Below are positions 1 through 64,000 of a stretch of DNA of 64,000 bases, in pieces. Position numbers and translations under genes: made by a program. This DNA comes from G965261475 sp965261475 [NCBI: bacterium] (GTDB lineage Bacteria > SAR324 > XYD2-FULL-50-16): positions 434,001 through 498,000 of the forward strand of contig OZ253454.1 in the NCBI GenBank assembly GCA_965261475.1, in the 5' to 3' direction. Each line of letters begins with the position of its first letter. Position 1 is the stretch's first letter. The notes under the pieces were generated by a model. The model was not told where the DNA came from. It did not search any database and saw only the letters and a list, made by a program, of their open reading frames with translations.

Positions 1-779
1 GCAATAATTTCATTTTTCTCTTTATTGTAAGAAAAAAACTGCTCTCTACTAGTTGTAGTGTTTTTGTTAATTACTTTTTGTAAAACAACTTTTAATTGGT
101 TGACAGGTATATATTTGAGGGGATATTTTTTGACTTGATAATCTGTTTTGGTATCAAAGACCTTGACTAACTCTGCGATGCGTTTTGTATTCTCAAGTGT
201 ATCTTTGATAATAAAAGAATTGGTTGGGTCAAATCTGATGATGGTTCCAGATTTAGAAAGAAAAGGGTTGATTGCCTTAAAAACCGTATTGATATTAGTA
301 TTTTCTACTAAAATAACGCGAGTAACTATAATATTAGAGCCAAAATCAGCACTATCCTTTGATTCTGTATTACTAATCAAAGCTTTTTTAGCGTCATTCA
401 CATTGACAACTCTGATAATATTATTTGCTTCTTGAATCAATCTTAAATCATTTACTACTAATATTTTTTCAAAAATATCGTAAGCCTCTTCAATAGAATA
501 TTTTTTAGGAGAAATGAGGGTGATGCGACGATTTTTTAAATCTCTTTCGTGGAAAAGAAAAGATTTTCTTGTAAATTGACTAATCACATCTAGTAAGGTG
601 CGTACTTCTATATTTTGAAAGTTTAACTCTACTAGCTCTCCTGCTTCAGGCGCACTTCCTTTTTGGGGGATTATTAACTCAGTCCCTTTTTCTCTAGTTT
701 GAGCTATGACATCTGTTATTACTAGCATAGATATTATCACACATAGTAAAATACAAATTTTTTTAAAATTTTGATTCAT
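1..779 (-). CDS. gspD: Type II secretion secretin GspD, N-terminal part (cut by window edge)
   Basis: I translated the minus strand from the ATG at 779; it stays open to the window edge, about 259 residues. It begins with a signal peptide (basic start, hydrophobic run, then VIAQ) and continues into secretin N-domains: LVELNFQNIEVRTLLDVI is the typical N0 signature, and a later NIIRVV-type segment fits an N1 repeat. Secretins of this family form the outer-membrane channel of type II secretion. The pore-forming C-terminal domain lies outside the window. Its start overlaps the end of the upstream 249-residue gene by 17 bases, so it is probably the last visible member of the lolA-led operon. The pseudopilin genes gspG-K at 23939-27108 support a T2SS assignment over a type IV pilus PilQ, though the N-domains alone do not fully exclude PilQ. 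Confidence 0.85.
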   Translation of the reverse strand, partial: MNQNFKKICILLCVIISMLVITDVIAQTREKGTELIIPQKGSAPEAGELVELNFQNIEVRTLLDVISQFTRKSFLFHERDLKNRRITLISPKKYSIEEAYDIFEKILVVNDLRLIQEANNIIRVVNVNDAKKALISNTESKDSADFGSNIIVTRVILVENTNINTVFKAINPFLSKSGTIIRFDPTNSFIIKDTLENTKRIAELVKVFDTKTDYQVKKYPLKYIPVNQLKVVLQKVINKNTTTSREQFFSYNKEKNEII

Positions 780-1512
780 TGTTTACTCCAAATTTTTTTT
801 CAAATAACCGTATAAAAATTTTTTTTTCTTTTGTCAGTATCTCTTGGTTATATTTTTCTGCTTGCTCTTTTGCTCCTCTCATACCTCCTAAATAAAATTG
901 ATACTCAAAAAAGAAGGTTAAATAAGATATAGCATATTGCTCAGCTTCCCAAGTTTCTATTATATAATAAATAAGACTTGTATTCAATAAAAAACTAGCA
1001 AAAGCCAATATGTAATTATTACTATACGCAAATCCTAAACCAGGGACTATAGATAGCAGCAAGGCTTTTTCAGGGTCTAATAATTCTATATTTTTTGAAG
1101 TATAAAAATTATCTTTTATTTTTGCAGCCTCCCAATAAAATTGTGCATTATTTAAATTGTTAAGTTGTAAATATGCTAGTGAGGTTAACCCTAAAATTTC
1201 AATATTCTTGTTTTGGGCAATTTGTTTGTTTCCAAGTTTTATGAGTTTATTATAATCTCTAATCAAATAGTAATTTTTTGCCAAGAACTTATCTAGCGCT
1301 AAACTTCTTTGGTGATAATAGAACTTCAATCTATTTAACTCTGAAATAGAGCGGTAATAGTCTTTTTGTAAAAAAAAAGATTCCGCTAAACTCCAATGAA
1401 ACTCCAATTCTTCTGTAGAAAATGCTTTTGTTTGAGCAAAAAGAATATTAGCCCAACAAATACACAAAACAAACAGCAACAATATTTTGTGGTAATTACT
1501 AAGTTGTCTCAA
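763..1512 (-). CDS. Unrecognised secreted/membrane protein with TPR-like repeats and TM2-like hydrophobic segment
   Basis: 249 residues. The N-terminus is a signal peptide or anchor (residues about 9-27, ending FAQ). Residues about 35-130 are helical and TPR-like, with repeated A/Y/L positions. A hydrophobic block then starts with PEKALLLSIVPGLGFAYS, which resembles the PGLGQ-type segment of small TM2/DUF5683-like membrane proteins, and is followed by another membrane segment around 170-185. I do not recognise a specific function. It lies between the 221-residue gene and gspD and overlaps the gspD start by 17 bases, so a role in assembling or tethering the secretion channel is possible but is inference only. 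The ATG at 1512 has no visible ribosome-binding site. Confidence 0.7.
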   Translation of the reverse strand: MRQLSNYHKILLLFVLCICWANILFAQTKAFSTEELEFHWSLAESFFLQKDYYRSISELNRLKFYYHQRSLALDKFLAKNYYLIRDYNKLIKLGNKQIAQNKNIEILGLTSLAYLQLNNLNNAQFYWEAAKIKDNFYTSKNIELLDPEKALLLSIVPGLGFAYSNNYILAFASFLLNTSLIYYIIETWEAEQYAISYLTFFFEYQFYLGGMRGAKEQAEKYNQEILTKEKKIFIRLFEKKFGVNNESKF

Positions 1513-1618
1513 AAGTAGGTTTGCAGTATAAAAAAGCTTATGGTTTACAAGTATTAGCTAGTAATATGATATTAGGTTGCAAACTACACCTGCAATTATT
1601 TAAACAATTTTTATACTT

Positions 1619-2284
1619 TTAAGGAATAGGAATATTTTGCTTTCCTTCTCTTAGAGAAAAAATTAAATTTGTGTCGTCTAGCCATTGCAGTGAAACCCTA
1701 GAGCTTTTACTTTCAAAAGATTTTGGAATTTTAATAATTACATTGCTGTTGTCTTTCAACAGACTAACTCTAAAAACAAATGTAGAATATTCTTTGCCTT
1801 CGTCGTAATTTTCGGGGTCATAGCTAACAATACGGTAAAAAGCTAAAGTATCTTTTTGATTATGCACAAAACCTGCAGCACTGAGATAAGGAATATCAAT
1901 TTTTTCTAGCTTACTTTCTTGCTCTTGATATCTAACAAGATGCTTATCTTCTTCGAGAGTAAATTGAAAGTATGTTGGTGCAATGAATTGAAACTCTTTA
2001 GCATTTGGATTTTGATAAGTGATTTCTTTTTGATTTTTTTGATTTTTGCTGATGAGTAGTAGGTGGTCTGCGTAGTCAAATGCTGCGATAATAGTTCTAT
2101 CAGGTAATTTGTGCAATAATTTATTATTTGCTCCATATAAGCCATTATCTATACGATTCTCAGGGAAAATTTGATACCCAGTCGGCAGCTCAACTACTCC
2201 TTTATGTTCTTTATCTACTTTGAGAGCTTGTGCGAAAAGCTCAGTGCTTGCTAGGAGTAAAAAACAAATAATAATTTTTTTCAT
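1619..2284 (-). CDS. Unrecognised periplasmic protein downstream of lolA
   Basis: 221 residues with a clear signal peptide (MKKIIICFLLLASTELFAQA). The mature part is mostly short alternating hydrophobic/polar stretches typical of beta-rich periplasmic proteins, with no cysteines to suggest a lipoprotein and no motif I recognise. The start overlaps the lolA stop by four bases (ATGA), so translation is probably coupled and the two are co-transcribed. It may work in envelope biogenesis because of its position between lolA and gspD, but nothing in the sequence shows a function. Confidence 0.7.
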   Translation of the reverse strand: MKKIIICFLLLASTELFAQALKVDKEHKGVVELPTGYQIFPENRIDNGLYGANNKLLHKLPDRTIIAAFDYADHLLLISKNQKNQKEITYQNPNAKEFQFIAPTYFQFTLEEDKHLVRYQEQESKLEKIDIPYLSAAGFVHNQKDTLAFYRIVSYDPENYDEGKEYSTFVFRVSLLKDNSNVIIKIPKSFESKSSRVSLQWLDDTNLIFSLREGKQNIPIP

Positions 2285-2922
2285 TTAATAATTTGTGTTC
2301 CTTTGCTTGGTACAAATTGAAACATACCTTTTTTAAACACTTTATTTACTACAAAATTCTGTAAATAAAATCTATTTTCTCCCGTACCATCAACAACTAA
2401 AAATGCTTGTATTTGGTAATCTTTTTTCGTTATTCCTAAGTGAAGTTCTTGAATAGAAGTATTTTTATCCCTAGGAGCTAAACAAATTTCTAATAAATTG
2501 CGTTTTTTGTATAGCTTGCGTTTACACTCTAGCTTAGAGAGTATCTGAAAATAGGTAGAAAGTCCATTTTTTTGTGATAAATAAAAAAACACATTGTTTT
2601 GGAATACTTCTTTTTTTTTGCTAATACTTACGCTATTTAATAGTATATCGTAAATCCATACTTGTTGTTCACCTACTATGACCAATTGTTGATCTGGTGT
2701 TTCATATTCCCAGCGCATAAGAGATGGTTTGCTAAAATAGACAATTCCTTTAGCGAATACCTCTTCGCCAGTAATACCTTTGGTATATTGCTGAAAATTT
2801 GCTCTAAAACTAGAGAGCCCATTCCATTTATCTTGCGTTTTTTGCAGTAAAAAACTCTGGTTAGCTAGGAGATTGACGCTAGAGATAATCCATAGAGAGC
2901 AAAAGAATAGTTTTTGGTACAT
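2281..2922 (-). CDS. lolA: Outer-membrane lipoprotein carrier protein LolA
   Basis: 213 residues with an N-terminal signal sequence (residues about 1-21). The body matches LolA: an early SFRANFQQ stretch, the GIVYFSKPSLMRWEYETPD strand region and the VIVGEQQVWIYD segment. The length is normal for the family (about 200). LolA shuttles lipoproteins through the periplasm from the LolCDE exporter to the outer-membrane receptor. A LolB-like lipoprotein is present at 51737-52348. This is the first gene of the minus-strand set lolA - 221 aa - 249 aa - gspD, and it faces the PHP gene across a 65-base divergent gap. LolCDE is not in the window. Confidence 0.88.
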   Translation of the reverse strand: MYQKLFFCSLWIISSVNLLANQSFLLQKTQDKWNGLSSFRANFQQYTKGITGEEVFAKGIVYFSKPSLMRWEYETPDQQLVIVGEQQVWIYDILLNSVSISKKKEVFQNNVFFYLSQKNGLSTYFQILSKLECKRKLYKKRNLLEICLAPRDKNTSIQELHLGITKKDYQIQAFLVVDGTGENRFYLQNFVVNKVFKKGMFQFVPSKGTQIIK

Positions 2923-2987
2923 ATTTACTTGTTGTTATTTTTGTCTTTGACTAATATTATACAACTATACAATTTTTAAAAAATTTT

Positions 2988-3866
2988 ATGCAAATAGACT
3001 TACATATGCATTCGACCTATTCTGATGGTAGTTTGCAACCTCAAGAAATTTTAAACCTAGCAATCAAAAACTCCGTACAAGTTATCTCCTTAACTGATCA
3101 CGATACAATACTAGGAGTCAAGAAAATGTTGGAGTTGGATTTATCAAAAATACATCTTATCAAAGGCATAGAATTAGATTCTTACCTAAAAGTCCATAAA
3201 AGATCCTTGCATATTCTAGGCTATGGTTTTACTCAAGATTTGAGCGAAGTGCAAAAAAAAATACAAAAGATCAGAGCAAACAGAGGAGCAAGAAACCTTG
3301 CTATTTTGGAAAAAATGCAAAAACTTGGTGTGCATATCAATCAAGAAGAATTACTAGCTAGTATTCACTCTCAAAGAGCAACTTCTATCCAAGAAATAGG
3401 TAGACCGCATTTTGCAAATTATCTAATAAAGAAAGGAATTGTTGGTAGTTTTGTCGCAGCTTTTGATGAGTATTTATCAGCAGAAACAGGAAAAGCATTT
3501 GTTGCTAGGGAAATAATTACACCGCAGGACATTATCACGATAATACACGAAATTGGTGGCAAGGCGTTTATTGCTCACCCTAATACTTTGAATCTTGACA
3601 AAGAGCAATTCGTTAAACTTGTAGTAGAACTCAAAGAAGCAGGGTTGGACGGTATAGAAATTTTGAATGCATCTATCAAAACTCATGCTTATAGTTTCTT
3701 TCTTAAGCAGGTAGCAGATAAATATAAGCTACTTTATTCTGCTGGCTCTGATTTTCATGGCGCATTAAAATCAAACGTGAATTTAGGTCAAGTCAAACAA
3801 AATGGTAAAATCAAGAAGCTCACTTCACAAGATATTAGCCCTTGGTTTTTAAAAATCTTAAATTAG
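2988..3866 (+). CDS. PHP-domain phosphoesterase (RNase AM / YciV / TrpH type)
   Basis: 292 residues. The PHP metal-binding pattern is clear: DLHMHSTYSDG at the N-terminus (first HxH), SLTDHD near residue 37, GIELD near 61, AHPN near 198, and the final GSDFH. This arrangement and length fit the TrpH/YciV subgroup, whose E. coli member is a 5'-3' exoribonuclease and 3',5'-nucleoside bisphosphate phosphatase. It is not the polymerase-associated PHP domain. It lies three bases upstream of dnaB, so the two are probably co-transcribed. The start follows an A/T-rich leader with no Shine-Dalgarno sequence. Confidence 0.85.
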   Translation: MQIDLHMHSTYSDGSLQPQEILNLAIKNSVQVISLTDHDTILGVKKMLELDLSKIHLIKGIELDSYLKVHKRSLHILGYGFTQDLSEVQKKIQKIRANRGARNLAILEKMQKLGVHINQEELLASIHSQRATSIQEIGRPHFANYLIKKGIVGSFVAAFDEYLSAETGKAFVAREIITPQDIITIIHEIGGKAFIAHPNTLNLDKEQFVKLVVELKEAGLDGIEILNASIKTHAYSFFLKQVADKYKLLYSAGSDFHGALKSNVNLGQVKQNGKIKKLTSQDISPWFLKILN

Positions 3867-3869
3867 TTT

Positions 3870-5243
3870 ATGGAAAAACCTATTTTGCCATTTGATGAAC
3901 AAGTAGAAAAAGCCGTTTTAGGTGCTATTCTTCAAAGAAACGATGATTTGATAGAACTAGCGTCGTCTCTCAAAGAGAATGACTTTTATATCCCGAAGCA
4001 CAAGTATATCTATCGGGCGATGCTAGAGTACTTAGAGCAATCCAAAAGCATAGATGAGGTTACTATTGCGCATAATCTAGATCAAAAGAATCTTCTTGCA
4101 GAATGTGGTGGTTTACTTTATCTCACAGAATTACTAGATGCCTCTCCAGCACCTGAGAATATAGGCTATTACAGCAGTATCTTAAAGGAACATTCTATAT
4201 CCCGTGAAGTTATTCGTATTTCTTCAGAAATTTCCAATAATATCAAAGCTCCTAATCAAAGTATAGAAGCTGTTTTATCTCAAGCACAAAAACGTCTGGA
4301 CGAATTAGCTCACCAGAGAATAGAAAAACTTTATTATCCCCTAGGTGAGGTACTTCAAACTAGTGAGCTAGACATCAAACAAATTATAGAACAAAAAAAA
4401 GAATTAACAGGCTTGTCATCTGGTTTTAGATTTTTAGATAAAATTACTTCTGGGTTACAAAACTCTGATTTAATTGTTATTGCTGCTAGACCCTCAGTAG
4501 GTAAAACTGCTCTTTCTTTAGATATAGCGTATAATGTAGCTGTGAGGGAAAAAAAAGGTGTTGCTTTTTTTAGTTTAGAAATGTCTAAGGAGCAAATTGC
4601 CAAAAGAATTATTAGCTCTAGCGCAACAATTAATAATAACAGGCTTCGCACAGGAAATTTAGAAAGAGTAGATTATCAAAAAATCACCAAAACGGTCGCA
4701 GAGCTCAAGAATATCCCTTTTTGTATTTGCGATCAACCGGGAATCACTAGTTTTGAGGTACAAACTTTGAGTAATCAAATAAATCGTGACCTGAAAGGTA
4801 ATCTAGGGCTGATTGTTGTAGATTATCTACAACTAATGGGCTCTGTTGGAAAATATAACAATCGCCAAGAAGCAATTGCAGAAATCTCTCGTAGCCTAAA
4901 GTTAATAGCAAAAAAATTCAATGTGCCTGTGATAGCTAATGCCCAACTCAATAGAGATTTAGCAAAAAGAAAAGAGAAACGACCGGTTCTATCTGACCTC
5001 AGGGATTCTGGAACTATAGAGCAAGATGCAGATATTGTAATGTTTATTTATCGTGATGTAATGCATGATGTCCATACCAAGCATAAAGATGATGCAGAAA
5101 TTTTGGTTAGTAAGTTTAGAAACGGAGAAACTGGTAAGCATTATCTTAGATTTATGGGAGGATATACACAATTTGTTGATCTTAGTGAAGAAGAAGAGCA
5201 ACAGCGTAAAATGGAAGATTTAGAAGATGTCTCTCCTATATAA
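3870..5243 (+). CDS. dnaB: Replicative DNA helicase DnaB
   Basis: 457 residues, normal for DnaB. The N-terminal DnaB domain starts with PFDEQVEKAVLGAIL. The RecA-like domain carries the Walker A motif ARPSVGKTA (lysine about residue 212), the ISSSATINNNRLRTG region, and the Walker B/H3 segment LIVVDYLQLM (aspartate about 318). It ends with the usual LRDSGTIEQDAD and SKFRNG motifs. No intein interrupts it. DnaB is the hexameric 5'-3' fork helicase. A strong intrinsic terminator follows at 5271-5298. The gene lies three bases after the PHP gene and uses an ATG without a visible Shine-Dalgarno sequence. Confidence 0.97.
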   Translation: MEKPILPFDEQVEKAVLGAILQRNDDLIELASSLKENDFYIPKHKYIYRAMLEYLEQSKSIDEVTIAHNLDQKNLLAECGGLLYLTELLDASPAPENIGYYSSILKEHSISREVIRISSEISNNIKAPNQSIEAVLSQAQKRLDELAHQRIEKLYYPLGEVLQTSELDIKQIIEQKKELTGLSSGFRFLDKITSGLQNSDLIVIAARPSVGKTALSLDIAYNVAVREKKGVAFFSLEMSKEQIAKRIISSSATINNNRLRTGNLERVDYQKITKTVAELKNIPFCICDQPGITSFEVQTLSNQINRDLKGNLGLIVVDYLQLMGSVGKYNNRQEAIAEISRSLKLIAKKFNVPVIANAQLNRDLAKRKEKRPVLSDLRDSGTIEQDADIVMFIYRDVMHDVHTKHKDDAEILVSKFRNGETGKHYLRFMGGYTQFVDLSEEEEQQRKMEDLEDVSPI

Positions 5244-5270
5244 ACACAAGTGTATCTTGATTTAATCAGC

Positions 5271-5298
5271 TTAAAAATGCAAAACTTTGCGTTTTTAA
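5271..5298 (+). terminator. Intrinsic terminator after dnaB
   Basis: A near-perfect inverted repeat pairs TTAAAAATGCAAA with TTTGCGTTTTTAA (one U-G wobble) around a two-base centre. The descending arm contains the T run. It lies 27 bases after the dnaB stop codon. Confidence 0.75.
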
Positions 5299-5328
5299 AC
5301 TACTTGTCAAAATTATAAACATGGATAA

Positions 5329-5344
5329 TGTGATTATAATCACA
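5329..5344. promoter_or_regulatory. CRP/FNR-type palindrome in a convergent gap
   Basis: TGTGATTATAATCACA is a perfect 16-base palindrome and fits the CRP consensus TGTGA-N6-TCACA exactly. Its centre includes TATAAT, so it could overlap a -10 element. It lies between the convergent ends of dnaB and the hydantoin-racemase gene, not in front of either. No CRP-family regulator is encoded in the window, so use as an operator is inference. Confidence 0.45.
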
Positions 5345-5370
5345 AAGAGCAAGTTTTGAGCAGTATTGTT

Positions 5371-5399
5371 AAAAAAATAGCAAGAGTGAAGGATCTTGC
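5371..5399 (-). terminator. Intrinsic terminator for the minus-strand liv/racemase operon
   Basis: Read on the minus strand, GCAAGA (5399-5394) pairs with TCTTGC (5385-5380) around an eight-base loop and is followed by TATTTTTTT. It lies about 20 bases past the stop codon of the racemase gene. Confidence 0.6.
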
Positions 5400-5418
5400 A
5401 GGTAGCAAGCTAGAAAAA

Positions 5419-6117
5419 TTATTTTTTTCTAGGGTAGGCATAACTGCCAATTTTACTTGTACTTAGACCTGCTCCGATAATTGCTTCGCACATTTTGACA
5501 GCACAAACTACTCCATCTATGACAGGTATTTTGCATTCTTTACTAAGAGCAGAGGTTAAGTCTGCCATGCCTGCGCATCCTAGTATAATAGCTTCGCAAT
5601 TATCCTGCTGAATAGCAGTTAGAATTTTGTGTTTTATTTCTTGTTTTGCTACCTTCAAGTTGTGTTCTAAATCTAATACTGGAATATTTGCGGCGTGAAC
5701 TTTTCTACAAAAATTAGTCATACCGTAGAGTAAAACTAATTTTTCAATGATAGGCACAGAGCGAGCTAGAGTCGTGATAACGCTAAAAGAGCTAGCAATA
5801 GTAGTTGCAAAATGCATAGCTGCTTCACAAATACCTATTACAGGTCCAGCTACAAGCTCGCGACAAGCGTCTAAGCCGGGATCATCAAAACAAGCAATAA
5901 CATAGCCATCTGCTCCACGCTCTTGAGCTTTTTTGACTTCTGCTATCAACCCCGCTAAAGACATGACCTCATCATAGTGACCTTCAATACTAACAGGAGT
6001 ATTTTTTGGATTGCTTGCTAAAATTTGTGTGTTTGGAAAAGCAAACTCTTGTGCTACTATGCCAGCTTTTTGAGTCATACTAGCAGTAGAATTGGGATTT
6101 ATCAGCGCTATTTTCAT
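5419..6117 (-). CDS. Hydantoin racemase / Asp-Glu racemase family protein
   Basis: 232 residues. The family is shown by IALINPNST at the start, the first catalytic cysteine in VIACFDDPGLD (Cys76) and the second in ILGCAGM (Cys181). Positions 76 and 181 are the numbers of the two catalytic cysteines in characterised rhizobial hydantoin racemases. Such enzymes interconvert the D and L forms of 5-substituted hydantoins. Related family members act on allantoin or maleate, so the substrate is open. The ATG directly abuts the stop of livF, making it the last gene of the Liv transporter operon, which suggests that its substrate or product is imported by that system. No hydantoinase or carbamoylase gene is in the window. 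Confidence 0.8.
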   Translation of the reverse strand: MKIALINPNSTASMTQKAGIVAQEFAFPNTQILASNPKNTPVSIEGHYDEVMSLAGLIAEVKKAQERGADGYVIACFDDPGLDACRELVAGPVIGICEAAMHFATTIASSFSVITTLARSVPIIEKLVLLYGMTNFCRKVHAANIPVLDLEHNLKVAKQEIKHKILTAIQQDNCEAIILGCAGMADLTSALSKECKIPVIDGVVCAVKMCEAIIGAGLSTSKIGSYAYPRKK

Positions 6118-6843
6118 TTAAGTTATTTCTCCTGATAGATAAAGTTTTTGAATAGTGTCGTTTTTACGCAATTCTTCCGAATTACCACTAATAGCAATTT
6201 TACCAGTGCTAAAGGCGTAAGCTCTATGAGAAATTTTAAGAGCCATTCTAGAGTTTTGCTCTACTAGAACTATAGAAACCTTATCTTCTTGATTGATAGC
6301 TAAAATAGATTTAGCAATATCTTGGATTAACTTTGGTGCTATACCTAAAGAAGGCTCATCCATCAATAGTAGCTTAGGGCGAGACATTAAAGCTCTTCCT
6401 ATTACTAGCATTTGTTGTTCTCCTCCGCTCATAGTAGCAGCAGATTGGTAAAATCTTTCTCTCAAACGGGGGAACTTTTGCAACACTTTTTCTAAATCAT
6501 TTTGTACTTGTTTTTTATTTTTACGAGTAAAAGCACCTATAAGCAAATTATCTTTGACGCTCATATAAGGAAAAACACGCCTACCTTCTGGTACCATAGA
6601 AATGCCTTTTTTGACAATCTCAAATGGCTCTTTGTTATCAATAGGCTCACCAAGATAACGAATTTCACCTTGTTGAATTTTTCGTAATCCTGTAATTGCA
6701 CGTAAAACAGATGACTTTCCTGCACCATTGGCTCCAATTAACGCAATAATCTCACCTTCTATGATATTGAAAGAAATATTTTTTAAAGCGTGAATACGGT
6801 CGTAAAACAAGGAAACATTTTTTATAGTAAGTAATTCATTCAT
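6118..6843 (-). CDS. livF: Branched-chain-amino-acid-type ABC transporter ATPase (LivF family)
   Basis: 241 residues. Walker A is IGANGAGKSSVLRAI, the Q-loop region contains VPEGRRVFPYMSV (the GRRVFP pattern is characteristic of LivF), the signature is MSGGEQQML and Walker B is LLLMDEPSLGIAP. LivF energises import together with LivG. It lies between livG (34 bases upstream) and the racemase gene (0 bases). The imported solute may be an amino acid, amide, urea or hydantoin; the ATPase does not tell which. Confidence 0.9.
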   Translation of the reverse strand: MNELLTIKNVSLFYDRIHALKNISFNIIEGEIIALIGANGAGKSSVLRAITGLRKIQQGEIRYLGEPIDNKEPFEIVKKGISMVPEGRRVFPYMSVKDNLLIGAFTRKNKKQVQNDLEKVLQKFPRLRERFYQSAATMSGGEQQMLVIGRALMSRPKLLLMDEPSLGIAPKLIQDIAKSILAINQEDKVSIVLVEQNSRMALKISHRAYAFSTGKIAISGNSEELRKNDTIQKLYLSGEIT

Positions 6844-6877
6844 AATTTTAGTTTAAGTGCTCGGGCGTAATTTATTT

Positions 6878-7660
6878 TTAATAACCAATGCTATCATCTT
6901 CAACTCCTAAATATGCTTCTATTACTTTTTCGTTATTTTGAATTTCTTTTGGCGTGCCTTCTGCTATTTTTTTTCCAAAATTTAGCACTACAATACGATC
7001 AGATATTGCCATTACAGCTTGCATGTCGTGCTCTACTATCAATACAGTGATACCTCTCTTTCTTACTTCACTAATCATAGCTACAGCTTGAGCAGTTTCT
7101 TCTGGGTTCATTCCTGTAAAAGGCTCATCTAATAGTAAAACAGTAGGATTGGTAGCAAGTCCAATAGCTATTCCTAAAGCTCTCAAATGCCCGTGGGGTA
7201 GGTTGAGGGCAATTTCGTCTTTTATACTAGTTAATTTTAAAAATTCTAAAATCTCATCAGCAGAACTTTTAAAGTCTGATTCATCACTGATTGCTTGTGG
7301 AGAATTTATAAAAAATCCAAACAAACTTGCTTTAGAGCGTAAGTGATGGGATATGATAACATTGTCTCTTACACTCATATTGCGAAAAATTGTAGTCTCT
7401 TGAAAGGTGCGTACCACACCCATTCTTGCTACAGTGTGAGGATTAAGACCTGATATTCTTTGACTTTGAAACAAAACTTTGCCCTTATTTGGTCTGATAA
7501 AGGAAGAGATCAATTTAAATAAAGTAGATTTACCAGCGCCGTTAGGTCCAATCACAGATAATATTTCTTTTTCTTTTACTTGAAACGAAACATCATTCAC
7601 AGCTATTAAGCCGCCAAAGCGACATGTAAGATTTTTGATTTCTAAGATCTGGTCTGTCAT
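6878..7660 (-). CDS. livG: Branched-chain-amino-acid-type ABC transporter ATPase (LivG family)
   Basis: 260 residues. Walker A is IGPNGAGKSTLFKLI and Walker B is LLLDEPFTGMNPEE; the NPEET stretch and the GVVRTFQETTIFRNMSV region are typical of LivG. The signature-loop region (NLPHGHLRALGIAIGLA) is divergent: the usual LSYGxQR is replaced by LPHGHLR, as often seen in LivG-like proteins. The start overlaps the livM stop by four bases (ATGA). The C-terminus has the LivG-like GTPKEIQNNEKVIEAYLG tail. Confidence 0.9.
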   Translation of the reverse strand: MTDQILEIKNLTCRFGGLIAVNDVSFQVKEKEILSVIGPNGAGKSTLFKLISSFIRPNKGKVLFQSQRISGLNPHTVARMGVVRTFQETTIFRNMSVRDNVIISHHLRSKASLFGFFINSPQAISDESDFKSSADEILEFLKLTSIKDEIALNLPHGHLRALGIAIGLATNPTVLLLDEPFTGMNPEETAQAVAMISEVRKRGITVLIVEHDMQAVMAISDRIVVLNFGKKIAEGTPKEIQNNEKVIEAYLGVEDDSIGY

Positions 7661-8625
7661 GAGTTTAATTTATTTTTTTTAAAACGAAGACTCAGCAGAC
7701 CATTAGGTAAAGCTAGCATCAAAATAATAAGTATGCTAGAGAAAATAAGCAATTGGTAAGCCCCTGTTTTGAACAGAAAATCCCATCCAAAGTATAGTAT
7801 TAAGGTCCCTATTATTGGTCCAAAGATATAATTTAATCCTCCTAAAAAACAATAAAGCATAAAATTTATTGAATCAGCAATAGCAAAACTAGAAGGATAA
7901 ACTGATTGCGAGATAGCAGAAAAAATAGCTCCCCCTAGTCCTCCTAGGAAGGAAGAAATAGCATAAGTTAATATACGTAGATAAACGATATTAACTCCAA
8001 TAGAAGATGCAAGCTCTTCATTTTGCTGCAAGGATCTACATAAGATGCCCCATCTGGAATGGACTAGTCTATAGAGCATAGCAAAGCTGATTAACATTAA
8101 AATTACAGCTAGATAATAAAAACCTAAATTTAAATTTTCTAAATTATTAAAATCTGGTATAAGGGTAATCCCAAAAATTTTTAGAGCACCGGGTAAAGGA
8201 ATATTGACAATTCCGCGAGCACCATTAGTAATGGAAAGTGCTTGAGAAAACAATCTTGCTACTTCGGTTAATGTCAGAGTTACCATCGCAAAATAGACGC
8301 CTTTCAAACGCAGAATAGGTAGTCCAATCAAAACACTCACTAAAGCACAAAACAAGCCTGCTAGCGGCAAGGTATACCAAAAAAGAATGTTATACTTTAC
8401 AACTAATATAGCGGATACATAACCACCTGCTAGTGCATAAGCACCTTGACCTATGTTGATACGTCCGATAAAAAAAGTTAACCATACTCCCGCACTAATG
8501 ATGCTAAGTAAGGCTATAGAAGTAAAATTATAAAATAAATCTCCTCTATCAAAAATTGTTAACAGCCAAGGAGTGATAACTAATAAAATAAATAAAACAC
8601 CAATAATAAATAGCTTTTTTTTCAT
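7657..8625 (-). CDS. livM: ABC transporter permease (LivM family)
   Basis: 322 residues with about nine hydrophobic segments. The family is shown by YFAMVTLTLTEV, the AISSFLGGLGGAIF loop and the GGLNYIFGPIIGTLIL segment near the C-terminus. With LivH it forms the membrane channel of the importer. livH ends two bases upstream and livG overlaps its end by four bases. Confidence 0.9.
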   Translation of the reverse strand: MKKKLFIIGVLFILLVITPWLLTIFDRGDLFYNFTSIALLSIISAGVWLTFFIGRINIGQGAYALAGGYVSAILVVKYNILFWYTLPLAGLFCALVSVLIGLPILRLKGVYFAMVTLTLTEVARLFSQALSITNGARGIVNIPLPGALKIFGITLIPDFNNLENLNLGFYYLAVILMLISFAMLYRLVHSRWGILCRSLQQNEELASSIGVNIVYLRILTYAISSFLGGLGGAIFSAISQSVYPSSFAIADSINFMLYCFLGGLNYIFGPIIGTLILYFGWDFLFKTGAYQLLIFSSILIILMLALPNGLLSLRFKKNKLNS

Positions 8626-8626
8626 T

Positions 8627-9493
8627 TTATCCCCAAGGTTTTCCCATCAATCCTTGTGGTCTGATACTTAGAAATATCATTAAACTAGCAAAAATAACTA
8701 GGTAGGTGATATCCCCATAACTACGCAGAACGCTTAATCCTACAGACTCTAGCATACCTAAAATAAATCCTCCTGCGATTGCTCCTGGGACCACGCCTGC
8801 TCCTCCAATCATTACCATTAAGAAAGCTTTAATAGAAATAGGTCCGCCGATACCTGAGTTTACTCCCGTAATACTAACTAACAAACCACCTACTACACCA
8901 GCTAGCATAGCTCCTAATGCAAAACCTAGCATGCCATATTTTTTGACACTAATACCCATCAATTGTGCAGCTACCTTATCCTGAGCTAATGCTCTCATTG
9001 CTCTTCCTGGTTTTGTGTATTGCATAAATAGCATAAAGCTTATAATCATTAAAATTGCTAAAATCGCAATCAAGATGCGATCATTTGGGATGACTACATT
9101 GCCCCATTCAAAAATACCGTCAATAATTTTAGGTACACCTCGTTGTTTTTCCCCAAATAATAGCAAAATAATGCTATCCAAAAAGAAGGCTATACCTGCT
9201 GCAAGTAACATTGAGCTTTCTTCACGCACACTGCGATTTAGTACGGTACGAAATAAAAATTTTTCTATCAAAATCCCTACTATAAATAGTGTCACAGCAG
9301 AAGCAAATAGTGCTACTATAAAAGGAAATTGAAGTTGTCCGTATATAGTGTAAGTTACAAAACCTCCTAACACATACATTTGACCGTGTGCAAAGTTTAG
9401 CACATTCATCAGTGCAAAGATTAATGTTAGCCCTAAAGCAATTAGAGCATATTGTACGCCAAGGTATAAGCCGTTAACAATAACTTGTTCCAT
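8627..9493 (-). CDS. livH: ABC transporter permease (LivH family)
   Basis: 288 residues from the ATG at 9493. A longer reading from 9529 would run into the intercistronic hairpin, so I reject it. MEQVIVNGLYLGVQYALIAL, NFAHGQMYVLGGF, RALAQDKVAAQLMGI and FLMVMIGGAGVVPGAI are all LivH hallmarks. It forms the inner-membrane channel with LivM. It is separated from the binding-protein gene by a 55-base gap holding a strong hairpin. Confidence 0.9.
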   Translation of the reverse strand: MEQVIVNGLYLGVQYALIALGLTLIFALMNVLNFAHGQMYVLGGFVTYTIYGQLQFPFIVALFASAVTLFIVGILIEKFLFRTVLNRSVREESSMLLAAGIAFFLDSIILLLFGEKQRGVPKIIDGIFEWGNVVIPNDRILIAILAILMIISFMLFMQYTKPGRAMRALAQDKVAAQLMGISVKKYGMLGFALGAMLAGVVGGLLVSITGVNSGIGGPISIKAFLMVMIGGAGVVPGAIAGGFILGMLESVGLSVLRSYGDITYLVIFASLMIFLSIRPQGLMGKPWG

Positions 9494-9518
9494 AAATTTT
9501 TGAGTTTTAAAAAGTATC

Positions 9519-9541
9519 ACCCTAGGCACAAAGCCTAGGGT
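9519..9541 (-). promoter_or_regulatory. Intercistronic hairpin between binding-protein gene and livH
   Basis: ACCCTAGGC and GCCTAGGGT form a perfect nine-base-pair stem with a five-base loop, the most GC-rich stem in this AT-rich region. On the minus strand it starts eight bases after the binding-protein stop and is followed by GATACTTTTT. It is well placed to stabilise the 3' end of the binding-protein message or to cause partial termination, giving more binding protein than permease. Confidence 0.65.
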
Positions 9542-9548
9542 TATCTTT

Positions 9549-10742
9549 TTAGTCTACTTTTGCGATAAATAAAGTGCGGAATTTCCCATTGTAGTATTCG
9601 TTAACTACCAAAGGAACAGATATTTGTCGCTTTTGGCCAAAAGAGCTTTGCCCAACATAACTAAGGTATTCATCACCTTTCAAATAAGGATTTTTTACTC
9701 TGAAAGTTTCCATAGTTTTTTTGAACTCTTTCACAGATTTAATTGCTTTAGGATTAACCTTTAGAGTTTCAATGATATAGTCTAAAGCATAGACTTTAGT
9801 ATTCGACTCATCATTATACTCTCCGTATTTTTTTGTATAACGAGCGATGAATTCTTCCATAGCCTTGGTGCGTATCTCTGGAGTAGAAGCTCCACCAACA
9901 GAAATAAACCCATTAGCTAAATCTCCAGCTCCTTCTTTTAAAACATTGGCATCTTGAGCAGTTTCTGTAGAAATAAACCCTTTATAACCTAATTCTCTAG
10001 CAGAGCGTATAAGAAGTGGTGCATTGCCCGGTGCTACTCCAGATAAAACAAGTAAATCTGGTTTTAGGCGCACAATAGGGGTTAAGACAGGTGTAAAATC
10101 CCTAGTATCATTTTGATAGGTATCTTTTTCTGCAATAACTTTTAGTCCAATAGCTTTTGCTGCTTCTACTCCTCCGTCTCTTTGAGAGAGTGGATCAGAT
10201 TCATTTGCTGCTACAAAGGCTACGGTTTTAACACCTTTATTTTTTTTGAGATACTTATAAATAGCAGGTCCCGATTGATAATTAGCTACCATACCTAGCA
10301 CTGCATTAGATGCTGGCTTTTGGTATAGTGATTTTGGAAAAGCGTACGGGAAATAAATAATATCATTTCTTTCTGCGACTGAACGCACAGCAGCAGCTCC
10401 ATCGTCCACATTAGGTCCAACGACATAATGTATACCTTGTTGAGCCATTTTTTTCATACCTGCAATTGCTCTTTTTGGATCTTTTTGATCGTCAAATGTT
10501 ACAATTTTTACATTGTAAGTTTTACTGCCAATTTTTACCCCACCGAGCTCATTGATCCAATCTGCTCTAACTTGCATGGAGCGAACGTTAGAAATACCCC
10601 AAGCAGCAGCAGGTCCACTAGTTACGCCCACAAAACCTATTTTTAAGGTCTTATTTGCACTAAACGCAGGACTAACTGCTAAAAGATTAAGCAAAATTAC
10701 CGACAAAGTAAATAATGCTTTATTAAACCATTTATTTTTCAT
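9549..10742 (-). CDS. Periplasmic solute-binding protein of the Liv-type transporter
   Basis: 397 residues with a signal peptide (residues about 1-29, ending AFSA). The mature part matches the type 1 periplasmic-binding fold of LivK/amide-binding proteins: LKIGFVGVTSGPAAAWG, a KIVTFDDQKDPKRAIAGM stretch and the GPNVDDGAAAVRSVAE switch region. It delivers solute to LivHM. First gene of the operon, divergent from nth. Ligand specificity cannot be read here; the family binds amino acids, urea, short amides or aromatic compounds. The linked racemase hints at a chiral ureide or hydantoin, which is inference. Confidence 0.88.
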   Translation of the reverse strand: MKNKWFNKALFTLSVILLNLLAVSPAFSANKTLKIGFVGVTSGPAAAWGISNVRSMQVRADWINELGGVKIGSKTYNVKIVTFDDQKDPKRAIAGMKKMAQQGIHYVVGPNVDDGAAAVRSVAERNDIIYFPYAFPKSLYQKPASNAVLGMVANYQSGPAIYKYLKKNKGVKTVAFVAANESDPLSQRDGGVEAAKAIGLKVIAEKDTYQNDTRDFTPVLTPIVRLKPDLLVLSGVAPGNAPLLIRSARELGYKGFISTETAQDANVLKEGAGDLANGFISVGGASTPEIRTKAMEEFIARYTKKYGEYNDESNTKVYALDYIIETLKVNPKAIKSVKEFKKTMETFRVKNPYLKGDEYLSYVGQSSFGQKRQISVPLVVNEYYNGKFRTLFIAKVD

Positions 10743-10951
10743 TTTTTTTTTTCTTATTCAATTGTATTAGTCTACGCGAAGCTAGGTAGAGTTAGCACTT
10801 TACTCAAACAATAAAGATAGAATGAAACATAGAACAAAAAAAAATAAAAAGCAATAATATTTTTTTAAAACTCTTTAGTTTTAGAGATTTGCAATTTTTA
10901 AAAAAATATTTTTATAGAAAAATTTAGCTTCATTTGTTACAATCATCCCGT

Positions 10952-11605
10952 ATGATACTACTGAAAGTTTCTATTGAAAAAATATTTTGTGTCTTTTTAA
11001 AAAACAACCCTAATCCAACTACAGAGCTCAAGTATCAAAATAACTTTGAATTACTGGTAGCTGTAATGCTGAGCGCACAAAGCACAGATAAAGCCGTTAA
11101 TCTTGCTACTCCTAAACTTTTCGCAGCTGCAAATACGCCCCACGCTATGTGTGTTTTGGGACTCAAGAAAATTACAGGGTTTATTAAAACTATTGGTTTA
11201 TTTAACACCAAAGCAAAAAATATCTTGTTAACTAGTCAAATTTTATTAACAAATTACAATAGCCACATACCATCATCAAGGAAGCAGTTAGAGGGATTAC
11301 CAGGAGTAGGTGTTAAAACTGCTGCAGTAGTTTTGAATGTTGCCTATAAACAAGCTACAATTCCTGTAGATACTCATGTTTTTAGAGTGTCAAAGCGTCT
11401 GGGGCTGAGTAATGCCAAATATCCCGAGAAAACAGAAAAAGAGCTTTTGAGAGTAATACCTACATGGGCTTTGAGTAGAGCGCATCACTGGTTAATTTTA
11501 CACGGAAGATATATTTGTAAAGCTAGAAAACCACTTTGTCTGGAGTGTCCTATTTCTCAGCATTGTAATTATTTTTTTAGAGAAAACAATGCTCCAAATT
11601 CATAA
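10952..11605 (+). CDS. nth: Endonuclease III (base-excision repair DNA glycosylase/lyase)
   Basis: 217 residues from the ATG at 10952; an upstream TTG at 10934 would add six residues with no family match. The helix-hairpin-helix is LPGVGVKTA with catalytic Lys122, and the catalytic aspartate is Asp140 in VDTHVFRV. The [4Fe-4S] loop is intact: Cys189-x6-Cys196-x2-Cys199-x5-Cys205. It removes oxidised pyrimidines and cleaves the abasic site. Its last 17 bases overlap the mfd start, so two repair genes are translationally linked. Confidence 0.96.
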   Translation: MILLKVSIEKIFCVFLKNNPNPTTELKYQNNFELLVAVMLSAQSTDKAVNLATPKLFAAANTPHAMCVLGLKKITGFIKTIGLFNTKAKNILLTSQILLTNYNSHIPSSRKQLEGLPGVGVKTAAVVLNVAYKQATIPVDTHVFRVSKRLGLSNAKYPEKTEKELLRVIPTWALSRAHHWLILHGRYICKARKPLCLECPISQHCNYFFRENNAPNS

Positions 11606-14600
11606 GCAAAAATTCTCAAATATTTTTGGGAGTTCTTTTGCCTTTTGGTTTGCGCGTAGGTTTGCTAAAGGCTCTACGACTAAAATTATTTTTACTGCAT
11701 CTGCTCACTCTGCGGAAAATCTACATAAAGAGCTTTCTTTTTTATTACCAGCAGAAAATATAGCTTATTTACCCAGCTACGATGCTTTTGCTTATCAAGC
11801 AGTGAGACCTAATGCGGAATTAGTAGCTTGCAGGATAGATGCGTTTTTAAAAATTAAGCAAAAAAAACCTCTAGTTATTATCAGTCAAATACAATCTTTG
11901 GCTGATAAACTTCCTATTTTTGAACAAACAGAGCCCCTAAAAATAGTTTTACATAAAGAATATAGTAGAGTAGATTTAGCGCAAAAATTAGTGTCACTGG
12001 GCTATGTTCGGATGGACCTTGTAGAAGAAAAAGGAGAGTTTGCTTGGAGAGGGGAAGTTTTAGATATTTTTCCTATTCAACAACAAGAGGCATATCGCAT
12101 TAATTTTTTTGGTGATAAAATAGATCGAATCAAATTACTACATACGCAGACTCAGCTCAGCAAACAGGAAGTTACAGAATTTATAATTTTTCCTGCTAGA
12201 GAAATTATTCCTAGTGAACAAAATATTGCGCAAGCTAGAGATTGTTTTAGACAAAATAGACAAAAATTTACATTAGATAGTTATCAAGAATCTTTATCTT
12301 ATTTGGAACAAGGAGATTTTTTAGCTATCAATAAATATCGTGGCTATTTTTCTTCACACCTTATTTCTTGGATTTTACTTTTAGCTGCTAACACAGAGCT
12401 TTTTTTGTGGGAAGCTGAGCAATTAGATTTTGCTTTACAAAATTTTTTAGTAGAGCTCTCACAAGAGTATCAAAATATTGCAACACAAGAGAATCTTCCT
12501 GCATTAAAAGAACTTTATTGGCAGTCAAAAGAAATAGCTGATTTTCTTGCTTCCTTCAACAGCGTAGAAATTTTTCAAGATTCGGAGCAAGGAGCTAGTG
12601 ATTGCTCTTTTTATAGTTTAGCAGATTTATTTAGCAAAGCGAAGATGAGTTGGCAGGAAAAACTGGCAATACTTAGAGAGAAAACACAAGAAGGTAGCAA
12701 AGTAATTTTTTGTGTAGCGCACCAAAAGCGACTAACTCATCTACATGATATTTTGGTAGACTCTGGATTTTTGGAGGTTACGACCAGAGAAAATGCACTA
12801 GAGTTTTTTCAAGCAAATACCTCTACAAAAAATGTATGGAATTTTTCAAATTCGGCTACAGAAGTGTTAGATTTTCCTCTACAAAAAAGTTTTTTTCAAA
12901 ATTCGTCAACGACAAATAACTACTATTTTGTAACGGAAAAGGATCTATGGCAAAAAAGGAATGCTTTTCAAAAAACAAAAAAAATTAACGCTCTTAAAAC
13001 AAAAATTACAGATTTAAAGATAGGTAATTTTGTTGTGCATATTGAATACGGAATAGGCAAATATCTTGGATTGCAAAGTTTAGCAAGTAATAATCAAAGG
13101 GAAGATTTTTTGGTTTTAGAATATGCTCTCGCAGCTAAACTTTATGTTAGAATAGACGAAATAAATTACAAAATTCAAAAATACAATATTGTAGGTGATT
13201 TAAAACCACAGCTAGATAAATTAGGAAGCAAGCGTTGGTCTACTAGTAGAAAAAAAGTAGAGCAAGGAGTCTACGAGATAGCAGAAGGTTTGATTCGTAT
13301 TCAAGCTGAAAGAATGTCAAATAAACGCAGCGCTTTTTGTCCTGACCAGAAAGATATAAGTGCTTTTGCTGATGATTTTACTTTTGTAGAAACCGAGGAT
13401 CAATTACAAGCTATTGAAGATATTTATAAAGATTTGAGTAGTGAGCAACCAATGGATAGGCTGGTTTGTGGTGATGCTGGTTTTGGAAAAACAGAAGTAG
13501 CTATGCGAGCTGCTTTTCAAGTGGCAATTACAGGATTTCAGGTTCTTGTTCTTGCACCTACTACTGTTTTGGTCAAACAGCATTTTCATAGTTTTTGTCG
13601 AAGATTTAAAAATTTTCCTGTTAGAATAGAATTTATTAGTAGCTTCTTAAGCCCATCTCAAGCTGCAAAAAATGTTACCGCTTTTCATCAAAAAAAGATT
13701 GAAATTTTAATAGGCACGCACGCTCTACTACACAAAAATTTTTCTGGAGATGCTATAGGGTTGCTGATTATTGATGAGGAGCATCGTTTCGGTGTCAAGC
13801 AAAAAGAAAAATTAAGAGAATTTAGGGCATCTGTTGATCTTTTGTCTTTGAGTGCTACTCCTATTCCTAGAACGCTCAATATATCTTTGCTAGGAATTCG
13901 GGATATTTCACTTATTACCACTCCTCCGCAAGACAGAAAGCAAATAAAAACTAAAGTGCTCTACTACGAAGAAGCAATTATCCAAGAAGCTGTTAGACGG
14001 GAAGTCAATCGCGGAGGGCAAGTGTTTATCTTATACAACGAAGTAGCAAGCATTGAAAGTTTTTTAGCTCATTTACAAACTATTATTCCACAATATAAAA
14101 TTGGCTTAGCGCACGGTCAAATACCAAAAGAGCAACTGGAGAAAATTATGCTAGAGTTTTCAGAAAATAAGTTTCCAATTTTGTTGTGTAGCACTATTAT
14201 AGAATCTGGGTTGGATCTACCCAATGCTAATAGTCTAATTGTATATAATGCTGCTTGTTTTGGTTTATCGCAACTTTATCAAATTAGAGGCAGGGTAGGT
14301 AGATCTAACAGGCATGCCTATGCCTATTTTCTTTTAATCAAGGAAAAAGAAATCACGCAAAAAGCAAAACAAAGATTAAGTATTTTGCAAGAAATTCAAG
14401 GCAGACAGGGCTATAAGATTGCTACACAAGATCTAGAGTTAAGAGGGGTTGGTAACCTTGTAGGGGTAGAACAATCAGGGCATATACAAACAGTAGGCTA
14501 TGATCTTTTTATGGCAATGATTGAAGAGAGTATTCAACGAATTAGACAAGAAACAGATTCTATCAACAGGAATGATATTCGTATTTTTTCTTATCTCAAT

Positions 14601-14999
14601 GGCTATATTCCAGAAAAATTTATAGAAAATATGAGTTTAAGACTATACACTTACCAAACAATGAATCAGTGTTATGACGAGCAAAAAATAGCTGATTTTC
14701 AAGAAGAATTAACAGACAGATTTGGAGTTATTCCTACAGAAGTTTGTAATCTTTTTGAAATTATTCGCCTAAAAAATTTAGCTCATAAACATCAAGTGGT
14801 AGAAATAAATTTAGCACCTGATAACATAAAAATTAAATTGGCTGCTAGTTTTCCAATCAAAACAAGAAATTTATTGCAACTTGCTAAGAATCCAGCTATA
14901 AAATTCTTACCTAGTAACTGTATTTTATTGCAAAAAGAGGTTAAAATTTTGGCAGATGCAAATACAGAGATACAAGAGTTTTTGAAGGTTTTAAGGTAA
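11589..14999 (+). CDS. mfd: Transcription-repair coupling factor Mfd
   Basis: 1136 residues, close to E. coli Mfd. The N-terminal part is the UvrB-homology region. The RNA-polymerase-interacting domain starts near residue 478 (KIGNFVVHIEYGIGKYLGL). The translocase motor follows: Walker A GDAGFGKTE (lysine 634), the DEEH box in IIDEEHRFG (Asp729), SATPIPRTL, and QIRGRVGRS. The TRCF C-terminal domain ends the protein. Mfd displaces RNA polymerase stalled at lesions and recruits UvrA. It overlaps nth by 17 bases and is followed eight bases later by the foldase gene. Confidence 0.97.
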   Translation: MLQIHKQKFSNIFGSSFAFWFARRFAKGSTTKIIFTASAHSAENLHKELSFLLPAENIAYLPSYDAFAYQAVRPNAELVACRIDAFLKIKQKKPLVIISQIQSLADKLPIFEQTEPLKIVLHKEYSRVDLAQKLVSLGYVRMDLVEEKGEFAWRGEVLDIFPIQQQEAYRINFFGDKIDRIKLLHTQTQLSKQEVTEFIIFPAREIIPSEQNIAQARDCFRQNRQKFTLDSYQESLSYLEQGDFLAINKYRGYFSSHLISWILLLAANTELFLWEAEQLDFALQNFLVELSQEYQNIATQENLPALKELYWQSKEIADFLASFNSVEIFQDSEQGASDCSFYSLADLFSKAKMSWQEKLAILREKTQEGSKVIFCVAHQKRLTHLHDILVDSGFLEVTTRENALEFFQANTSTKNVWNFSNSATEVLDFPLQKSFFQNSSTTNNYYFVTEKDLWQKRNAFQKTKKINALKTKITDLKIGNFVVHIEYGIGKYLGLQSLASNNQREDFLVLEYALAAKLYVRIDEINYKIQKYNIVGDLKPQLDKLGSKRWSTSRKKVEQGVYEIAEGLIRIQAERMSNKRSAFCPDQKDISAFADDFTFVETEDQLQAIEDIYKDLSSEQPMDRLVCGDAGFGKTEVAMRAAFQVAITGFQVLVLAPTTVLVKQHFHSFCRRFKNFPVRIEFISSFLSPSQAAKNVTAFHQKKIEILIGTHALLHKNFSGDAIGLLIIDEEHRFGVKQKEKLREFRASVDLLSLSATPIPRTLNISLLGIRDISLITTPPQDRKQIKTKVLYYEEAIIQEAVRREVNRGGQVFILYNEVASIESFLAHLQTIIPQYKIGLAHGQIPKEQLEKIMLEFSENKFPILLCSTIIESGLDLPNANSLIVYNAACFGLSQLYQIRGRVGRSNRHAYAYFLLIKEKEITQKAKQRLSILQEIQGRQGYKIATQDLELRGVGNLVGVEQSGHIQTVGYDLFMAMIEESIQRIRQETDSINRNDIRIFSYLNGYIPEKFIENMSLRLYTYQTMNQCYDEQKIADFQEELTDRFGVIPTEVCNLFEIIRLKNLAHKHQVVEINLAPDNIKIKLAASFPIKTRNLLQLAKNPAIKFLPSNCILLQKEVKILADANTEIQEFLKVLR

Positions 15000-15007
15000 A
15001 AATAAAT

Positions 15008-15973
15008 ATGAAGATTTTTTTTCTTTGCGTTTTCTTTGCGTTAGTTTTTGGGATAGGAGGTTATTTCTATTTGCAAAAGCAGAAAGATTTATTTAATAAC
15101 ACAAACTTTGCCGCTAAAGTAAATCAGAAAATAATTAGTTTAGAGGAATTTGAAGAAAGGCTAAACTTAATCGTTAAAATTGCAAATATTCCCTATAAAA
15201 ATAAAAATTTTGATAGAAAGAATTTTCGTAGGTTAATAATGGATACTTTGATTGAGGAGACGCTTATTTTGGAAGAAGTAGAAAATATAAATTTTAATAT
15301 CAACGATAAATTGTTTTGGAAGAATCTCCCTATTTCTTTAACTCCTTTTCTTGATTATGAGGCTAGTTATAGTTTGCAAGCACAGAATCTGACTATAGAT
15401 TTTTGGAAAGCAAGGAGCAAGGAAGTTGCTCTAAAAAACTATTTTTTTCAGCATTTGAAAGGCTCTATTGCTGTTTCTCAAGAAGAAATGACTAGCTACT
15501 ATACTCGTCATTTACAAGATTTTGTAATTCCAGAGCATTACGAAATTTTGCATATTCAAGTAGAATCTCGAGAAGTAGCAGAATTTTTGATGAAAGAAAT
15601 TTTAAAGGGCGCTAGTTTTACTAGGTTAGTTAGTCAATACTCGATAGGAGAACAAGATTTTCTAGGGGAAGATAAAAGCTTTATTGTTAAAAAAGGTCAA
15701 TTACCTCAAAATTTTGAAAGGGCTATTTTAAATCTGAAAGCAAAAAAAAATAAAGTATCTTTAGTAGAATCGGATTATGGTTTTCATATTTTTAGACTTA
15801 AAAAAATTATTCCAAAAAAAAAATTAACTATCAAAGAAGCTCGAGAGCAAGTAATTGCAATAGTTAAAAGAGAAAAATTACCTGTTGTTTTTAAAGATTG
15901 GTTAAAAAAAAAAAAAAAAAATTCTTTTGTGCTAGTTAACCAACAGCTAATAGCAAATGAAAGCAGTATTTAG
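15008..15973 (+). CDS. Membrane-anchored peptidyl-prolyl isomerase (SurA/PpiC-like foldase)
   Basis: 321 residues. An N-terminal hydrophobic segment (residues about 4-22) is an uncleaved anchor or signal. A SurA-N-like helical region follows, including an EEFEERLNLIVKIA stretch. The parvulin domain occupies about residues 172-265: EHYEILHIQV, FTRLVSQYSIG, GQLPQNFERAI and ESDYGFHIFRL. Such proteins assist periplasmic or outer-membrane protein folding. A run of about 18 A residues (15904-15921) encodes a poly-lysine stretch near the C-terminus, next to the 17-base overlap with aroK; it may be prone to slippage. Confidence 0.85.
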   Translation: MKIFFLCVFFALVFGIGGYFYLQKQKDLFNNTNFAAKVNQKIISLEEFEERLNLIVKIANIPYKNKNFDRKNFRRLIMDTLIEETLILEEVENINFNINDKLFWKNLPISLTPFLDYEASYSLQAQNLTIDFWKARSKEVALKNYFFQHLKGSIAVSQEEMTSYYTRHLQDFVIPEHYEILHIQVESREVAEFLMKEILKGASFTRLVSQYSIGEQDFLGEDKSFIVKKGQLPQNFERAILNLKAKKNKVSLVESDYGFHIFRLKKIIPKKKLTIKEAREQVIAIVKREKLPVVFKDWLKKKKKNSFVLVNQQLIANESSI

Positions 15974-16523
15974 TGAAAGAAAAACTACTAATATTGTACT
16001 AACTGGTTTTATGGGAGTTGGTAAGAGTGCTATTGCCAAAATTCTTGCAACCTCTTTACAAATACACACAATAGATTCTGATAAAATCATAGAGCAAACT
16101 TGTCAAAAATCTATTGTAGAAATTTTTAGACAATCTGAGGACTACTTTCGTGAGCAAGAAACAAAGTTTTTACAAGAGCATTTACAAAAAGAAAAAACTA
16201 TTTTTTCTTTGGGTGGTGGCATTGTTGAGAAAGCGATAAACAGGAAACTGTTGAAACAATTAGGAATTATTTTTTTTCTCAAAGCTCCTTTTGATGATTT
16301 GTGGGAGAGAATTAAAGATTGTAAACATCGCCCTAAGATTATTGATAATACCTCAAAACAGAGGATTGTTTTGCAAAGACTTTATCAAAAAAGAATTCCT
16401 CACTACCAAGAAGTAGCAGATTTTACAATCTCTACAGTAGCAAAGATAACTAGTAGTACTCAAGAAATTGAGCGCATCTACCACTATATCAATGGAAAAA
16501 ATAACTATTGCCAAACTAAATAG
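15957..16523 (+). CDS. aroK: Shikimate kinase
   Basis: 188 residues. Walker A is GFMGVGKSAI (Lys23), the shikimate-binding aspartate is in the IDSDKI segment, and FSLGGGIV supplies the GGG loop. The Arg in the RPK segment (KHRPKI) is the usual lid-region arginine. It phosphorylates shikimate at O3 in the chorismate pathway. It overlaps the foldase gene by 17 bases and aroB by 32 bases, and with aroB it forms the classic aroKB pair. Confidence 0.93.
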   Translation: MKAVFSERKTTNIVLTGFMGVGKSAIAKILATSLQIHTIDSDKIIEQTCQKSIVEIFRQSEDYFREQETKFLQEHLQKEKTIFSLGGGIVEKAINRKLLKQLGIIFFLKAPFDDLWERIKDCKHRPKIIDNTSKQRIVLQRLYQKRIPHYQEVADFTISTVAKITSSTQEIERIYHYINGKNNYCQTK

Positions 16524-17589
16524 TAGTGTTTTTATAGGTAGTAATATTGCCTCTAACATTTTGCAAGATATTTTAAAAAAATATCAGCTTCAAACAAGTT
16601 TTGTTGTCAGTGATGCAAATGTCTATCAACTCTATAGGAGCTGGTTAGTGCAATTTTTCCCAGCACAAAACATATTTTGTGTACCAGCAGGAGAAAAAAC
16701 CAAAAGTTTTGCCTACTTGCAAAAAATTTACGATTTTTTATTGAAACAAAAAGCCCATAGGAATTCCTTGTTAGTGGCGTTTGGCGGTGGAGTAATTGGA
16801 GATTTAGTGGGGTTTGCTGCGGCTAGTTTTATGCGAGGAATTGCACTTGTGCAAGTTCCGACTACTTTGCTAGCACAAGTAGATAGTAGTATTGGTGGTA
16901 AAACAGCTATTAACCATCCAGCAGCAAAAAATACTATTGGTGCATTTTATCAACCTTGTTGCTCCATTATTGATACTTGTTTTCTTGATACCTTAGCTCC
17001 TAGAGAATTTCTTTCGGGCTATGCTGAAATACTCAAACATTCTCTAATACGAGATGCTAATTTATTTACTACCCTAGAGCAAATAAAAAATATCAATAGT
17101 TTACAAAAAAATAGTAAATTTATTGCAGACTTGATTAGTTTATCTTGTAAAATAAAACTTGCAGTGGTGGAGGCTGATGAAAAAGAAAAAGGACTCAGAG
17201 CAATTTTAAATTTTGGACATACTCTTGCTCACTGGATCGAAGCACATACCGAATATAAGCAATATTTACACGGAGAAGCAGTCTTAGCAGGTATGGATTT
17301 TGCCTTATGGTGGTCTCAAAAGCACCTTATGCTTCAAGAGCAAGATTATCAAAGAGCACGTCAACACTTACTTTATTTAGCGCCTCAAATAGTGCTCAAG
17401 AATGTAGAAAAAGCAAATTTTTGTAGTATTTTAGCTAAAGATAAAAAAAATTATAACAGGGGTCTGAATTTTATTGGTATCAATAAAATCGGACAAGCTA
17501 CCATTGACTCTCAAGTTTCAATAGCTGATCTTTGGCAAGAATTTTTAATTTATACAAAAATTACAGATGCTGTTATTGTTATTAAATAA
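16492..17589 (+). CDS. aroB: 3-dehydroquinate synthase
   Basis: 365 residues from the ATG at 16492. A longer reading from 16468 adds residues with no family similarity. The NAD-binding core is AFGGGVIGDLVGFAAASFMRGI, followed by VPTTLLAQVDSSIGGKTAIN and the zinc-ligand region (GYAEILKHS, LNFGHTLAHWIE, LHGEAV). It converts DAHP to 3-dehydroquinate, the second step of the shikimate pathway. It overlaps aroK by 32 bases and is last in the nth-mfd-foldase-aroK-aroB run. Confidence 0.94.
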   Translation: MEKITIAKLNSSVFIGSNIASNILQDILKKYQLQTSFVVSDANVYQLYRSWLVQFFPAQNIFCVPAGEKTKSFAYLQKIYDFLLKQKAHRNSLLVAFGGGVIGDLVGFAAASFMRGIALVQVPTTLLAQVDSSIGGKTAINHPAAKNTIGAFYQPCCSIIDTCFLDTLAPREFLSGYAEILKHSLIRDANLFTTLEQIKNINSLQKNSKFIADLISLSCKIKLAVVEADEKEKGLRAILNFGHTLAHWIEAHTEYKQYLHGEAVLAGMDFALWWSQKHLMLQEQDYQRARQHLLYLAPQIVLKNVEKANFCSILAKDKKNYNRGLNFIGINKIGQATIDSQVSIADLWQEFLIYTKITDAVIVIK

Positions 17590-17613
17590 GTTGCTCAACT
17601 TGCATTTTATGCT

Positions 17614-18456
17614 TTAGTCTCCTAGTAGCTCAAAATTGCAACCTACTTCTGCAATGCTATGAGCGTCTGAGCCGTACACTAGTGGAATTTGTAATTCTTG
17701 GCATTTAGCCGTAATTTCTGAGTACCAATAAATCTTTTGACAGTATGTTTTATGTAATCCTGCTACATTCCAATCTAAACTATAACCTCTTTGAGCGATT
17801 AGGGGCAGTATGTTGGTTTGAATAAAATTGATCCATTTGTTTCTAGTGGTATTAGGAATAGGGAATTTTTTGTGATATTTTTCAATTAGGGCTAGATGAG
17901 CTAATCTCACAGGTTTAGAGAATTGCCATTTTTTAACTAGCATTTTTTCCATAGTTTTCCAGTATACTTCCCATATTTTTTCTGTAGAGTAGTTAGCAAA
18001 AAAAATTTTCCAATCTTTATCAGATCTATCTATGATTTTTAAGCTGCCTTCTTTGTTAGGTAAAAAATGCAAAGAGTAGACAATCTCATCTAAAAATTTT
18101 TCATTTTCTGTAAGTAACTTTTGAGTAAAATCTTCCATACCTAATAAGTAATCTACTTCTAATCCTATGAGAATCTCTATTTTTGATGCATAGGTATTTT
18201 TTAATTTTTGTAGTAGTGTAAAATAGTTTGGTAGTTGTTCTTGTATCATAGAAGCATTATTAGGAGTTGTAGACTCTGCTAGTAACTTTGGAGGTAGCGG
18301 AGCATGCTCGGTAATAGAGTATTTTTTAAATCCTAGTGATATTGCTTTTTCTATCATTAAAGATGTTTGCTCTTTGTTACCATGCGGACAAAATTCGCTG
18401 TGTGTATGTCCGTCCCATTTTTTTTGTAGCAAAAAAATATTCGCAGAATTTGTCAT
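17614..18456 (-). CDS. PHP-family histidinol-phosphatase (HisJ/HisK-like)
   Basis: 280 residues. PHP metal ligands appear as WDGHTHSEFCPHG at the N-terminus, SITEHAP near residue 50, IGLEVDY near 100, a SLHF near 130 and VYGSDAH near the C-terminus. This order and length match the HisJ type, which removes phosphate from L-histidinol phosphate. No other histidine biosynthesis gene is in the window, so the assignment is by family only. It is convergent with aroB and divergent from gyrB. Confidence 0.78.
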   Translation of the reverse strand: MTNSANIFLLQKKWDGHTHSEFCPHGNKEQTSLMIEKAISLGFKKYSITEHAPLPPKLLAESTTPNNASMIQEQLPNYFTLLQKLKNTYASKIEILIGLEVDYLLGMEDFTQKLLTENEKFLDEIVYSLHFLPNKEGSLKIIDRSDKDWKIFFANYSTEKIWEVYWKTMEKMLVKKWQFSKPVRLAHLALIEKYHKKFPIPNTTRNKWINFIQTNILPLIAQRGYSLDWNVAGLHKTYCQKIYWYSEITAKCQELQIPLVYGSDAHSIAEVGCNFELLGD

Positions 18457-18506
18457 AAATAATAATTTTTTTGTAAAAACTCAAAATACAATGTAGCATA
18501 ACCTAA

Positions 18507-20903
<2,397 letters not shown>

Positions 20904-20936
20904 CATAATTTTAGATTTTAGGTCAAAATACTTACT

Positions 20937-22097
20937 CTAAGTAGCAGAATAATTTTTGAGCTCTGTTAAATTTTTTATTCCTAATTGACACATATTGATT
21001 TTTAAATCATCTAGTAAAATCTCTGTTACTAAGTCTCCACCATATTTGCCAAAAGCAGCAATGCCGTAAAGATAGGCTCTACCTAGTAATACAAAATCTG
21101 CACCTAAAATTAGAGCTTTCATAATATCTAAACCTGTGCGTACGCCACTATCAAAAATAATAGTAGTTTTGCCTTTTAGCACTCTTAGGATATCTTGCAA
21201 TGCTTGAATAGAAGAAGGAGCGCCATCAAATTGCCTAGCTCCGTGATTGGAAATATATACACCATCTAAGCCAAGATCTACCGCTTGTTGAGCATCTTGT
21301 GGATGTAGCACACCTTTTAAGAGTAGCTTGCCTTTCCAGGAATCTCTAATCTCTTTTAAGTATTCCCAAGAAAAAGAGCCTTCAATTGCTCCTTCCATAA
21401 AATCAGCAAGTTTTGCGAGCCCTTTGGTGTTAGCGTATTTTTCCATAGTCTTTAGTCTAGGTAATCCATTTTTTAAAGTTTGTAGAGTCCAGGAAGGATT
21501 TTTGAGAGCCTGTCCTATAAATCTTAAATTGATTTTTGGAGGCATTTGTAATCCTGCTTTATTAGTTCTTTCTCTTTTTGCTTGCGATGGGACATCAGCT
21601 GTTACTAGCATAGTTTTAAATCCATTATTCCAAGCTCTAGTTAATAAATCATCTCGCATTTTCTTGCCTTTTGGGGGGTATAACTGAAAAAAACTATCTC
21701 CATTAGTTAGCGGACCTATAGCCTCAGGTGTTGTAGTTGATAATGTACTTAAGCTGTAGGGGATGCCATAGCGAGTAGACATTGCAGCTAGAAATTGTTC
21801 TGCTTGAGGCCACATCAAACTTGACAGACCTACTGGAGCTACTCCAAAAGGAGCTGAGTATTGTTTTCCAAGAAATGTAGTGCTAATATCTGGTGTAAAA
21901 CTACCTTTGACAAAACTAGGCACTAAAGTAATTTTTTGTAAGTCTTGGTAGTTGCGCTTTAGAGCATTTTCTTGACCTGTGCCGCTATCTAGATATTCCC
22001 AGGCTACGAAGGGAATAGATTGTTTTGCTTTTTTTTGCAAGTCAAAAACAGATGGATATTTTTCCATCCATCTTTGTAGTTTTTCTTTTTTAATCAT
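20937..22097 (-). CDS. FMN-dependent alpha-hydroxy-acid dehydrogenase (lactate/glycolate type)
   Basis: 386 residues. It has the FMN-dependent TIM-barrel hallmarks: VAWEYLDSGTGQE near the N-terminus, FGVAPVGLSSLMWP, the active-site SNHGARQFDGAPS with catalytic histidine, and the phosphate-binding DSGVRTGLDIMKAL and GADFVLLGRAYLYG segments. The family oxidises L-lactate, glycolate or mandelate to the 2-oxo acid. The loop deciding the electron acceptor does not allow a specific call. It is monocistronic and convergent with gyrB. Confidence 0.87.
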   Translation of the reverse strand: MIKKEKLQRWMEKYPSVFDLQKKAKQSIPFVAWEYLDSGTGQENALKRNYQDLQKITLVPSFVKGSFTPDISTTFLGKQYSAPFGVAPVGLSSLMWPQAEQFLAAMSTRYGIPYSLSTLSTTTPEAIGPLTNGDSFFQLYPPKGKKMRDDLLTRAWNNGFKTMLVTADVPSQAKRERTNKAGLQMPPKINLRFIGQALKNPSWTLQTLKNGLPRLKTMEKYANTKGLAKLADFMEGAIEGSFSWEYLKEIRDSWKGKLLLKGVLHPQDAQQAVDLGLDGVYISNHGARQFDGAPSSIQALQDILRVLKGKTTIIFDSGVRTGLDIMKALILGADFVLLGRAYLYGIAAFGKYGGDLVTEILLDDLKINMCQLGIKNLTELKNYSAT

Positions 22098-22272
22098 TTT
22101 TTATTGCATAGTATCATAATCTTAGTAAGGCACAATGGTACTGTACTACAGTAGTAGTAATTTTAAAACTGCAATTTTTTATTATAATTGGTAATTAAAA
22201 AGAATAAATAAAATATTTTGTATCTTACAAAAGCAATGTTTGAATATTAAGTATTATTTTTCCTTTGTATTG

Positions 22273-22302
22273 TTGACATTACAGGCTTGTTTATATTACA
22301 AT
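22273..22302 (+). promoter_or_regulatory. Promoter of the tRNA cluster
   Basis: A perfect -35 TTGACA (22273-22278) and a -10 TACAAT (22297-22302) are separated by 18 bases. The -10 ends 12 bases upstream of the tRNA-Ile gene, leaving a very short leader. Confidence 0.65.
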
Positions 22303-22314
22303 TTATTCGTTGAG

Positions 22315-22388
22315 GGGCCTGTAGCTCAGTTGGTTAGAGTACATCTCTGATAAGGATGGGGTCGATGGTTCAAATCCATCCAGGCCCA
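22315..22388 (+). tRNA. tRNA-Ile (GAU)
   Basis: Acceptor GGGCCTG pairs with CAGGCCC, and the discriminator base is A. The D-arm has GCTCAGTTGG, the anticodon stem CATCT/GGATG holds the loop CTGATAA (anticodon GAT), and the T-arm holds GGTTCAAATCC. 74 bases; CCA is not encoded. Confidence 0.95.
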
Positions 22389-22419
22389 TATCAGCTAAGG
22401 AGTTTACTGCTAAAATTTT

Positions 22420-22493
22420 GGGGGATTAGCTCAGATTGGTAGAGCGTCTGCTTTGCAAGCAGAGGGTCAGCGGTTCGACTCCGCTATCCTCCA
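22420..22493 (+). tRNA. tRNA-Ala (UGC)
   Basis: Acceptor GGGGGAT pairs with ATCCTCC (one G-U), and the discriminator is A. Anticodon stem TCTGC/GCAGA holds the loop TTTGCAA (anticodon TGC), and T-arm AGCGG/CCGCT holds TTCGACT. 74 bases; CCA is not encoded. It lies 31 bases after tRNA-Ile. Confidence 0.95.
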
Positions 22494-22656
22494 CAAGTAG
22501 TATTTCAAAGAGCTAGTTTTTATTGTTTTGCAGATATGTTATAACTTATGAAGTACAATGAGTGTGTTTTTACTAGCTGTATGTCAGTTCAGAGAGTTTG
22601 TAGTGGGAAGAATTAAAATATTTAGATTATTTTAATATTCATGATAAGAAATTTTA

Positions 22657-22728
22657 GGGCGTGTAACTCAGCGGTAGAGTGCTAGCTCGACAAGCTAGTG
22701 GTCGGTGGTTCGAAACCGCCCACGCCCA
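22657..22728 (+). tRNA. tRNA-Val (GAC)
   Basis: Acceptor GGGCGTG pairs with CACGCCC, discriminator A. The anticodon stem CTAGC/GCTAG holds the loop TCGACAA (anticodon GAC), and the T-arm is GGTGG/CCGCC around TTCGAAA. 72 bases; CCA is not encoded. It is separated from tRNA-Ala by 163 bases in which I see no gene. Confidence 0.93.
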
Positions 22729-22759
22729 AGGTCTATGAAGAATTATGCTTAAAAAGTGC

Positions 22760-22787
22760 TTGATATTTATTTTATATTTATTATACT
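22760..22787 (+). promoter_or_regulatory. Promoter of infC-rpmI-rplT
   Basis: A -35 TTGATA (22760-22765) and a -10 TATACT (22782-22787) are separated by 16 bases. Predicted transcription would begin only about 20 bases before the infC start, far shorter than the leader known in E. coli. Confidence 0.5.
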
Positions 22788-22813
22788 TATAAGCTTTTAT
22801 TATTTATTTAATT

Positions 22814-23383
22814 TTGAGAAGAGAGTTCAAAAGAGCGGATAGGCGAGTTGGCAGGAAGAAAATTAATAGTGAGATTATTGCATCTAAAGTTCGGCTGGTA
22901 GATGACGAAGGCAATCAACTCGGTATTGTAGATTTAGCAATTGCTTTGCAAAGAGCGCGAGTCAAAAATCTTGATTTAGTGGAAATTGGCAAGGAACATA
23001 ATCCGCCAGTTTGTCGTATTATGGATTATGGTAAGTTTCAGTATAAAAAGAAAAAAAGCCAAAAGAAAAAAGTTGAAGTAACCTCTATCAAGGAGATAAA
23101 ATTTAGACCTAAGATTGAAACCCACGATTATAGATTTAAATTAAAAAATGGACAACAATTTTTAGAAAATGGTCATAAGTTAAAAATTAGCTTGATTTTT
23201 CGTGGAAGAGAGCTACAATTTAAAGAGACTGGTTTGGATCTTTTTCAAAAGGTGTTGCAAGATTTAGAGGAGTTTGGTCAAACTACAGACGAAGTCAAGA
23301 TTACTGGGAGGGTTAATTCTATAGTTTTATCGCCCAAGGTACAAAACAAAAAAACAAAGAAAAGGAATGAAGGTAAAGATTAA
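22814..23383 (+). CDS. infC: Translation initiation factor IF-3
   Basis: About 189 residues. The N-domain has [20 protein letters not shown], and the C-domain has [20 protein letters not shown] and [13 protein letters not shown], all typical of IF-3. No ATG is available near the conserved N-terminus. The candidates are TTG at 22814 or the adjacent in-frame ATT at 22811; an AUU start is the known autoregulatory signal of E. coli infC. In-frame ATT codons also occur at 22799 and 22802, and a TAA at 22790 bounds the frame. No Shine-Dalgarno sequence is visible. The 3' end overlaps rpmI by 17 bases. Confidence 0.94.
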
Positions 23384-23567
23384 AACAAAGAAATCTGCAT
23401 CAAAAAGATTTAGTTTTACGAAAAGTGGTAAAATCAAAAGAAAAAAAGCCTTTTTGAGACATATTCTAACTAAAAAAAGCAGTTCTGTGAAACGACGCTT
23501 GAGAAAGTCTGGGCTTGTTAGTGCAGCTGATGTTATCGCGGTTCGAAGAATGCTTCCTTATCAATAA
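23367..23567 (+). CDS. rpmI: 50S ribosomal protein L35
   Basis: 66 residues, very basic, with the L35 pattern [20 protein letters not shown] at the N-terminus and a RRMLPY end. It overlaps infC by 17 bases and precedes rplT by five bases, the conserved infC-rpmI-rplT order. Confidence 0.95.
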
Positions 23568-23572
23568 AAAAA

Positions 23573-23926
23573 ATGAGTAGAATTAAAAGAGCGGTTCATA
23601 GTAAAAAAAAGAAAAGAAAGTATTTTCAAGCTGCTAAAGGTTTTCGTGGCGGTAGAAGAAAACTGTTGCGCACAGTGATAGAAGCTGTAGATAGGGCTAG
23701 ATGCTATGCGTATCGAGATCGAAAGAATCGTAAAAGAGAATTTCGTAAACTATGGATCTTAAGAATTAATGCCGCTGCTAGACAGTGTGGATTGAGCTAT
23801 TCTCGATTCGTCTACGGACTAAAGAAAATTAATATAGAGCTAGATCGTAAGGAATTAGCAGATATTGCGTACAGGGACTTTGAAAGTTTTGCAAAGATTG
23901 CAGAAAAAGTAAAGCTTGCAGTCTAA
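23573..23926 (+). CDS. rplT: 50S ribosomal protein L20
   Basis: 117 residues, normal length. It begins MSRIKRAVHSKKKKRKYFQAAKGFRGGRR and contains RDRKNRKREFRKLWI and LSYSRFVYGLKK, all diagnostic of L20. L20 is an early 23S assembly protein that autoregulates the rpmI-rplT message in E. coli. Here it is followed after 12 bases by gspG with no terminator. Confidence 0.96.
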   Translation: MSRIKRAVHSKKKKRKYFQAAKGFRGGRRKLLRTVIEAVDRARCYAYRDRKNRKREFRKLWILRINAAARQCGLSYSRFVYGLKKINIELDRKELADIAYRDFESFAKIAEKVKLAV

Positions 23927-23938
23927 CTTAAAGAAACA

Positions 23939-24385
23939 ATGAATAATATAAAAATTTCTTCTAAATACAAATTTGCACGGAAGCTTCAACAAGGCTTTAG
24001 TTTCCTTGAAGTTATGATAGTTGTTGCTATCTTAGCTGGGTTAGCTGCTATTGTTGGACCTGCTATTTTTCAAAGACTAGATAGCGCGAAAGTAGATCAA
24101 ACAAAAATTCAAATTCGTTCTATAGAAAATGCTTTAGAGCTTTACTACTTAGATAATGGAAAATATCCAGATACTGCTGATGGATTGAGTGCTTTGATTG
24201 AGCAACCAAGCGGCTCAAGTAGTTGGAACGGTCCTTATTTGAAAGGAGGGAAAGTTCCTACTGATTCCTGGAAACAAAGTTTTCAATATTCATTAGATAC
24301 TAATTCTTTTACTATTACTTCATTTGGTAATGATGGGCAAGCGGGTGGTTCTGAGGCTGCAGCCGATATTACAAACAAAGAATAG
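23939..24385 (+). CDS. gspG: Type II secretion major pseudopilin GspG
   Basis: 148 residues. The prepilin signal is long (about 19 residues) and ends G-FSFLEVMIVVAIL, with Phe+1 and Glu+5 as needed for processing by the prepilin peptidase. The C-terminal part carries GspG features: LYYLDNGKYPDTADGLSALI, WNGPYLKGGKVPTDSWKQ and FGNDGQAGG (the calcium-binding loop). It is the major subunit of the pseudopilus that pushes substrate through GspD. It starts 12 bases after rplT, so it is probably transcribed from the infC promoter. Confidence 0.93.
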   Translation: MNNIKISSKYKFARKLQQGFSFLEVMIVVAILAGLAAIVGPAIFQRLDSAKVDQTKIQIRSIENALELYYLDNGKYPDTADGLSALIEQPSGSSSWNGPYLKGGKVPTDSWKQSFQYSLDTNSFTITSFGNDGQAGGSEAAADITNKE

Positions 24386-24878
24386 AGCTTTTTCTTTATT
24401 AGAAGTATCCTTAATTCTATTTTTGTTAGCGCTAGTTTTTAGCCTGAGTATTCCTTTATTTTCTACAGCAAATCGCAACCAATTAAAAAACCTATCTTCT
24501 AGATTTATTAATTTGGTAAGTTATGTTAGAGATCAAGCGAGTACTAGTAATCAGCCATACTTTCTTTATCTAAATGCTAAATCTGATGAAATTTTTGTTT
24601 ATCAACAAGATTCAGAATTGGCATCTTTTTTAGCTAGAGACAAAGAGCAAAAAGTTTCTCACGACCAAGAAAATAGCATTATATTGAAACAAATTAATTC
24701 TTACTTAAGTATCTCTGCTATTATTTATGATAAACTAGAAACAATGTCTGTTTCTATTCGTTTTGATCCTAGTGGTTTTTCTGAAATATTCCAAATTACT
24801 TTCACAGACAACAAAAATTTTATGCGCTATGAACAAACTTCTGTTTTAGGTAGTTTTTATGTCCATACCACAAAATAA
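24324..24878 (+). CDS. gspH: Type II secretion minor pseudopilin GspH
   Basis: Up to 184 residues. The prepilin motif AFSLLEVSLILFLLALV is at residues about 23-39; Ala, not the usual Gly, is at -1. The C-terminal region (VSIRFDPSGFSEIFQITF) is GspH-like. The start is uncertain: ATG codons at 24324, 24330 and 24333 and a GTG at 24345 all overlap gspG. A shorter leader would be more normal, so the later codons are attractive. It overlaps gspI by 20 bases. Confidence 0.8.
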   Translation: MVMMGKRVVLRLQPILQTKNRAFSLLEVSLILFLLALVFSLSIPLFSTANRNQLKNLSSRFINLVSYVRDQASTSNQPYFLYLNAKSDEIFVYQQDSELASFLARDKEQKVSHDQENSIILKQINSYLSISAIIYDKLETMSVSIRFDPSGFSEIFQITFTDNKNFMRYEQTSVLGSFYVHTTK

Positions 24879-25239
24879 AACAAAATCAGCTTTTACATTG
24901 TTAGAAGTACTTGTAACTTTAGCAATTTTATCCATAGTTTTTATTGCTTTGATACAAGGTCAAGGTGATAATCTGTATATCATCAATACTATTCAAAAAA
25001 GACAGTTAGCTCAAAAATATATTCGTGCTAAGCTTTACGCTATTGAAAGGCAAGAAGAGCCTGTTATCAATGGCGCTGGTGTTTTTTCTTCCTCTCACGA
25101 ACTAGTAGGTCAAAAATGGAATCTTTCTGTATTTAATCAGGAAGTTTTTGGTATTCCCTTAAGAAGATTAGAATATACTATTGAAATTACAAAAAGAGGA
25201 CAAAAAAGCAAAGTTATAGGGGTTATTTATGTGGAATAA
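24859..25239 (+). CDS. gspI: Type II secretion minor pseudopilin GspI
   Basis: 126 residues. The short leader ends KSA-FTLLEVLVTLAIL (Ala at -1, Phe+1, Glu+5). The body matches GspI in length and in the QKRQLAQKYIRAKLYAIE helix and the LRRLEYTIEI strand. GspI nucleates the pseudopilus tip with GspJ and GspK. It overlaps gspH by 20 and gspJ by 11 bases. Confidence 0.85.
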   Translation: MSIPQNKTKSAFTLLEVLVTLAILSIVFIALIQGQGDNLYIINTIQKRQLAQKYIRAKLYAIERQEEPVINGAGVFSSSHELVGQKWNLSVFNQEVFGIPLRRLEYTIEITKRGQKSKVIGVIYVE

Positions 25240-25990
25240 AACACAAGGATTTAGTCTCATAGAGGTTTTGGTCGCTATTAGTTTATTGGCATTGATACTA
25301 ACATTTATTTTTCGTGAATTTATCAATTTTTCTAGCAATAGTCAAAAATCTGAAAATATACTTTATTTAAGTCGCGAATTAAATATTTTAAAGAAACTTA
25401 TAGAAGAAGATTTACGCTCTGTAGTTTTTTTATCTTCATATACTAATGACTTTGAAACTACTTCTATAAGAAATGTTTCTGGCATACAAGGTGATAATAA
25501 AGTTATTGGACCTCATAACACAGATCAAATCTTTATGCATTTACATAAGCCAGCTATCAGTTTTAATGAAATTTTATCTTCTGAAGATCCCAGGCTACAC
25601 GAAGTGGGTTATTTTATTGCTTTAAATGACACAGATGCTTACGACTTATATAGGGTAGAGCAGTATTATATAGACAATAAGTTTAATTCTTATATTGGAT
25701 TGATTTCTAAGGATAATATTGCTAAAGCTGCTAATGCAAAGAATTCTTTGGTTACCTCAAATATTTTAGATTTTAATCTTAGCTATCTTTCTCATAATTT
25801 TATTTGGCTAGATAGTTGGAATTCTATTAGTAATCAAAATCAGCGGAATATAAAAACCAATAGAAGCAGAATTCCGCAAGCAGTAAAAATTGAGTTAACT
25901 TTGCAAAGGAATAACGAAGTTTTAAAAGATGAATTTCAAATCAATCTACGCCCTAATTTAGGAGAAAATATTTATTGGGGTAATTTTTAG
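25229..25990 (+). CDS. gspJ: Type II secretion minor pseudopilin GspJ
   Basis: 253 residues. Leader MWNKTQG is followed by FSLIEVLVAISLLALIL with canonical Gly at -1 and Glu at +5. The rest is longer than many GspJ proteins and contains the RELNILKKLIEEDLRSV helix typical of the family. It overlaps gspI by 11 bases and ends two bases before gspK. Confidence 0.83.
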   Translation: MWNKTQGFSLIEVLVAISLLALILTFIFREFINFSSNSQKSENILYLSRELNILKKLIEEDLRSVVFLSSYTNDFETTSIRNVSGIQGDNKVIGPHNTDQIFMHLHKPAISFNEILSSEDPRLHEVGYFIALNDTDAYDLYRVEQYYIDNKFNSYIGLISKDNIAKAANAKNSLVTSNILDFNLSYLSHNFIWLDSWNSISNQNQRNIKTNRSRIPQAVKIELTLQRNNEVLKDEFQINLRPNLGENIYWGNF

Positions 25991-25992
25991 CG

Positions 25993-27108
25993 ATGAATAA
26001 ACAACAAGGTGTAGCTTTGCTGATAGCTTTATCTGTAACTTTAATTTTAGGAATTTTTTTAACAAATAATTTTGAAAGAAACCGCACAAACTTAAAATTG
26101 CTTTCTAATGCGGAGAGTCAATTTTCTCTTAACACAATTAATTTTTCTATTCTAAGGGCGGTGACTTTAGCTATCAAGAAAAATGGAGCCAATTATGTTT
26201 ATGATTTTATTTCCATTCTAGGCTCTATTCCAGATTTTCCTATTAATATTACACAAGCACCTAATATCAATATTTATAATCCCAAAGTTTGGTCTATGGA
26301 GCATTATTATTATCTTAATAGGGATTATAAAAATTCTGCAGAAGAGCGTTTGTTTAATGGAATTCTTAATCAAAATTTAGCTAAATCTATTTTTTTAACC
26401 GGTAACGGTAATATTGCCCTGACAGATAAATCTATCATAGGCGAGTTAAAAAATTGGCATACAAACTCACAAAATAGCAATTTTGTTGCTCAGTTTCCAA
26501 TTTATCGCCGTGGTAGCTATTTTGATTTGGAATCAGAATTTTATTTTTTGATTAAGCAAATGCTAAAAAAAAAGAAGGCTCGCCTTGATAAAGATTTGAA
26601 CAACGAACTTACTTTTCGTATTTATTCTACTGAGGGTCAAAAAAATACCAAGCTGAACAAAGATTTATCCAGCAAGAGTGAGTGCTCTCTTTCTCCTTTG
26701 AACCTGAACATGCTGCCCAAAAATTCTAAGCGTAAAGCTGAAACAATCATCACAGATTATCTAGCATGGTTTTCGTTCCATACTAGTAACAAATGCAAAA
26801 ATATACAAAAGAACAAAAAAATAATTTTGGATTCCATAAACAGACGGTTTTATGCTGATAGAGATGGGGTATATTTGATTACGGATATAGGGAAAAACAA
26901 TTTTAATAATAAACTGCACGGATTTCAAGCAGATAACGCAGCAAAAGTACATTTTACTTATAGGTCGCATTTAATAGGCGTGAGCTACGAGGTAGCAAAC
27001 CGTGCAACTTATATCAAGGTCAACATACATTTTTATTTAGAATACAAATCTAATAATTCTACTGATCTACCAGATTCTATTCATATTCTTTATTACAATA
27101 TTAGTTAG
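25993..27108 (+). CDS. gspK: Type II secretion minor pseudopilin GspK
   Basis: 371 residues, the length range of GspK. The start MNKQQG-VALLIALSVTLILG is the GspK leader: Gly at -1 and no Glu at +5, as expected for the tip subunit. Residues about 240-320 fit the GspK helical domain followed by a comparatively poorly conserved C-terminus. It caps the GspI-J-K tip complex. It is the last gene of the run, convergent with the RpiR-type regulator. Confidence 0.8.
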   Translation: MNKQQGVALLIALSVTLILGIFLTNNFERNRTNLKLLSNAESQFSLNTINFSILRAVTLAIKKNGANYVYDFISILGSIPDFPINITQAPNINIYNPKVWSMEHYYYLNRDYKNSAEERLFNGILNQNLAKSIFLTGNGNIALTDKSIIGELKNWHTNSQNSNFVAQFPIYRRGSYFDLESEFYFLIKQMLKKKKARLDKDLNNELTFRIYSTEGQKNTKLNKDLSSKSECSLSPLNLNMLPKNSKRKAETIITDYLAWFSFHTSNKCKNIQKNKKIILDSINRRFYADRDGVYLITDIGKNNFNNKLHGFQADNAAKVHFTYRSHLIGVSYEVANRATYIKVNIHFYLEYKSNNSTDLPDSIHILYYNIS

Positions 27109-27121
27109 TTATTTTTTATTT

Positions 27122-27988
27122 TCAATCTCCTATAATTCTCCTAGAGTAATCTCCAAAAAATAAATTAGAGCGAATTCTTCTAAAGTATTCTAAACTCATA
27201 GCTCCATTAGCAAGCGCTACTCCCATAGCTAGTATATCAATGATAGCTAAGAAACCATAACGAGATGAAGAAGGTTTATAGTTGTTATCGTCTTCTTCTA
27301 ATTCTAAATCAATACTGACATTGGTGAGCTTGCTCAAAGTGCTATTTTTTTTAGTAATGCTAATTGTTTTTGCTTGATATTGTGTAGCAATATTGACGCT
27401 ATCTACAATATCTTTAACTTCTCCTGAAGCAGAAATAGCGAGCAGTATATCTTTTTCGCTCAGGACAGATGCTGCCATTCTTTGTAGATAGCCATCGCAG
27501 TAGGCTCTACTTGCAATACCAAGCCGAAAAAATCTATTTTCTGCAATAACAGCTAGAGAGCTAGATTGTCCCCCTAAGCCTATAATGGCTAATTTTTGAG
27601 TTTTGGATATAAATTGAATAGCTTTTTGAATTTTTTTTGAATCCAACTGAAATGCAGTTTTTTGTAAAATATCCAAAGCAAAACTAATAACATCGGATAT
27701 GATAAAATTTTCTTTATTTGGGTTATTTTCTGTGAAATATTGTTTTCCTATTGCTAGGTTGCGAGCTAGCTTTATTTTAAAATCTTGAAAATTTTTACAA
27801 CCAATGGTTTTACAAAATCTAGTTAGGGTTGGCTCACTAACACGGGCTTTGGTAGCTATGATTTTATTCGTTGAGGTAGATGCAAATTCTAGATTGGATA
27901 AAATAGTATCTAGCACTCTTTGCTCTGATTTAGTGAGGCTACCTGTTATGCCTCTTAATTTATTGATAATATCTATGACCTCTGACAT
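27122..27988 (-). CDS. RpiR-family transcriptional regulator, HexR-like
   Basis: 288 residues from the ATG at 27988; a TTG further upstream would add 15 residues of no family character. The N-terminal HTH_6 domain includes LTKSEQRVLDTIL and the recognition helix RVSEPTLTRFCKTIGCKNF. The C-terminal SIS sugar-phosphate domain includes IIGLGGQSSSLAVIAENRFFRLGI and AISASGEVKDIVDSV. The HTH-to-LAxxLAxG spacing recalls HexR, whose ligand in gammaproteobacteria is 2-keto-3-deoxy-6-phosphogluconate. It is divergent from the sugar-acid operon that contains a KDPG-type aldolase, and HexR-like sites lie in the gap. Confidence 0.85.
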   Translation of the reverse strand: MSEVIDIINKLRGITGSLTKSEQRVLDTILSNLEFASTSTNKIIATKARVSEPTLTRFCKTIGCKNFQDFKIKLARNLAIGKQYFTENNPNKENFIISDVISFALDILQKTAFQLDSKKIQKAIQFISKTQKLAIIGLGGQSSSLAVIAENRFFRLGIASRAYCDGYLQRMAASVLSEKDILLAISASGEVKDIVDSVNIATQYQAKTISITKKNSTLSKLTNVSIDLELEEDDNNYKPSSSRYGFLAIIDILAMGVALANGAMSLEYFRRIRSNLFFGDYSRRIIGD

Positions 27989-28052
27989 AAGGCAATATAA
28001 TGTAATTTGATTGATAGTCAAAATATAAACCAAAAAAGAATATAAATCAAAA

Positions 28053-28081
28053 TTTATGTAATAAAATTACTAAAAACTCAA
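28053..28081 (-). promoter_or_regulatory. Predicted promoter of the RpiR regulator with an internal operator
   Basis: On the minus strand -35 TTGAGT (28081-28076) and -10 CATAAA (28058-28053) are 17 bases apart. The spacer is occupied by the inverted repeat GTAAT-AAA-ATTAC (28058-28070). The 15-base site TGTAATAAAATTACT (28057-28071) matches the HexR motif TGTAATTAAATTACA at 13 of 15 positions. This suggests autoregulation. Confidence 0.5.
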
Positions 28082-28214
28082 ACTATAACGCTCTAATTTA
28101 TCTTTAGCTAAGATAAAATTTGTTATTTAAAATATTTTTTAAATTTTTTATTTTATTAAATATGCTTATTTTATTGGGATTTTTAGTAATATTTGGTTAT
28201 TGTTAAAATAATTA

Positions 28215-28246
28215 TTGACAAAATAAATAAAATAAATAAAATTACT
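28215..28246 (+). promoter_or_regulatory. Predicted promoter of the sugar-acid operon with overlapping operator
   Basis: A perfect -35 TTGACA (28215-28220) and a -10 TAAAAT (28237-28242) are 16 bases apart. The spacer consists of AAATAAATAAAATAAATAA direct repeats. ATAAATAAAATTACT (28232-28246) shares its last 12 bases with the operator at 28057-28071 and covers the -10. A third ATTACTAAAAA copy lies in reverse orientation near 28180. I see no gene in the 318-base gap 27989-28306. Confidence 0.5.
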
Positions 28247-28306
28247 AGAACTAACGCAAATATTGAATTTTTGTGTTAGCTAACAATAATCTCAATCATA
28301 TTTAAA

Positions 28307-29836
28307 ATGAAAAAAACTATCATAATATTGCTATTAGCAATTATTGCAGGTTTTCCAGCTATGGCACAAAGTAATATTTTACGATATGCCACAATCGGAG
28401 AGCCACCAAGTCTAGACCAGCAAGTGTTAACTTCTGATTTAGCAACTACTATTGCTCAACATCTTTTTGAAGGGCTTTATACTTTTAATTCAAGTTACTC
28501 GCCTGTACCTATGTTAGCAAAAGGCGAGAAAATTACCAATAACGGCAAAACTATTGATATTGAGTTAAGAAAGAATGTGCGTTTTCATAATGGTAAAAAG
28601 ATGACAGCAACAGATGTTGTTGCTTCTTTGAGACGCTGGGGAAAATACGGCTCTAGAGGTAAAGTGCTTTTTGATAATGTTAAATCTGTGACAGCACGCA
28701 GCAAATATGTAGTGAGGATTCAGTTTAAAAGTGTTTTTGGACCTTGGAAAAGTTTACTTGCATTTATAAACGGAGGTCCTGTTATTTACCCCTCAGAGAT
28801 AATGAAAAATGCTGATAAAAAACCTTTAGATATCAAAAATTATATAGGTACTGGTCCCTACAAAATGGGTGCTTGGAAAGCTAACCGCTACCTAGAAATC
28901 GTGAAGTTTGATAAATATAGCTCGCTTAAATCTCCAAGTGATGGCTACGCAGGTCAAAGAAAAGCAATTTTTGATAAGATTCGTTTTATTCCTGTGCCAG
29001 ATGTTAATACTCGTGTGAGTGGAGTGCAAGCTGGAGATTATGATTATGCAGAGCAAATCTCAGGTGATTTATTTGCTCAGTTAAAAAACGACCGTAGTGT
29101 CAAAGTGGTAGTTAGTCAAGGGGCTATTTTTGGATTAGTTTTTGTAAATTCTAAACATGGACTATTCAAAAATAACTACGCACTTAGAAGAGCACTACTT
29201 GCAGCAATTGATATGAAGCCAGCATTAAAAGCAGCAATAGGAGATGATGAGCTATGGCAAACTAATAGCTCTTTTATGCCAAAAACTAGTGTTTGGAATT
29301 CTGTGAGCGGAGCAAAGTCTTATAGTCAAGGTGATGCTCAAAAATCAAAAGCATTAGCGAAAGCTGCTGGTTATAAAGGAGAAATTATAAATTTTATGGT
29401 TTCTACTAACTATATCCATCATTATGATACCGCAGTAGTTATGGTTAAACAATTACTCGAAGCTGGTTTTAAGGTAGATTTAAAAGTGTACGATTGGGCA
29501 ACTTTGATTAGCAAAAGAGGCGATGCAACCCAATGGGATTTATTTTTTACGCACCATGGATTTGTTCCAGATCCTATTTTAATTAGTGTAATGAATGATA
29601 ATTATCCTGGATGGTGGGCAACAGATAAAAAAACAAAGCTTAAAAATGCTTTTATCAATACTACAGATCAAAATCAAAGGAAGAAGCTTTGGGATCAGCT
29701 ACAAGCTTTGATTTATGAGGAAGTTCCTACTATGAAAACAGGAGATATTTTTACATACAATATTGCATCTCCTAAATTAAAAGGAATTCAGAATAGTTCA
29801 TTAATTTGGCCAAGATTTTGGGGTATTTCTAAATAA
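28307..29836 (+). CDS. Periplasmic solute-binding protein, peptide/nickel (SBP family 5) type
   Basis: 509 residues with a signal peptide (residues about 1-20, ending AMAQ). It shows the DppA/OppA-family layout: LRYATIGEPPSLDQQ, AQHLFEGLYTF, the FHNGKKMTATDVVASLRRW motif and a GTGPYKM stretch. The family binds peptides, nickel, oligosaccharides, opines or sugar-acid derivatives. The downstream sugar-acid enzymes make a carbohydrate-derived ligand likelier than a peptide, but this is inference. First gene of a ten-gene operon under the predicted promoter at 28215-28246. Confidence 0.9.
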   Translation: MKKTIIILLLAIIAGFPAMAQSNILRYATIGEPPSLDQQVLTSDLATTIAQHLFEGLYTFNSSYSPVPMLAKGEKITNNGKTIDIELRKNVRFHNGKKMTATDVVASLRRWGKYGSRGKVLFDNVKSVTARSKYVVRIQFKSVFGPWKSLLAFINGGPVIYPSEIMKNADKKPLDIKNYIGTGPYKMGAWKANRYLEIVKFDKYSSLKSPSDGYAGQRKAIFDKIRFIPVPDVNTRVSGVQAGDYDYAEQISGDLFAQLKNDRSVKVVVSQGAIFGLVFVNSKHGLFKNNYALRRALLAAIDMKPALKAAIGDDELWQTNSSFMPKTSVWNSVSGAKSYSQGDAQKSKALAKAAGYKGEIINFMVSTNYIHHYDTAVVMVKQLLEAGFKVDLKVYDWATLISKRGDATQWDLFFTHHGFVPDPILISVMNDNYPGWWATDKKTKLKNAFINTTDQNQRKKLWDQLQALIYEEVPTMKTGDIFTYNIASPKLKGIQNSSLIWPRFWGISK

Positions 29837-29858
29837 GAATTATACTTAAAACAAATTA

Positions 29859-30806
29859 ATGTTTTATTTTACTTGTAAAAGAGTGGCAAGCATGGTGGTT
29901 TCCATGCTTGTAGCTTCAGCTTTAATTTTTTCTTTTATTCATTTGATTCCCGGAGACCCAGCATCTGTGATGCTAGGTGACCAAGCTACACCAGAGGAAA
30001 TTCAGGAATTAAAAGGGCAACTAGGTCTAAATGAGCCTATTTATTTACAGTATATCTTTTGGTTAACTAAGGTATTCCAAGGAGATTTTGGAGAATCAGT
30101 TTTTTTTCAAACGCCCGTTTTGCAAATTATTGCAGAAAATAGCGAGGCTAGTTTACTACTGACTTTATTTTCTTTTCTATTGATTTTGTTTATTGGTATT
30201 CCTATAGGAATTTTGAGTGTTGCAAATTACAACAAAACAATCGATAAGATTGCTTCTACTGTTACTATTTTTCTTGCCTCTGTCCCTACTTTTTGGGTGG
30301 GTTTATATTTGATTTATATTTTTGCGGTCAATCTTCATTGGCTGCCAACCTCTGGATTTCCTTCGCTTTTGGAGAGCAAAGATTTAAGCTCTCTTAAGTA
30401 TTTAATTTTACCTGCGATAACTTTAGCTTTTCCTAACTCTGCTTTGATTATTCGTTTAGTGCGTTCTAGTATGTTAGATAACTTAAAAGAAGATTTTGTC
30501 CGTACTGCTAGGGCAAAGGGTATTTCTAGTTACGATATCTATTTTAAGCATGTTTTTCGTTGTGCAATTTTGACAGTTATTACTGCACTAGGTTTTACTT
30601 TTGTAGCTTTGGTTTCTGGAGCAGTAGTTACAGAAACCGTATTTGCTTTACCGGGTATAGGTAGATTGATAGTGCAGTCGGTACTTCGTAGGGATTACCC
30701 CGTAATTCAAGGAATTATTTTGGTAGTAGTTTTGACTTATTTGCTGATTAATTTTTTGGTTGATTTGCTCTATACCTTTTTGGATCCTCGTATCAAACTT
30801 CAATAG
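29859..30806 (+). CDS. ABC transporter permease (DppB family)
   Basis: 315 residues, six hydrophobic segments. Hallmarks: LIPGDPASVMLGDQATPEEI in the first periplasmic loop, the FVRTARAKGISSYDIYFKHVFR EAA-like cytoplasmic loop, and VVTETVFALPGIGRL. It forms the membrane channel with the DppC-like protein six bases downstream. Confidence 0.92.
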   Translation: MFYFTCKRVASMVVSMLVASALIFSFIHLIPGDPASVMLGDQATPEEIQELKGQLGLNEPIYLQYIFWLTKVFQGDFGESVFFQTPVLQIIAENSEASLLLTLFSFLLILFIGIPIGILSVANYNKTIDKIASTVTIFLASVPTFWVGLYLIYIFAVNLHWLPTSGFPSLLESKDLSSLKYLILPAITLAFPNSALIIRLVRSSMLDNLKEDFVRTARAKGISSYDIYFKHVFRCAILTVITALGFTFVALVSGAVVTETVFALPGIGRLIVQSVLRRDYPVIQGIILVVVLTYLLINFLVDLLYTFLDPRIKLQ

Positions 30807-30811
30807 CTAGT

Positions 30812-31645
30812 ATGAAAAAATTTTTAATTTCACTTTATCGCAAAAAAATTATTCTAACGGCAGTATTGGTGTTATTAGTAACCGCTATTGCTGGTATGTT
30901 TTCTTCTTTTATCGCACCTTATGACCCCTTAAGTATTACCCCTGAGGTGCGCTTACTTTCTCCAAATCGCACTTATTTTTTGGGTACTGATAATTTTGGC
31001 AGAGATATTTTTAGTCGAATTATTTATGGAGCTAAAGCTACTTATTTAGCAGGTACAGGGGTAGTGATTTTTTCTTTAGTAGGTGGAATTTTATTCGGTA
31101 TGATTTCAGCTTATTTTTCTAAAATTGGTTTGGTACTGATGCGTATTGTAGATATTATTTTAGGTTTTCCTTCTTTACTTCTTGCTCTTGCTTTAATTGC
31201 TATTTTAGAGCGTAGTTTTTTAAATACAGTGATAGCTGTTGGAGCTACTTATATGGCTACTACTGCTAGAATTGTGTATGGGTTGAGCTTAAAAATTATT
31301 GCAGAAACCTATATTGAATCAGCTCAATCTTTAGGTGCTTCTAATTTTAGAATATTGTTTTCGCATATACTGCCAAATTTAATCTCTCCTCTAATTGTTC
31401 AAATGACTTTTATTTTTGCTTTTTCTCAATTACAAATAGCTTCATTAGATTTTTTAGGATTAGGACTACCTCCGGAGATTCCTAGCTGGGGTAATATGCT
31501 GAGTGAAGCAAAAATTTATATAGTTAGAGCGCCTTGGTTACTCTGGTTTCCCGGAGGAATGATTGTAATTACAGTGCTATCTCTCAATTTATTTGGTGAT
31601 TTTCTACGAGATAAGCTAGATCCTAAATTTAGAAACGAAGTATAA
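30812..31645 (+). CDS. ABC transporter permease (DppC family)
   Basis: 277 residues. It has the DppC signature LGTDNFGRDIFSRIIYGAK, the EAA loop YIESAQSLGASNFRILFSHILPN and the DFLGLGLPPEIPSWGNML segment near the C-terminus. The stop overlaps the start of the next gene by one base. Confidence 0.92.
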   Translation: MKKFLISLYRKKIILTAVLVLLVTAIAGMFSSFIAPYDPLSITPEVRLLSPNRTYFLGTDNFGRDIFSRIIYGAKATYLAGTGVVIFSLVGGILFGMISAYFSKIGLVLMRIVDIILGFPSLLLALALIAILERSFLNTVIAVGATYMATTARIVYGLSLKIIAETYIESAQSLGASNFRILFSHILPNLISPLIVQMTFIFAFSQLQIASLDFLGLGLPPEIPSWGNMLSEAKIYIVRAPWLLWFPGGMIVITVLSLNLFGDFLRDKLDPKFRNEV

Positions 31646-32622
31646 TGAATAATAAACTCTTATCAATTAAAAATTTAAGTTTGGCTTATTTATCAGATGG
31701 AAAAGAATTTCAAATTTTAGATGATGTGTCTTTAGATTTAATGGAAGGTGAAATTTTAGGTTTGGTTGGAGAATCAGGATGCGGCAAAAGTATGACTGCT
31801 ATGAGTATTATGCAGTTATTTGATAAATCACAAATTAAAATACAAAGTGGGTCAATTTTATTTAATAACCAGAATCTGGTAGAATTTTCTGACAAGCAAA
31901 TGAGAAAAATTAGAACAAATCAAATAGCTATAATTTTTCAAGATCCTATGACTTCGCTTAATCCTGTCTACACAGTAGGGCAGCAAATTGCAGAATCCTT
32001 AAAAGAACATAAAAATCTTTCTCATAAAGAAGCTTTGCAAGAAGCAGTGCATCATATTGAAACGGTAGGTATTCCAGACCCACAAAAGAGTGCTTTTAAA
32101 TATCCGCATCAATTAAGCGGAGGAATGAGGCAAAGAATAATGATAGCTATAGCTCTTTGTTGTGGACCAAAATTACTGATTGCAGATGAGCCTACCACTG
32201 CTTTAGATGTTACAGTCCAGCATCAAATTTTAAGTTTAATTTTGGAGCTTAAAAAAAAATACAAAATGTCGGTTATTCTAATTACGCACGATTTAGGCGT
32301 TCTCGCAGAAACAGTTAATAAAGTCTGCGTGATGTATGCGGGCAATATAGTAGAGAGCGCTAGTGTTCAAACAATTTTTACGAACCCCCTACATCCTTAT
32401 ACTAAGGGTTTGATGAAATGCATACCTAAACTTAGTGGTAATCAAAGTAAACTAGAAGTTATTACAGGCAATGTTCCTGCTTTGCAGAGTACAAGAAAGG
32501 GGTGTTTATTTGCTTCTAGGTGCTCTCAAAAAATGGATATTTGTACTCAAAAAAAACCAGAGTTGTTGCAAATTCATAAAAATCACAAAAGCGCTTGTTG
32601 GTTGTATCATAAAGAATTATGA
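31645..32622 (+). CDS. ABC transporter ATPase (DppD family)
   Basis: 325 residues. Walker A GESGCGKSMTAMSI, Q-loop IFQDPMTSLNPVYTVG, signature LSGGMRQRIMIA and Walker B LLIADEPTTALDVT. The C-terminal oligopeptide-type extension (GCLFASRCSQKMDIC) has the cysteines of the FeS-like motif typical of DppD/OppD. Overlaps the next ATPase gene by four bases (ATGA). Confidence 0.92.
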   Translation: MNNKLLSIKNLSLAYLSDGKEFQILDDVSLDLMEGEILGLVGESGCGKSMTAMSIMQLFDKSQIKIQSGSILFNNQNLVEFSDKQMRKIRTNQIAIIFQDPMTSLNPVYTVGQQIAESLKEHKNLSHKEALQEAVHHIETVGIPDPQKSAFKYPHQLSGGMRQRIMIAIALCCGPKLLIADEPTTALDVTVQHQILSLILELKKKYKMSVILITHDLGVLAETVNKVCVMYAGNIVESASVQTIFTNPLHPYTKGLMKCIPKLSGNQSKLEVITGNVPALQSTRKGCLFASRCSQKMDICTQKKPELLQIHKNHKSACWLYHKEL

Positions 32623-33575
32623 AACAAATACTAGAAGTTAAAAATTTAAAAAAATATTTTCCGATTCTTTCTCCTATATTACGAAGGAATTTAGGAGATA
32701 TTAAAGCAGTAGATGGCATTAGTTTTTCTCTAGCAACAGGAAAAACTTTAGGATTGGTAGGAGAATCTGGCTGTGGTAAAACAACAGCTGGTAGAAGTAT
32801 TATGCAAATTCTATCTCCTACTAGTGGCAGTATTATTTTTGATGGGCAAGATTTTACTCGCTCTGCTCTACGTCAAACTTCAAATAAGATGCAAATGATT
32901 TTTCAAGACCCCTACTCTTCTTTGAACCCTAGGCATTCTATTCGAAAAATTATAGAAGAGCCACTCAAAATTCATCACAAGGAGCTATGTGCCAAAGTAA
33001 GAATGGAAAAAGTAGTAGCAATTTTAGAGCAAACAGGTCTGTCTAGCGAAGTGTTAGATAAATATCCCCATGAGTTTAGCGGCGGACAAAGGCAAAGAAT
33101 TGCAATTGCTAGAACTTTAATTTTAAAACCTAAGTTGATTATTGCAGATGAACCTGTTTCTGCTTTAGATGTTTCTATCCAAGCACAAATTATTAACTTG
33201 CTTAAAAGCTTACAAATATCTTTGAAGATAGCGTTTTTATTTATCTCACACGATTTGAGTGTTGTACAACATATCTCAGATTTTGTAGCTGTGATGTATT
33301 TAGGCAAAATAGTAGAAATTGGTAGCAAAAAACAAATTTTCGCTAATCCACTACATCCCTACGCACAAAGGTTAATTGAGTCTATTCCGCTTGCTAACCC
33401 TAAGCGCAAAAGAAAAAAGATTGTGATTACAGGAGAAGTTCCTAGTCCTCAATTTTGCCCTAGTGGTTGCTACTTTCATCCACGTTGTCCTTTGGCAGAA
33501 AATATTTGTATAAAACAGGAGCCTTTTTTAAGACAAATTAAAAATAAACAACAAAGTGCTTGTCACTTACTATAA
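32619..33575 (+). CDS. ABC transporter ATPase (DppF family)
   Basis: 318 residues. Walker A GESGCGKTTAGRSI, Q-loop IFQDPYSSLNPRHSI, signature FSGGQRQRIAIARTL, Walker B LIIADEPVSALDVS and the CYFHPRCPLAENIC C-terminal motif. It partners the DppD-like ATPase. The dehydratase gene starts eight bases after its stop. Confidence 0.92.
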   Translation: MKQILEVKNLKKYFPILSPILRRNLGDIKAVDGISFSLATGKTLGLVGESGCGKTTAGRSIMQILSPTSGSIIFDGQDFTRSALRQTSNKMQMIFQDPYSSLNPRHSIRKIIEEPLKIHHKELCAKVRMEKVVAILEQTGLSSEVLDKYPHEFSGGQRQRIAIARTLILKPKLIIADEPVSALDVSIQAQIINLLKSLQISLKIAFLFISHDLSVVQHISDFVAVMYLGKIVEIGSKKQIFANPLHPYAQRLIESIPLANPKRKRKKIVITGEVPSPQFCPSGCYFHPRCPLAENICIKQEPFLRQIKNKQQSACHLL

Positions 33576-33582
33576 GCATATT

Positions 33583-34722
33583 ATGACTAAAATTACTAAA
33601 TTACATTTTACCGAAGTTGTGGTGCCAGCTAACAAGGACAGTATCAATAGTAGAGGAATTGTGAAGCCACTTCATATGCTGCCTGTGGCTAAAACAGGAA
33701 AAAATGGCTGGCAGACGCAGTTTGATGAGTTACCTAAACTAATACTAGAGTTACATCTTGAAAACGGTATGGTTGGCTTAGGAGAATTTTATCGAGATCA
33801 TAATTGGGATATAGTCCAAAATATAGCCCGTTCTTTTTTGTCTCAAGATATAGAGCAAATAACACTTAGCAAATTACCTATTGGCTTATTTCGGGAATAC
33901 GATGGATTTGAGTGTGCTATTTGGGATGCTTTTTGTAAAGTAAAAAAAATGCGAATGGTGCAAATGCTAGGTGGACAATTGCAATCAAAAATTAAAGTAG
34001 GAGCCTGGTCTAGTTTTCGTCACCTTCAAGAAATGGGACACTTAGCAAAAAAGTTTCAAGACGCAGGGTTTGACACCTTGAAATTAAAATGCAGCCTCAC
34101 AGATGATGTTGTAGGATGGTCGGAGAAAATAGCAAAACACGCTCCTAAAATACAAGTAATTTTGGACCCGAATCAAAGATGGGAAAATATCGGAGAAACT
34201 AGGAAGATAGTTCAAGCACTAGAAAAAGTAGGTAATGTATTTTGTATAGAAGATCCTTTCCCTTTTTGGATGATAGAGGAATATACCAAGTTAAAAAATT
34301 TTACTACTATTCGTTTGGTCAGGCATATTTCTATACCTTATATCTATCAAGGACAAAGAGAGCATCAGCTACTAGAGTTTTTGAGAGCCTCAGCTTGTGA
34401 TGGGTTTAATTTTAACGGTGGACTAGCAGCTTTTGCTAGGTTAGCACAAACCGCAACTATGGCAAACCTTTACTTTTGGCATGGCTCTGAAGTAGATTTA
34501 GGAATTTTAGAAGCAAGATATTTGCATTCTGTAGCTGCTTCTACAAACTGTATTTGGGCTAGTGATATTTTTGGGAGAATGATACGTAGTCACGACTTAC
34601 TCAAAACTCCTTTAGATATCAAACCACCTTTTGCATATTTACCTATTGGTATGGGGCTAGGTGTAGAGTTAGATAAAAAAGCGTTGCAAAAGTTTAAGAA
34701 ATTAGATGTTCTAGTAGAATAA
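33583..34722 (+). CDS. Enolase-superfamily enzyme (mandelate racemase/sugar-acid dehydratase type)
   Basis: 379 residues from the ATG at 33583. The first ATG-like reading at 33556 lies inside the upstream gene. The KxK catalytic pair is LKLKC (Lys167, Lys169), and two metal-ligand segments are ILDPNQRW (Asp195, Asn197) and CIEDPFPFW (Glu223). At the position of the third acidic ligand, about 24 residues later, the sequence reads RLVRHIS, so a His or Arg replaces the usual Glu/Asp. A likely catalytic region is FWHGSEVDLGI (His300, Glu303). Sugar-acid dehydratases of this group give 2-keto-3-deoxy acids, which fits the kinase and aldolase downstream. Confidence 0.82.
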   Translation: MTKITKLHFTEVVVPANKDSINSRGIVKPLHMLPVAKTGKNGWQTQFDELPKLILELHLENGMVGLGEFYRDHNWDIVQNIARSFLSQDIEQITLSKLPIGLFREYDGFECAIWDAFCKVKKMRMVQMLGGQLQSKIKVGAWSSFRHLQEMGHLAKKFQDAGFDTLKLKCSLTDDVVGWSEKIAKHAPKIQVILDPNQRWENIGETRKIVQALEKVGNVFCIEDPFPFWMIEEYTKLKNFTTIRLVRHISIPYIYQGQREHQLLEFLRASACDGFNFNGGLAAFARLAQTATMANLYFWHGSEVDLGILEARYLHSVAASTNCIWASDIFGRMIRSHDLLKTPLDIKPPFAYLPIGMGLGVELDKKALQKFKKLDVLVE

Positions 34723-34755
34723 TTATGATGTGAGTAATATTGAAAATTCTATGCT

Positions 34756-34786
34756 AAATACAAATTTTTACTAGATTTTTGTATTT
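34756..34786 (+). terminator. Hairpin after the dehydratase gene
   Basis: AAATACAAA (34756-34764) pairs with TTTGTATTT (34778-34786). There is no separate T tail, so it may be a terminator or a processing site. A very similar ATACAAA...TTTGTAT hairpin follows xdhB. Confidence 0.35.
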
Positions 34787-34955
34787 GGAATAGAGCTAAT
34801 AGTTTGACTATAGATAGTGTAAAAATAACGGATTTACTTACATAGATAAAAATATTTACGACAAACAAACTGTAGTGAGACTAGATAAAAAATAATTGTC
34901 AAAATTACAATCAAATAGCAGTGTTTGCTAAATTAAAACATTACAAAAACGACTG

Positions 34956-35360
34956 ATGAAAATTCAAAATACAGGAAAAATATTGCCAGCTGGCAGTACT
35001 CAACATAAAACTGCAGGTCCCTATTCTCCTGTGTTGGAGGTAGATGCTAGTCGCATTGTTGTTATTTCGGGGCAAGCTCCGATTGACAAAGCAGGCAATG
35101 TAGTTGGAAGCACGATTGAAGAGCAAACCATTTGTACTCTACAAAATTGCAAGGAGCAGTTACAAAGTGCAAAAGTTGGTTTTGCAAATGTTTTTAAGGT
35201 AAATGTTTATCTTACAAATTTAGCTCTTTGGCAAAGGTTTAACAAGGTTTATGAGCAAAGAATGCCTAAACCTTTTCCAGTGAGGACTGCAGTGCAAGCT
35301 GGTTTGTTGTTGTCTTTCTTAGTAGAAATAGAAATGTGGGCTAGCAAACCAAATATTTAA
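34956..35360 (+). CDS. RidA/YjgF/YER057c-family reactive-intermediate deaminase
   Basis: 134 residues. Family features: GPYSPVLEVDASRIVVISGQ at the start, a conserved arginine in PFPVRTAVQAG, and VEIEMWA at the C-terminus (the Glu of the RidA active site). RidA proteins hydrolyse enamine/imine intermediates such as 2-aminoacrylate; catabolic subgroups act in nitrogen-containing substrate pathways. It is separated from the dehydratase by a 233-base gap with a hairpin and A/T-rich sequence, and is followed one base later by the creatininase gene. Confidence 0.9.
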   Translation: MKIQNTGKILPAGSTQHKTAGPYSPVLEVDASRIVVISGQAPIDKAGNVVGSTIEEQTICTLQNCKEQLQSAKVGFANVFKVNVYLTNLALWQRFNKVYEQRMPKPFPVRTAVQAGLLLSFLVEIEMWASKPNI

Positions 35361-35361
35361 A

Positions 35362-36117
35362 ATGTATTGGAGCAATCTTACTAGACTAGAGCTGAGCAAG
35401 TTTGATAAAAAAACTCCTGTATTACTTCTTATAGCTGCTATAGAGCAGCACGGGGAGCATTTACCACTAAATACAGATTTACTTATAGGCGAGTATTTTT
35501 GTAAAAACTTGAGTGCAATACTCAAAGATAGAGTGCTGATTGCTCCTTCTGTAGCTGTAGCTTGTTCAGGGCATCATATGGATTTTACGGGAACTTTGAG
35601 TGTAACTCATTCTGTATTTTTTAACTATCTACAAGATCTTCTTAAATCTATTCTTAGCCAAGGCTTTACTAAAATTATAATTTTTAACTCACACGGAGGA
35701 AACCAAGCTATTGGACAAACCCTAGTAGAAAGCACAGGGTTGCTGTATCCTCAAAGTCATTTATTGATGGTAAGTTGGTGGAAACTTGCTAGTGAAAAAC
35801 TAAGACTACTTAATCAATCTGGTTTTGGTGGCGTAGGACACGCTTGTGAGTTTGAAACTTCTATAGTAGCCGCTATTGATGAGAAACTTGTCAGAGCACA
35901 TAAAATTAAAAATACCGGTTTACAACCTATGCCAGATTGGGCAAGAGGAGATTTACTCAAGGCACCTGCGGTTGTTTATCACAGGAGTATGCGAGAATTG
36001 ACAGGGGATGGTGTATTTGGTAACCCAGAGTGTTTTTCAATCAAAAAAGGTCAACAAATTACAAAAATAGTCGTCGCAGAGTTGCAAAGAATAGTTTTAG
36101 ATATTACAAATTGGTAG
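35362..36117 (+). CDS. Creatininase-family amidohydrolase
   Basis: 251 residues. Metal ligands fit the family: IEQHGEHLPLNTD (Glu28, His30, Asp39), FNSHGGN (His111) and GHACEFETS (Glu163). The family includes creatinine amidohydrolase, 3-dehydro-scyllo-inosose hydrolase (IolN) and enzymes of flavin, F420 and mycofactocin synthesis. The context (sugar-acid enzymes, RidA) suggests hydrolysis of a lactam, lactone or amide in the catabolic route rather than creatinine itself. Confidence 0.85.
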   Translation: MYWSNLTRLELSKFDKKTPVLLLIAAIEQHGEHLPLNTDLLIGEYFCKNLSAILKDRVLIAPSVAVACSGHHMDFTGTLSVTHSVFFNYLQDLLKSILSQGFTKIIIFNSHGGNQAIGQTLVESTGLLYPQSHLLMVSWWKLASEKLRLLNQSGFGGVGHACEFETSIVAAIDEKLVRAHKIKNTGLQPMPDWARGDLLKAPAVVYHRSMRELTGDGVFGNPECFSIKKGQQITKIVVAELQRIVLDITNW

Positions 36118-36120
36118 TTT

Positions 36121-37104
36121 ATGGATAGCAAAAATTTGTCAGTTACTGATTATTCACCACAGATTGTTGCTGTAGGTGATTGCCTAGTCTTGATGAATCC
36201 TAACAAAACTGGTTCTCTGAGATATGTGAGAAGTTTTGAGACAGAATGGGCAGGAGCAGAGGCTAACTTTTTAGTTGGCTGTGCGAGGTTAGGACTGGAA
36301 ACAGGTTTTCTTTCTGCTTTTAGTTGTGATCCTTTTGGAAAAATGATTTATCATAGTTTAAAAGGCGAGCAAGTAGATCTCTTACAGATTCAATGGGATA
36401 GCGAGCGTAGCACTCCGTTATTTTTTAAAGAAAGACATCCAAATGGAGATTTTTGTGTGTATTACTATCGTAGTAATACCGCAGGAGTGTTTGTAGATTT
36501 GCAACTAATTCAGCAAAATTATTTTGCGCTGACTAAAATATTTTTTTTTACAGGAATTTTTCCTGCTCTTTCTAAAGCCAACGAAGAATTTTTGCATAAC
36601 TTGCTACCAACACTAAAAAAACAAGGGGTTAGTATTTGTTTTGACCCTAATATTCGTCTTAAGCTCTTCCAAAATACAAAACAAGTTAAAAAACTAATAT
36701 TGCCGTTTTTACAGTTTGTAGATTTGTTATTGATTAGTCATAACGAAGCAGAGATACTTTTTGATACTCAAGAGCCAAAGAAAGTTTTTGAGCAAGCAGC
36801 TAAGTATGCTATAGATCAAGCAGTACTTAAAATGGGTAAAAATGGTGCTTCTGGGTGGGACGGAAAAAATATTTTTACCCAAAAAGCGATACCAACTACA
36901 GTACTAGATACCTGCGGAGCTGGTGATGCTTTTAATGCGGGGTTTGTCTATGGATATCTAAAAAACTTACCTTTTGCAGATACACTAGATTTAGCCGCTT
37001 ATGTTGCTTCTTTTGCTGTTAGCTCTTATAGTGATAATGAAAATTATCCTAGTTTAAAAGAATTGTTTGATGCTAGAAAAAATAAAAAATCTATTACAAG
37101 GTAA
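36121..37104 (+). CDS. PfkB-family sugar kinase, probable 2-keto-3-deoxy-sugar-acid kinase
   Basis: 327 residues. The N-terminal EAGAEANF-type glycine region (EWAGAEANFLVGCARLG) and the C-terminal GAGDAFNAGFVYG anion hole with catalytic Asp identify a PfkB/ribokinase fold. Closest in style to 2-keto-3-deoxygluconate kinase (KdgK). It would phosphorylate the dehydratase product for the aldolase encoded seven bases downstream. Confidence 0.85.
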   Translation: MDSKNLSVTDYSPQIVAVGDCLVLMNPNKTGSLRYVRSFETEWAGAEANFLVGCARLGLETGFLSAFSCDPFGKMIYHSLKGEQVDLLQIQWDSERSTPLFFKERHPNGDFCVYYYRSNTAGVFVDLQLIQQNYFALTKIFFFTGIFPALSKANEEFLHNLLPTLKKQGVSICFDPNIRLKLFQNTKQVKKLILPFLQFVDLLLISHNEAEILFDTQEPKKVFEQAAKYAIDQAVLKMGKNGASGWDGKNIFTQKAIPTTVLDTCGAGDAFNAGFVYGYLKNLPFADTLDLAAYVASFAVSSYSDNENYPSLKELFDARKNKKSITR

Positions 37105-37110
37105 GTAAAA

Positions 37111-37740
37111 ATGAAAGAATTTACAAGAAGTAGTCTTCCTCAAAGCAATTCCTTTGTAGCTATTCTAAGAGGTGTATCTCCTAGTCTCTGCCTCCAAATG
37201 GCAGCAGCAATATATGCTCAAGGAGTAGAGTTGATAGAGCTACCTATCAATCTTGGTAAAAAAGCTGCTTTTACTTGTGTTGAAAAACTAGCCCATAGCT
37301 TTCCTGAGAAAAAAATAGGCATAGGTACCGTTTTAGAGGTAGCAGATGTAGTTAGTGGTTACCAAGCTGGCGCTACATTTATTGTAGCTCCAAATTTTAA
37401 TTTTAATGTAGTCAGCAAAACAAAAGAATTAGGTATGTTTTCGATTCCCGGAATTCTAACACCTAGCGAAGCTATTAGTGCACTAGCAGCAGGGGCAGAT
37501 GCCTTAAAAATTTTTCCTATTTCGGCTTTTCCTCCTAGTGCTATGCAAGGTATGCTGGGTGTTTTACCACCTCACACTATAATAATGCCTACTGGTAATC
37601 CTACTCCTCAAGTAGCTATAGATTATTTAAAAGCTGGTGCTAGTAAAATAGGTTTGGGCTCTACAATTTACAAAGTAGGAGATAGCGTACAAAGCGTAGC
37701 ACAAAATCTGAGAGATTTTTTAGCTATTATCAATAATTAA
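37111..37740 (+). CDS. KDPG / KDPGal aldolase family (Eda/DgoA type)
   Basis: 209 residues. It has FVAILRGVSPS, the catalytic glutamate in IELPIN, GIGTVLEVADV, the Schiff-base lysine in ADALKIFPISAF, and GLGSTIYKVGDSV at the end. The ALKIFPxSAF and GLGSxxY patterns resemble E. coli DgoA (2-keto-3-deoxy-6-phosphogalactonate aldolase) more than Eda. Products would be pyruvate and glyceraldehyde 3-phosphate. Last gene of the operon. Confidence 0.88.
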   Translation: MKEFTRSSLPQSNSFVAILRGVSPSLCLQMAAAIYAQGVELIELPINLGKKAAFTCVEKLAHSFPEKKIGIGTVLEVADVVSGYQAGATFIVAPNFNFNVVSKTKELGMFSIPGILTPSEAISALAAGADALKIFPISAFPPSAMQGMLGVLPPHTIIMPTGNPTPQVAIDYLKAGASKIGLGSTIYKVGDSVQSVAQNLRDFLAIINN

Positions 37741-37814
37741 TGTAGTTATATTTTAAATCAAATAATGTTTGCTGCATACTTAATAATTAAAAAGAATCTA
37801 GCCTAAAAAGTTCT

Positions 37815-38033
37815 ATGCTTTTAACAGATGAAAATAAAGTTTACAATAGTATTGTAAAAGAGGTTATGTACAGTGCTTTCTACCACTTTAGCAAAATGCA
37901 CTTGCAAAAATATATTGACGAATTTTCTTTTCGTTTCAATAAAAGCAGTTGTAAAATTGATAAGATGGATAAAATAGGGTTACTGATAGTTAAAAGTCAC
38001 TGCTGGCAAAAGACTAACTTAATAAAAGATTGA
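37815..38033 (+). pseudogene. IS1595 (ISXO2-like) transposase remnant, internally deleted
   Basis: 72 codons. The first block (LLTDENKVYNSIVKE) resembles the TDE...Y..I.KE stretch after the second catalytic Asp of IS1595-family DDE transposases. It runs straight into a block (YHFSKMHLQKYIDEFSFRFN) resembling the conserved C-terminal YHHxSKKHLxRYxDEFxFRxN motif. The roughly 40 residues expected between them, including the third catalytic residue, are missing, and no N-terminal zinc-ribbon half is present. It is therefore a non-functional relic. I could not identify terminal repeats. Confidence 0.7.
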
Positions 38034-38043
38034 TTATAGAATA

Positions 38044-39483
38044 ATGGAACAAAAAGAACTAAAAAATCGCAGTATTTTTTGCAGTGATAATTTAGAAGTT
38101 TTAGAAAATATAAATAGCAATACAATAGATTTGATTTATCTTGATCCGCCTTTCAATAAAAAAAAAATATTTACTGCTCCGATTGGTAGTCAAGCAGAAG
38201 GTGCAGAATTTAGGGATATTTTTAGAGCAGAGGATGTAAAAGATGAGTGGCTGCAAACTATCAAGGAAGACAACGAAAAATTGTATAATTTTTTGAATGG
38301 AATAAAAAATATAGATGGCGTAAATTCTTACAATTATTGCTATTTATGCTATATGGCAATTCGTTTGATAGAATGTCACCGCATACTCAAAGACACTGGA
38401 AGTTTGTATTTACACTGCGACCCTACAATAAGCCACTATCTAAAGCTAGTTTTGGGGTGTATTTTTGACGAGAAAAATTTTAGAAATGAGATTGTTTGGT
38501 ATTATACAAATTCAGGAGGTAGAAGTAAAAAATATTATTCTAAAAAGCACGATATTATATTTTGGTATTCTAAAAGTGAAAATTATTTTTTTGACGGCAA
38601 GCAAGACGGGGAAAAAAGACAAGCTGGCATTACTTCTAAAGGAGGTAAAATCTACTATGAGAATGGTAAAAAATATCAACAAATTTGGTCAAATGGAAAA
38701 TCTTACACTTATTGTTTAGACGATGATAGAATAGCAGACGATGTTTGGAAAATTCAACCAATACCTCCCCATTCAGCAGAAAGAACAGGATATCCCACAC
38801 AAAAACCGCTCGCATTACTAGAAAGAATAATAAAAAATAGTAGCAACGAGGGAGATATGGTATTAGACCCATTTTGTGGTTGTGCTACTACCTGTATTGC
38901 TGCCGAGAAATTAGGAAGGCAGTGGATAGGTATTGATGTAAGCAAAAAAGCGTTTGAGTTAGTAAAAGAAAGACTACCAAAAGAAATTCCTAGCGAATTA
39001 TGGAGCGATAAAACTATTTATTTTCAAAAAACAAAAAAACTAAAAAGAACAGATGGAGGAGGTAAGTACGCTATTAAAAAATATGTTTATATTGTCTCAA
39101 ACCCAAGTGAAGCTCCTTACTTGAAAGTAGGAATTGCAAAAAATCTAAAATCCAGATTAAGTAGCTATCAAACGAGTGATAAAGATAGAGCTTATAAATT
39201 AGAATATTCTTATCATACTGAGAATTTTAGAGAAATTGAAAAATACATCCATCAGAGTTTTAATTCTTTAAAAGAATGGGTTAACGCAGAAAAGGAAATG
39301 ATAATTTTTGCAATAGAAAACTACAAAAAAGGAATGAAACCGTCTAAAATTACAGGTTTTGGAGCAAGTGCTATGCCGAAAAAAATAGGTAAATTGGCAG
39401 GCAAGAAGTTAACAAAAGCACAAAAAGACGCAATAAAAAAAGATTTAGGCTCTACTGCTCAAATTAATGATCATAAAAAGTGA
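38044..39483 (+). CDS. DNA adenine-type methyltransferase fused to a C-terminal GIY-YIG-like (T5orf172/MUG113) domain
   Basis: 479 residues. The methyltransferase is class beta: motif IV DLIYLDPPFN (Asp34-Pro-Pro-Phe37) comes first, and the AdoMet-binding motif I VLDPFCGCATTCIAAEKLG (Asp275) comes last, followed by WIGIDVS. The middle (about 100-260), including a QKPLALLERI helix, holds the recognition region. After a linker, residues about 346-440 (KYVYIVSN, YLKVGIAKNLKSRL, and a REIEKYIH helix) fit the T5orf172 branch of the GIY-YIG nuclease superfamily. The gene is 10 bases past an IS1595 relic and has no separate restriction gene nearby. It may be a solitary methyltransferase, a fused restriction-modification enzyme or a regulatory fusion. 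Confidence 0.82.
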   Translation: MEQKELKNRSIFCSDNLEVLENINSNTIDLIYLDPPFNKKKIFTAPIGSQAEGAEFRDIFRAEDVKDEWLQTIKEDNEKLYNFLNGIKNIDGVNSYNYCYLCYMAIRLIECHRILKDTGSLYLHCDPTISHYLKLVLGCIFDEKNFRNEIVWYYTNSGGRSKKYYSKKHDIIFWYSKSENYFFDGKQDGEKRQAGITSKGGKIYYENGKKYQQIWSNGKSYTYCLDDDRIADDVWKIQPIPPHSAERTGYPTQKPLALLERIIKNSSNEGDMVLDPFCGCATTCIAAEKLGRQWIGIDVSKKAFELVKERLPKEIPSELWSDKTIYFQKTKKLKRTDGGGKYAIKKYVYIVSNPSEAPYLKVGIAKNLKSRLSSYQTSDKDRAYKLEYSYHTENFREIEKYIHQSFNSLKEWVNAEKEMIIFAIENYKKGMKPSKITGFGASAMPKKIGKLAGKKLTKAQKDAIKKDLGSTAQINDHKK

Positions 39484-39606
39484 TTTTTATGGTTGTTTTT
39501 GAGAATTTTTGTGCTGTTTAGCCTATAATGACAGTTGATGTAAATGTATATTTTAGCAAAATTATTTGTTAATTTATATTTTTGTAAAGTTTTGTGTATT
39601 CTATCC

Positions 39607-39646
39607 CTCAAAAATATTGTTTTTGATGCGAGCAATAGCTTTTGAG
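39607..39646 (+). promoter_or_regulatory. Mutually exclusive hairpins upstream of xanthine dehydrogenase
   Basis: The arm CTCAAAAA (39607-39614) can pair with TTTTTGA (39620-39626) or with TTTTGAG (39640-39646), but not both. This leaves an attenuator-like choice about 90 bases before xdhA. No known riboswitch class is recognisable. Otherwise the 254-base gap 39484-39737 holds only A/T-rich sequence and a possible -10 TATAAT at 39524-39529. Confidence 0.25.
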
Positions 39647-39737
39647 TGCAATCAGTAATAAGAATATTTAACTTGCTTTTATTTTGAATAGTTTGGACAA
39701 TATTTCATAAACTATTGCGATAAGAGTTAAAAAATAT

Positions 39738-41114
39738 ATGATGGATTTTTTGTTAAATACCGACAAAGTTTACAAGGTACAAGAAGACCCTAATACCACT
39801 GTGCTGGAATATTTAAGAAAGCATAGACTTTGTGGCACGAAGGAAGGCTGTGCTAGTGGAGATTGTGGAGCTTGCACTGTGGTAGTTGCATCTTTGTGTA
39901 GTGATGCTAAAAAATTACATTATCAAAGTGTTAACTCTTGTATTTGCTTGCTAGGTGATTTAGCAGGTAAACAGCTCATTAGCGTAGAAGCTCTACGAGA
40001 TAAAAATAAATTACATTGCGTACAACAAGCTATGGTAGAGGCTCATGCCTCACAGTGTGGCTATTGTACTCCTGGTTTTATTATGTCTCTTTTTGCTCTT
40101 TTTAAAAATTCTATCAAGATTAGCAAAGAGCAAGTGCTAGTAGCTCTAGGAGGCAATCTTTGCCGTTGTACGGGATATCGCCCTATTATTGATGCTGCTT
40201 TGAGTATCAAACCAGCAAAAGATAAATTTACAGAACAATCAACACAAACTATAGAATTCCTCAAAAAAATTCAAAAACAAACTCTGGAGTTTCATCCTAG
40301 AACTGTAGCAGAATTATCAGCTTGCTGGAGGAAATATCCTAAATCAAAATTGGTCTGTGGAGGCACTGATCTAGTATTGCTGATAACTCAAAGATACGAG
40401 GAATTCAATTCCTTTATTTATTTGAAGTCGGTTAAAGAATTGAATGATATTCAAGAATCTTCAAAAAGTATTTTGATTGGTGCTGCGGTTTCTTTGAGTA
40501 AACTTTATTTTTTATTTCAAAAATATTTTCCTAGTTTAGCCGACTTTTTACACAGATTTGCTTCTTTACAAATTCGTAATCAAGCTAGCCTAGGAGGCAA
40601 CCTTGCTAATGCTTCTGCTATTGCAGATACTCCTCCTGCTCTGATTGTTTTAGGAGCAAATATTATTTTGAGAAAGGAAAATAAAAGTAGAAAAATAGCG
40701 CTACAAGATTTTTTTATTGGCTATAAGCAAACCGTGCTACATTCTCAAGAATTTATTGAGCAAATAGAGATACCAAAACCGAATAATAGTAGTATCTTTA
40801 AAATTTATAAAGTTTCCAAAAGAGAAGAAGATGATATTTCTACTTTGTGTGGTGCTTTTTCTTTAGAGTTAGATAATTTAAAAAAAGTACAAAAAATTAC
40901 TATTGCTTTTTGTGGTATGAGTGCGTTTGTTAAATGTGCTCAAAAAACACAAAATTTTCTACAAGGTCAAAAATGGGATGAACAGTTAGTTGTAAAAGCT
41001 TGTTGTTTTTTGGAGCAAGATTATATTCCTATGAGCGATTTTCGTGCTACCAAAAATTATAGAATGCAGGTTTGTAAAAATCTACTAACAAAATTTTATT
41101 TAGATACCAAGTGA
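39738..41114 (+). CDS. xdhA: Xanthine dehydrogenase small subunit (2x[2Fe-2S], FAD)
   Basis: 458 residues, close to Rhodobacter XdhA. The plant-type cluster ligands are Cys38, Cys43, Cys46 and Cys68, and the second cluster ligands are Cys107, Cys110, Cys142 and Cys144 (CGYCTPGF ... CRCTGYRP). The FAD domain follows with VCGGTDL and ASLGGNLANASAIADTPP. It passes electrons from the molybdenum site on XdhB to NAD+. An ATG-ATG pair marks the start (39738 or 39741). It overlaps xdhB by four bases (GTGA). Confidence 0.93.
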   Translation: MMDFLLNTDKVYKVQEDPNTTVLEYLRKHRLCGTKEGCASGDCGACTVVVASLCSDAKKLHYQSVNSCICLLGDLAGKQLISVEALRDKNKLHCVQQAMVEAHASQCGYCTPGFIMSLFALFKNSIKISKEQVLVALGGNLCRCTGYRPIIDAALSIKPAKDKFTEQSTQTIEFLKKIQKQTLEFHPRTVAELSACWRKYPKSKLVCGGTDLVLLITQRYEEFNSFIYLKSVKELNDIQESSKSILIGAAVSLSKLYFLFQKYFPSLADFLHRFASLQIRNQASLGGNLANASAIADTPPALIVLGANIILRKENKSRKIALQDFFIGYKQTVLHSQEFIEQIEIPKPNNSSIFKIYKVSKREEDDISTLCGAFSLELDNLKKVQKITIAFCGMSAFVKCAQKTQNFLQGQKWDEQLVVKACCFLEQDYIPMSDFRATKNYRMQVCKNLLTKFYLDTK

Positions 41115-43408
41115 AGAATTTATCTTTAGAAAATTGTAATGTGCTAGGCAAAGAGGTAGTCCATGATAGTGCTATTAAGCATACTACAGGACAAGCTATT
41201 TATGTAGATGACATTTGTGATTATCCTCATCAACTCTATGCTTGTTTTTTGTTGAGTAAAGAAGCTCACGCTCTCATTATTGAGATAGATACCACAGCAG
41301 CTAAAAAAATGGCAGGTGTTGTAGATGTAATTTGTGCTAAAGATGTGGTAGGCAAGTTAGATATAGGAGCTGTTTTTGGTGGAGATCCCTTATTAGCAGA
41401 TAAGAAAGTCGAATTTGTTGGGCAACCCCTAGCCGCTGTAGCTGCTAAATCTATGAAAATTGCTAGAAATGCTGTTCAAACAATCAAAGTAAAATACCAA
41501 CCATTATCAGCTGTCTTAAGTATCAAAGAAGCACTTGCGAAAAAATCTTTTGTGCTAGAGTCCCAAAAGATACAAACAGGAGACGCTAATCAAGCTATCA
41601 AAAATGCCAAACATACACTGAGCGGAGCTTTGAGTATTGGAGGTCAAGATCATTTTTATTTGGAGACACAAGTATCTTTATCTGTGCCTCAAGAAGACGG
41701 AATTTTAGTTTATTCCTCGACTCAAAATCCTACAGAAACACAAAAAATGGTAGCAAGTGTACTCAATTTATCTATGAAGCAAGTAGTAGTAGAAACCAGA
41801 AGGATGGGTGGGGGTTTTGGTGGCAAGGAAACTCAATCATCGGGGGCAGCTTGTATTTCTGCTCTTTTTGCTTATCGCAATCAGATGCCTGTTAAGATGA
41901 GATTATCTCGCTTTGATGATATGACTACAACAGGGAAAAGACATAGTTTTGAAAATTCTTACCTAGTAGGTTTTGATGATAATGGGGTCATACAAGGCAT
42001 CAAAATTAAATTGTCTGCAGACTGTGGTTATTCTCCAGATCTATCTGCTGCTATTATGCATCGTGCTATCTTACACTCTGATAATTGTTATTATTTAAAA
42101 AATATAGAAGTAGTCGGTTATTTATGCAAGACAAATAAGGTTTCTAATACTGCTTTTCGTGGGTTTGGCGGACCACAAGGTATGCTTACTATAGAACAAG
42201 TTATAGATGAAATTGCACGCTACTTAGAAAAAGATGCTGTAGATGTTCGTCTAGCAAATATTTATCTTAAAAATCACACCACCCATTACGGGCAAAAAAT
42301 AACAGAAAATACAGCTAAAAAACTTATTACACAAATTTTGGTCAGCTCTGATTACAAGCAAAGAAGGAAAAAAATTCAAGTATTTAACCAAAAAAATAAT
42401 TATCAAAAAAAAGGCATAGCTCTTTCTCCTGTTAAGTTTGGAATTTCTTTTACAGTTAAATTTTTGAATCAAGCTGGGGCTTTGATCCATATCTATGCCG
42501 ATGGTAGCATACATTTAAATCACGGTGGTACAGAGATGGGTCAAGGTTTATTGGTAAAGGTCGCACAAGTAGTCGCAAGCGAATTCCAAGTGCCATTATC
42601 TGCTATTCAAATTACAGCGACTAGAACAGATAAGGTGCCTAATACCTCTGCTACCGCAGCATCTAGTGGCAGTGATTTAAATGCTGCTGCAGCACAAATA
42701 GCAGCACAAACCATTAAAAAAAAACTTATCTCCTTTGCAGCAGAATATTTTCAAGTATCTCCTCAGAGTATTTATTTTGAGAATGCAATGCTAGTGGCAG
42801 GAAGTAAGAAAATTCCTTTTAATGAGTTTATTTTGTTAGCTTATGAGAATCGTATTGCCCTTTCTAGCACAGGGTTTTATACAACACCGAAAATTTATTT
42901 TGACGAAAAAAAAGCAAAAGGCAGACCTTTTTTTTATTTTTCTTATGGAGTAGCCGTGAGCGAAGTGATAGTAGATATACTGACTGGAGAATATCAAATT
43001 TTACGAGTTGATATTTTGCATGATGTGGGGAATTCTATCAATCCTGCAATGGATTTAGGTCAAGTGGAAGGAGGTTTTATACAAGGTTTAGGGTGGCTGA
43101 CTACCGAAGAATTGTCTTGGAATGAAAATGGTAAATTACATACTGCAGGACCTGACACTTATAAAATTCCTACTATTGGCAATTTACCTGAAGATTTTCG
43201 GGTTACTTTGTATAGAGCAAAAAATCAAGAAGACACTATCTATCGCTCTAAGGCTGTAGGTGAGCCTCCTTTGATGCTAGCTAATTCTACTTGGTTGGCA
43301 ATCAAAGATGTTGTTTCAAATTTTGCTAATGGGAAAAGAGTGGATTTAAAAACTCCTGCTACTCCAGTCGAGGTGCTACGAGCAATCACCAAGTTAAAAA
43401 CCGAGTAA
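41111..43408 (+). CDS. xdhB: Xanthine dehydrogenase molybdenum-binding subunit
   Basis: 765 residues, starting from a GTG that overlaps the xdhA stop. Molybdopterin-binding motifs: GGGFGGKETQ, NTAFRGFGGPQG, GGTEMGQGLLVKVAQV and the catalytic KAVGEPPLML (Glu). The arginine in AFRGFGGPQ is the substrate-binding residue that separates xanthine dehydrogenase from aldehyde oxidase. It oxidises hypoxanthine and xanthine to urate. XdhC, molybdenum-cofactor genes and downstream urate catabolism are not in the window. Confidence 0.93.
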   Translation: MKNLSLENCNVLGKEVVHDSAIKHTTGQAIYVDDICDYPHQLYACFLLSKEAHALIIEIDTTAAKKMAGVVDVICAKDVVGKLDIGAVFGGDPLLADKKVEFVGQPLAAVAAKSMKIARNAVQTIKVKYQPLSAVLSIKEALAKKSFVLESQKIQTGDANQAIKNAKHTLSGALSIGGQDHFYLETQVSLSVPQEDGILVYSSTQNPTETQKMVASVLNLSMKQVVVETRRMGGGFGGKETQSSGAACISALFAYRNQMPVKMRLSRFDDMTTTGKRHSFENSYLVGFDDNGVIQGIKIKLSADCGYSPDLSAAIMHRAILHSDNCYYLKNIEVVGYLCKTNKVSNTAFRGFGGPQGMLTIEQVIDEIARYLEKDAVDVRLANIYLKNHTTHYGQKITENTAKKLITQILVSSDYKQRRKKIQVFNQKNNYQKKGIALSPVKFGISFTVKFLNQAGALIHIYADGSIHLNHGGTEMGQGLLVKVAQVVASEFQVPLSAIQITATRTDKVPNTSATAASSGSDLNAAAAQIAAQTIKKKLISFAAEYFQVSPQSIYFENAMLVAGSKKIPFNEFILLAYENRIALSSTGFYTTPKIYFDEKKAKGRPFFYFSYGVAVSEVIVDILTGEYQILRVDILHDVGNSINPAMDLGQVEGGFIQGLGWLTTEELSWNENGKLHTAGPDTYKIPTIGNLPEDFRVTLYRAKNQEDTIYRSKAVGEPPLMLANSTWLAIKDVVSNFANGKRVDLKTPATPVEVLRAITKLKTE

Positions 43409-43417
43409 AATTTCAAA

Positions 43418-43440
43418 ATACAAAATAACTATTTTTGTAT
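43418..43440 (+). terminator. AT-rich hairpin after xdhB
   Basis: ATACAAAA (43418-43425) pairs with TTTTGTAT (43433-43440), eight base pairs with a seven-base loop. It starts ten bases after the xdhB stop. No extra T tail follows, so termination is uncertain. Confidence 0.35.
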
Positions 43441-43504
43441 AGACAAGCAAGCATCAAGCTAGCTCAGTGATTATGAATAATATGTGCTGGAATAAAGAAT
43501 AATA

Positions 43505-44266
43505 ATGATACAAAGAGTTATAGGAGATAGTGGTATTTTAGTCTCTGCTATGGGGATGGGTACTACAAAGTTTGGCAGGACAGAGCAAGTAAAATATTCT
43601 CATAAATTTTCTTTGCCTAGCGAAAAGCAAATTTTACGACTATTAAAGACTGCCTCGCAACAAGGCATAAATTTGATTGATACAGCTCCAGCTTACGGGA
43701 TGAGTGAGCAAATATTAGGAAAATTGCTGCAAGGTTGGCGGAAAGATTGGCTAATCTGCACTAAAGTAGGAGAGGAGTTTCAAGATGGTAAATCTTCCTA
43801 TGATTTTTCAAAAGCAGCTATTTGGCGCTCTTTAGAAAGAAGTTTAAAGAACCTCCAAACAGATTACCTAGATATAGTTTTACTGCACTCCAATGGAAAA
43901 GATCAAGCTATCTTACCTAGTTTAGAATTTTTATCAGCAGCAAAGCAAAGTGGTATGATTCGTTTGTTTGGTATGTCTAGTAAAACAGTAGCAGGAGGCA
44001 TAAAAGCGTTAAAATACTCTGATGTAGCTATGGTGCATTATAATTTAGCACATCAAGAATGCGCGGCTGTCATTCGTTTTGCTGAGAGTATCAATAAAGG
44101 TATTTTAATCAAGAAGGCGCTAGAAAGCGGTCATCTTGTAGCTCAAGATGTTGCTAAAAATTTAAAAAACAATATAGATTTTATCTTATCTCAAAAGGCT
44201 GTTTCTAGTGTAGTTTTAGGCACTATTAGCCATCAGCATCTATTAGAAAATATACTTCTTTTTTGA
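43505..44266 (+). CDS. Aldo/keto reductase family protein
   Basis: 253 residues, shorter than typical 280-330-residue members. The catalytic tetrad is visible: Asp and Tyr in LIDTAPAYG, Lys in ICTKVG, and His in LLHSNG. The C-terminal cofactor stretch is reduced to VSSVVLGTISHQHLLEN. It is an NAD(P)-dependent oxidoreductase or a related sugar dehydrogenase; substrate unknown. It lies 96 bases after xdhB, so co-transcription is possible. Confidence 0.82.
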   Translation: MIQRVIGDSGILVSAMGMGTTKFGRTEQVKYSHKFSLPSEKQILRLLKTASQQGINLIDTAPAYGMSEQILGKLLQGWRKDWLICTKVGEEFQDGKSSYDFSKAAIWRSLERSLKNLQTDYLDIVLLHSNGKDQAILPSLEFLSAAKQSGMIRLFGMSSKTVAGGIKALKYSDVAMVHYNLAHQECAAVIRFAESINKGILIKKALESGHLVAQDVAKNLKNNIDFILSQKAVSSVVLGTISHQHLLENILLF

Positions 44267-44271
44267 ATGTA

Positions 44272-45138
44272 TTATCTTTGAAATTGATTTTTTAAAAACG
44301 GACGAAAAACCACTCTGAGTACACGGTGTAGCAAGAAAAATATTGCACGAATAACAAAAGGATAACGGTAGGGATAATAAATAGTGATTAGCCAAAACAA
44401 TATTAGGTAGCAGAGTCGTTGCACTCCTACGACCTTTCTTCTAGCTAGAGTTTTTTTTTGTATGTTATAGTGGTTTTGCATTCCTACGCTTCTATTTTTT
44501 TTATTATGTGTTGCAGATTGTGGGACGGTACGATATTTGTAGAGTACTTTAGGAATAAATCCACACTCTCCTTGTTCTTCTAATTTATAAATTAAATCTT
44601 TATCTTCGGCAAAATATAGTTTAGAGTTTATCGGCGTGATTTGCTTGTAGGTTGCATTCTTAAAACTAAGTAGGTGCGTAATATTTCCAAAAGCTAAAAA
44701 GGAAAGATGAGAGGGGATATGTTTTCCTCTAATTTTTAGAATTTTTGTTAGGTTTTCGTTCATCTCTTGGTAGTGACTATGCGTCCATTTGGCTTGAGGA
44801 TTTTTATAATAAAAATTTAAAACTTCTTTTGTAGCATTTGGCATTAAATAATCATCTGGGTCAAAAATAGCTAGTATCTCAGTAGTCGCTTTACTAATAA
44901 GCAGGTTAAGTCCATAAAATTTACCTTTATTTTTTGTTTGTTTGTAGAGTTTTATTTTTTTTATAGGGAATTTTGGTAACAATTCTTGGATAATTTTGAC
45001 CGAATCGTCTGTGCTAGCGTCGTCATAAATTAGTGCTTGCCAGTGAGGATTGGTTTGTTTTTGTAAAGAGTGCAAGCAATCTGTTAGATATTTTGCATTG
45101 TTATAGTTAGCTATTAAATAAGTAATCTTCTGTTGCAT
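44272..45138 (-). CDS. Family-2 glycosyltransferase
   Basis: 288 residues. The GT2 fold shows as ITYLIANYNNAKYLTDCLHSL at the N-terminus, YDDASTDDS (first DxD-like region) and IFDPDDYLMPNA (the nucleotide-sugar DxD). The C-terminus is hydrophobic and basic, suggesting peripheral membrane attachment. It probably adds a sugar to a surface glycan. It diverges from the second GT2 gene across 70 bases. Confidence 0.85.
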   Translation of the reverse strand: MQQKITYLIANYNNAKYLTDCLHSLQKQTNPHWQALIYDDASTDDSVKIIQELLPKFPIKKIKLYKQTKNKGKFYGLNLLISKATTEILAIFDPDDYLMPNATKEVLNFYYKNPQAKWTHSHYQEMNENLTKILKIRGKHIPSHLSFLAFGNITHLLSFKNATYKQITPINSKLYFAEDKDLIYKLEEQGECGFIPKVLYKYRTVPQSATHNKKNRSVGMQNHYNIQKKTLARRKVVGVQRLCYLILFWLITIYYPYRYPFVIRAIFFLLHRVLRVVFRPFLKNQFQR

Positions 45139-45208
45139 TTTAGCAGTACAATATAATATTCTAGCATGATAGCATCTATATATTTTTTATCAAAGGCTAG
45201 AATAAAAG

Positions 45209-46024
45209 GTGAATTTTAGTGTATTACTTCCTGTATATTACAAAGACAAGGCAGAGTGGTTGTCTGTAGCTCTAGATAGTATTCTACAGCAAACAATTTT
45301 ACCTACAGAAATTATTGTGATACAAGATGGACAAATTCCTTCTAGTCTTAGCAAAAAAATTACAGAGTTTCAACAACAAAGCGGATGCAAGTGGATCGAA
45401 TTATCTAAAAATCAAGGTTTGGCAAACTCACTGAATGTAGGCATAAAAAATGCTAGCTATGAGTGGATAACTAGACTAGATGCTGATGATATTAATGTAT
45501 CTGATAGATATCAAAAACAAATTAAATTTTTAACTCAAAACCCCGAAGTAGATTTAGTTGGGGGCTATAGTTTAGAATTTGCAAATAATCCACAAGGACC
45601 CTATATGATGAGGAAACTGCCTCTAACCGCCAAAGATGTACGCTCCTTGTTAAAAAAACGAAATCCCATCAATCATGGTAGTATTTTTTATCGTAAATCT
45701 GCTGTCCTAGAAGCAGGGGGCTACGAGCATTATGATGGTATGGAGGATTATCATCTGTGGGTCAAAATGATTTTAAAAGGTTTTTGTTTGAGGAATATGC
45801 CAGAAAAACTTGTTCTGGCAAGAGCAGGTGCAGGAATGTTGATGCGAAGAGGAGGATGGGGTTATTTTAAAACAGAATTACGTTTACAATATTTTTTTCT
45901 TACTAAAGGATTTATTAACATATGGGAGTTTTGTCGTAATATAGCTATTCGTGCAGTAGTAAGAATGACACCTAAATTTTTTCGTAAAATATTTTACAAG
46001 GTTACTAGAATGTATTCTGTTTAA
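45209..46024 (+). CDS. Family-2 glycosyltransferase
   Basis: 271 residues starting with GTG. VLLPVYYKDKAEWLSVALDSIL, VIQDGQ and WITRLDADDIN (DxD) identify a GT2 fold. GGYSLEF and GGYEHYDGMEDYHLWVKM match the amylovoran/WcaA-like subgroup, with the ED of the acceptor site. A basic tail may contact membrane. With its divergent neighbour it probably acts on a surface polysaccharide; there is no wider cluster here. Confidence 0.87.
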   Translation: MNFSVLLPVYYKDKAEWLSVALDSILQQTILPTEIIVIQDGQIPSSLSKKITEFQQQSGCKWIELSKNQGLANSLNVGIKNASYEWITRLDADDINVSDRYQKQIKFLTQNPEVDLVGGYSLEFANNPQGPYMMRKLPLTAKDVRSLLKKRNPINHGSIFYRKSAVLEAGGYEHYDGMEDYHLWVKMILKGFCLRNMPEKLVLARAGAGMLMRRGGWGYFKTELRLQYFFLTKGFINIWEFCRNIAIRAVVRMTPKFFRKIFYKVTRMYSV

Positions 46025-46123
46025 AAAAGTAATGTTGCTACTAAAATAATTTGTGTCTTATTAGTTTTGCACTAATTTACTAAGATATGGTTTGAGATTT
46101 TTGCTGATGCACACAAGAAACTT

Positions 46124-47224
46124 TTATCCTATTGCATAATATTTGCCTCCCATCTCTACTCTAATTGCTTCTTGCAATTCTAGTGTGGTTACTAATTGCA
46201 TCACCTTAGCCGCACAAAGTTTTGAGCCTGTAGTAATTTCTTCTATGGTAGCTGGTTGTTTTTGAATGATTGTGAAAATAAGTTCTTCTTCTTTGGTCAA
46301 TGTTCTCTCAAGAGAAGTTTTTTCTTTTTCTAAAGTAGGGATAATTTTTTGCAAGGCAAAATATTCTAAAATATCATCACCGCTAGTAATAATGTTAGCT
46401 CCTTGTTTCAACAATTGATTGCTACCACGATAAGAGATAGAGTCCACATTACCAGGTAGCACAAAAATTTCTCTATTTTGCTCTAACGCCATCTTTGCTG
46501 TAATCAAAGCTCCACTTTTTTGGGCTGCTTCCATTACTACTGTAGCTGAAGATAATCCGCTAATAATACGGTTACGTATGGGAAAGTTTTGTGGTACAGG
46601 AGCAGTCATTGTACGAAACTCTGAGAGTATAGCGCCTTTTTTTTGCACAATTTCTCGTGCTAAAGACAGGTGCACCTTGGGGTAGATCTGAGCTAAACCA
46701 GAACCTAGTACAGCGATAGTTTTTACTCCTAAGTCTAAAGCTGTTCTATGGGCGATGGCGTCTATACCGTAGGCTAAACCACTGACTACTACAAAATCCT
46801 CATAATTTTTAGCAATTTCTGTAATAATTCTGCGTGTTTGCTGCATTCCGTAGCTTGAAGCTCTACGAGAGCCTACGAAAGATACAAAAAAATGTTTGCT
46901 ACTAGGTAGCTCGCCGTAATAAAAAAGCAAAGGAGGAAAATCGTAAATCTCTTTTAAGAGAGTGGGATAATTTTGTTCTTTAAAATTAACTACACGAATG
47001 TTTCTTTTTTGAATTTCTTCAATTTCTTGTGCTACTTGATTTTGTACTACAGTACTTTGCCATTCAGAGAATTTTGTTTGATTAACTGCTATTCTACACA
47101 AAAACTCTCTATCTTTTGCTATTTCTGATAAACCATTATTGTTTTTTTCTAAAATCTGTACGATTTTTTTGATACCAACTCCTTTAAGTAAAGACAGTGT
47201 CAGTATTTTTTCCAAATCGCTCAT
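46124..47224 (-). CDS. dprA: DNA-processing protein DprA (Smf)
   Basis: 366 residues. The Rossmann DprA core contains FVSFVGSRRASSYG, VVSGLAYGIDAIAH, GSGLAQIYP, FPIRNRIISGLS and GALITAKMALEQNREIFVLPG. The C-terminal region (about 300-366) fits the DML1-like winged helix. DprA loads RecA on incoming single-stranded DNA in natural transformation. It starts five bases after the cpoB-like gene stop. Competence genes themselves are not in the window. Confidence 0.93.
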   Translation of the reverse strand: MSDLEKILTLSLLKGVGIKKIVQILEKNNNGLSEIAKDREFLCRIAVNQTKFSEWQSTVVQNQVAQEIEEIQKRNIRVVNFKEQNYPTLLKEIYDFPPLLFYYGELPSSKHFFVSFVGSRRASSYGMQQTRRIITEIAKNYEDFVVVSGLAYGIDAIAHRTALDLGVKTIAVLGSGLAQIYPKVHLSLAREIVQKKGAILSEFRTMTAPVPQNFPIRNRIISGLSSATVVMEAAQKSGALITAKMALEQNREIFVLPGNVDSISYRGSNQLLKQGANIITSGDDILEYFALQKIIPTLEKEKTSLERTLTKEEELIFTIIQKQPATIEEITTGSKLCAAKVMQLVTTLELQEAIRVEMGGKYYAIG

Positions 47225-47229
47225 TGAAC

Positions 47230-48243
47230 CTAAGGTAGTTTTTGAAGTAAGTTTTGAGCTATTTTACTAGCTTCGCTTTGAGGATAAAATTCAATTACTT
47301 TTTGATAATATTGCTTAGCGTCCTCAGGTGATTTTTGTTGACTAATTTTACCTAATTTAATCATAGCATCTGCTGTTTTTCCGCCTTTATTTGTAGGAGT
47401 AAACTTGAAACTTTGTAGAATATAAGCAAAATATTTTTGGGCAATCTCTGTATTTTTTTGATGCCAGTAGGCAACACCGATCCAGTAAAAGGCATTGTCT
47501 GTTGCAGTGTCTTTTGGATATTCCTCAATATATCTATGAAACTCGTCAATTGCATTTGTATAATTTTTTTGCACAAAACTACTATAAGCCTTTTTGTATA
47601 GGTTATGAGCACCAGAGACGCGAGTTAAGATTATGGGGTTAGCTGGTGGGGTTAGTAAAAGATGTGGTTGAATTGCAGTTAATGGAATATTCAAAATTTG
47701 TTGTGTAATAGAAAATTGCTGAGTAGTTGGTGTTTTAATTTGCAATATTTGTTGGCGAATCAGATCTTTTTGAGGTTCTGCTTGTGTGTTTTTGTTTGCT
47801 CCAATTTCAAAATTTAGCGGTTGAGTGTTAATACGGAATGTTTGTGTTAAGTCTTTTTCGATAGCTTGTGCAATTAATTTGTTTTGTGTAGTTAATTGTT
47901 TTTGTTCTTGTTTTTCTGTATTGGTTAGTGGCTGTCTTTGCTCTTTTTCTTGTACTAATGCAATTTTTTGTTGATTCTTCTTCAAAGTTGTAATTTCTTG
48001 CTCTTTTGCTTGTAAAATATTTTCTAGTTTTTGTAATTTTGTATCTAAAAGACGTACAATTTCATCTTGCAGAGCTAATTTTTTTTGAAGCTCAGGCTCT
48101 AGCGTTGTTGGAGTGTTTGTTTTAAAATCAGAGGAAAAATTAGGTGTTTGTTCTTCTTGAAAATCCAAAGTAGTAGGCGGAATAATCCTATTCAGAGCAC
48201 ACCCACCCACTAAAACTATTAAATATAAATATATAATTTTCAC
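47230..48243 (-). CDS. CpoB/YbgF-like TPR lipoprotein
   Basis: 337 residues. A lipobox (LVGGC, Cys at residue 15) marks a lipoprotein, followed by a long glutamine/lysine-rich coiled coil (about 55-130). The C-terminal half has TPRs: YKKAYSSFVQKNYTNAIDEF, YPKDTATDNAFYWIGVAYW and AKQYYQKVIEFYPQSEASKIA. This is the layout of CpoB (YbgF), the Tol-Pal-linked regulator of PBP1B, though classical CpoB is periplasmic rather than lipidated. It is tightly linked to bamD (four-base overlap). No tol or pal gene is in the window. Confidence 0.7.
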   Translation of the reverse strand: MKIIYLYLIVLVGGCALNRIIPPTTLDFQEEQTPNFSSDFKTNTPTTLEPELQKKLALQDEIVRLLDTKLQKLENILQAKEQEITTLKKNQQKIALVQEKEQRQPLTNTEKQEQKQLTTQNKLIAQAIEKDLTQTFRINTQPLNFEIGANKNTQAEPQKDLIRQQILQIKTPTTQQFSITQQILNIPLTAIQPHLLLTPPANPIILTRVSGAHNLYKKAYSSFVQKNYTNAIDEFHRYIEEYPKDTATDNAFYWIGVAYWHQKNTEIAQKYFAYILQSFKFTPTNKGGKTADAMIKLGKISQQKSPEDAKQYYQKVIEFYPQSEASKIAQNLLQKLP

Positions 48244-48962
48244 AATTTTTGATTTTTAAGTTCACTAAGTTCTTTTGCTTTTACGAATAAATTTGCTTTT
48301 TTGTAGGATTCTACTAGTTTGGTAAAAGCTTCCTGTTTTTTTGTGAAGTTTGTGTAGTTTTTAAGAAGATAATTGTATCGTAGGATAGCCGAGTAGTATA
48401 GTTTTTTAGAAAAATACCAATTTGCTACTTCAAATTCGTGATTAGCTAGATAATTGGTAGCAATTTTATAATAGTTTGTGGCATTCGCAAAGTAAGCACT
48501 TTGGGGATAGAATAAGGCAAACCTGTAGTAATCATCTATGATATTTTGAAAGTAAGAGTTTGCTCTATCAGAGCGAAGACGAGGGGTAAAAATCTGATTG
48601 GCGTTATTTTTAAGAGAGATAAGCATAAAATTTTCAAAAATATAAGGTATGTAGCTTTTGTTTGTTTCTTGCTCTAAGTATGTTTGATAAAAAGCACGGC
48701 TTTTGCCTAAGGAATCGCGTACTCTAGAACGCAAATGGTTATCTGCTAGAGCTAGATAAGCAAAATTTTGGTATTCTGAGTTATTAAAGTTTGATCTTAT
48801 TTTTAATAGCTCTATTTCTGCTGTATTATACTTTCCGCTATAGTAAGCACTTATACCTTTTTGATATTGTCCTTTGGCGCTAGTATAACTAAGCACTTGC
48901 CTAGTACAATTTGACAAAAAAAAACAAATTAGTAATAATGCAAGTATATTGCTTCGTTTCAT
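48240..48962 (-). CDS. bamD: Outer-membrane assembly lipoprotein BamD
   Basis: 240 residues. Lipobox LSNC (Cys at residue 19) and several TPRs: KGISAYYSGKYNTAEIELLKI, YLALADNHLRSR and YRFALFYPQSAYFANA with RDSLGKSRAFYQTYL between. Size and repeat layout match BamD (ComL/YfiO). It is an essential partner of BamA in inserting outer-membrane proteins. It overlaps the cpoB-like start by four bases and diverges from aconitase. Confidence 0.8.
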   Translation of the reverse strand: MKRSNILALLLICFFLSNCTRQVLSYTSAKGQYQKGISAYYSGKYNTAEIELLKIRSNFNNSEYQNFAYLALADNHLRSRVRDSLGKSRAFYQTYLEQETNKSYIPYIFENFMLISLKNNANQIFTPRLRSDRANSYFQNIIDDYYRFALFYPQSAYFANATNYYKIATNYLANHEFEVANWYFSKKLYYSAILRYNYLLKNYTNFTKKQEAFTKLVESYKKANLFVKAKELSELKNQKL

Positions 48963-49038
48963 AGAGTTTAAAAATTAGAGTCTCTAACCTTAGATTTAGA
49001 TGATATTTGTTTTCAATCCTAACTAATAATAACCAAAA

Positions 49039-51702
49039 ATGCAAACAAAGAAATTAACTATCAACAATCAAAGTAGGCAATATTATTCTTTAGAAGATTT
49101 AGAAAAACAAGGTTGGGGCAATATAAATTCACTTCCTTTTTCTATCAAAATACTACTAGAGCAAGTTGTACGAAAATTGGATAACTTCAAAGTTACTAAA
49201 GAAAATATTCAAGATTTAGCTAGTTGGACTAAAACAAAAGGAAAGGCAGGAGCACAAATTCCTTTTTGTCCCTCTCGTATTGTTTTGCAAGATTTTACGG
49301 GAGTACCCAGTTTAGTAGATTTAGCATCACTAAGAAGCTCTATGTTAAACTTTAGAGTTAACCCAGAGGTTATTAACCCTCAAGTTCCTGTAGATTTAAT
49401 TATAGATCATTCTGTCCAAGTAGATTTTGCTGGTAGCCTAGACTCTGCTAACAAAAATATTGATCTAGAGTTTCAAAGAAATCAAGAAAGATATCAGTTT
49501 TTAAAATGGGGAGAAAAAGCTTTCAAAAATTTACGAATTTATCCGCCAGGAGCAGGTATTATTCATCAAATTAACTTGGAGCATTTGGCTTCTGTAGTGC
49601 AAGAAAAAGACGGCATTTGTTATCCAGATACAGTGGTTGGGACTGATTCGCATACTACTATGATCAACGGAGTAGGGGTTGTAGGTTGGGGGGTAGGAGG
49701 TATAGAAGCAGAATCTGCAATGCTCGGGCAACCTATCTATATGAAAATTCCAGAAGTGATTGGCTTTGAAATTAAGGGAGAATTAGCAGCAGGAGTTACA
49801 TCTACTGATCTTGTACTTAGAATTACTGAGATTCTTCGTCAAAAAGGAGTAGTAGAAAAATTTGTAGAATTTTATGGTAAGGGACTTACTAATTTAGGTG
49901 TAGCAGACAGGGCAACTATCTCTAATATGTCTCCAGAATATGGCGCTACTATGGGTTATTTTCCAGTAGATATAAGAACATTAGAGTATTTAAGAAAAAC
50001 AGGTAGAAGCCAGCAACTTATAAATAGAGTAGAGACTTACTCCAAAGCGCAAGGATTATTTAGAGACGATTGTACGCTTGAGCCTGTGTTTAGTGATAAG
50101 GTAGAGTTAGATCTTGGTACTGTCAGACCTTCTCTAGCTGGTCCGAAAAGACCTCAAGATAGAATTTTGGGTAGAGATTTATATCAAGAGTGGGATAGGA
50201 TTTTAACTAGACCTATTGCAGATAGAGGTTATCAGTTAAGTAAGCAAGAAAAGCAAAAGACTGCAAAAATTGCTGCTAGTGAGCATTTGCTTCGGCATGG
50301 ATCTATTGTAATTGCGGCGATTACTTCTTGCACTAATACTAGCAATCCTTCTGTGATGATAGCAGCAGGAATTGTTGCTAAAAAAGCTGTGGCGCTTGGG
50401 CTAGAGAAAAAAGAATGGGTCAAAGCTTCACTAGCACCAGGCTCGAGAGTAGTGACGGATTACTTGAAAGCAGCAGGTTTGCAAAAACATTTGGATCAAC
50501 TAGGATTTAATGTTGTAGGCTATGGTTGCACTACTTGCATAGGGAATTCAGGACCATTAGAGCAAAAAATAGTAGATGCTATTCGAAGTGAAAATTTAAT
50601 TATTACCTCTATTTTATCTGGTAATAGGAATTTTGAAGGCAGGATACACGCAGAAGTCAAAGCTAATTTTTTAGCTAGTCCACCTTTGGTAGTTGCTTAT
50701 TCTATAGCAGGTAAGATTGACATTAATTTTGAAAAAGAGCCGCTAGGACAAGATACCAATGGTAAAGATATTTTTCTTAGAGATATTTGGCCAAGCAAAG
50801 ATGAGATTATGGAACTAGAAGCTGTCATTACTCCTGAAATGTATCGTGCTAGGTACCAATCAGCCCAAAATTATTCTGCAAATTGGAACAAACTGCAAGA
50901 TGCTATGCAGCAAAAGGTTTACAGCTGGGATAAAAATTCTACTTACATTCAAAATCCTCCTTTCTTTAGTGGGCTGATAAAGGAGTTACCAGATATTAAG
51001 CCAATTAGAGATGCTAGAGTGTTGCTAAAATTAGGAGATTCTATAACTACAGATCATATTTCACCAGCTGGTGCTTTTACATCTGATACCCCTGCTGGAA
51101 AGTTTTTGTTATCCAAAGGTATAGCCGCAGAAAATTTTAATTCTTATGGCTCTCGTAGAGGCAATGACCAAGTAATGGTGCGTGGTACTTTTGCTAATGT
51201 GCGAATTAAAAATCAATTAGTAGCTGGTTGTGAAGGTGGAATTACTAGATACTTGCCTACGGGAGAGCAGATGAGTGTTTTTGATGCTGCTTTAAAATAC
51301 AAAGAAAATAATATTCCACTGATTGTAATTGCGGGCAAGGAATACGGTTCAGGGTCCTCAAGAGATTGGGCTGCGAAAGGCGTTTTGCTTTTAGGAGTAA
51401 AAACAGTGATTGCTAGTAGCTATGAGAGAATACACCGCTCTAATTTGATTGGCATGGGAGTACTGCCTTTGCAGTTTAAAGATGGCAAAACAGCAGAAGA
51501 TTATGCTCTTAGCGGCGAGGAAACTTTTTCCGTTATTGGACTAGGTAATCAGCTCCATCCTAAACAAGATTTGGTATTGCAAGCAGATCACAAAGCAATA
51601 CCTGTGCTTTGTCGTTTAGATACTCCAGTAGAGATAGACTACTACCGTAATGGAGGAATTTTGCATACGGTACTTAGGAGTTTTATTAAAGAAGTAGCCT
51701 AG
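49039..51702 (+). CDS. acnA: Aconitate hydratase A
   Basis: 887 residues. The [4Fe-4S] ligands are in AITSCTNTSNPS and GYGCTTCIGNSGP. The active-site segments VVGTDSHTTMINGVGVVGWGVGG, LAPGSRVV and EYGSGSSRDWAAKG are all intact. The swivel domain is C-terminal. It interconverts citrate and isocitrate in the TCA cycle. It is monocistronic, with an A/T-rich, Shine-Dalgarno-free leader; a small hairpin lies between it and lolB. Confidence 0.96.
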   Translation: MQTKKLTINNQSRQYYSLEDLEKQGWGNINSLPFSIKILLEQVVRKLDNFKVTKENIQDLASWTKTKGKAGAQIPFCPSRIVLQDFTGVPSLVDLASLRSSMLNFRVNPEVINPQVPVDLIIDHSVQVDFAGSLDSANKNIDLEFQRNQERYQFLKWGEKAFKNLRIYPPGAGIIHQINLEHLASVVQEKDGICYPDTVVGTDSHTTMINGVGVVGWGVGGIEAESAMLGQPIYMKIPEVIGFEIKGELAAGVTSTDLVLRITEILRQKGVVEKFVEFYGKGLTNLGVADRATISNMSPEYGATMGYFPVDIRTLEYLRKTGRSQQLINRVETYSKAQGLFRDDCTLEPVFSDKVELDLGTVRPSLAGPKRPQDRILGRDLYQEWDRILTRPIADRGYQLSKQEKQKTAKIAASEHLLRHGSIVIAAITSCTNTSNPSVMIAAGIVAKKAVALGLEKKEWVKASLAPGSRVVTDYLKAAGLQKHLDQLGFNVVGYGCTTCIGNSGPLEQKIVDAIRSENLIITSILSGNRNFEGRIHAEVKANFLASPPLVVAYSIAGKIDINFEKEPLGQDTNGKDIFLRDIWPSKDEIMELEAVITPEMYRARYQSAQNYSANWNKLQDAMQQKVYSWDKNSTYIQNPPFFSGLIKELPDIKPIRDARVLLKLGDSITTDHISPAGAFTSDTPAGKFLLSKGIAAENFNSYGSRRGNDQVMVRGTFANVRIKNQLVAGCEGGITRYLPTGEQMSVFDAALKYKENNIPLIVIAGKEYGSGSSRDWAAKGVLLLGVKTVIASSYERIHRSNLIGMGVLPLQFKDGKTAEDYALSGEETFSVIGLGNQLHPKQDLVLQADHKAIPVLCRLDTPVEIDYYRNGGILHTVLRSFIKEVA

Positions 51703-51736
51703 TTATACAATAACTCAGTGTTATAAAAATGTATTT

Positions 51737-52348
51737 TTATCCTTGGTAGTCTGTTAGTATTTGATGTTTTTTTACTACTACTATGATTTCTAAGAGTGGA
51801 TTTTGGGAATTAATTTTGATTCTAGTTGGAAGTTTAGTAGCAAGATTTGCTACACTCTTTCCCCAAGCTAGGTAGTTGATGATGATAGTATTATTGGTAC
51901 TTTTTTTGAGTATGAACTTAGGCTCATCTACTAGTGAGAATATTAAATTTTTGGTTTTATCAGTTTGTTTGCCCCACAAAATAGCATAAAATTCTGCACT
52001 ATTTAAATCTAAACCTAGTATTTTTTGTTTTGTTTCTTTATTATTTGGCAATTCTTTTGTTTTACCATTTTTGGTGATGGTAATTTTTTCTTGATTTAAG
52101 CTCAAGCGTAGTACAGGGCGAAAAAACGCATCTTTAGCAGTAAGTAAAAATTGCTCTGGGTTAGAATAAATTTCTACAGCACCTAAAAAATTAGTTTGTT
52201 TGTTTTTAATAGCAATTCTACCTTTTAAATAGAGAGTTTGTTTAGTATTTTTAGCTAAAGGTAGAGTATTTTGGATTTGATAAGTGCATCCACAAAAAAT
52301 CAATAAAATTACAATGACTACTTGTCCTTGTTTGCTAATTCTTGCCAT
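51737..52348 (-). CDS. lolB: LolB-like outer-membrane lipoprotein
   Basis: 203 residues. A lipobox (IFCGC) anchors it by Cys21. The mature part has a LolA/LolB-type beta layout: LKGRIAIKNKQTNFLGAVEI, a PEQFLLTAKDAFFRPVLRL strand pair and ILKKSTNNTIIINYLAW. LolB receives lipoproteins from LolA at the outer membrane. Sequence divergence from textbook LolB makes this a family-level call. It overlaps the transglycosylase gene by 31 bases. Confidence 0.65.
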   Translation of the reverse strand: MARISKQGQVVIVILLIFCGCTYQIQNTLPLAKNTKQTLYLKGRIAIKNKQTNFLGAVEIYSNPEQFLLTAKDAFFRPVLRLSLNQEKITITKNGKTKELPNNKETKQKILGLDLNSAEFYAILWGKQTDKTKNLIFSLVDEPKFILKKSTNNTIIINYLAWGKSVANLATKLPTRIKINSQNPLLEIIVVVKKHQILTDYQG

Positions 52349-54231
52349 TCTTTTTTGTAAAGATGTTGGTAGATGCGGTAACTTCTAATAACTTTTTTGA
52401 CATAATTTTTGGTTTCCAAGAACGGAATGTATTCTAACCAGTAGTCAAAATCTTTGTGTGCAATTTTTTGCCATTTTTTTACATTGCCTCCGCCTCCGTT
52501 ATAAGCTGCAAGAGCGTAAGGAATATTTTGTTTAAATCTTTTTAATTCCCAAGAGAGGTAGAATGTGCCCAACTCTAAATTTATGTCAATATCTTTGATT
52601 TTATTATTTTTTAAGGATATTTGTTTTTTTTGAGCAACGCTTTTCGCTGTTAGTGGCATTAATTGCATCAATCCTGTAGCTCCTGCCGAAGAGATTGCCT
52701 GTGGGTTAAAATGAGATTCTTCACGAATTAGTGCTAGCACTAGCGCTGGTTCCAAGTTATTTATCTTACAAAAATTGATAATTTTTTTTAAATAAGCTAG
52801 AGGGAATAAGGTGCGTAGCCACTCTGTCAAAAAAGGCGAATCTTTTAGTTGTTGAAAACTATAATAACTATTTGCTAGTAATATCAGCTTTGGATATCTT
52901 TGATATTTTTGTAACAGATAGGTTGCTTTTTGAAAAGTTTCTGTAGTTTTGAGTTTAGCTATGCGGTTTATGACAAGAGAATCACCAAAATTTTCATTTT
53001 GAAGTTGGTAAATTTTTTCTATAAGTAAAATATCTTTGTTTTGTAGAAAATTTTGCTTCTTTGGTATGTATTTTTTGGAGAGCTGTAAAAAATCTATTTT
53101 TTGATTTTTCACACTTTGCCAACCGTAGTAATGTAAAAGATAATTAGGAAAGCAAGATTCTAGCTTTGTATTTTTTAATTTTTTTTTAAATTCCCAATAG
53201 CAAATACTAGCGGCATATTTTTGAAAATTAAATTTTTCGTTTTTAATTTTATCTCGTATTTTAGCTATTTTTGGCTGGTAGTGAATAGCACTATATAATT
53301 GATTCCAGAGTGCTCTTTCCTTTTTTTTTTTAGAAAGGTATCGCCAATTTATTTTAGAGTAACGTTTGAGGCTGTCTTGATATTCTCTGCGTAAGTAGTG
53401 GTGCCTAGCAAAGCGAAAGCGTAGTTCGTTGATAATTTGCTTAGAGACTTTTGACTTGAGGTGATTGATAAAGTTATGAGCTCGATTATTTTCTTCTAAG
53501 ACCAAGTACAAATCAAACTGCAAAATAATGTTGTTTTTATCTAGCACGGTAGGTTGTAAATTTTGTAGTGCTTGTTGGTATCTACCTGTTTTTTTTAAAA
53601 GCTTTGAGTATTGGTATAAAAAGGTATGATAATTTTGTGTATCTTTTTGAAACCTCTTTTTTATTTTAGGGTATTGTTTTAATAAATAGGTATATTCTCT
53701 TTTTTTGTATAAATTTTTTAAATGAACTAGATACTCTTCGTTAGTATTTTTAAAATCATTTTTTTTACCAATCTCTATGCTTTTTAACTCTCCTAGTAAC
53801 CAGAGTTGTTTATATATTCTTTGATTATAGGTTGCAGCAAGTTTTTCTTTGACAAACTGCAAGAGGAGAATATTTTTTAAAAAATAAGGAAATAAGTCTA
53901 TCATAGTAATTAGCTCTGTTTTAGTGTACTTCTCAGGGTAGGCTAAAATCTCCTCAATAAAATTTTGTTGAAGTATTTTTTGGAGATTTTGAGATAACTT
54001 GTGCGTTATAAGAGCAGAATTTTGATAGTCTTTGAGTAAAAAGAAGCTTTTTGCTTGATAAAAATAAAAAACTTCTTTTTCTATTGCAGTAAGTATTTTC
54101 GTTTTTTGAGTAGTAACTATTTGATATTTTTTATTTTGAAAATTATCTAAAAAAAAAAAAATATCTCCTCCAAAGCTATTGAATACAAATAAGAAGCTAG
54201 TAAAAAATAAAAAACAACCTCGTAAAAGCAT
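52318..54231 (-). CDS. Soluble-lytic-transglycosylase-like protein
   Basis: 637 residues from the ATG at 54231; upstream ATG readings lie inside the divergent gene. It has a signal-like N-terminus (MLLRGCFLFFTSFLFVFN), a long alpha-helical superhelix (about 40-470), and a C-terminal SLT domain: ALIREESHFNPQAISSAGA (catalytic Glu) and TGLMQLMP, then IPYALAAYNGGGGNVKKW. It cleaves peptidoglycan glycan strands to 1,6-anhydro ends. The layout resembles E. coli Slt70. It is followed by lolB. Confidence 0.88.
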   Translation of the reverse strand: MLLRGCFLFFTSFLFVFNSFGGDIFFFLDNFQNKKYQIVTTQKTKILTAIEKEVFYFYQAKSFFLLKDYQNSALITHKLSQNLQKILQQNFIEEILAYPEKYTKTELITMIDLFPYFLKNILLLQFVKEKLAATYNQRIYKQLWLLGELKSIEIGKKNDFKNTNEEYLVHLKNLYKKREYTYLLKQYPKIKKRFQKDTQNYHTFLYQYSKLLKKTGRYQQALQNLQPTVLDKNNIILQFDLYLVLEENNRAHNFINHLKSKVSKQIINELRFRFARHHYLRREYQDSLKRYSKINWRYLSKKKKERALWNQLYSAIHYQPKIAKIRDKIKNEKFNFQKYAASICYWEFKKKLKNTKLESCFPNYLLHYYGWQSVKNQKIDFLQLSKKYIPKKQNFLQNKDILLIEKIYQLQNENFGDSLVINRIAKLKTTETFQKATYLLQKYQRYPKLILLANSYYSFQQLKDSPFLTEWLRTLFPLAYLKKIINFCKINNLEPALVLALIREESHFNPQAISSAGATGLMQLMPLTAKSVAQKKQISLKNNKIKDIDINLELGTFYLSWELKRFKQNIPYALAAYNGGGGNVKKWQKIAHKDFDYWLEYIPFLETKNYVKKVIRSYRIYQHLYKKEWQELANKDK

Positions 54232-54237
54232 AATGTT

Positions 54238-55116
54238 ATGATTTCTTTGTTGATTATGGCTGCTGGAGAGTCTATCAGATACAAGCATAGTAAACAACTA
54301 GACAAGTTATATCAAGGTTATAGTTTGATGGATTTTTCTATTTACGATGCTCAAGCAGCAGGGTTTCAAAAAATAGTATTGATTATTAGAGAAGCTCAAA
54401 AGGATATTTTCGCTCAAAAATATCAAAAATTTATAAAACAAGGAAAGATTTGTTTAAAAATACAAGACTTAACTATTTTACCAAAAGAGCATAGCTATCA
54501 AGGCACAAGAACAAAACCATGGGGTACCGCACACTGCGTTTATTGTGCTAAAGATATTGTGAAAGATAAATTTGCTGTTATTAATTGTGATGATTTTTAT
54601 GGTAGGAAGTCTTTTGAGCAGATGTATGCTAGTTTAAAAGCACCAAGACAAGAAAATGTATTTTTTACGATGGGCTATCAGCTTGCAAAAACTTTGAGTG
54701 CTAGTGGACCTGTATCTCGTGGTGTTTGTCAGATAGCGCATAAAAGATTAGTTAGCATTGAAGAAGTTAGCAAAATAATCAAAACAAAAAATAAAATAAT
54801 GTCAGATGATAGAGTGCTTGATAAAGATGCTTTTGTGTCTATGAATTTTTGGGGTTTTACTCCTTTTGTACAAACACTAATAGCAGAATATTTTCTAGAA
54901 TTTTTACAACAAAAAAATTTGAGTGAGGTCCAAGAGTTTTATCTGCCAGCAGTGATACAACGTGCTATAGACACCAAGCAAATTGTAGTAGAATTGTTGC
55001 CTACAAACCAAACATGGTTTGGTCTAACCTATTTTGAAGATAGAAAAATAGCAGTAGACAAGCTAGGTTCTTTGGTTTATCATTGTCAGTATCCTAGTGA
55101 TTTATTTTTAGTATGA
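54238..55116 (+). CDS. Nucleotidyltransferase of the sugar-phosphate (NTP-transferase) fold
   Basis: 292 residues. The N-terminal nucleotide-binding pattern is LIMAAGESIRYKHSKQLDKL, and the metal-binding segment is AVINCDDFYGRKSF. SGPVSRGVCQI and GFTPFVQTLIAEY fall where UTP-glucose-1-phosphate-type enzymes have sugar-binding elements. No product-specific motif is visible, so the sugar is unknown. Its ATG lies only six bases from that of the divergent transglycosylase gene. Its stop overlaps the metal-binding protein gene by four bases, an unusual partner for a metal importer. Confidence 0.75.
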   Translation: MISLLIMAAGESIRYKHSKQLDKLYQGYSLMDFSIYDAQAAGFQKIVLIIREAQKDIFAQKYQKFIKQGKICLKIQDLTILPKEHSYQGTRTKPWGTAHCVYCAKDIVKDKFAVINCDDFYGRKSFEQMYASLKAPRQENVFFTMGYQLAKTLSASGPVSRGVCQIAHKRLVSIEEVSKIIKTKNKIMSDDRVLDKDAFVSMNFWGFTPFVQTLIAEYFLEFLQQKNLSEVQEFYLPAVIQRAIDTKQIVVELLPTNQTWFGLTYFEDRKIAVDKLGSLVYHCQYPSDLFLV

Positions 55117-56006
55117 AAAGAAGTATTCTCTTTTTTTTTATTTTACCTTGTATTTTTTGTTTACAATTAGCAGCTCAAGAGATTAAGATTGTATCTACTA
55201 CTGGTATGATTGCGGATCTTGTTAGCAACTTGGTTGCAGATGACATACTTGCTCATCAGATGATGTCATCTGGGATAGATCCTCACACTTATAAACCTTC
55301 TGCTAGAGATTTAAAGAGAATACAGCAAGCAAAAGTGATCCTGTATAATGGGTTTCATTTGGAAGCAAATCTAACTAGAATCTTTGAAAAGCTTCCTAAA
55401 GCTATGTCTATTTGTGAAAAGATTGACGAAGTGCATCTACTCGCTGGAGATTATGGTATCACAGACCCCCACCTTTGGATGAGTGTTGCTTTGTGGCAAT
55501 ATTGTGTAGATGAAGCGTCAAAGATTTTACAAAATGAGTTTCCAAAGTTTTCTCAAAAAATTTTCACCAATACTAAAATTTATCAAGCACAGCTCAGCAA
55601 ATTAGTAGAATGGTCGCTACAACAAGTAGCAAGAGTTCCCAAAGCAAAAAGAATTTTGGTTACAGCGCATGATGCTTTTCGTTATTTTGGTAAAGCCTAC
55701 GATTTTGATGTGAGGGGAATTCAAGGCATTAGCACAGTCAGTGAAGCTGGAATTAAAGATATTAAGAATATGGCAGATTTTGTAGCTACAGAAAAAGTGC
55801 CTGTAATTTTTGTAGAATCTTCTGTAGCTTGGCACAATGTCATAGCTTTGCAGCAAGCTGTAATTGCTAGGGGGTTTCAAGTAAAAATTGGTGAGAGTTT
55901 ATATTCTGATTCTATGGGGGCAAAAGGTAGTGGTAAAGATACCTATGTCACAATGATGAAACATAATATTTCAACAATTATTGAAGCACTAGTAAAAAAA
56001 CAATGA
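55113..56006 (+). CDS. Metal-binding periplasmic protein (TroA/ZnuA/MntC family)
   Basis: 297 residues with a signal peptide (about 1-21, ending AAQE). Four ligand positions fit the cluster-9 fold: His58 (GIDPHTYKP), His120 (TDPHLWM), His186 (VTAHDAFRYF) and Asp266 (YSDSMG). It has no His-rich loop. The terminal Asp and the absent loop favour a TroA/MntC-like Mn or mixed-metal protein over dedicated ZnuA. It feeds the ATPase and two permeases encoded directly downstream. Confidence 0.87.
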   Translation: MKRSILFFFILPCIFCLQLAAQEIKIVSTTGMIADLVSNLVADDILAHQMMSSGIDPHTYKPSARDLKRIQQAKVILYNGFHLEANLTRIFEKLPKAMSICEKIDEVHLLAGDYGITDPHLWMSVALWQYCVDEASKILQNEFPKFSQKIFTNTKIYQAQLSKLVEWSLQQVARVPKAKRILVTAHDAFRYFGKAYDFDVRGIQGISTVSEAGIKDIKNMADFVATEKVPVIFVESSVAWHNVIALQQAVIARGFQVKIGESLYSDSMGAKGSGKDTYVTMMKHNISTIIEALVKKQ

Positions 56007-56737
56007 AACAAGCAATTCAAATAGAAGATTTAACTGTTGCCTATGGAGATAAACCTGCTTTGTGGGATGTAGATTTGAGCATAGATAGAGGCTCGTTAAG
56101 TGCAGTAGTAGGTCCAAACGGAGCTGGAAAATCTACACTTATTAAGGCGATTGCAGGTTTGTTAAAGCCTTTAGCTGGTTCAATAAAAATTCATCATCAA
56201 ACTTCTAAGCGTGTTAATTTAGGCTATGTACCTCAGAAACAAGCTATTAATTGGGATTTTCCTATTGATGTTTTGGATGTAGTTTTGATGGGATTGTATA
56301 GGAAAATTGGCTGGTGTCGTTGGGTAGGCAAAGCAGATAAAAAACTAGCTCTACAAGCTTTAGAAATGGTAGATATGCACGAGATGTATAAAGCTCAAAT
56401 TGCTGATTTATCTGGAGGTCAACAGCAAAGGGTATTTTTGGCAAGGGCGTTGGTACAACAGCCTGAGATTTTTTTGATGGATGAGCCTTTCCAAGGAGTA
56501 GATACTACTACCGAAAATACTATATTTCAAATTCTTCAAGATTTAAAAAAAGATAACAAGACAATCATTGTTGTACACCATGACCTCCACAGTATAGTTA
56601 AAAACTTTGATAGTCTTGTTATGCTAAATGTGCGCCTAATAGCTAGTGGTAAAGTATCTCAAGTTTTTAATGAACAAAATTTAAAACTTGCTTACGGTGG
56701 CAAAATTTCTTATCTTACTCCTGTTTTGGAGCAATAA
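56003..56737 (+). CDS. Metal ABC transporter ATPase (TroB/MntB type)
   Basis: 244 residues. Walker A GPNGAGKSTLIKAI, Q-loop YVPQKQAINWDFPI (the WDFP motif is typical of Mn/Zn ATPases), signature LSGGQQQRVFLARAL and Walker B IFLMDEPFQGVD. H-loop VVHHDL. It overlaps the binding-protein gene by four bases. Confidence 0.92.
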   Translation: MKQAIQIEDLTVAYGDKPALWDVDLSIDRGSLSAVVGPNGAGKSTLIKAIAGLLKPLAGSIKIHHQTSKRVNLGYVPQKQAINWDFPIDVLDVVLMGLYRKIGWCRWVGKADKKLALQALEMVDMHEMYKAQIADLSGGQQQRVFLARALVQQPEIFLMDEPFQGVDTTTENTIFQILQDLKKDNKTIIVVHHDLHSIVKNFDSLVMLNVRLIASGKVSQVFNEQNLKLAYGGKISYLTPVLEQ

Positions 56738-56749
56738 ATACTGCAAACA

Positions 56750-57841
56750 ATGTATTTTGATTATACTACTTTTTATGTTGTCCTAGGCTCTTTGTCAATT
56801 GGTGCTTTGAGTGGTTTGATGAGTGTATATATTGTATTTCGTGGTAGGAGTTTGATTGGTGATGTTATTTCTCATGCCGCATTGCCTGGCATTGCAGCGA
56901 TATTTTTGATTTTAGGTACAAAAAAGATTTACTGGTTACTGTTAGGGGCTATGGGCTCTAGTTTTTTTTCTCTTTGGTTTATACATCAAATCATATCTCA
57001 TAAAAAAGTACAGTTGGACGCTGCCTTTGCTCTAACTTTATCAGTATTTTTTGGCGTAGGCGTATTGCTTTTGAGCTACGCCCAAAAAATAGAAACTTTA
57101 GATCAAGCTGGAATACAAATTTTTCTTTTTGGACAAGCTAGTAGCTTGCTACAATCAGATGTATTCGTGATGATAGGTATTAGCGTTTTTGTGGCAATAG
57201 TTATTTTTCTTTTTTGGAAAGAATGGAAGTTATTGAGTTTTGATACAGAGTATATGACTAGCCAAAGGTTTCCTGTGAGCACTATGAGTTTTTTATTGGA
57301 TTGTTTGCTTATTATATCTATTGTAGTTGGCTTAAAAACTGTAGGTGTGATTTTAATGGCAGCTATGGTGATTGCTCCTGCAGCAGCAGCTAGGCAATGG
57401 AGCTCTTCTTTTTTGTTAGTAACTTTACTAGCAATTCTTTTTGGCGGTTTCGCTGGTGGCACTGGTGCTTTGCTTAGTAGTTTTTGGATCAACACTCCCA
57501 CAGGTCCTATGATTATTTTAATACTCACTCTACTAGTAGTGATTTCTGTATTTTTTGCTCCACATAGAGGGATTTTAGACAAATGGCTCAAACAACAAAA
57601 GAAAAAGAATTTACTTTTGATGCAAATTATTTTACGCAATTTTTACGCTTTATCTTTGCATCATAAAGGTAGATACCATGCACATTCTGAGAAAGTTGTT
57701 GAAAATATGAGTGAGCTTGGACCTTTAAAAAAAGAATTAGAAACTATGCAAAACCTAGGCTGGATCGAACATGTAGAAAAAGAAGAATGGAAGCTGACAA
57801 AAAAGGGCATACAAATCGCCACAAAAAACACTTTTTCATAG
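56750..57841 (+). CDS. Metal ABC transporter permease (TroC type) with winged-helix-like C-terminal tail
   Basis: 363 residues. Residues 1-275 form the usual ABC-3 permease with eight or nine hydrophobic segments, the RGRSLIGDVISHAALPGIA loop and LLMAAMVIAP-like segment (ILMAAMVIAPAAAARQW). After a basic linker (about 279-287) a soluble tail of about 75 residues follows: LLMQIILRNFYAL, SEKVVENMSELGPLKKELETM and GWIEHVEKEEWKLTKKGIQIA. This pattern (helix, HTH-like pair, then a LTxxGxxxA wing end) resembles the DNA-binding half of DtxR/MntR regulators, but no metal-binding dimerisation domain follows. It ends two bases before the second permease gene. Confidence 0.85.
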   Translation: MYFDYTTFYVVLGSLSIGALSGLMSVYIVFRGRSLIGDVISHAALPGIAAIFLILGTKKIYWLLLGAMGSSFFSLWFIHQIISHKKVQLDAAFALTLSVFFGVGVLLLSYAQKIETLDQAGIQIFLFGQASSLLQSDVFVMIGISVFVAIVIFLFWKEWKLLSFDTEYMTSQRFPVSTMSFLLDCLLIISIVVGLKTVGVILMAAMVIAPAAAARQWSSSFLLVTLLAILFGGFAGGTGALLSSFWINTPTGPMIILILTLLVVISVFFAPHRGILDKWLKQQKKKNLLLMQIILRNFYALSLHHKGRYHAHSEKVVENMSELGPLKKELETMQNLGWIEHVEKEEWKLTKKGIQIATKNTFS

Positions 57842-57842
57842 T

Positions 57843-58964
57843 ATGCAGTTATTTACTATACCTTTAGACATAGAAGCTTTATTGATAGCTATTCTTGTTT
57901 CTAGTTGTTGTGCTATCATTGGAACTTTTGTTGTTGCCAAAAAAATGTCTATGCTTTCAGATGGCATTAGTCACGCTATTTTATTAGGCATTGTGTTGTC
58001 TTTTTTATTAACTAAAAACCTATCTTCTCCATTTTTATTTGTGGGTGCTGTGTTGAGTGGAGTTATTTTATCTTTTTTGGTAGAATTTTTTCGTGCTACT
58101 AAACTTTTGAGTTATGACACAGCGTTAGGGTTATTTTTTCCTTTTTTCTTTAGTGTAGGAGTTTTGCTTATTGCTCGTTATGCTAATAGCGTACATTTAG
58201 ATATAGATGCAGTAATTTTAGGAGAGCTAGCCTATGCACCTTTCCAAAGATTAGAGGTTTTTGGCTATGATATAGGGTCTAAATCTCTTATTTTTATGAT
58301 GATTATTTTTATTATTTTAATTGTAGTACTTTGTTTTTTTTATAAAGAATTTTTTCTTTTTTGTTTTGATAGCAACCTAGCTAAAATACTCGGATTCCCA
58401 CCACAAGTTTTTCGTTATGCGTTAGTATTACTACTTTCTATTACTGTTGTAGGCTCTTTTGAAGCTGTAGGCTCTATTTTGGTAGTGGCTTTGCTAGTGG
58501 TTCCTCCCGTTAGTGCTGTAATGTTGACAGAATCTTTTCGCTCTGTTTTGATTTTATCTACAATCATTGGTATTGTTTTTTCTATTTTAGGTTTTTATGC
58601 AGCTTTTTATTTTGATGTGATTATTTCTGGTATGATTAGCAGTTTATTAGGGTTGTTTTTCTTTTTTGTGCTACTCTTTAACCCTCGCTCTGGTATCATT
58701 TTTCGTCTGTTGCAAAATAAACAAAGAAAAATAAATAATAATATATTTTTAATGTTAGTCCATCTTTCTCAACATGCTGGTACTAGTAGAGAAAACGAGG
58801 AGTGCAATCAAAAAAAAATTGCCAAGCATTTATTCTGGAAAAAAAGCGAAGTTAGAAAAATTATTCGCTTAGCTATTCAAAAAAAATTCCTTTATTTAAA
58901 AGGCAATGTTTTGAACTTAAGTGAACATGGAAAACAAAAAGCCAAAGAGCTTACAGAATTTTAA
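57843..58964 (+). CDS. Metal ABC transporter permease (TroD type) with winged-helix-like C-terminal tail
   Basis: 373 residues. Residues 1-285 are an ABC-3 permease: MLSDGISHAILLGIVL loop, FEAVGSILVVALLVVPP, and the RSGIIF C-terminal end. A soluble tail (about 292-370) follows: NNIFLMLVHLSQHA, then QKKIAKHLFWKKSEVRKIIRLA and GNVLNLSEHGKQKAKEL, again helix-HTH-wing in style. Both permeases of one operon having such tails is notable. Overlaps the next gene by about 38 bases. Confidence 0.85.
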   Translation: MQLFTIPLDIEALLIAILVSSCCAIIGTFVVAKKMSMLSDGISHAILLGIVLSFLLTKNLSSPFLFVGAVLSGVILSFLVEFFRATKLLSYDTALGLFFPFFFSVGVLLIARYANSVHLDIDAVILGELAYAPFQRLEVFGYDIGSKSLIFMMIIFIILIVVLCFFYKEFFLFCFDSNLAKILGFPPQVFRYALVLLLSITVVGSFEAVGSILVVALLVVPPVSAVMLTESFRSVLILSTIIGIVFSILGFYAAFYFDVIISGMISSLLGLFFFFVLLFNPRSGIIFRLLQNKQRKINNNIFLMLVHLSQHAGTSRENEECNQKKIAKHLFWKKSEVRKIIRLAIQKKFLYLKGNVLNLSEHGKQKAKELTEF

Positions 58965-60237
58965 TCACAAACTATTCGCCCCAGCTGATCTACAAACTAT
59001 TCAAAAACTCGCTTTTCATAGGGTATTTGAGCCGTTTGAAATTAGCATGGCACTCACATTAGTTAAGAAAACAAAGGTTAAAATAGAAGAACAAATTACT
59101 CCTGTTTTTAAAAAAACTGCTTTTATTAGAAAAGGACTATTAGCGAGTAAAGATAAAATTCAATTAGCCTTCCACAAGACAAAAAATCAGTTATTACATC
59201 GGACGACCTATGCTAAACAGGATAGAGGTAAAACTTTTGATCATTTAAAAAAAAATTATTATCAAGCAGAAGTCAAAGTAAGAGATATTTTTTTTATACA
59301 GTTTGATAAAGTACTTTCTTTAGTTTTCGAAAGAAAGTTTGAAACCTTAATAATTGCTAGAGCAAAAAAAGTTTTAGGTATTAATTTAAAAAATATCGTA
59401 GATATTCAAAGGTTAAATCGTAATCAAAGGGCTATTCTTTTAAATAATATGTATCCTTTTGATCTCAATAGTATTGGAAAAATTAAAAAAAATATTAACC
59501 AAGTATCTAATATTTTGTTAGGATTAGTGGTCGCAAGCAACATTCCCTTAACAGGCATGACGGTCAATATGATTACCACCATTAAAACCATCGTGTATTT
59601 GTCTAATAGGTTACATCTACTCTCTAGTATTTACGGATATCCTATTATCTGCAAAGAAGCTGTATTTGTAGTTTCTACAAAAATTATTAGCTCTATTATA
59701 GATTATGAGAATAACAAAGAGCACCAACCTTTAAATCCGGCAGTGATCAGAGAGCTGTACATATACACTATGAACTCTGATCTCTTAACACTACTCAAAA
59801 AATCAACTATTAAAGACCTCTATATTTCTGTACCTTTTGTAGGAAGTTTATCTTTAGCAAAGATTACTCTAGACGAGCAAAGTATTACTAAACTAACTCT
59901 GCAATTGGTTTGTGATTATTTTGATTTTTGCGAGTTAGCTACAAAATACACTCTTACAAAACTAGAGCAAGAATTAAAAATTTGGAGCACTATTTATAGC
60001 GTACAAAAAAAACAAGGACAACTAGCAAAGGAGTTAAAAAAAATTACTGAAACAGATGACAAAGATCCTCAAAATTTTATAAATAAAATGTGGAAAAAGT
60101 TCAAAAACTTTGAGATGAAAGAGCAACTTGTTTTAGAAAAAATCCATAACAAAGCACAAAAAATGTATTATTGGTGGGTAGCAAATCCAATGAAAGATTT
60201 AGCAGAATATCCAAACTCCGATTCTGATGAAAAATAA
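58927..60237 (+). CDS. Unrecognised protein, possibly distantly EcsC-like
   Basis: 436 residues from the ATG at 58927; a GTG six bases upstream is an alternative. No signal peptide. A basic N-terminal half (about 50-170), including RGKTFDHLKKNYYQAEVKV, precedes a weakly hydrophobic stretch at about 195-245 (SNIPLTGMTVNMITTIKTIVYL, SIYGYPIICKEAV) that recalls EcsC-family proteins, though I would not assign it firmly. The C-terminus is charged (PNSDSDEK). It overlaps the permease gene by about 38 bases and the thioesterase gene by 11, so it is part of this operon. Function unknown. Confidence 0.6.
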   Translation: MENKKPKSLQNFNHKLFAPADLQTIQKLAFHRVFEPFEISMALTLVKKTKVKIEEQITPVFKKTAFIRKGLLASKDKIQLAFHKTKNQLLHRTTYAKQDRGKTFDHLKKNYYQAEVKVRDIFFIQFDKVLSLVFERKFETLIIARAKKVLGINLKNIVDIQRLNRNQRAILLNNMYPFDLNSIGKIKKNINQVSNILLGLVVASNIPLTGMTVNMITTIKTIVYLSNRLHLLSSIYGYPIICKEAVFVVSTKIISSIIDYENNKEHQPLNPAVIRELYIYTMNSDLLTLLKKSTIKDLYISVPFVGSLSLAKITLDEQSITKLTLQLVCDYFDFCELATKYTLTKLEQELKIWSTIYSVQKKQGQLAKELKKITETDDKDPQNFINKMWKKFKNFEMKEQLVLEKIHNKAQKMYYWWVANPMKDLAEYPNSDSDEK

Positions 60238-60640
60238 TTTTAATATCAAAGTCCGTATTTATTACGAAGACACTGACTCTGGAGGTGTGGTGTACCATGC
60301 AAATTATTTAAAATTTTTAGAAAGAGCTAGAACAGAATGGTTTCGTAAAGCTGGTATTACACAATCTGTTTTACGAAAAGCACAAAATATTGTTTTTGTA
60401 GTTAGTAGTTTAAAAATTCAGTATCATAAGCCAGCTAGTTTAGACGACGAATTAATTGTTGATTTTAGAGTTGTAAAGCTCAGGAACTGCTCTATTCTTT
60501 GCAAGCAAGAAATACAAAAAGAACAAGAGCGATTGGTGAGTAGTGAAATTTTAATTGCTTGTATTGATCTTAAAAATCATTTACCACAAAAAATACCTCA
60601 AAAAATTTTACAAGCATTTGGTATGTTTGAAAATATCTAG
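60227..60640 (+). CDS. YbgC-like acyl-CoA thioesterase (hotdog fold)
   Basis: 137 residues. RIYYEDTDSGGVVYHANYLKFLERAR holds the active-site Asp17 and the DTDSGGVVYHANY signature of the 4-hydroxybenzoyl-CoA thioesterase/YbgC family. KIQYHKPASLDDEL is also typical. YbgC hydrolyses short acyl-CoAs and is often linked to tol-pal, which is not in this window. It overlaps the upstream 436-residue gene by 11 bases. Confidence 0.85.
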   Translation: MKNNFNIKVRIYYEDTDSGGVVYHANYLKFLERARTEWFRKAGITQSVLRKAQNIVFVVSSLKIQYHKPASLDDELIVDFRVVKLRNCSILCKQEIQKEQERLVSSEILIACIDLKNHLPQKIPQKILQAFGMFENI

Positions 60641-60669
60641 TTCAATACCTTATTGCACTAGTAATTCTC

Positions 60670-60699
60670 TTGTCAACATTTTGTAAAATTATCTATAAT
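60670..60699 (+). promoter_or_regulatory. Predicted promoter upstream of the BCCT transporter gene
   Basis: A -35 TTGTCA (60670-60675) and a consensus -10 TATAAT (60694-60699) are 18 bases apart. This leaves a leader of about 210 bases before the transporter start. I find no gene, terminator or riboswitch in the rest of the 276-base gap, which is nearly pure A/T. Confidence 0.4.
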
Positions 60700-60916
60700 G
60701 TTTATAGATATCAAGCTCTTTAGTTTGACTACGTATAAAAATATCGAGTAGTATTGATTTATTTTTTATATTAGTACGCAGATATTATACATTTTTTTTG
60801 TTGTATTTTTGTTAAAATATTTTAAATTGAAAATTTTTTTATAAAAAATATTTGCTTTTTTTAAAAGAATTGTATACATTTTCCCATTTAGAAAATTAAT
60901 CTTATAAATTAAAATT

Positions 60917-62440
60917 ATGAAAATAAAAACATCGGAGTCTGGATTTTTATCTATTCAGCCCACAGTCTTCTGGTTTTCTGCTATTGTGATTGTGATTTTT
61001 GTTATCTTTGGAGTAATAGCTAGTAAATCTGTAGGAGGATTGTTTGGTAGTATGCTGGGTTTGTTAACAAAACAAATTGGTTGGTTTTTTATAGCAGCTG
61101 CTAATGTATTTTTGATCTATTCTGTTTATCTATTTTTTAGTCGTTTTGGCTCTATTAGATTAGGAGGAAAAGATGCAAAACCAGAATTTTCGACACTAAC
61201 TTGGTTCACAATGCTTTTTAGTGCGGGAATGGGTATTGGTTTAGTGTTTTGGAGTGTAGGAGAGCCTATGTGGCATTTTATTGGTCCTCCCAAACTTTTT
61301 GATGGAGTGCTCGCAAACTCTCCGCAAGCTGCACAAACAGCTATGACTATTACTATTTTTCACTGGGGTTTTCATGCATGGGCAATTTACGCTATTATGG
61401 GACTGTCTTTGGCTTATTTTTGCTTTAATAAAGGCTTGCCTTTGACGCCTCGCTCTGCATTTTATCCGCTACTTGGAGATGCTATTTATGGATTTTGGGG
61501 TCATTTGATAGATATTTTAGCTGTCTTTGCTACTTTATTTGGCTTAGCTACTTCTTTAGGATTGGGGGCACAACAAGTCAATGCAGGTCTAACTTACCTT
61601 TTTGGTGTACCTAAAGGGGTATCGGTGCAGATAGTAATTATTGCTGTCATAACTCTAATTGCTATTGTGTCTGTTGTTACGGGGCTAACTAAGGGGATTA
61701 AACTTTTAAGTCAATTCAATACTGCGTTAGCTTTTTTACTTGTAATTTTTGTTTTTCTTATAGGTCCTAGTTTATTTTTATTTGATTCTTTAGGACAAAA
61801 TATTGGCTCTTATCTAGGTAATATTATACCATTAGGTACTTGGACAGAGTCCTACGGAGGAGATGGAGATAGCTGGCAACATAGCTGGACTGTATTTTAT
61901 TGGGCTTGGTGGATTGCCTGGTCACCTTTTGTAGGCTTATTTATAGCTCGTATTTCTAAGGGTAGAACTATTAAACAGTTTATAGGTGGAGTGCTTTTTG
62001 CACCAACTTTGGCAAGCATAGTTTGGTTAACCGCTTTTGGAGGTACTGCGTTATTCCAAGAGTTAAATGGAGCAGGCATTGTAGATGCTGTCAAATCAGA
62101 TGTTTCAACCGCTATGTATGAACTCTTGAGTAATTTACCCTTATCAGGACTGACTTCTTTTCTAGTAATGATAGTGGTAGTTACTTTTTTTGTTACTTCT
62201 TCTGATTCTGGTTCTTTGGTTGTAGATACTATTACATCAGGTGGTAATTTACATGCTCCAGTAGTACAAAGAGTATTTTGGGCTAGTGTAGAGGGTGTAG
62301 TAGCTGCGATTTTGCTTGTATCAGGCGGGCTAGGCGCATTGCAGTCAGGTTCTGTTGTTACTGGTTTCCCTTTTGCTATTATCTTGCTTTTGATGATAGT
62401 ATCTTTACATAAGGGATTGTCTTCGGAAGTACCAAACTAA
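60917..62440 (+). CDS. BCCT-family betaine/choline/carnitine transporter
   Basis: 507 residues with twelve hydrophobic segments. Family signatures: MLFSAGMGIGLVFWSVGEP (the glycine motif of the Na+-coupled betaine carrier BetP), the aromatic-rich WTVFYWAWWIAWSPFVGLF signature and the FFVTSSDSGSLVV segment. There are no long cytoplasmic termini, as in constitutive, not osmosensing, members. It imports a trimethylammonium solute for osmoprotection or as a carbon/nitrogen source. Monocistronic, ending with a terminator region. Confidence 0.92.
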   Translation: MKIKTSESGFLSIQPTVFWFSAIVIVIFVIFGVIASKSVGGLFGSMLGLLTKQIGWFFIAAANVFLIYSVYLFFSRFGSIRLGGKDAKPEFSTLTWFTMLFSAGMGIGLVFWSVGEPMWHFIGPPKLFDGVLANSPQAAQTAMTITIFHWGFHAWAIYAIMGLSLAYFCFNKGLPLTPRSAFYPLLGDAIYGFWGHLIDILAVFATLFGLATSLGLGAQQVNAGLTYLFGVPKGVSVQIVIIAVITLIAIVSVVTGLTKGIKLLSQFNTALAFLLVIFVFLIGPSLFLFDSLGQNIGSYLGNIIPLGTWTESYGGDGDSWQHSWTVFYWAWWIAWSPFVGLFIARISKGRTIKQFIGGVLFAPTLASIVWLTAFGGTALFQELNGAGIVDAVKSDVSTAMYELLSNLPLSGLTSFLVMIVVVTFFVTSSDSGSLVVDTITSGGNLHAPVVQRVFWASVEGVVAAILLVSGGLGALQSGSVVTGFPFAIILLLMIVSLHKGLSSEVPN

Positions 62441-62497
62441 TAAAAAGCTCAAAAAACCCCCTTTCTTTTTAGGAAGGGGTGTCTCTCAAACTATGCT

Positions 62498-62517
62498 AAG
62501 AGCTGAGAGCTCTTTTT
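62498..62517 (+). terminator. Intrinsic terminator after the BCCT gene
   Basis: AAGAGCT (62498-62504) pairs with AGCTCTT (62508-62514) around a GAG loop, with T residues to 62517. A CCCCTT/AAGGGG hairpin (62458-62479) lies just upstream. Confidence 0.65.
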
Positions 62518-62597
62518 CAGCACGGTAACATATCAGGGCGTATTCCAAATATTGCCATACATAAATGGCACACTTATCAATAGCGCTAGCATAACAC

Positions 62598-64000
62598 ATG
62601 GTAAGAAAACAAGTAATGATTCCAAGCTCTAGGGTTGGTTTTTTGTGGAATTGTTTTACTCGCTACAAGTATTACTACCTATTAGGTATGTTTTGTATTT
62701 TTCTTACCAATTACGGGCTAGCCTCTATACCATTATATATTAAGGAGTTTATAGATTTAATAGAAAAAGAAGTATCCTCAGTAGATATTGCATTGTTAAA
62801 AAATTTTTTTTGTGCTTTATCTTTAGTTATTTTTGTGGCGATAACTCGCACTTTATCGCGTATTTTATTCTTTAATACAGCAAGAAAGGTGGAGTTTGAA
62901 CTTAAAAATCAGCTTTTTAACAAAGTTACAAAGCTTGCTAGGAATTACTTTCTAGAAAACCAAACGGGGAAAATCATCTCTCAAATCAATAATGATACTC
63001 TCTGGGTACGGTTGCTTTGTGGTTTTGGAATTATGCAAGTAACCAATGTTATCTTTGCGTTTTCGTTAATTCCTTATAAAATGTGGCAACTTTCTGCTAG
63101 TATCACTTTTTATATCATACTTTCTTTGTTACTAATTTTCTCCTTTATTTATAAAGGGATCTTGCAATCTATGAAATATTATTTAAAGAGAATGCAGGTC
63201 TTGCAATCCCTCTCTAGTAATATTCTCTCTACTTTGAATGGACTAGATATTATTCGCTCTTGTTGTGTGCAAGATTGGAGCAAGCAACAATTCCAAGATA
63301 AAAATGAGGCATTATATCAGTACTCTATCAAAGCTGCTTTTTGTAGAGCGTTATTTTCTCCTTTGCTGAATAATACAGAGACTGTGCTCAAGGTGTTAAT
63401 TTTTTATATGAGTGCAATAATATTTTTTAGAGGAGAGTTTAGTATTGGAGAAATTACCGCTATGATTAGTTATACTGCTTTTCTTACCCCTCCTTTGATG
63501 AGTCTAGGGTGGTTGCTTAATGTTATTTTACAAGGCAGATTAGGATTGCAAAGTGTTATGAGTATTTTAAATCAACCAGATGGTCATCAAAAAATAGAGT
63601 TTCAAAAATTAGATGAGATCAAAGCACAAATGTCTAAGGGAATTTTTATTAAAGATTTATTTTTTGCTTATCCAGAAGCTAGACATAAACAAGTGTTAAA
63701 GAAGATCAATATTACTATCAAAAAGGGTAAAGTGATAGGTATTTTAGGCTCGGTAGGCTCTGGTAAAACCAGCATTGTTCGTTGTTTGAATAAATATTTA
63801 GATGCACCAAGAGGGAGTATTTTTTTCGGCGATTTAGATATCTGCGATATAGATTATCAAATTTTAAGAAAGTTAGTACGCACTGTCAGTCAAGATGCCT
63901 TTTTATTTTCTGATACAATTGCTAATAATATTCTTTTTGGAGCAGATGAAGGCAAAGACCTGACACCAAAGCTGTGGCGACAAGTTTTTAAAAAATCTGC
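62598..64000 (+). CDS. ABC exporter half-transporter (MsbA/MdlB type), cut by window edge
   Basis: Translated from the ATG at 62598 (an in-frame ATG at 62616 is an alternative) the frame stays open to the edge, about 467 residues. Six hydrophobic segments fit a type-I ABC-exporter membrane domain (LGMFCIFLTNYGLASIPLYI, LSLVIFVAITRTLSRILF and later ones). A nucleotide-binding domain follows with Walker A LGSVGSGKTSIVRC and Q-loop VSQDAFLFSDTIANNI. The ABC signature and Walker B lie beyond the window. Related half-transporters move lipids, lipopolysaccharide or peptides; the substrate is unknown. It follows a terminator after the BCCT gene. Confidence 0.85.
   Translation, partial: MVRKQVMIPSSRVGFLWNCFTRYKYYYLLGMFCIFLTNYGLASIPLYIKEFIDLIEKEVSSVDIALLKNFFCALSLVIFVAITRTLSRILFFNTARKVEFELKNQLFNKVTKLARNYFLENQTGKIISQINNDTLWVRLLCGFGIMQVTNVIFAFSLIPYKMWQLSASITFYIILSLLLIFSFIYKGILQSMKYYLKRMQVLQSLSSNILSTLNGLDIIRSCCVQDWSKQQFQDKNEALYQYSIKAAFCRALFSPLLNNTETVLKVLIFYMSAIIFFRGEFSIGEITAMISYTAFLTPPLMSLGWLLNVILQGRLGLQSVMSILNQPDGHQKIEFQKLDEIKAQMSKGIFIKDLFFAYPEARHKQVLKKINITIKKGKVIGILGSVGSGKTSIVRCLNKYLDAPRGSIFFGDLDICDIDYQILRKLVRTVSQDAFLFSDTIANNILFGADEGKDLTPKLWRQVFKKS

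What the first reader, a model, noticed from the sequence alone, without database searches (positions are those of the whole stretch)
38044..39483. Methyltransferase fused to a GIY-YIG-like (T5orf172) domain beside an IS relic
One reading frame joins a class-beta adenine-type DNA methyltransferase (DPPF motif at 34-37, AdoMet motif at about 275) to a C-terminal domain at about 346-440 that resembles the T5orf172/MUG113 branch of GIY-YIG nucleases. No restriction gene is nearby, and a decayed IS1595 transposase ends 10 bases upstream. Hypothesis: a compact fused modification-restriction or modification-dependent nuclease system carried on or beside a mobile element. The GIY-YIG-like part appears degenerate (KVG at the YIG position), so a recognition role is also possible.
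Basis: partly seen in the sequence, partly recalled or inferred. Interest (0 to 1): 0.62.

Follow-up and report, generated by a model that had tools for sequence, protein, structure and literature searches.

The report
Transposon-linked one-piece restriction-modification enzyme
A single gene joins a DNA-marking enzyme to a small DNA-cutting domain, belongs to a family in which that cutting domain has been swapped between three unrelated types, and in several relatives is carried by a simple jumping element; it is probably a self-contained bacterial restriction-modification system.

Summary
The fusion is real: one 479-aa ORF (38044-39483) with a beta-class N6_N4_Mtase domain and a T5orf172 (GIY-YIG superfamily) tail, 10 bases after an IS1595 transposase remnant. 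It is not unique: I collected 34 further ORFs (some partial) with the same fusion. In them the tail is as constrained as the methylase cores (median dN/dS 0.13), while the region between the cores, taken to be the recognition region, diversifies, even between tandem copies. Close relatives carry an HNH nuclease at the same C-terminal place, and most viral-contig relatives a Mrr-type PD-(D/E)XK nuclease: one methylase chassis, three nuclease folds. The KVG thought degenerate is invariant (35 of 35); lysine there is known from restriction enzyme R.Hpy188I. Of 18 distinct IS1595 transposase places in the held loci, 16 lie within 700 bp of this family. Eight of 11 tested transposase-methylase pairs lie between matching inverted repeats, four of these with target-site duplications. 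Best reading: a one-polypeptide Type IIC/IIG-like restriction-modification enzyme that spreads with IS1595 elements. Methylation and cleavage are untested; around the window copy no element ends were found.

The parts
38044..39483 (+). Fused gene: beta-class DNA methyltransferase plus C-terminal T5orf172 (GIY-YIG) domain, 479 aa
38143..38154 (+). Motif IV DPPF (residues 34-37), catalytic motif of the methyltransferase
   Evidence: at least 97% conserved among the fused relatives
38491..38772 (+). Variable region, residues about 150-243, taken to be the target-recognition domain
   Evidence: mean identity of the window protein to relatives 0.25 against 0.69 and 0.78 in the flanking cores; family median dN/dS 0.836 against 0.124 and 0.132; tandem copies differ mainly here
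38866..38892 (+). Motif I DPFCGCATT (residues 275-283), AdoMet site
39031..39078 (+). Linker (residues 330-345) with R335-T-D; an RTD linker also precedes most HNH tails, so for these two tail classes the swap point lies just after it
   Evidence: RTD in 34 of 40 HNH tails, 8 of 10 T5orf172 tails, 0 of 3 Mrr tails
39079..39303 (+). T5orf172/GIY-YIG domain (residues 346-420): Y349, K361-V-G363, R371, E399, H403, W412
   Evidence: Pfam; conservation; predicted fold; structural matches
39328..39480 (+). Basic C-terminal extension of about 51 residues (429-479), mostly without counterpart in the aligned relatives
   Evidence: low confidence in the model; origin not found
37815..38033 (+). Remnant of an IS1595-family transposase (C-terminal end only)
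   Evidence: PF12762 E 1.6e-6; NF033547 E 8.4e-6, below its cut-off

Best explanation
The gene encodes a single-polypeptide restriction-modification enzyme that works like a Type IIC/IIG enzyme but is built from other parts. The N-terminal beta-class methyltransferase, with its built-in recognition region (about 150-243), marks adenines in the host's copies of a target sequence. The C-terminal GIY-YIG (T5orf172) nuclease is positioned by the same recognition region and cuts DNA in which that target is unmarked. Because both activities share one recognition region, new specificities can arise by changing that region alone. The gene family spreads, at least in part, in IS1595-type transposons as cargo; the window copy sits beside the remains of one. 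Shown: the fusion, its occurrence in several phyla, conservation of the nuclease residues, the selection pattern, the nuclease swaps, and transposon structure in relatives. Inferred: the role of the middle region, the methylated base (adenine, from DPPF and resemblance to M.RsrI and CcrM), cleavage, a defence or addiction role, and that the window copy arrived by the same route.
For: (1) 34 further ORFs with the same fusion, some partial; in the 35-row alignment Y349 35/35, K361-V-G363 35/35, R371 31/35, E399 34/34, H403 34/34, E411 32/33, W412 33/33; the window protein keeps all of these. (2) Median dN/dS: tail 0.129 (42 pairs), cores 0.124 (31) and 0.132 (35), middle region 0.836 (50). (3) Tandem copies in L038 and L228: tail blocks 96-100% identical, middle blocks 17-50%, core blocks 77-100% except one of 53% in L038. 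In five same-genome sets mean identity is 0.80-0.90 in the cores, 0.74-0.87 in the tail, 0.24-0.44 in the middle. (4) Nuclease swap: 40 HNH, 10 T5orf172 (window included) and 3 Mrr tails in the clustered set, Pfam confirmation on 10 chosen proteins; 76 Mrr, 3 HNH, 0 T5orf172 tails among 115 methylase ORFs of 116 viral-contig loci. (5) Tail predicted with block means of 87-98 over the domain; the seven best solved matches by VIA are Slx1 GIY-YIG nucleases (best Z 7.1, 91 residues, 3.2 A), then I-TevI Z 4.5; viral T5orf172 and GIY-YIG models match at E down to 1.2e-7. (6) Methylase half matches M.RsrI, CcrM, M.BceJIV at Z 26.6. (7) Transposase beside this family: 22 of 24 places, or 16 of 18 after removing re-fetched copies, within 700 bp of a family ORF; inverted repeats in 8 of 11 tested pairs; target duplications in 4 of those 8. 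(8) Lysine in place of the YIG tyrosine occurs in R.Hpy188I (PMC2630997, passages).
Against: No activity has been measured for any member that I know of. Foldseek finds no significant solved match for the tail (best E 0.26), the VIA Z is below 8, and the tail profile finds no PDB chain by sequence better than E 0.53, a conserved hypothetical protein. The second GIY-YIG tyrosine is replaced. The window tail is more divergent than its cores (0.50 against 0.69 and 0.78 mean identity), with 4 of 25 strongly conserved positions changed, none of them the listed catalytic ones, and it has an unexplained extension. L044 and L053 keep a related methylase without a nuclease tail, so the methylase can be kept alone. 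L201 has R371K and E411G. No end motif like the relatives' and no convincing repeat pair were found around the window copy. The four elements with target duplications carry HNH tails, not T5orf172 tails. IS1595 lies within 700 bp of only 5 of 34 T5orf172-tailed ORFs (window ORF among the 34; its remnant was not picked up by that search), plus L236 where a stop splits the gene; many held flanks are short. The loci are centred on the methylase, so the count of transposases beside it is not a random sample of the genomes.
Confidence: 0.62

Rival explanations
1. A solitary methyltransferase whose T5orf172 tail only binds DNA or targets the enzyme; no cleavage.
For: Second tyrosine of GIY-YIG is lysine; T5orf172 proteins are labelled 'DNA-binding domain-containing' in the viral library; L044 and L053 lack the tail; the window tail is more divergent than its cores.
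Against: Tyr, Arg, Glu and His at the nuclease positions are kept in nearly all members, and the tail is replaced in relatives by HNH or Mrr nucleases. A lysine at that place is known in the restriction enzyme R.Hpy188I.
Confidence: 0.2
2. The gene is mainly a selfish stabiliser of IS1595 elements: the methylase protects and the nuclease kills cells that lose the element, with defence a side effect. Not exclusive of the main reading.
For: Elements with inverted repeats and target duplications; transposase places mostly next to this family in the held loci; many family copies per genome, for example 23 matches in one and 14 in another of 9 seed genomes.
Against: Most held members have no transposase found nearby; diversification of the middle region fits selection by varied foreign DNA at least as well.
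Confidence: 0.3
3. The tail is a homing or transposition helper nuclease that cuts target DNA for the element, not a restriction nuclease.
For: GIY-YIG and HNH domains are common in homing enzymes (established knowledge); association with a transposase.
Against: The Mrr tails match a restriction-endonuclease family; several tailed genes lie among housekeeping-type genes with no transposase in the held flanks; an IS1595 transposase is not known to need a second nuclease (recalled).
Confidence: 0.06
4. Modification-dependent (Type IV-like) nuclease acting on methylated DNA.
For: Fusions of a methyl-adenine reader to HNH, GIY-YIG and PD-(D/E)XK nucleases exist (PMC11037411, abstract and passages), and a single-component GIY-YIG Type IV enzyme, CMoRE, defends against T-even phages (PMC12923530, abstract and passages).
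Against: No reader domain is detected by Pfam; the partner is an apparently intact writer of methylation, which would make the host's own DNA the target.
Confidence: 0.05

Closest known systems
Type IIC/IIG restriction-modification enzymes (MmeI, Eco57I, BpuSI; BtgZI)
   Same: Methylation and cleavage in one chain sharing one recognition module, so specificity can drift (review PMC4081073, passages).
   Different: According to that review most are N-terminal PD-(D/E)XK plus gamma-class methylase; BtgZI is alpha-class with a C-terminal PD-(D/E)XK variant. Here: beta-class order with C-terminal GIY-YIG (T5orf172), HNH or Mrr.
GIY-YIG restriction enzymes R.Hpy188I, R.Eco29kI, R.Cfr42I
   Same: GIY-YIG fold used for restriction (PMC4081073, passages); R.Hpy188I also has lysine in place of the YIG tyrosine (PMC2630997, passages).
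   Different: Those are stand-alone nucleases with separate partner methylases (recalled), not fusions, and not T5orf172 type.
T5orf172 domain (PF10544) in lists of restriction-modification families
   Same: A table of defence families lists PF10544 under RM as 'Type III restriction enzyme, res subunit. T5orf172 domain' (PMC7251935, passage), so a link of this domain to restriction is not new.
   Different: That entry concerns a Type III res subunit by its wording; a fusion to a beta-class methylase is not named in the passage.
Slx1-like GIY-YIG nuclease fused to a COG4123 methyltransferase in Lactobacillales
   Same: A GIY-YIG nuclease behind an N-terminal methyltransferase on one chain (PMC1564403, passage).
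   Different: Another methyltransferase family (COG4123, NPPY) and another GIY-YIG branch; the passage seen says nothing of transposons or changing specificity.
IS1595-family elements with passenger genes (tISCpe8, MTnSag1)
   Same: IS1595-family transposase, 25-bp terminal inverted repeats, 8-bp duplications, cargo beyond transposition (PMC5704250, passages).
   Different: tISCpe8 is titled a lincomycin resistance element and both are described as mobilisable; here the cargo is a methylase-nuclease fusion.
Phage DNA methylases of PHROG 67
   Same: Same methylase family (E 8.2e-61).
   Different: Among the viral-contig relatives examined the recognised tails are Mrr or HNH; none is T5orf172 (best 80 of 522 relatives plus 36 loci).

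Membership tests
Beta-class amino-methyltransferase (N6_N4_Mtase) | Motif order IV (DPPF/Y), recognition region, then motif I | tested here: met
   DPPF at 34-37, motif I at 275, variable region between; PF01555 E 4.7e-49
Beta-class amino-methyltransferase (N6_N4_Mtase) | Structural match to beta-class enzymes | tested here: met
   M.RsrI, CcrM, M.BceJIV Z 26.6
Beta-class amino-methyltransferase (N6_N4_Mtase) | Methylation of adenine | not testable with these tools
   inferred from DPPF and structural matches only
T5orf172 / GIY-YIG superfamily | Profile match above curated cut-off | tested here: met
   T5orf172 38.2 bits against 20; MUG113 29.4 against 22.3; plain GIY-YIG 15.1 against 22.6 not reached
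T5orf172 / GIY-YIG superfamily | Catalytic Tyr, Arg, Glu | tested here: met
   Y349, R371, E399 in the window protein and 35/35, 31/35, 34/34 of aligned members; positions assigned by sequence, spatial clustering not measured
T5orf172 / GIY-YIG superfamily | Second tyrosine (YIG) | tested here: not met
   K361 in 35/35. A deviation shared with R.Hpy188I, which is accepted as a member of the superfamily
T5orf172 / GIY-YIG superfamily | GIY-YIG fold | tested here: inconclusive
   The eight best VIA rows are GIY-YIG (Slx1 Z 7.1-6.2, I-TevI 4.5), but Z is below 8 and Foldseek E is not significant for PDB; viral T5orf172 and GIY-YIG models match at E down to 1.2e-7
Type IIC/IIG restriction-modification enzyme | Methylase and nuclease domains in one chain | tested here: met
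   (by sequence)
Type IIC/IIG restriction-modification enzyme | One shared, evolvable specificity module | tested here: met
   (by sequence pattern only)
Type IIC/IIG restriction-modification enzyme | Usual gamma-class methylase with N-terminal PD-(D/E)XK nuclease | tested here: not met
   beta-class with C-terminal T5orf172; hence 'works like', not a member of the usual group
Type IIC/IIG restriction-modification enzyme | Site-specific cleavage of unmethylated DNA, AdoMet-stimulated | not testable with these tools
   needs bench work
IS1595 element with passenger gene | IS1595 transposase next to the cargo | tested here: met
   relatives: 16 of 18 distinct transposase places within 700 bp of a family ORF; window: C-terminal remnant only
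IS1595 element with passenger gene | Inverted repeats and target duplication outside transposase plus cargo | tested here: inconclusive
   met in relatives (8 of 11 with repeats; 4 of 8 with duplication); not found around the window copy

The most novel reading that the evidence does not exclude
A family of two-gene transposons, transposase plus a self-contained one-chain restriction-modification enzyme, in which the nuclease is a plug-in exchanged among HNH, PD-(D/E)XK and T5orf172 GIY-YIG folds behind the methylase while the recognition region diversifies independently. The T5orf172 branch would be a new class of one-chain restriction enzyme. Restriction-modification would here be the payload, and perhaps the addiction module, of a minimal mobile element, moving between Spirochaetota, Bacteroidota and Pseudomonadota.
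Probability: 0.42. Interest if true: 0.75.

Novelty: new variant of a known kind. Interest (0 to 1): 0.62.

Why it matters
If the reading holds, restriction-modification can be packed into one gene of about 1.3-1.5 kb and moved by a two-gene transposon, with the cutting half exchangeable. That gives a concrete route for the spread of restriction specificities, a testable functional context for the T5orf172 family (one paper seen here proposes a recombination role in phages, PMC7824862, passage), and a natural series for asking how one methylase positions three unrelated nucleases.

Tried and rejected
Degenerate nuclease: rejected, KVG is the family norm. Split system with a nearby restriction gene: none recognised beside the window gene. 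L043 has a 160-aa ORF that looks PD-(D/E)XK-like by eye directly upstream, and L038 has an 843-aa ORF that looks like a Type I methylase or restriction subunit by eye; neither was searched. Among 129 neighbour ORFs (80 aa or more, methylases removed) of 31 T5orf172-tailed loci plus the window, the only family shared by more than two loci was the IS1595 transposase, in five; three other families were shared by two loci each.

Phage origin: no phage or plasmid record covers 80% of the query in one place, and no T5orf172-tailed relative was found among the 36 and 80 loci of two viral-contig scans. The second scan kept only the best 80 of 522 relatives, so a viral T5orf172 form is not excluded.

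Element ends in the window: a repeat search gave only AT-rich pairs that I judged no better than chance, and the relatives' end motif with up to 3 mismatches gave one weak hit inside a neighbouring gene. L168, L188 and L043 also gave no inverted repeats beyond shuffles; L125, L088, L219 and L220 have repeats but no duplication.

C-terminal extension 429-479: the idea that it is a fused small downstream ORF was not supported (best E 0.23-0.49, to an ORF after L219).

Strict monophyly of T5orf172-tailed rows is rejected (AU p 0.009) because three untailed rows lie inside; L047 and L054 end at a contig end (tail unknown), L044 is a real loss. Before the tree, ORFs with E above 1e-30 were not taken and 11 others were dropped for a missing motif or short length.

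Taxon of the window: no genome is held. GyrB is nearest to long DNA gyrase B chains among solved structures (that these are the E. coli type is recalled), and its best match among 16 genomes is G659, 45% identity. This hints at a low-G+C gammaproteobacterium; not settled.

Literature: ten searches showed, in the listings and passages I looked at, no paper on this fusion or on restriction-modification cargo in IS1595 elements. The key IS1595 paper (Siguier 2009) was seen only as a citation, so passenger methylases may already be recorded there. REBASE and ISfinder could not be searched. On rechecking I softened an earlier wording about 'first' T5orf172 restriction enzymes because of the table entry seen.

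Full report
The observation. ORF 38044-39483 encodes 479 residues. Residues 28-309 match N6_N4_Mtase (E 4.7e-49) and 347-419 match T5orf172 (E 2.2e-9, above cut-off). The upstream ORF 37815-38033 matches the last 33 positions of the IS1595 transposase domain and ends 10 bases before the start codon. Flanking genes that were scanned are metabolic: creatininase, PfkB kinase, a molybdopterin-type dehydrogenase subunit. G+C is not clearly different from its surroundings (0.29-0.34 in the three windows over the gene, 0.29-0.38 around it).

Relatives. A scan of a one-genome-per-species collection with the window protein gave 80 loci. By local profile comparison 9 ORFs in 8 of them have the same methylase plus T5orf172 layout. 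Clustering the C-terminal tails gave 40 HNH tails, 10 T5orf172 tails (window included), 3 Mrr-type tails and 6 single tails; 19 ORFs had tails under 40 residues and 14 were set aside for lack of a motif. Pfam on ten chosen proteins confirms HNH (3), Mrr_cat (5) and T5orf172 (2). Of 40 HNH tails, 31 fit a strict HNH pattern and 9 do not, some of these through changed zinc-site or HNH letters. In viral contigs (best 80 of 522 relatives, plus the 36 loci) 115 methylase ORFs were tested: 76 Mrr, 3 HNH, 0 T5orf172, 36 without a recognised tail. An RTD hinge stands before 34 of 40 HNH and 8 of 10 T5orf172 tails but 0 of 3 Mrr tails, so the exchange point is the same for the first two classes.

Tree. 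With 53 methylase domains (tails left out), the T5orf172-tailed rows fall in one starred branch of 12 rows (100/97) next to HNH-tailed rows, with Mrr rows on the other side of the midpoint root. Three rows in the branch have no tail: two end at contig ends, L044 is a loss. Strict monophyly is therefore rejected (p 0.009). By record titles the branch spans Spirochaetota, Bacteroidota and Pseudomonadota, which suggests horizontal transfer.

How common. Counts include the seed genomes. Phylum of G002 (Spirochaetota by its title): 4 of 296 pass the threshold, of which only the two seeds have T5orf172 tails; the other two have HNH tails. Order of G001: 2 of 291, one new. Order of G007: 2 of 6, only the seed T5orf172-tailed. 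Order of G005: 8 of 109, six new. Wider samples: phylum of G007 1 of 398 and phylum of G001 1 of 395, both the seed (at most 4 candidates per genome scored). So it is rare in these samples but multi-copy where present: at least five T5orf172-tailed copies in each of two genomes.

Nuclease residues. In 35 aligned members (34 ORFs, some partial, plus the window protein), Y349, K361-V362-G363, Q376, D379 and R382 are invariant, R371 is 31 of 35 (2 K, 2 N), E399 34 of 34, H403 34 of 34, E411 32 of 33, W412 33 of 33. The window protein has all of these. Lysine in place of the YIG tyrosine also occurs in R.Hpy188I (PMC2630997, passages). The window tail departs at 4 of 25 strongly conserved positions, the highest share, with L201 next (4 of 27), and averages 0.50 identity to relatives against 0.69 and 0.78 for the methylase cores.

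Selection. Nei-Gojobori estimates on pairs with dS between 0.05 and 1.5 give median dN/dS of 0.124 (31 pairs) and 0.132 (35) for the two methylase cores, 0.129 (42) for the tail and 0.836 (50) for the region between the cores. Pairs are not independent, and alignment in the middle region is uncertain. In tandem pairs of L038 and L228 the tails are 96-100% identical while middle blocks fall to 17-50%. This is what is expected when specificity changes and both activities are kept.

Structure. The tail alone is predicted with block means of 87-98 over residues 21-110 of the fragment, in the order beta-beta-alpha-beta-alpha-beta-alpha. Among 354 solved chains ranked by Foldseek, the seven best by VIA are Slx1 nucleases (Z 7.1-6.2, 82-91 residues), then I-TevI (4.5); UvrC rows come at 3.6 among unrelated chains. 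These Z are modest, and Foldseek itself found nothing significant in the PDB, but the viral library gives T5orf172 and GIY-YIG proteins at E down to 1.2e-7. The methylase half matches beta-class enzymes at Z 26.6.

Transposon link. Searching all held loci (2.18 Mb, window included) with five IS1595 transposases gave 24 places, 22 of them within 700 bp of a family ORF. Six places are re-fetched copies; of 18 distinct places 16 are within 700 bp, and the other two are a second transposase in L086 and one in L092 beside a truncated methylase. The loci are centred on the family, so this is an association within flanks of varied length, not a genome-wide rate. By tail class 7 of 45 HNH, 5 of 34 T5orf172 (window ORF among the 34), 2 of 72 Mrr and 1 of 15 untailed ORFs have it within 700 bp. 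In 12 of the 16 listed cases the transposase lies upstream on the same strand, as in the window; in 4 it lies downstream on the other strand. Eleven pairs were tested for inverted repeats outside both genes: eight have repeats beyond each of 100 two-base-block shuffles (L219, L220, L086, L088, L089, L125, L058, L063; L220 only narrowly, score 15 against 14), three do not (L168, L188, L043). L086 has 44 of 44 bp identical and L089 31 of 31; several begin GGGAATTATATAC. Target duplications of 8-10 bp were found in L086, L089, L058 and L063, against 13 of 1600 random boxes in the same loci. In L063 the two genes fill about 2.2 of 2.6 kb of the element. In L089 the methylase is split over two ORFs. 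The four elements with duplications have HNH tails; the T5orf172-tailed L219 and L220 have repeats but no duplication found. Known IS1595 elements can carry other cargo and make 8-bp duplications (PMC5704250, passages).

Mechanism and verdict. Two activities on one chain, one evolvable recognition region, selection on both halves, exchange of the nuclease for two other nuclease folds, and no recurrent partner gene found other than the transposase point to a self-contained restriction-modification enzyme that behaves like Type IIC/IIG but is built on a beta-class methylase. Type IIC/IIG layouts described in the review seen are different (PMC4081073, passages). The combinatorial use of HNH, GIY-YIG and PD-(D/E)XK nucleases on one DNA-reading module has a precedent in winged-helix Type IV enzymes (PMC11037411, abstract and passages). 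A link of T5orf172 to restriction is already listed in a defence table (PMC7251935, passage). What remains open is activity, the methylated base, whether defence or addiction drives the spread, and whether the divergent window copy is still active.

Noticed in passing
window 39328-39480: The last ~51 residues of the protein are basic, poorly ordered in the model, and mostly without counterpart in relatives.
   Followed up: partly
L221, L227, L230 just downstream of the MTase: A small basic ORF with a shared start follows T5orf172-tailed genes in two related genomes (G659, G660).
   Followed up: no
L043:2503-2982: A 160-aa ORF that looks PD-(D/E)XK-like by eye overlaps the start of an internally shortened T5orf172-tailed methylase.
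   Followed up: no
L092:3-827: An IS1595 transposase lies divergently beside a truncated family methylase at a contig end, perhaps an insertion into the gene.
   Followed up: no
G009 and G008 (genomes of L051 and L049): Two Poribacteria-labelled genomes give 23 and 14 matches to this methylase family; the listed matches stop before the T5orf172 part.
   Followed up: no
window 22315-22728: tRNA-Ile, tRNA-Ala and tRNA-Val genes close together without any rRNA family match in the window.
   Followed up: no
window 39539-39594: Imperfect 28-bp tandem repeat in the AT-rich gap downstream of the gene.
   Followed up: no
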